From Asterionellopsis glacialis (Eukaryota > Bacillariophyta > Plagiogrammaphyceae > Rhaphoneidales > Asterionellopsidaceae): a stretch of 15,186 nucleotides of DNA. The position numbers and the translations under genes are program-made. Where the stretch lies: positions 1 through 15,186 of the forward strand of contig WKLE02004936.1 in the NCBI GenBank assembly GCA_014885115.2, in the 5' to 3' direction. Below the pieces are notes generated by a model. That model was not told the origin of the DNA. It did not search any database and worked only from the letters and a program-made list of their open reading frames with translations. Shown piece by piece: positions 1 through 15,186 of the stretch; positions within the stretch are counted from its first letter, which is position 1; every line of letters begins with the position of its first letter.

Positions 1-400
1 AAAACAAAAATTTGATAAAATTAAAAAATCTAGAAATTTGTGTGACGAACAAAAAAAAGTGAAAATTTGGGAGGAGGCACGCAGGGGAGTGCGCAGGCGG
101 TCCATACGACCTTAAGTCTGTTTCAATTATCCTTAATTGACGACTTTTCAACATTTATGCATTTGGTTTGTCATGATGACGTCAAATATTGATTTGGCAC
201 AAATCTGCAGGTGTCCCTGCTATTTTTTAAGGGCAATTGATATTATTATAATAACTGGTACTCTGTACCTGGTACATTAGAAGTTAAACTACTCCTATAA
301 TATTAGGACTACCCTACTAGAGAGGATAGATGGGTGCATTGGGAAGACCAATCGGCAATCTCTAAAGGGGGAATGGTAGGGTGCGAGGGGATTGAGTTGA
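1..400. other. Upstream intergenic region of the polyamine oxidase gene
   Basis: No coding region is supported here. The first 70 bases are A-rich. A perfect TGACGTCA palindrome lies at 177-184. Two short upstream reading frames precede the ATG at 401: one starts at 330 and stops after 11 codons, the other starts at 373 and overlaps the main start. They would matter only if the transcript begins before them. A weak repeat of GGTAC-like words lies near 256-275 (GGTACtctGTACctGGTAC). No TATA box can be assigned with confidence. Confidence 0.5.
177..184. promoter_or_regulatory. TGACGTCA palindrome, possible bZIP/cAMP-CO2 response element
   Basis: The sequence shows a perfect 8-base CRE palindrome 217 bases before the proposed polyamine oxidase ATG. 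bZIP factors bind this word in eukaryotes. TGACGT and ACGTCA elements have been described as CO2/cAMP-responsive sites in diatom carbonic anhydrase promoters, and the palindrome contains both. That it acts on this gene is inference from position only. An 8-mer can also occur by chance. Confidence 0.35.
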
Positions 401-2080
401 ATGGAAGGGATTGAGGTTCTGGCGTATGTCAGTCACCATGAAGAACGGAGGAGAAGAAACATACCAAAACCCGTAGTCCTACAGCCCAAGACCGGGAACG
501 AAATGAAACAAAGTGAAACAATGAGCAACGTCACCAGCTGTAACTCGTCTTCACCCACCAAAAAGAAAAAATTGATTGTTATTGGTGCTGGAATGGCAGG
601 CATCAAGCTTTCTCACACACTTCTTACCAAACAACAGCAAGAACAAGAACAACAAAATTCGGGTAGTACCAACATGAATATTACAATCCTTGATGCCAAT
701 GGATATGTTGGTGGACGAGTACGAAATATGAAAGTATTTGCCACTCATGATGATGAAACAGTAGGATCCGACGCAGGATATACAGTCGAATTGGGTGCAA
801 ATTGGATATCAGGACTTGAATTAACGTATGACAATCCAATCTGGAAATTAGCAAAAGAAGTATCATTGAAAGGACATCTTTGTGACCATGCGGACGCTGC
901 TGCTATTCAAGCCTTGGATAGTCATGGGAATGACATAACAGACGAATATATGGAGGCTGTTGAAAAATTTGAAGATATATGTGAAAAGGCTATAAAGACA
1001 TGTTCTGGACAGGGTATCACAGCACAAACGGATGTGGGAGTTCAATCTTTCTTACATGAATTAGGTTGGGGCAAGGATGAACCTTTAAGACCAGTTGAAA
1101 AACTTGTGGAATATAATGTTTTAGAAGTAGCGATATCAGATGGACTGGAACAATTAAGTACAGCACATAATTGGAAGGAAGGGGCCAATGATATTGAACT
1201 TGGACAAGAAGAATTTTTTGTAGAAGATCAACGAGGTTTTAATTCTATTATGAATGGAATGGTAAATGATATCAACAACTATGAAGATGCCTCCTTACAA
1301 CTCAATACACAGGTAGAAAGGGTTGAGTATGCATTGGAAGCAACAGAATCATCGTCATCACCAGCGGTGAAAGTCACAGCAAGAAATCTTGACGATGGAT
1401 CAATTACAGAGTATTTTGCTGATGCCGTAGTCAGTACAGTAAGTATAGGAGTGTTAAAGGAGGAAAAGATTGAATTTATTCCCCCATTTCCAGAATGGAA
1501 GGTCAAGGCATTGAATGAAATTGATATGTATGTACTTGCTAAAGTTTACGTCAAGTTCCAAAAGGATTTTAGAATAAAGCCTGATGAAGTTATTTTTTGT
1601 ACTGGTAGAAAGGGATATTACCCCCTTTGGAGGAAATACAGATCTACTTCTCAAGATCAGAATTACTTTATGTGTCTACTAGGTGGGTCCGAAGCTAAAC
1701 GAGTAGAATCGTTGACAAAAGATCAGATTAAAGATGAAGTTGAAGAACTCTTTCGTAATGCATTCCAAAAGAACACAACATTAGCTGACGGACCGGCCAG
1801 TAGTGTATTCCGACCATTAGATGTGGCCGTAACGGATTGGTCGCGCAATCCCAGATTCTGTGGCTCATACGCTTGTCTACCATTGAATGCATATGCTCAT
1901 GTACCCTACGACGATTTGGCGAGAGGGCTAACAGGCGCTCCAAACCAGCAAAATGAAGGAGATCCGGTAACCTTACACTTTGCGGGAGAAGGGTTCGATG
2001 ACAAATTCAATGGTTGGGTGCAGGGAGCATATAGATCGGGAGAAAGAGTTGCACAAGTAATCTTGGACAGTAGACCATGA
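401..2080 (+). CDS. FAD-dependent polyamine oxidase (flavin amine oxidase family)
   Basis: The product, 559 aa, should oxidise polyamines such as spermine or spermidine with FAD and O2, giving H2O2 and an aldehyde. Seen: the dinucleotide-binding VIGAGMAG at residues 60-67, the acidic end of the second strand with the GYVGGRVR loop at about 98-108, ELGANWISG at 130-138, and the C-terminal FAD motif HFAGEGFDDKFNGWVQGAY at 526-544. EWKVKALNEIDMYVLAKVYVKF closely follows the maize polyamine oxidase pattern, which places the conserved flavin-site lysine at K381. GYYPLW (405-410) also fits that family. A Gln/Glu-rich insert (about 77-86) lengthens the first Rossmann loop. There are no introns. Residues 1-50 are basic, low-complexity and unlike the family, so M35 (503) or M41 (521) may be the real start. 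No signal peptide or C-terminal SKL-type tag is visible, so the protein is probably cytosolic. Monoamine oxidase or a LSD1-like enzyme is less likely. Confidence 0.9.
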   Translation: MEGIEVLAYVSHHEERRRRNIPKPVVLQPKTGNEMKQSETMSNVTSCNSSSPTKKKKLIVIGAGMAGIKLSHTLLTKQQQEQEQQNSGSTNMNITILDANGYVGGRVRNMKVFATHDDETVGSDAGYTVELGANWISGLELTYDNPIWKLAKEVSLKGHLCDHADAAAIQALDSHGNDITDEYMEAVEKFEDICEKAIKTCSGQGITAQTDVGVQSFLHELGWGKDEPLRPVEKLVEYNVLEVAISDGLEQLSTAHNWKEGANDIELGQEEFFVEDQRGFNSIMNGMVNDINNYEDASLQLNTQVERVEYALEATESSSSPAVKVTARNLDDGSITEYFADAVVSTVSIGVLKEEKIEFIPPFPEWKVKALNEIDMYVLAKVYVKFQKDFRIKPDEVIFCTGRKGYYPLWRKYRSTSQDQNYFMCLLGGSEAKRVESLTKDQIKDEVEELFRNAFQKNTTLADGPASSVFRPLDVAVTDWSRNPRFCGSYACLPLNAYAHVPYDDLARGLTGAPNQQNEGDPVTLHFAGEGFDDKFNGWVQGAYRSGERVAQVILDSRP

Positions 2081-2423
2081 ACAATTAAAACTTCGAAAAC
2101 AAGTTTTCTGTGAGACCATGTTGATGTAATAGTAGATTACTTGTACCACAAATCGTTGCAACCACTTGCAACCAGATGTTCTTTTGATCCAGTAACTTTA
2201 CTGTAAACAAATAAGGTAGTGATCTTAAATTGTGAAACGCAACAGCCAACACATAAATCCTATAGTTTTTCATTTCGTTTGCTTACAGAGTTTTGAAAAG
2301 AGACACAGATGAGATTATTGCCTTCTTTATTCATATTATCACTATTGCTGCTGTTGGCATCGTCGTCGTCGCGATGGAAATAGCATCGTTACGCGTTTTC
2401 TTATGTAATTTAGATTTTGTGGA
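2081..2423. other. Convergent 3' intergenic region
   Basis: This 343-base spacer holds the 3' ends of the polyamine oxidase (+) and the carrier (-). A small hairpin-capable repeat, GAAAAC-AA-GTTTTC, lies at 2095-2108, 14 bases after the first stop. Read on the minus strand, an AATAAA occurs at 2331-2326, about 93 bases after the carrier stop, and is a plausible polyadenylation signal. A short CGT run lies near 2359-2371. No gene is supported. Confidence 0.5.
2326..2331 (-). terminator. Possible AATAAA polyadenylation signal of the carrier gene
   Basis: The minus strand reads AATAAA about 93 bases downstream of the carrier stop codon. Distance and strand fit a 3' processing signal, but algal signals are variable and no transcript end is known here. 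Confidence 0.3.
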
Positions 2424-4499
2424 TTATATTTGGATATTATAAATTTGTGATAGGGCATCACTATTCACACCAAAGGTTGTTCGGAAAACATCATATAATA
2501 AAAATTGTCCTGCAATGATACTTCCTGACCATATACAACGACTACCTAGCCCACGAAAAAGTGATGTCCAACCTTCTTTTTCAATCATGATGCGACTTCC
2601 TTCAATGACACCTAATCCGACTGATCCTCCTTCTTTTTGTTTTCCTCCCCCTACTACTTCCATGGTTGCGATTTCGTTACTATTACTTTTAGCAACGTAG
2701 GTTAACACTGAATCTGCTGGTTGTGATACAAACGATGATAATGCACCCGAAACACCACCTGCTAGTAAACTAACCGTAAGGGCGGTCCATGTCGCGTCTC
2801 GTAAGGATGGCAATGCGGCATAGATAACTTCACATGTTCGTTCAAAGGCTAAAAATTTAACAGACCCAAAGATGACTTGACGTGTTAGTAGGGATGGGAA
2901 GGATGAATATAACGCTTTCCACCCTTGATTTGGATCTTCCTTGGCAATAATGGCCATGGTACCTAATAAACCTTGTGATTTGTACGTATCTGGTTCAGCT
3001 ACAACACGTATACGTGCTGCCTCGATGGGGGTTAATCCAATAGATGCCACCACTGCGGATAATGCACCCCCGACTAACGCAATATCATTCATGTGTAAGG
3101 TCGCAATATCGGGTGATAGCAATGTTTGTGTCATGAAACGTTTTAAAAATGCATACGTCGGATAGATGGATAAGCCATACCAAAAGTACCCCACAAGTGT
3201 AGCTTGTGCCCCTAAAAATAAACCTTGTATGCCTTCCTCACCCTGGATGACATTCGTGACACCTTGGAATATATTTGTGTATTCTTCTGGATTGGTTTGG
3301 GCACGTGTTTTCACTACATCCAGGGGTATGACAAAGCTATGTGTGACAGCACATGCTGCAGATCCACTCAAGGCAAATAATCCATATGTAAATGGTGAAA
3401 ATTGTGGTGATTCACGTCCCAAGGGTTCCAAGGATAATGGACCAAAGGGTGTGGTGACTGCCGTTTGACCAAGTTCTTCCCCTATACCAATTTCATAGGT
3501 AGATATCAACGGTTCAATGGTATAATAATTGGCGGACGACGAATCATCTTTGGTCTCAATACAATGATATGGTTTTGGTAGCAGTAAAGTTAAATCATTG
3601 GCCAATAGCTCTGTGACATCCGATGACATTGATGATGATGACAAATCGACTGCTGATTGAGATGCTGTTGTAGTAGAGAACGATCGTATCTTCGATATAG
3701 GTTGCTCTTGTGGAGGTAACAATGCAAATAAAATTGATAGTTGCCTCCTAATCTCTGTGTTGTCCTTGTCATTGTCAGTCACATATTTGGAGACAAAGAT
3801 ATCCCATAATGAGTTATAAAATGATACTGTTGATGTTTTAGATGTTGTTTCGTCGTAATAGTCTTCCATGGCAAGTTGTAACGATCTTGTAAAGGATCCA
3901 AAGGAACGTCCAAGTTTCATTTGACGTTTATCTTCGGAAAGTAATGAATATTTAAGTTCTAATGTATTCCACCAGGATTGTGCACCTGTATCATACTGTA
4001 GTAAAAATCGTGATGCATAGGTACAAAAGGATGCGGGGATTTTGATTTTGTCATTCCTGTTGTTGCTTTGCCATTCTTGTTGCTGCTTTTTGGGTGTCCA
4101 TTGACCTTGACCAAGTGATAATGTTTCCAAGGATGACGATGGATTACTAGTAGTAGCAGCAATAGCAGCATTTGCTGAAAGCAAAGGCAGTATGGTTGTT
4201 GCCGATGCTAAAGTTAAAAGTGCATTACGACGTGTCGAAGAATAATCATCTTTTATAAATAATGAGTCATTAGAATCATTTATTATGCCAGACTTTGGTT
4301 TTTCGTTATTGTGGTTTTGCGCAGACAATGACACCGAAGGTTGTGGTGGAATTGTTTTCCTCTGTTTCGTACTAGCAGCAAGATGAAAGTTGGGTGTAAT
4401 CAATCCAAAAGTTTCATTTGCTAAAAGCGATATTACTATTGTCATCGAGACGATGAATAATTTTAGTCCATGATGCATTGTGCAAGAAAAATGTGACAT
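2424..4499 (-). CDS. Plastid-targeted phosphate-carrier-like protein (mitochondrial carrier family) with long N-terminal extension
   Basis: The product is 691 aa. The frame opens further upstream only with a TTG at 4514, so the first ATG (4499) is taken as start. Three carrier repeats fill about 370-680, with signatures PLDVVKTR (392-399), PIEAARIR (491-498) and QPADSV (593-598). The sets THSFVIPLDVVKTR, RQVIFGSVKFLAFERT and SQPADSVLTYV match mitochondrial phosphate carriers (SLC25A3 type) better than other carriers, so phosphate transport is the best guess. The N-terminus is unusual: a hydrophobic signal peptide (about 12-27), then ETFGLITP with Phe31 as in diatom plastid presequences, then a twin-arginine (90-91) plus hydrophobic stretch ending in AIA (112-114), as in thylakoid-lumen presequences. 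Residues 115-365 are unassigned. A typical carrier has about 300 residues. No introns. Plastid targeting and the phosphate substrate are inferred. Confidence 0.85.
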   Translation of the reverse strand: MSHFSCTMHHGLKLFIVSMTIVISLLANETFGLITPNFHLAASTKQRKTIPPQPSVSLSAQNHNNEKPKSGIINDSNDSLFIKDDYSSTRRNALLTLASATTILPLLSANAAIAATTSNPSSSLETLSLGQGQWTPKKQQQEWQSNNRNDKIKIPASFCTYASRFLLQYDTGAQSWWNTLELKYSLLSEDKRQMKLGRSFGSFTRSLQLAMEDYYDETTSKTSTVSFYNSLWDIFVSKYVTDNDKDNTEIRRQLSILFALLPPQEQPISKIRSFSTTTASQSAVDLSSSSMSSDVTELLANDLTLLLPKPYHCIETKDDSSSANYYTIEPLISTYEIGIGEELGQTAVTTPFGPLSLEPLGRESPQFSPFTYGLFALSGSAACAVTHSFVIPLDVVKTRAQTNPEEYTNIFQGVTNVIQGEEGIQGLFLGAQATLVGYFWYGLSIYPTYAFLKRFMTQTLLSPDIATLHMNDIALVGGALSAVVASIGLTPIEAARIRVVAEPDTYKSQGLLGTMAIIAKEDPNQGWKALYSSFPSLLTRQVIFGSVKFLAFERTCEVIYAALPSLRDATWTALTVSLLAGGVSGALSSFVSQPADSVLTYVAKSNSNEIATMEVVGGGKQKEGGSVGLGVIEGSRIMIEKEGWTSLFRGLGSRCIWSGSIIAGQFLLYDVFRTTFGVNSDALSQIYNIQI
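4158..4499 (-). other. Tandem targeting signals in the carrier N-terminus
   Basis: This segment encodes residues 1-114 of the carrier. In order it shows a short basic/polar start, a hydrophobic core, a Phe-containing plastid-type cleavage region around residue 31 (about 4409), a Ser/Lys/Asn-rich transit-like stretch, a twin-arginine at 4227-4232, a second hydrophobic run and an AxA motif. This is the layout of a three-part lumen-targeting presequence in algae with complex plastids. Whether the second hydrophobic part is cleaved or stays as a membrane anchor cannot be told. Confidence 0.55.
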
Positions 4500-5701
4500 G
4501 GTGATTTGTCTCAAACTCCTCGCAGCCAGGACGTGTCAGAGTTTTGTTTCGTAATGAGTTTTGTAGAGCTTACAACGATACCGTTATGACTCATGTGAAC
4601 CAATATAAACTCTTATTGTTCCCTGTTAGTTCTAAACTTGCAGTGCTTGACTATATCAGCCTCTTGCTTGGGGTGTCAAGAGATTCTGCGTCGACAGACA
4701 GAAGAAGGGAAGATAAAAAAGAAAACCGCAGGATTGGCCTCTCGGTCGTCTTCAGTTGTGTTCCCGACATCTCACCGCCTGTTTTCCTTTCTTTCTTTGC
4801 CACCGATCGAACCATGTTGAACTTGAAGTTTTCATAACCCACACAAGGATCGATTGAGTCGGAAGATCGTACCAGGTACGTACCGTACTCCTTCTTGAAT
4901 CTTGAGAGAGAATCTCTTGAGGTCTAGAAGGGATTAGAGCTGGAGTTATTATGGAAGACATACAGACAGAATCCAGTGCAGTCGTGCACCTATGTCTTGA
5001 ATCTGTCGTGTTTCACACTCTTGCTCATCCTATCTAGAAAAAAGAAGAAAAAACTCCCTCTAGTCTAGAGATCCTAGTAAGTAGTCAAAGTCCTACATTG
5101 ACGATAAGAGTGATGTGACATCAATCGTTTTTGTCTTACGTGATTTATAGCAGAAACGCGAATTTTTGGTCTTGCGTACATTTGTTCGTACTTGTGAGTT
5201 CTCTCTAGTTAGACTGGGAAGCACTTGGACCTACAAAAATGATGTTGAGTGTTGTATATTTTAGTCATGCAATCAATCTTGTTTTGTCTAAAGTTAGACA
5301 AAACTGCTTGGAAACGCGTATGTTGATCTTGCAAAAGACCGAAGAAGTCTTCGTTGCGTAAAAAATATCCACGAGGGAGTATTGTTCCAATCGTGTTCCA
5401 ATGTCTCGGAAGTGTCATTATACCGGGTACTCATATGACAAACCAAGTGCCATATCTTCCAAGTTACCATGATTACGTAGGTTTTCATTTGATTTCAAAA
5501 ACGCATGTAATCTGTCATGTCTACAATTATGCTTTTGTTTCGTGGATACATTAAAAGCACACACAAGACCGATGATTGCGAAAATGGATACTGAATTGTA
5601 GTGGAGTAAAAATCATTTCTCATAATTTTTCAAACTCAATTGCAACAAACGTAAAAAACAAAAACTTTAAAAAAAACGAAACGACAGCTCACATACAAAT
5701 C
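4500..5701. other. Divergent intergenic region between carrier and collagen-like genes
   Basis: This 1.2 kb region should hold both promoters. Reading frames here are short, have no recognisable product and mostly lack a proper ATG start. Inverted repeats seen: GGTACGTACC at 4875-4884, GTGCA-GTCG-TGCAC at 4976-4989, TGATGT-G-ACATCA at 5111-5123, and an 11-base perfect inverted repeat at 5281-5304. The last 100 bases before 5702 are A-rich and fit the 5' UTR of the collagen-like gene. No TATA box is assigned. Confidence 0.5.
5281..5304. repeat. Perfect 11-base inverted repeat with 2-base spacer
   Basis: The arms GTTTTGTCTAA and TTAGACAAAAC are exact reverse complements, separated by AG. The match stops at the next base on each side. 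As RNA it could form only a strained hairpin, so a dimeric protein-binding site is more natural. It lies about 400 bases before the collagen-like start and about 780 bases before the carrier start. The function is unknown. Confidence 0.6.
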
Positions 5702-6903
5702 ATGAAGCTTCATATCATTTCATGGCTACTTGTGTCTACAAGCCTTTCCGCCGGTATGTTTCTTACGGTATATTCATTGTCTTTTTAATTCTATAATTTA
5801 TTTCTCAAGATGCTATATTTTATTATATGTTCCATCCATCTCAAAAAATTATATTCCTTTTTCTTTGCGAACTTGCTTTTGCTTTGGTGTATGCAATGTG
5901 ATGTATATGTTTTCAATCCAGGAGGTGTGTTCTCGAGAATCCATTCAGTCAATAACAAATCTGAAAATAAAAGGGTACGTACAAAAACTGATTTGGCTTG
6001 TATTTTTTGGTTGCTTCAAGCACAGCTCAGGTTTTTTCTTATTTGGTTCTTTCTGATGCTTTAACTTATAATATCCATGTATAAAGAGAAATTTGGAAGG
6101 TGGTAATGATACCGTACTAAATGGCTGTGCCAATAATGGAGGAATATTGCGTATGCTCAATGACAATCAAGATTCTTGTAAATCAAATGAAATTGAATAC
6201 ATTTGGAATAAAGCAGGTCCTCAGGGTGAGCAAGGACTACAAGGTGAAACCGGTTCACAGGGTCCGCAAGGTCCGCAAGGTGAAACCGGGCTTCCGGGTC
6301 CTCAAGGTGAACAAGGTCCGCAAGGACAACCAGGTGAAATCGGTCCACAGGGTCCTCAAGGTGAACAAGGTCTACAGGGGACACAGGGTGCAACCGGTCC
6401 ACAGGGTTCTCAAGGTCTACAGGGCGAAGCTGGTCCACAGGGTGAACAAGGGCCTCAAGGTCCACAGGGAATCCAAGGCGAACCAGGTCCACCAGGTGTC
6501 GGTGGTGGAAGTAATAACATCCAGAGTTCGTTCGAGATTGTCACTGGTGGCGAAATCATACCCGATAATGGATACCATCGCAAAATTTATCGTTGCCCTG
6601 AGGGAAAGACGGCAATGGGAGCAGGCCATGCTTTGTTTTGCAACAATGGATGTCCTCTAACGGATGTGGTGTTAAAAGAGCTTCGTCCTGTTGATTACAA
6701 TGGTGTGTATTCATTGATGCTAATTTGTTTGTCTCTTGTATATCCCTCTCTAACTACAGGATCCACTCATTCGTAATTTTTTTCTAAATACAGGTTGGGT
6801 CATTAATGTGAAGCGGTACGGAAGCAGTGGCACCGGCGTCTACAATATCTGGCTAACGTGTGCCGATTTTCGCCCAGAAGCCATCCATATGGGAGGAAAT
6901 TAA
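5702..6903 (+). CDS. Secreted collagen-like protein with Cys-containing C-terminal domain (four exons)
   Basis: I rebuilt this gene from splice sites: exons 5702-5753, 5922-5974, 6087-6702 and 6794-6903; donors GTATGT, GTACGT and GTGTGT; all acceptors AG; phases 1, 0, 1 agree, giving 276 aa and a TAA at 6901. Residues 1-18 are a signal peptide ([18 protein letters not shown]). Residues 19-78 are polar and hold two Cys. Residues 79-171 are 31 unbroken Gly-X-Y triplets, then GVGGG. The C-terminal domain (about 177-276) has four Cys, with [20 protein letters not shown] and IWLTCADF. The rod has Gln in 22 of 31 Y positions, nine Glu and no Lys or Arg, unlike animal fibrillar collagen and more like bacterial or viral collagen-like proteins. 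It should trimerise as an extracellular or wall rod. An AT-rich A-context precedes the ATG. The exact role is unknown, as is whether the C-terminal domain binds a ligand. Confidence 0.85.
6216..6503 (+). repeat. Gly-X-Y collagen repeat, 31 triplets plus GVG
   Basis: The DNA is a degenerate 9-base repeat, mostly ggt-cca/cct-cag/caa and ggt-gaa-caa. The encoded triplets are mainly GPQ, GEQ, GLQ and GET, with no interruption. Pro sits in X 12 times and in Y only four times, so there are few sites for 4-hydroxyproline. Synonymous variation between units suggests the array is not freshly expanded. The whole repeat lies inside exon 3. Confidence 0.95.
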
Positions 6904-7363
6904 AAGGAAATCTCAAAAATCCAAAATATGTTTTATCAATTTCTTTGTATCTTCTCTGTGATTAACCAGTTGACTCATGTAAGTCGGTGTTTGACTATAT
7001 CAAGGCCATTAGAGCTCTGGAGGATTCACATCTTCTGGTGGTATAAATTAGTGTATATGTCATTAGATTTTTTTGCATATAGAAGACTGATGTCTGCTGC
7101 GCATCATCTTTTATTGCTCAAGCATAGATGTCTCTCAACTGAATGAAGGTTTGGATTTACCAAGTACATGTTTCACGCCACTTTTGAAATGACCTTACAT
7201 TGAATGAGTACACAGTAAATCGCTTCTCGTTTTTTGTTCTTGTGTCTTGAGAGGACTCGGAGTTCTCGATTTTGGATTACAGATCTGCTATTTTTTAAGT
7301 TTTAGAATTGCCCATCCATCATTTTTTCATACAAGAGAATGCACTTTTATTGATACTTGGCCA

Positions 7364-7492
7364 TCATGATCCACTTGAACCGGCATCACCTTCGGGGCAA
7401 TAGTTCATCCCAAGTTGTTCCAGGATACCAGCTGTTTTTCTAAAGGAGTAAGCAGGCCGTGTCAATCCAGGCTGACCAAAATTTATAAATAA
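7364..7492 (-). pseudogene. Possible orphan last-exon or gene fragment, unrecognised
   Basis: On the minus strand, 42 open codons run between a TAA at 7493-7495 and a TGA at 7364-7366. The part after a TCAG acceptor-like site (from 7471) reads with protein-like composition: PGLTRPAYSFRKTAGILEQL, then GMNYCPEGDAG and a Ser/Gly tail. I do not recognise the family. No ATG at the front and no upstream coding sequence on that strand are visible, so it looks like the tail of a gene left by rearrangement. It may also be chance. Confidence 0.25.
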
Positions 7493-7540
7493 TTAGGCTT
7501 GTTTCTATATAGGATCTAGGATACAGTTTCCTTTAGGTTT

Positions 7541-7615
7541 TTTCCGCTATAGTAAAAAAATTTCGCTATAGTGAATCTTTTTTTTTTTTTCGATAGTGAT
7601 TTTTCAATAGTTGAA
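7541..7615 (+). repeat. T/A-rich block with repeated CTATAGT-like words
   Basis: Four related words follow one another: TTTCCGCTATAGT (7541-7553), TTTCGCTATAGTG (7561-7573), a 14-base T run with CGATAGTG (to about 7598), and TTCAATAGTTG (7603-7613). Spacing is irregular (about 13-20 bases). The block ends about 100 bases before the oxidoreductase ATG, so it may be promoter sequence. Slippage at homopolymers is another explanation. Confidence 0.45.
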
Positions 7616-7714
7616 AAAAAATCAGTATTTACACAATACCTGGTATGATGTACTGCTACGCGGTACCCATAGGTAAATGTGCCAAATCAGAATTTTTCAA
7701 GAATTTTCCTAAAG

Positions 7715-8569
7715 ATGAAGCTTTTTTTAATTCTTTGCTTCACAACAATCATGGAGTTGTGTGGTGCAGCAGACAGCATGGAAGGACCATGGGCGCCACG
7801 CCCGAAAGATCGTCCCAAGGAGGAATTGCCTTCTATTTCAGTAATTGGTGGGACAGGTCGAATGGGGGTTCATCTATGTGCGGCCTGGGCAAATGCGGGA
7901 TACGATGTTACAATGTGCAGTCGAACCAAGGAAAAGGCGCAGGATATTGTAGATGAATTGCTCTCTGGAAAAGGATATCAGAAAAAGGTGACTGGAGCAA
8001 ACGCGGGACAGGGTGATTACTGCGTCCCAGCATGCGATGCCAAGGGTTGGAAACTTCGAGCAGGGGATAATGCAGCAGCAGCAGATGCTGACATTATTGT
8101 CCTTGGAACTATGTATGAACAAGCTTGGCCTATCTTAGAACCAATCGCTCCCCTTATCAAGGGTAAGGGTAAGACAATTTTGGATATGACCAATCCCTTT
8201 ATGACTCGTCCAGATGGTTATGGCGCAGGTCTACCCAAGGATGGTCCTCAAGCTGGAATTTTGATTCATAAGGATAAACTAGATGATCCAACTACCAAGT
8301 GGGCAGGAGCTTATAAGCATATCTTATGGACGCTCATCCTACCAACGGGACCAAAAAATCCTAGTCGACCGGATATTGAAGTGTTTGGGGAGAAGGAGGC
8401 CGTGGATGTTGTGGTAGAATTGATCTACCGTCATGGATGGCGTCCAATTGTACGAGGTGGTCTTGAAGTAGCACCAGATTATGAAGGAGGAAAAGTTTCT
8501 TTTGGCAAAATTTTTGGCAATATGAAGCGCGAATTTCAACAAGGAGAGAAGTTGAGTGTCGGCTGGTAA
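7715..8569 (+). CDS. F420-dependent NADP oxidoreductase family protein with signal peptide
   Basis: The 284-aa product starts at the first in-frame ATG (7715); the frame upstream begins only with GTG. Residues 1-18 form a signal peptide (MKLFLILCFTTIMELCGA). A Rossmann fold follows: ISVIGGTGRMG (41-51) binds NADP(H), with CSR (68-70) after the second strand as in archaeal F420H2:NADP oxidoreductases. ADADIIVLGTMYEQAW (123-138) and TILDMTNPF (154-162) are the next conserved strands of that fold. The C-terminal half (about 170-284) resembles the compact helical part of the family only loosely. Diatoms are not known to use F420, so the hydride partner is unknown; a deazaflavin, flavin or metal-reductase role cannot be told apart. 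There is no Phe plastid motif after the signal peptide, so secretion or the ER is likeliest. No introns. Confidence 0.85.
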   Translation: MKLFLILCFTTIMELCGAADSMEGPWAPRPKDRPKEELPSISVIGGTGRMGVHLCAAWANAGYDVTMCSRTKEKAQDIVDELLSGKGYQKKVTGANAGQGDYCVPACDAKGWKLRAGDNAAAADADIIVLGTMYEQAWPILEPIAPLIKGKGKTILDMTNPFMTRPDGYGAGLPKDGPQAGILIHKDKLDDPTTKWAGAYKHILWTLILPTGPKNPSRPDIEVFGEKEAVDVVVELIYRHGWRPIVRGGLEVAPDYEGGKVSFGKIFGNMKREFQQGEKLSVGW

Positions 8570-9102
8570 TGAACTCTGTAAAGGAGGAAGTGGGAGTACA
8601 AAATAAAATTTAAAAATGTTTTGCCTTTCCAACATCCAGGGCTTAAGCATGATGCTGTGCTTTTGCTTTGTGGTGTTGTGGTGCCTCACTTTCACTGGCA
8701 AATATGAGAGAGCTATATTTTCATTTTTCCTGTGTCAATATTTCAGTACCCTTGGTTCCATTCTTACCCCAACAGCATCCAGATACCCATTTCTTGATCA
8801 TCAAGGGCGTGAATGATGTGGCCTGATGAAGCATGGAATTCTCAGGGGCTAGTTGAATTAAAAACCTTTCAAGTTCATTTCAATAGCATGGAATTTGAAA
8901 AGGGTCGAGTGAACATGTCTTCATAAAATAATATTGACCCTCTACTTACTGTATGGATAAGAACTTGCCATGAAAATGTATAAATAGATTAAAATGCAAT
9001 ATCAATAACGATTCCGGCTTGAATACATTGCAAGTATGTCAGTTGCACAGTAATCGATAATAAGTTACTTATCATGCATGTCTATCATTAATCATTTAAT
9101 CT
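8570..9102. other. Convergent 3' intergenic region
   Basis: This 533-base spacer lies between the ends of the oxidoreductase (+) and the ABC transporter (-). An AATAAA occurs at 8602-8607. A 66-codon ATG frame at 8616-8816 is hydrophobic but has no recognisable features and lies in the expected 3' UTR. A 13-base odd palindrome, ATAAGT-T-ACTTAT, is at 9060-9072. No gene is supported. Confidence 0.5.
8602..8607 (+). terminator. Possible AATAAA polyadenylation signal of the oxidoreductase
   Basis: AATAAA lies 33 bases after the TAA stop in an A-rich context. Position and strand suit a 3' processing signal. No transcript end is known. Confidence 0.35.
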
Positions 9103-12100
9103 TTATGATGTGTGTCGAAATTTTTTGAGTGCCCAAAATGTTAAAACTCTGGCCACTACAAGAATGAAACCTAAGACAATAGCATCTCTTCTAGATCGCT
9201 GCTCACCAAGAGGAAATTCGTTACCAAAGAATACCTCTATAAAATCTTCGACAGTGCCTTTACAGCGTAACTCATCAACGAGATCTATTGATAAAGATTC
9301 ATCGGTGCAATTTAAAAAAGTGGCAAATTCAGAACCTGCACTCGCAAGGACTGTCCGGTTATCATCCGTAAAAATAGATACTATCATGCCTTCATATACA
9401 TAATGGCCTGGTGTGATCCAATACGTGAATTGGAATAAGCCTTCCATAAATTGAGGCCTGACGATGTAACCCGAGAAGAAATTGTTTAGTCCAATAAAAA
9501 CACTTGCTAAAATTTGTGCAGTGCCCATACCTTTCACTAAACACATGAAGGCTTGACCAAAATAAGAATAAATGGCGACGTTGAAGGTGAAGAAGCCCCA
9601 AAAGGCGATGGAACTTCCAAGTTTACCATAAATCCCAGAAACGCTGATGAAAATCGTACAAAATGCGAAGGACGTTAACACAACGAAGTATTTTTCTGCC
9701 ACACCCAAACCCAAAGCTAGTGCGTAACTGGAAACCATACCAGCGGCTTGGTGTCTATAAAAGACATCTCGGATCTCAAGCATCACAGGGAGTACCGATG
9801 TAATAGATAATACACCCGAAATGATGAAAGAGATGAACATAGTAGCAAGAACACTAGTGATTTCCGTCTCAGACATTACCTCTGGTCTTCTGTTGGATAA
9901 GAATACTGCTCCAAGGATAAAAGCAATGAAAGCTGAAATAAAGATTCGAGCCAAATTATACGCTGGCGAACGCCAATAAATGGTCTGTAATCTGGCACTG
10001 TATTGCATTCGACGAGTATGAGATGGAGCAGCAAACTGTGTTTCAAACTTCACTTCCTTGGAGGGGTCTCTTTTTTCTTTTGCGTCCATTATCTTTTGTG
10101 TGATATATTCTGATTCATCCGATCCATTGTATACCTCTGAAAAATCTTTTCCATCTTTATCTGATCCCTTACTCATTACTTTTAACATCCAATTTGCTGG
10201 ATTTTCACCACGTTCAATTTGAGTTCCACTACGTGCTTCGAAGTACTTGACAAGGTGAGCTGATTCTCTTCCTAATTCTCCATGGAATACAACCCGCCCG
10301 CCCTTTTTCAACAAGAGAAGATCATCCTATTTTGAATGCAAAAATTAAGTTCAAGTAATTTAGAGCATGTATCCCCAAAAAAGGCCACATGAGAAATCTT
10401 TCGTTTGAAACTTACAAACATATCAAAGACAGCAGAAGACGGCTGGTGGATGGTGGCAATAACTGTACGCCCAGAGTCTGCTATGCGTCTAAGGGCCTTT
10501 GTTACAATCAAAGCAGCGCGAGCATCTAATCCAGATGTTGGCTATGAAGCACACAATATAAAGATTTTTAATAGAGATCCATAAATCAGAAATAGTGAAT
10601 AATATTGTATCGGCACAAGCAATCTTACCTCATCTAAGAAAATAATAGATGGAGAAGCAGCCAATTCCACTGCAATCGAAAGGCGCTTCTTTTGCTCAAA
10701 ACTTAGACCACCACTTTCGTCGTTGCCCACGACAGAATTTGCTAAAGGGGTGAGCTCCAATGTTTTCAAAACTTGGTCAACGAATCTTCTCTTGTCCTCG
10801 TCGCTCTGGATTGCTGGGTTAGATGAGTCTAATCGAAGCCTTGCAGAAAACAAAACAGTCTCTCGCACAGTGAGAACAGATGACTGAACATCAAACTGCT
10901 CGACATAGCCTGAACAACGGCGAAAGGCTGCTTCCTCTTGTTCGTATCCGTTAAGCAGAATTTCGCCAGTTATCTCTCCAGTGTTTTTCCTAAGAGCAAT
11001 ACAATCCTAGAGTAGTAAAAAAAGAAAAAATCAACAAATCGTCTCTCAGAAAAAAAAACGAAACCGCTTCTCCAATCTCTAGAAACTGCTTGGCAAAGAC
11101 CCGTTAAAATACGATTACGTACCATCAAAGTAGTTTTGCCTGCTCCACTCTCGCCCATCAAGGCACACATACGGCCTGCCTCAAAAATTCCATTAGCATT
11201 GTTTAAAAGTCTGATGGTATCGCTCCCCGTTGACGATTCCACATCATAGCAAACGTCTTTGAAGGTGAGCGTAACTGGAATGAAAGGAATGCTGACCTCC
11301 TCACTTAACTCCTCTTCTTCTTTAGATGCCTCCTCTTCTGGGACATCATCGCCGCTACTAGAACCTTTCCTGTCACCATCATGACGAACCATGAAGAGTC
11401 CAAATCCCGTAAGATATAAGCATATTCCAAAGAATACAATGAGATACACAAAGCCATACACCACCCATTCTTTTTGGAATGGTTCGCCGTCAATTGTGAA
11501 TCCTTGAGAGATCAGAATGAGATCCCCTTTACTATACGTTTCTCCTTCAGCAATATCATTATATTCATCACTTTGAAACTCATTTACTACTAGTGCCCTG
11601 TAGGCCCATGCCTGCATATCAACAAATGAAAGGAGGAGCAATGTCAGATGATCTTTGAGTTCCCTAAACAAGGGATTGTATCAATTGCATTACTGGAATC
11701 TTACCAATGGAGTAATCCAATGGATCCATATGTAGTAGCTGGGAATAACATCTGGGAAGACTATTTTGGGGCAACAAACAGACAAAAAAGGCATCGTCAG
11801 CAGATCTGAAAGAAAGGTTGAAAATATTCCATGTACCTTCTATAGTAGAAAGGGGTTTCCTTATAACATAATATCTTACCAATAAAACCACAGAAGAGGA
11901 CATTGAACAATAATACACAGGCTGAAAGGGCTTGTACGTTTGAGGTACTGGGTGCCACTGCTGCGAATATACTCAAGGATTGATTCATCACAAGTGTGAA
12001 TAAAAAGAGGATGCAAATAAAGGTAAAGTAATTTGCAGCTGTTGGGGCAAGACCGACCATCCAATAAATTAGTGTACCAAAAACAAATACATCAAGTAAT

Positions 12101-14701
12101 GCTTGGGGTATCAAGGCAATCGCCTTCCCAATGGCGTATGGAAATGCAGGGTAGAAATTAGCATCCTTGTGCCTATAAAAAATAATACGATCTTCAACTT
12201 GTGCCGGTGCAGCGACCATAGCTCCTGTTTCAACACGTGATGAAATGTTAGACAAAGAGACCATTCGGGTGTTAAATAATGGAAAAAGGTCGAATTGGAA
12301 ATCGGTATCATGTGAAAGGATTGAGAGAAGAAGACTGCAGCATGTATATAGCATCCATTGAAACACACAAACAAGAAAGTTGAAGCTTACCAAGCATAAT
12401 GAATAGTGTTCCTTGGAATAAGACACCAAATACTGATATGGTATCATCTGTTTGATAATATACAGCACCCACAGATACACCCATAATACAATTCTTCGCA
12501 AAGTTGGCAATTAAGAAACGTCTATCTCTTACCCATATAGTCAAGTTACGGGACACGTTTAAATATGTGGATCGTACAAATGAATTTTGAAATTGTTGCA
12601 TTAGTGGTATTGTTGCATCACCATCATCCGTCAAAGACACTTTAGATGAGTCAGCAAAAGAACGTCCAGTAGTAGGTGAGTCTCCTCCTTTATCAACCTT
12701 GTGATAACTATGAGTCACATTGTCGCTGATGCGTTCGATTAAAGATTTTTTGGGAACGTTCACCCATTCTGTATCCCATCCTTTGGTTAAATCATATTGT
12801 ATTTGTTGTCCAAATTTAGAATGACGAAATGCATCTGCTAATTCAGATGTTGTAAATGGTTCTGTACGAACATTATTGTTATTATTGGGTGGTTGAAATA
12901 ATTCAGCACCATCCGGCGTTGATAACATTTGTAAAAAATCAGCCACATCCATGGTATCAGGTGCACGGTATCCCAACGATGCAAAGTAATCTTCAACTTG
13001 ATCAAGTGGTCCAGCATAAATTAATTTGCCCTCTGATAACAAAATTATTTCATCAAATAAACTTACTGTTTCAGGACTAGGTTGTAACAAGGATACTAAA
13101 CGTGTTTTCTTCGTTAACTTGGTGAGGTAACTTAATTGAAAGCAAATGTCGTAGGTAGAAGCAGCATCAAGACCTGTTGAAATTTCATCACCACCTAATT
13201 AACATTTGTAAAAACATTAGAAGTGAGAAAAGAAGATTGTTTGTCTAAACAAAAAACAAAATACTGTACATGATATAATGTACTACTTACAAAAAATAGG
13301 TGCAGCGCATTGTAACATTTCACCTACAGTCACACGTCGACGCTGTCCACCACTGACACCCCGTACATCTGAATTACCTACAAACGTATCGGCTACATGT
13401 AATAATCCCAAGGCTTCCATGTTTAATTTTACACGTAGTCCTTCTTCATCCATTTTTGTAATGCACTTGTAGGCTTCTTCATTATCCTTGTAGGGTCTAC
13501 CTTCGGCATGGGAACCACCCGATTTACATTGAAATGCAAAATCAAATGTTTCCTTGACAGTTAATCGTGGTGCATGACGATCTAATTGTTCGACGTAGGC
13601 AATAGCATTTTTAATATGTATTTGTTTGTTATTAATTGTTTTCAGTCTTCGTAATAATGTGTCTTCCTGTTTTGTGTGTTTGGTTGGATGGATGTTGTGT
13701 CAGTGAGGGGTGGTAGATAAATATATATACAGGGATGGTTTGAAGAGAACCAAGAACAACAATAAGAACAACAAAACAGAGCACCACTCCCGAATACGAT
13801 TACTTACCGATAACATTAGGTTATTGTATTCAATAGTACCTGTACTTTTGGCATTATTTTCAGTGGATAATCGTCCAGATATAGCTTTCAGGAGTGTTGT
13901 TTTACCACTGGCCGGTGGTCCCAAGATTAAATACATTTTACCTGGTTTCAAGACTAAGCTTATATCATCCAAGATTGTTTTTTCGACGAGTGCTGGTTTG
14001 GCACCCCATAGAAGGTTTTCGCCGTTTTGGTATCCTTGAATCAATTTCCGCACCTTATATAGAGGACTTTGATTGAATACAGTCTTGATCTTCTTGGCAT
14101 TGGGATCTAATTGTGCAGTGTAAGACAAATTGCATAATCGTATTTCAACTTGTAACTTTTCATCACCCATGGATGGAAAGTGTTTTTTAAGTTGATCACC
14201 ATACATGTTTTGTACTTTTTTTAAAAATTCCATATTTTTATCTAATTCTTTTTTCGTATTAGAATCTAATGCTTCAAGGACAGACTTTGTAATATGCGGT
14301 GCTCTGGGTGATGGCATTTTTGGCTCACTTTCTACATCCACAAGATTTTCTTCTTCTTTCTGTTCTTCTTCTTTTTCATAATCAATGCAAGGGGGGGCGC
14401 TGCTTGACAATGCTTGATCCAAGTAACGTTGACTGGCACGATTTCGTTTCAAGATATTACGAAAATGATCTTGACGGGTATCATTTGGTTTGATATTCCG
14501 TAATGATCCACCAGGTGATAGCATGTATGATCGGAATTCAATAGATTCTTTTAAATTCCCTTCACTATCAAATGCCACTCCCGCTGTTGTGGATTTGGAT
14601 AATTTTGTGGAGGATGGATTTTCGTCATCCACACCATTGTCATCTTCACCAACATCAGGTGCTGGTTCCAAAGCTTTTTCAGAAGTATCAATTTGCATCA
14701 T
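9103..14701 (-). CDS. Full-size ABCG/PDR-type ABC transporter (nine exons)
   Basis: Exons on the minus strand: 14701-13808, 13666-13291, 13194-12391, 12224-11880, 11805-11705, 11611-11123, 11006-10629, 10541-10416 and 10326-9103. All introns are GT-AG with agreeing phases, giving 1578 aa. Order is NBD1-TMD1-NBD2-TMD2, the pleiotropic drug resistance layout. NBD1: Walker [10 protein letters not shown] (261-269), signature VSGGQ (402-406), Walker B IFCGDE (422-427). Its switch His is replaced (SLLQPSPE), as is usual in plant PDR NBD1. NBD2: GESGAGKTT (993-1001), LSFEQ (1104-1108), FLDE-PTSGLD (1126-1135), His1161. VRDRRF (645-650) opens TMD1; the first 180 residues are acidic and disordered. 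Both Walker A Lys are present, as in plant rather than fungal PDRs. The protein should export hydrophobic compounds using ATP; the substrate is unknown. The gene ends with a transmembrane helix and FRHTS. Confidence 0.9.
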
Positions 14702-14715
14702 TCATACAGTGAACC

Positions 14716-14731
14716 AATCAATCAATCAATC
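14716..14731 (+). repeat. AATC tetranucleotide microsatellite, four units
   Basis: Four exact AATC units lie 15-30 bases before the ABC transporter ATG on its template side, so they probably sit in the 5' UTR. They may vary in length between strains. Confidence 0.8.
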
Positions 14732-15173
14732 AGTAGTAATCACCACAGCTAGGTAGAAGTTGCTCTGCGCTTAACTTGTGACTAACCTATTGTCTGACGA
14801 CTACAGTAAGAAGTTGACTTCGTGCCGCTGTGTTGTGTTTCTTTGATGTCCCGGGAAATGGAACCGATGCAAAAAGTAGCAATTATGACACGCATTTACC
14901 AGTAAGATTTTTTTTGGATACCCAAAATGAGTTCTCATCCAACGTGGTTACTACCAACAAGGGCCTAAGTAAAATTCCTGCATACATATTTTCATGTATG
15001 AAGATGATGGTCGATACCAGGTTCAGTAAAAAGATCTATTTTAAATATTAAGTTTCATCGTTTATAACATATACATATATATTGAAGCTCATAGTCGGGA
15101 ACCAAGAGTAGCGTGACTCCGATGGGATTATTTATGACCCGTTGCCACGAAAAACGTACCCCTCAGACCCCGA

Positions 15174-15182
15174 TTTCGCGCC
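15174..15182. promoter_or_regulatory. E2F-like word TTTCGCGCC
   Basis: The 9-mer matches the E2F/DP consensus TTTSGCGCS, and the longer context reads TTGGCGCGAAA on the minus strand. It lies 473 bases upstream of the ABC transporter ATG and at the window edge, so it may serve a gene outside. The match is by consensus only. Confidence 0.3.
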
Positions 15183-15186
15183 AAGA

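Follow-up and report, generated by a model that had tools for sequence, protein, structure and literature searches.

Gene organization at the locus

The window analysed here, a stretch of 15,186 nucleotides from Asterionellopsis glacialis, is contig C1306 of a 40.3 Mb assembly comprising 1,503 contigs, and carries a collagen-like gene with four neighbours (Table 1). An earlier note on this DNA had placed the gene in an alga, which has been confirmed by a silicon transporter encoded elsewhere in the assembly (PF03842, E 7e-82, above the cut-off) that marks the host as a diatom. The gene is modelled as four exons separated by GT-AG introns of 67-73% AT, and the joined exons give 276 codons without an internal stop. 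As had been described earlier, the central exon is the only part visible as a long open frame, since without splicing the right phase is open at length at 6093-6776 only (227 aa, with a TTG start).

Table 1. Features of the collagen-like gene and its neighbours (window positions)
Feature	Positions	Strand	Basis or remark
Exon 1: initiation codon and signal-peptide-like segment (aa 1-17, plus base 1 of codon 18)	5702-5753	+	frame, GTATGT donor, crude signal-peptide rule
Intron 1, 168 nt, GTATGT...CAG	5754-5921	+	predicted from splice signals
Exon 2: short polar linker, to aa 35	5922-5974	+	phase and splice signals only
Intron 2, 112 nt, GTACGT...AAG	5975-6086	+	predicted from splice signals
Exon 3: head, collagen rod, most of tail	6087-6702	+	codon log-odds +87; PF01391
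Head domain, aa 46-78, with C49, G54, R57, C66, W75	6117-6215	+	bacterial head profile; invariant positions in the five-protein alignment
Gln-rich Gly-X-Y rod of 33 triplets (aa 79-177) with net charge -9	6216-6512	+	repeat count; DNA repeats
Initial part of the tail domain (aa 178-240), including C205, G208, G213, G215	6513-6702	+	bacterial tail profile; invariant columns
Intron 3, 91 nt, GTGTGT...CAG, within tail domain	6703-6793	+	not unique; rival acceptor before 6760
Exon 4: remaining tail (W242, C263), stop codon TAA at 6901-6903	6794-6903	+	tail profile 11.8 to 21.3 bits; codon score
FAD amine oxidase	401-2080	+	neighbour
Mitochondrial-carrier-family protein, long N-terminal extension	2424-4514	-	neighbour
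F420-type oxidoreductase, hydrophobic start	7715-8569	+	neighbour
ABC transporter with introns	9103-14701	-	neighbour

A family search of the 40-Mb assembly has revealed a single convincing collagen-like gene. A second match, above the cut-off (G000 C205:65738-65899, L005), is an 81-aa frame that is probably the antisense of a 482-aa frame containing SPNGP repeats and a Ser/Pro-rich stretch, and a third, on C322, lies under the cut-off and contains a stop. When searched against its own genome, the window tail matches itself only.

Splicing and coding support

The four-exon join of 276 aa proposed in the earlier note fits the sequence, with GT-AG introns and no internal stop, but it is not unique: over the ranges scanned, 568 GT-AG combinations keep the frame open, and an open frame alone is therefore little proof. 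Exon 3 is strongly coding, with a codon log-odds of +87 in frame and negative values in the other five frames, and exon 4 is moderately coding, with a score of +4.8 that is matched by 0.7% of 3,355 stop-free intergenic stretches and equalled by one antisense frame of the exon itself (4.8). For exon 2, the frame used is the best of the three forward frames, with 45% of controls as high and one antisense frame higher, and nothing beyond phase and splice signals speaks for it. The signal-peptide-like start in exon 1 passes a crude rule, as do 6 of the 275 open ATGs in the window, probably including that of exon 1 itself, but although the frame used scores highest among all six of this exon, its codon score (-0.3) is attained in 29% of controls. 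A hydrophobic stretch also lies ahead of the head in 78 of 80 bacterial relatives.

Among the weaker exons, homology supports exon 4 only, the terminal Cys-containing exon proposed earlier. It encodes both W242 and C263, which are invariant in the alignment described below, and its inclusion raises the score on a profile of 57 tails from 11.8 bits, for read-through of intron 3, to 21.3 bits for the 6702/6794 join. The tail profile and the database relatives of the same architecture thus support exon 4, while exon 2 is tentative, as are the precise splice junctions. The 57-tail profile is the only one that tells exon 4 from read-through, and it fixes neither donor nor acceptor: acceptor 6760 combined with donors 6665, 6668, 6689 or 6704 gives 19.9-21.4 bits, with the 6668/6760 join (21.4) marginally above 6702/6794, and on a profile of 25 tails the latter join does not rank in the top 25 of the 147 junctions compared. 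An alternative form of 288 aa, using 6704/6760 and an intron of 55 nt, is possible. The 91-nt intron is favoured over that of 55 nt because three introns located by eye in the ABC gene next door measure 89, 87 and 116 nt. The stretch 6705-6793 holds two rival acceptors, CTAACTACAG before 6760 and TTTTTTTCTAAATACAG before 6794, which could yield 276- and 288-aa forms. The four-exon model is a good one but not unique, and the gene is real, if somewhat unusual.

The collagen rod

The Gly-X-Y rod recognized earlier is present as 33 uninterrupted triplets at residues 79-177. The protein matches PF01391 with 59.5 bits (curated cut-off 27.2; E 2.8e-16), which makes it collagen-like. Proline occupies the Y position in 4 of the 33 triplets, which differs from the Pro-rich Y of animal collagens, and a Pfam scan up to E 1 returned PF01391 alone, with no further animal-collagen domain beside the rod. 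Lys, Arg and Asp are absent from the rod, and its DNA holds tandem repeats of 27 and 54 nt.

The head and tail domains

Before testing, the head (residues 46-78) and the tail (residues 178-276) were presumed to resemble the ends of bacterial collagen-like proteins. In the earlier note the flanks of the rod had been described as a Cys-containing linker and an unspecified globule. End domains are indeed present, but each matches a conserved domain found in one bacterial class of collagen-like proteins, and the two head cysteines (C49 and C66) are encoded by exon 3 instead of the exon-2 linker. This class is laid out as a head (C..G..R..C..E..W), a Gly-X-Y rod and a tail (C..G..G.G..W..C); the diatom head reads NGC...GGILR...CKSNE...WNKAG, while its tail includes ...GW...LTCA.

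The head was searched with a degenerate DNA pattern taken from its second half. No viral contig contained a match, and bacterial genomes contained 87 matching stretches. Within the window the pattern matches once, at the collagen gene, and in 200 shuffles it did not match at all. Eighty of these stretches (L007-L086) were carried forward and yielded 85 open frames, with L029 and L012 being unlike the class; Actinobacteria, Chloroflexi, Acidobacteria, Myxococcales, Cohnella and Granulosicoccus are found among the 80 listed carriers. Against a profile of 71 bacterial heads, which leaves out identical or short heads as well as L012 and L029, the part of the diatom head outside the pattern scored 16.1 bits, with one of 5,000 shuffles higher, and the head is accordingly assigned to this class.

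The tail, which was unused in the pattern, has been scored on two profiles. That of 25 tails derives from the 31 of 85 frames that passed a motif filter devised after viewing the window tail, six of these having been removed by eye; it includes no window row, and guidance by the window is limited to the filter. That of 57 tails combines these 25 with 32 from loci found with A1, in which the window tail is one of 11 rows, 14 of the 46 rows so found having been left out as duplicates, partial or non-family. The diatom tail scored 12.7 bits on the former, above all 5,000 shuffles, and 21.7 bits on the latter, above all 20,000, which assigns the tail to the class in turn, with low identity between the diatom and bacterial sequences. 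When scored within the whole spliced protein, head and tail reached 17.9 and 11.6 bits, and 7,339 reversed decoys were all lower (best 9.9 and 7.8).

A whole-protein search gave 5,746 matches among 7,994 proteins scored, mostly through the rod; among the 120 matches listed, the head pattern occurs in 8, a tail above 12 bits in 9 and both in 4. The best relative with the same architecture aligns over 93%, and full-length alignments with the diatom protein were obtained for P0119, P0033, P0120 and P0025, with C49, G54, R57, C66, W75, C205, G208, G213, G215, W242 and C263 invariant in the five rows. Protein searches with the separate regions gave no candidate for the head and five for the tail, none at E 10 or better. 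Pfam and NCBIfam scans placed no family on the head or tail of the diatom protein, and Pfam none on 33 tails, which leaves two domains present in several bacterial phyla without a curated model in these scans.

With seeds included, the tail profile is matched in 37 of 296 genomes sampled from the phylum of L041 (Nitriliruptoraceae), and in the phylum of L078 (Granulosicoccaceae) in 4 of 398. Collagen is not a constant companion of the tail, given that in the loci collected the score of the diatom protein is equalled or exceeded by 23 open frames (duplicates counted) that have fewer than six triplets. Rod-less tail domains have been detected in bacterial genomes, partly in multiple copies: L104, L106 and L108 are three matches in one 375-aa frame, L140 has two, and L115 and L116 are further cases. 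In Microbispora species (L034, L046, L050, L052), two to three head-rod-tail frames are clustered; their heads are identical or much alike, and their tails differ.

Fold of the tail domain

For the class, a six-strand tail fold is proposed from models of members other than the diatom protein. The predicted folds of two such tails resemble a resistin-like beta fold, with no significant Foldseek or sequence match to it. In Foldseek, phage and viral models lie nearest to the tail (best E 4.9e-3), and a PDB sequence search with the diatom tail returned unrelated enzymes at a best E of 0.085. Profile searches of the PDB disagree, with PCSK9 listed at E 7.9 by a 22-tail profile and not listed by a 33-tail profile. 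The latter gave weak entries for perforin-like protein 1 (E 0.11 and 0.6) and for a phage tail fibre (E 0.039), among 5ouo, 6d7a and 7vul; these entries may share the same small fold as the tail. It is conceivable, if doubtful, that a bacterial collagen with a resistin-like module entered the diatom and became a spliced secreted rod, and that the bacterial tail is genuinely homologous to the resistin/PCSK9 fold. Such a relationship would mean that the fold began long ago as a trimer cap in bacteria and was taken up again by eukaryotes, and the likeness of the tail to the PCSK9/resistin module turns the origin of the fold into a testable question.

Origin and proposed structure

The match of both flanks to the bacterial class suggests that a bacterial three-stranded-rod design has been taken over by an alga. 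The locus is probably a diatom nuclear gene that was acquired from bacteria by horizontal transfer and later split by three introns, and its product a secreted collagen-like protein of bacterial type. The spread of the class in bacteria, the single gene found here and the intron inside the tail domain together favour an initial transfer from bacteria and a later gain of introns, and this is the direction we infer.

A home-grown algal collagen, in which Gly-X-Y repeats expanded within a diatom secreted protein and the bacterial likeness of the ends is convergent, would agree with the tandem repeats inside the rod DNA and with the low identity of the tail to bacteria. It is nevertheless unlikely, considering that the head and the tail are separate matches, consistent in order and position and with the invariant residues kept, and that none of the reversed decoys reached the head and tail scores. 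Similarly improbable is a viral or phage source, whether a tail fibre or a giant-virus collagen, in place of direct acquisition from a bacterium. PHROG tail-fibre families match the diatom protein, the phage tail fibre is the best, if weak, PDB profile match to the tail, and the nearest Foldseek models are also of phage and viral origin; however, the best 25 of 44 PHROG rows fall mainly on the rod, with few extending to residue 50-61 or 198, the exact head pattern was confined to bacterial genomes when these and viral contigs were searched, tblastn against 50,697 phage records (low-complexity filter on) gave no match, and the scanned neighbour genes are cellular.

The named carriers of the head-rod-tail class found here are all bacterial, as would be expected if bacterial DNA had contaminated the assembly or been joined to it, but the coding sequence is interrupted by AT-rich GT-AG introns, one of them within the tail domain, and is flanked by the intron-bearing ABC transporter and the mitochondrial-carrier-family protein, making this explanation scarcely credible. 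A decayed, untranscribed copy is very unlikely, with 276 open codons, intact repeats and family-invariant residues at both ends set against an exon 2 that is indistinguishable from non-coding sequence.

For a transferred bacterial gene in a diatom nucleus, we infer that the product is spliced, secreted, trimeric and disulphide-bonded. The chain would comprise a signal peptide (exon 1), a short linker, a small head, the Gln-rich acidic rod of 33 triplets and a C-terminal beta-domain, with predicted disulphides C49-C66 in the head and C205-C263 in the tail. By analogy, trimer formation is likely: the C-terminal domains of three chains may associate, set the register and initiate a triple helix, which would then zip toward the head with little need for hydroxyproline, Pro being so rare in Y. 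The product would be a secreted rod of about 28 nm carrying three resistin-like caps. A role outside the cell is likely, and our guess is that the rod could serve there as an adhesin or matrix cross-linker. The earlier note had suggested a frustule, wall or mucilage component, and the sequence speaks neither for nor against this. If expressed, the gene would offer a testable case in which a diatom, with one such gene found in its genome, has adopted an extracellular rod protein from bacteria.

Comparison with other collagen-like proteins

No report of a diatom collagen-like gene was found among the papers listed in literature searches, judged by titles and the openings of abstracts. Blastocystis is another stramenopile and kin to the diatoms. 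This stramenopile is reported to have secreted collagen-like proteins that are, like that of the diatom, of bacterial type, some with signal peptides, and the general idea is therefore not new; 63 Gly-X-Y repeats are given for it, compared to 33 in the diatom (PMC5608401). The collagen rod with a non-collagen end domain is also shared with the Legionella Lcl and streptococcal Scl adhesins, Lcl being reported to be trimeric, as is its C-terminal domain (PMC11162425). Matches of the diatom protein to the corresponding models NF046116 and NF038329 (Lcl, Scl) are confined to the rod and lie far under the curated NCBIfam cut-offs (65.4 of 500 and 70.6 of 325 bits), which places the protein outside these families. 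As for the resistin/PCSK9 C-terminal module, no Pfam match connects it to the tails of the class and no significant sequence match was obtained; mammalian resistin and PCSK9 are not known to carry a collagen rod.

The closest counterpart is the bacterial class with the head C..G..R...CK..E....WN and the tail CP.GK...GGG...W...C (for example L041, L080, L078, P0119, P0033 and P0120), which shares the order of hydrophobic start, head, Gly-X-Y rod and tail, and whose invariant residues are also kept in the diatom protein. When compared to this class, the diatom gene is distinguished by its three introns, a longer linker ahead of the head, two additional cysteines forming a pair (C220, C224), a longer C-terminus and a rod devoid of Lys, Arg and Asp.
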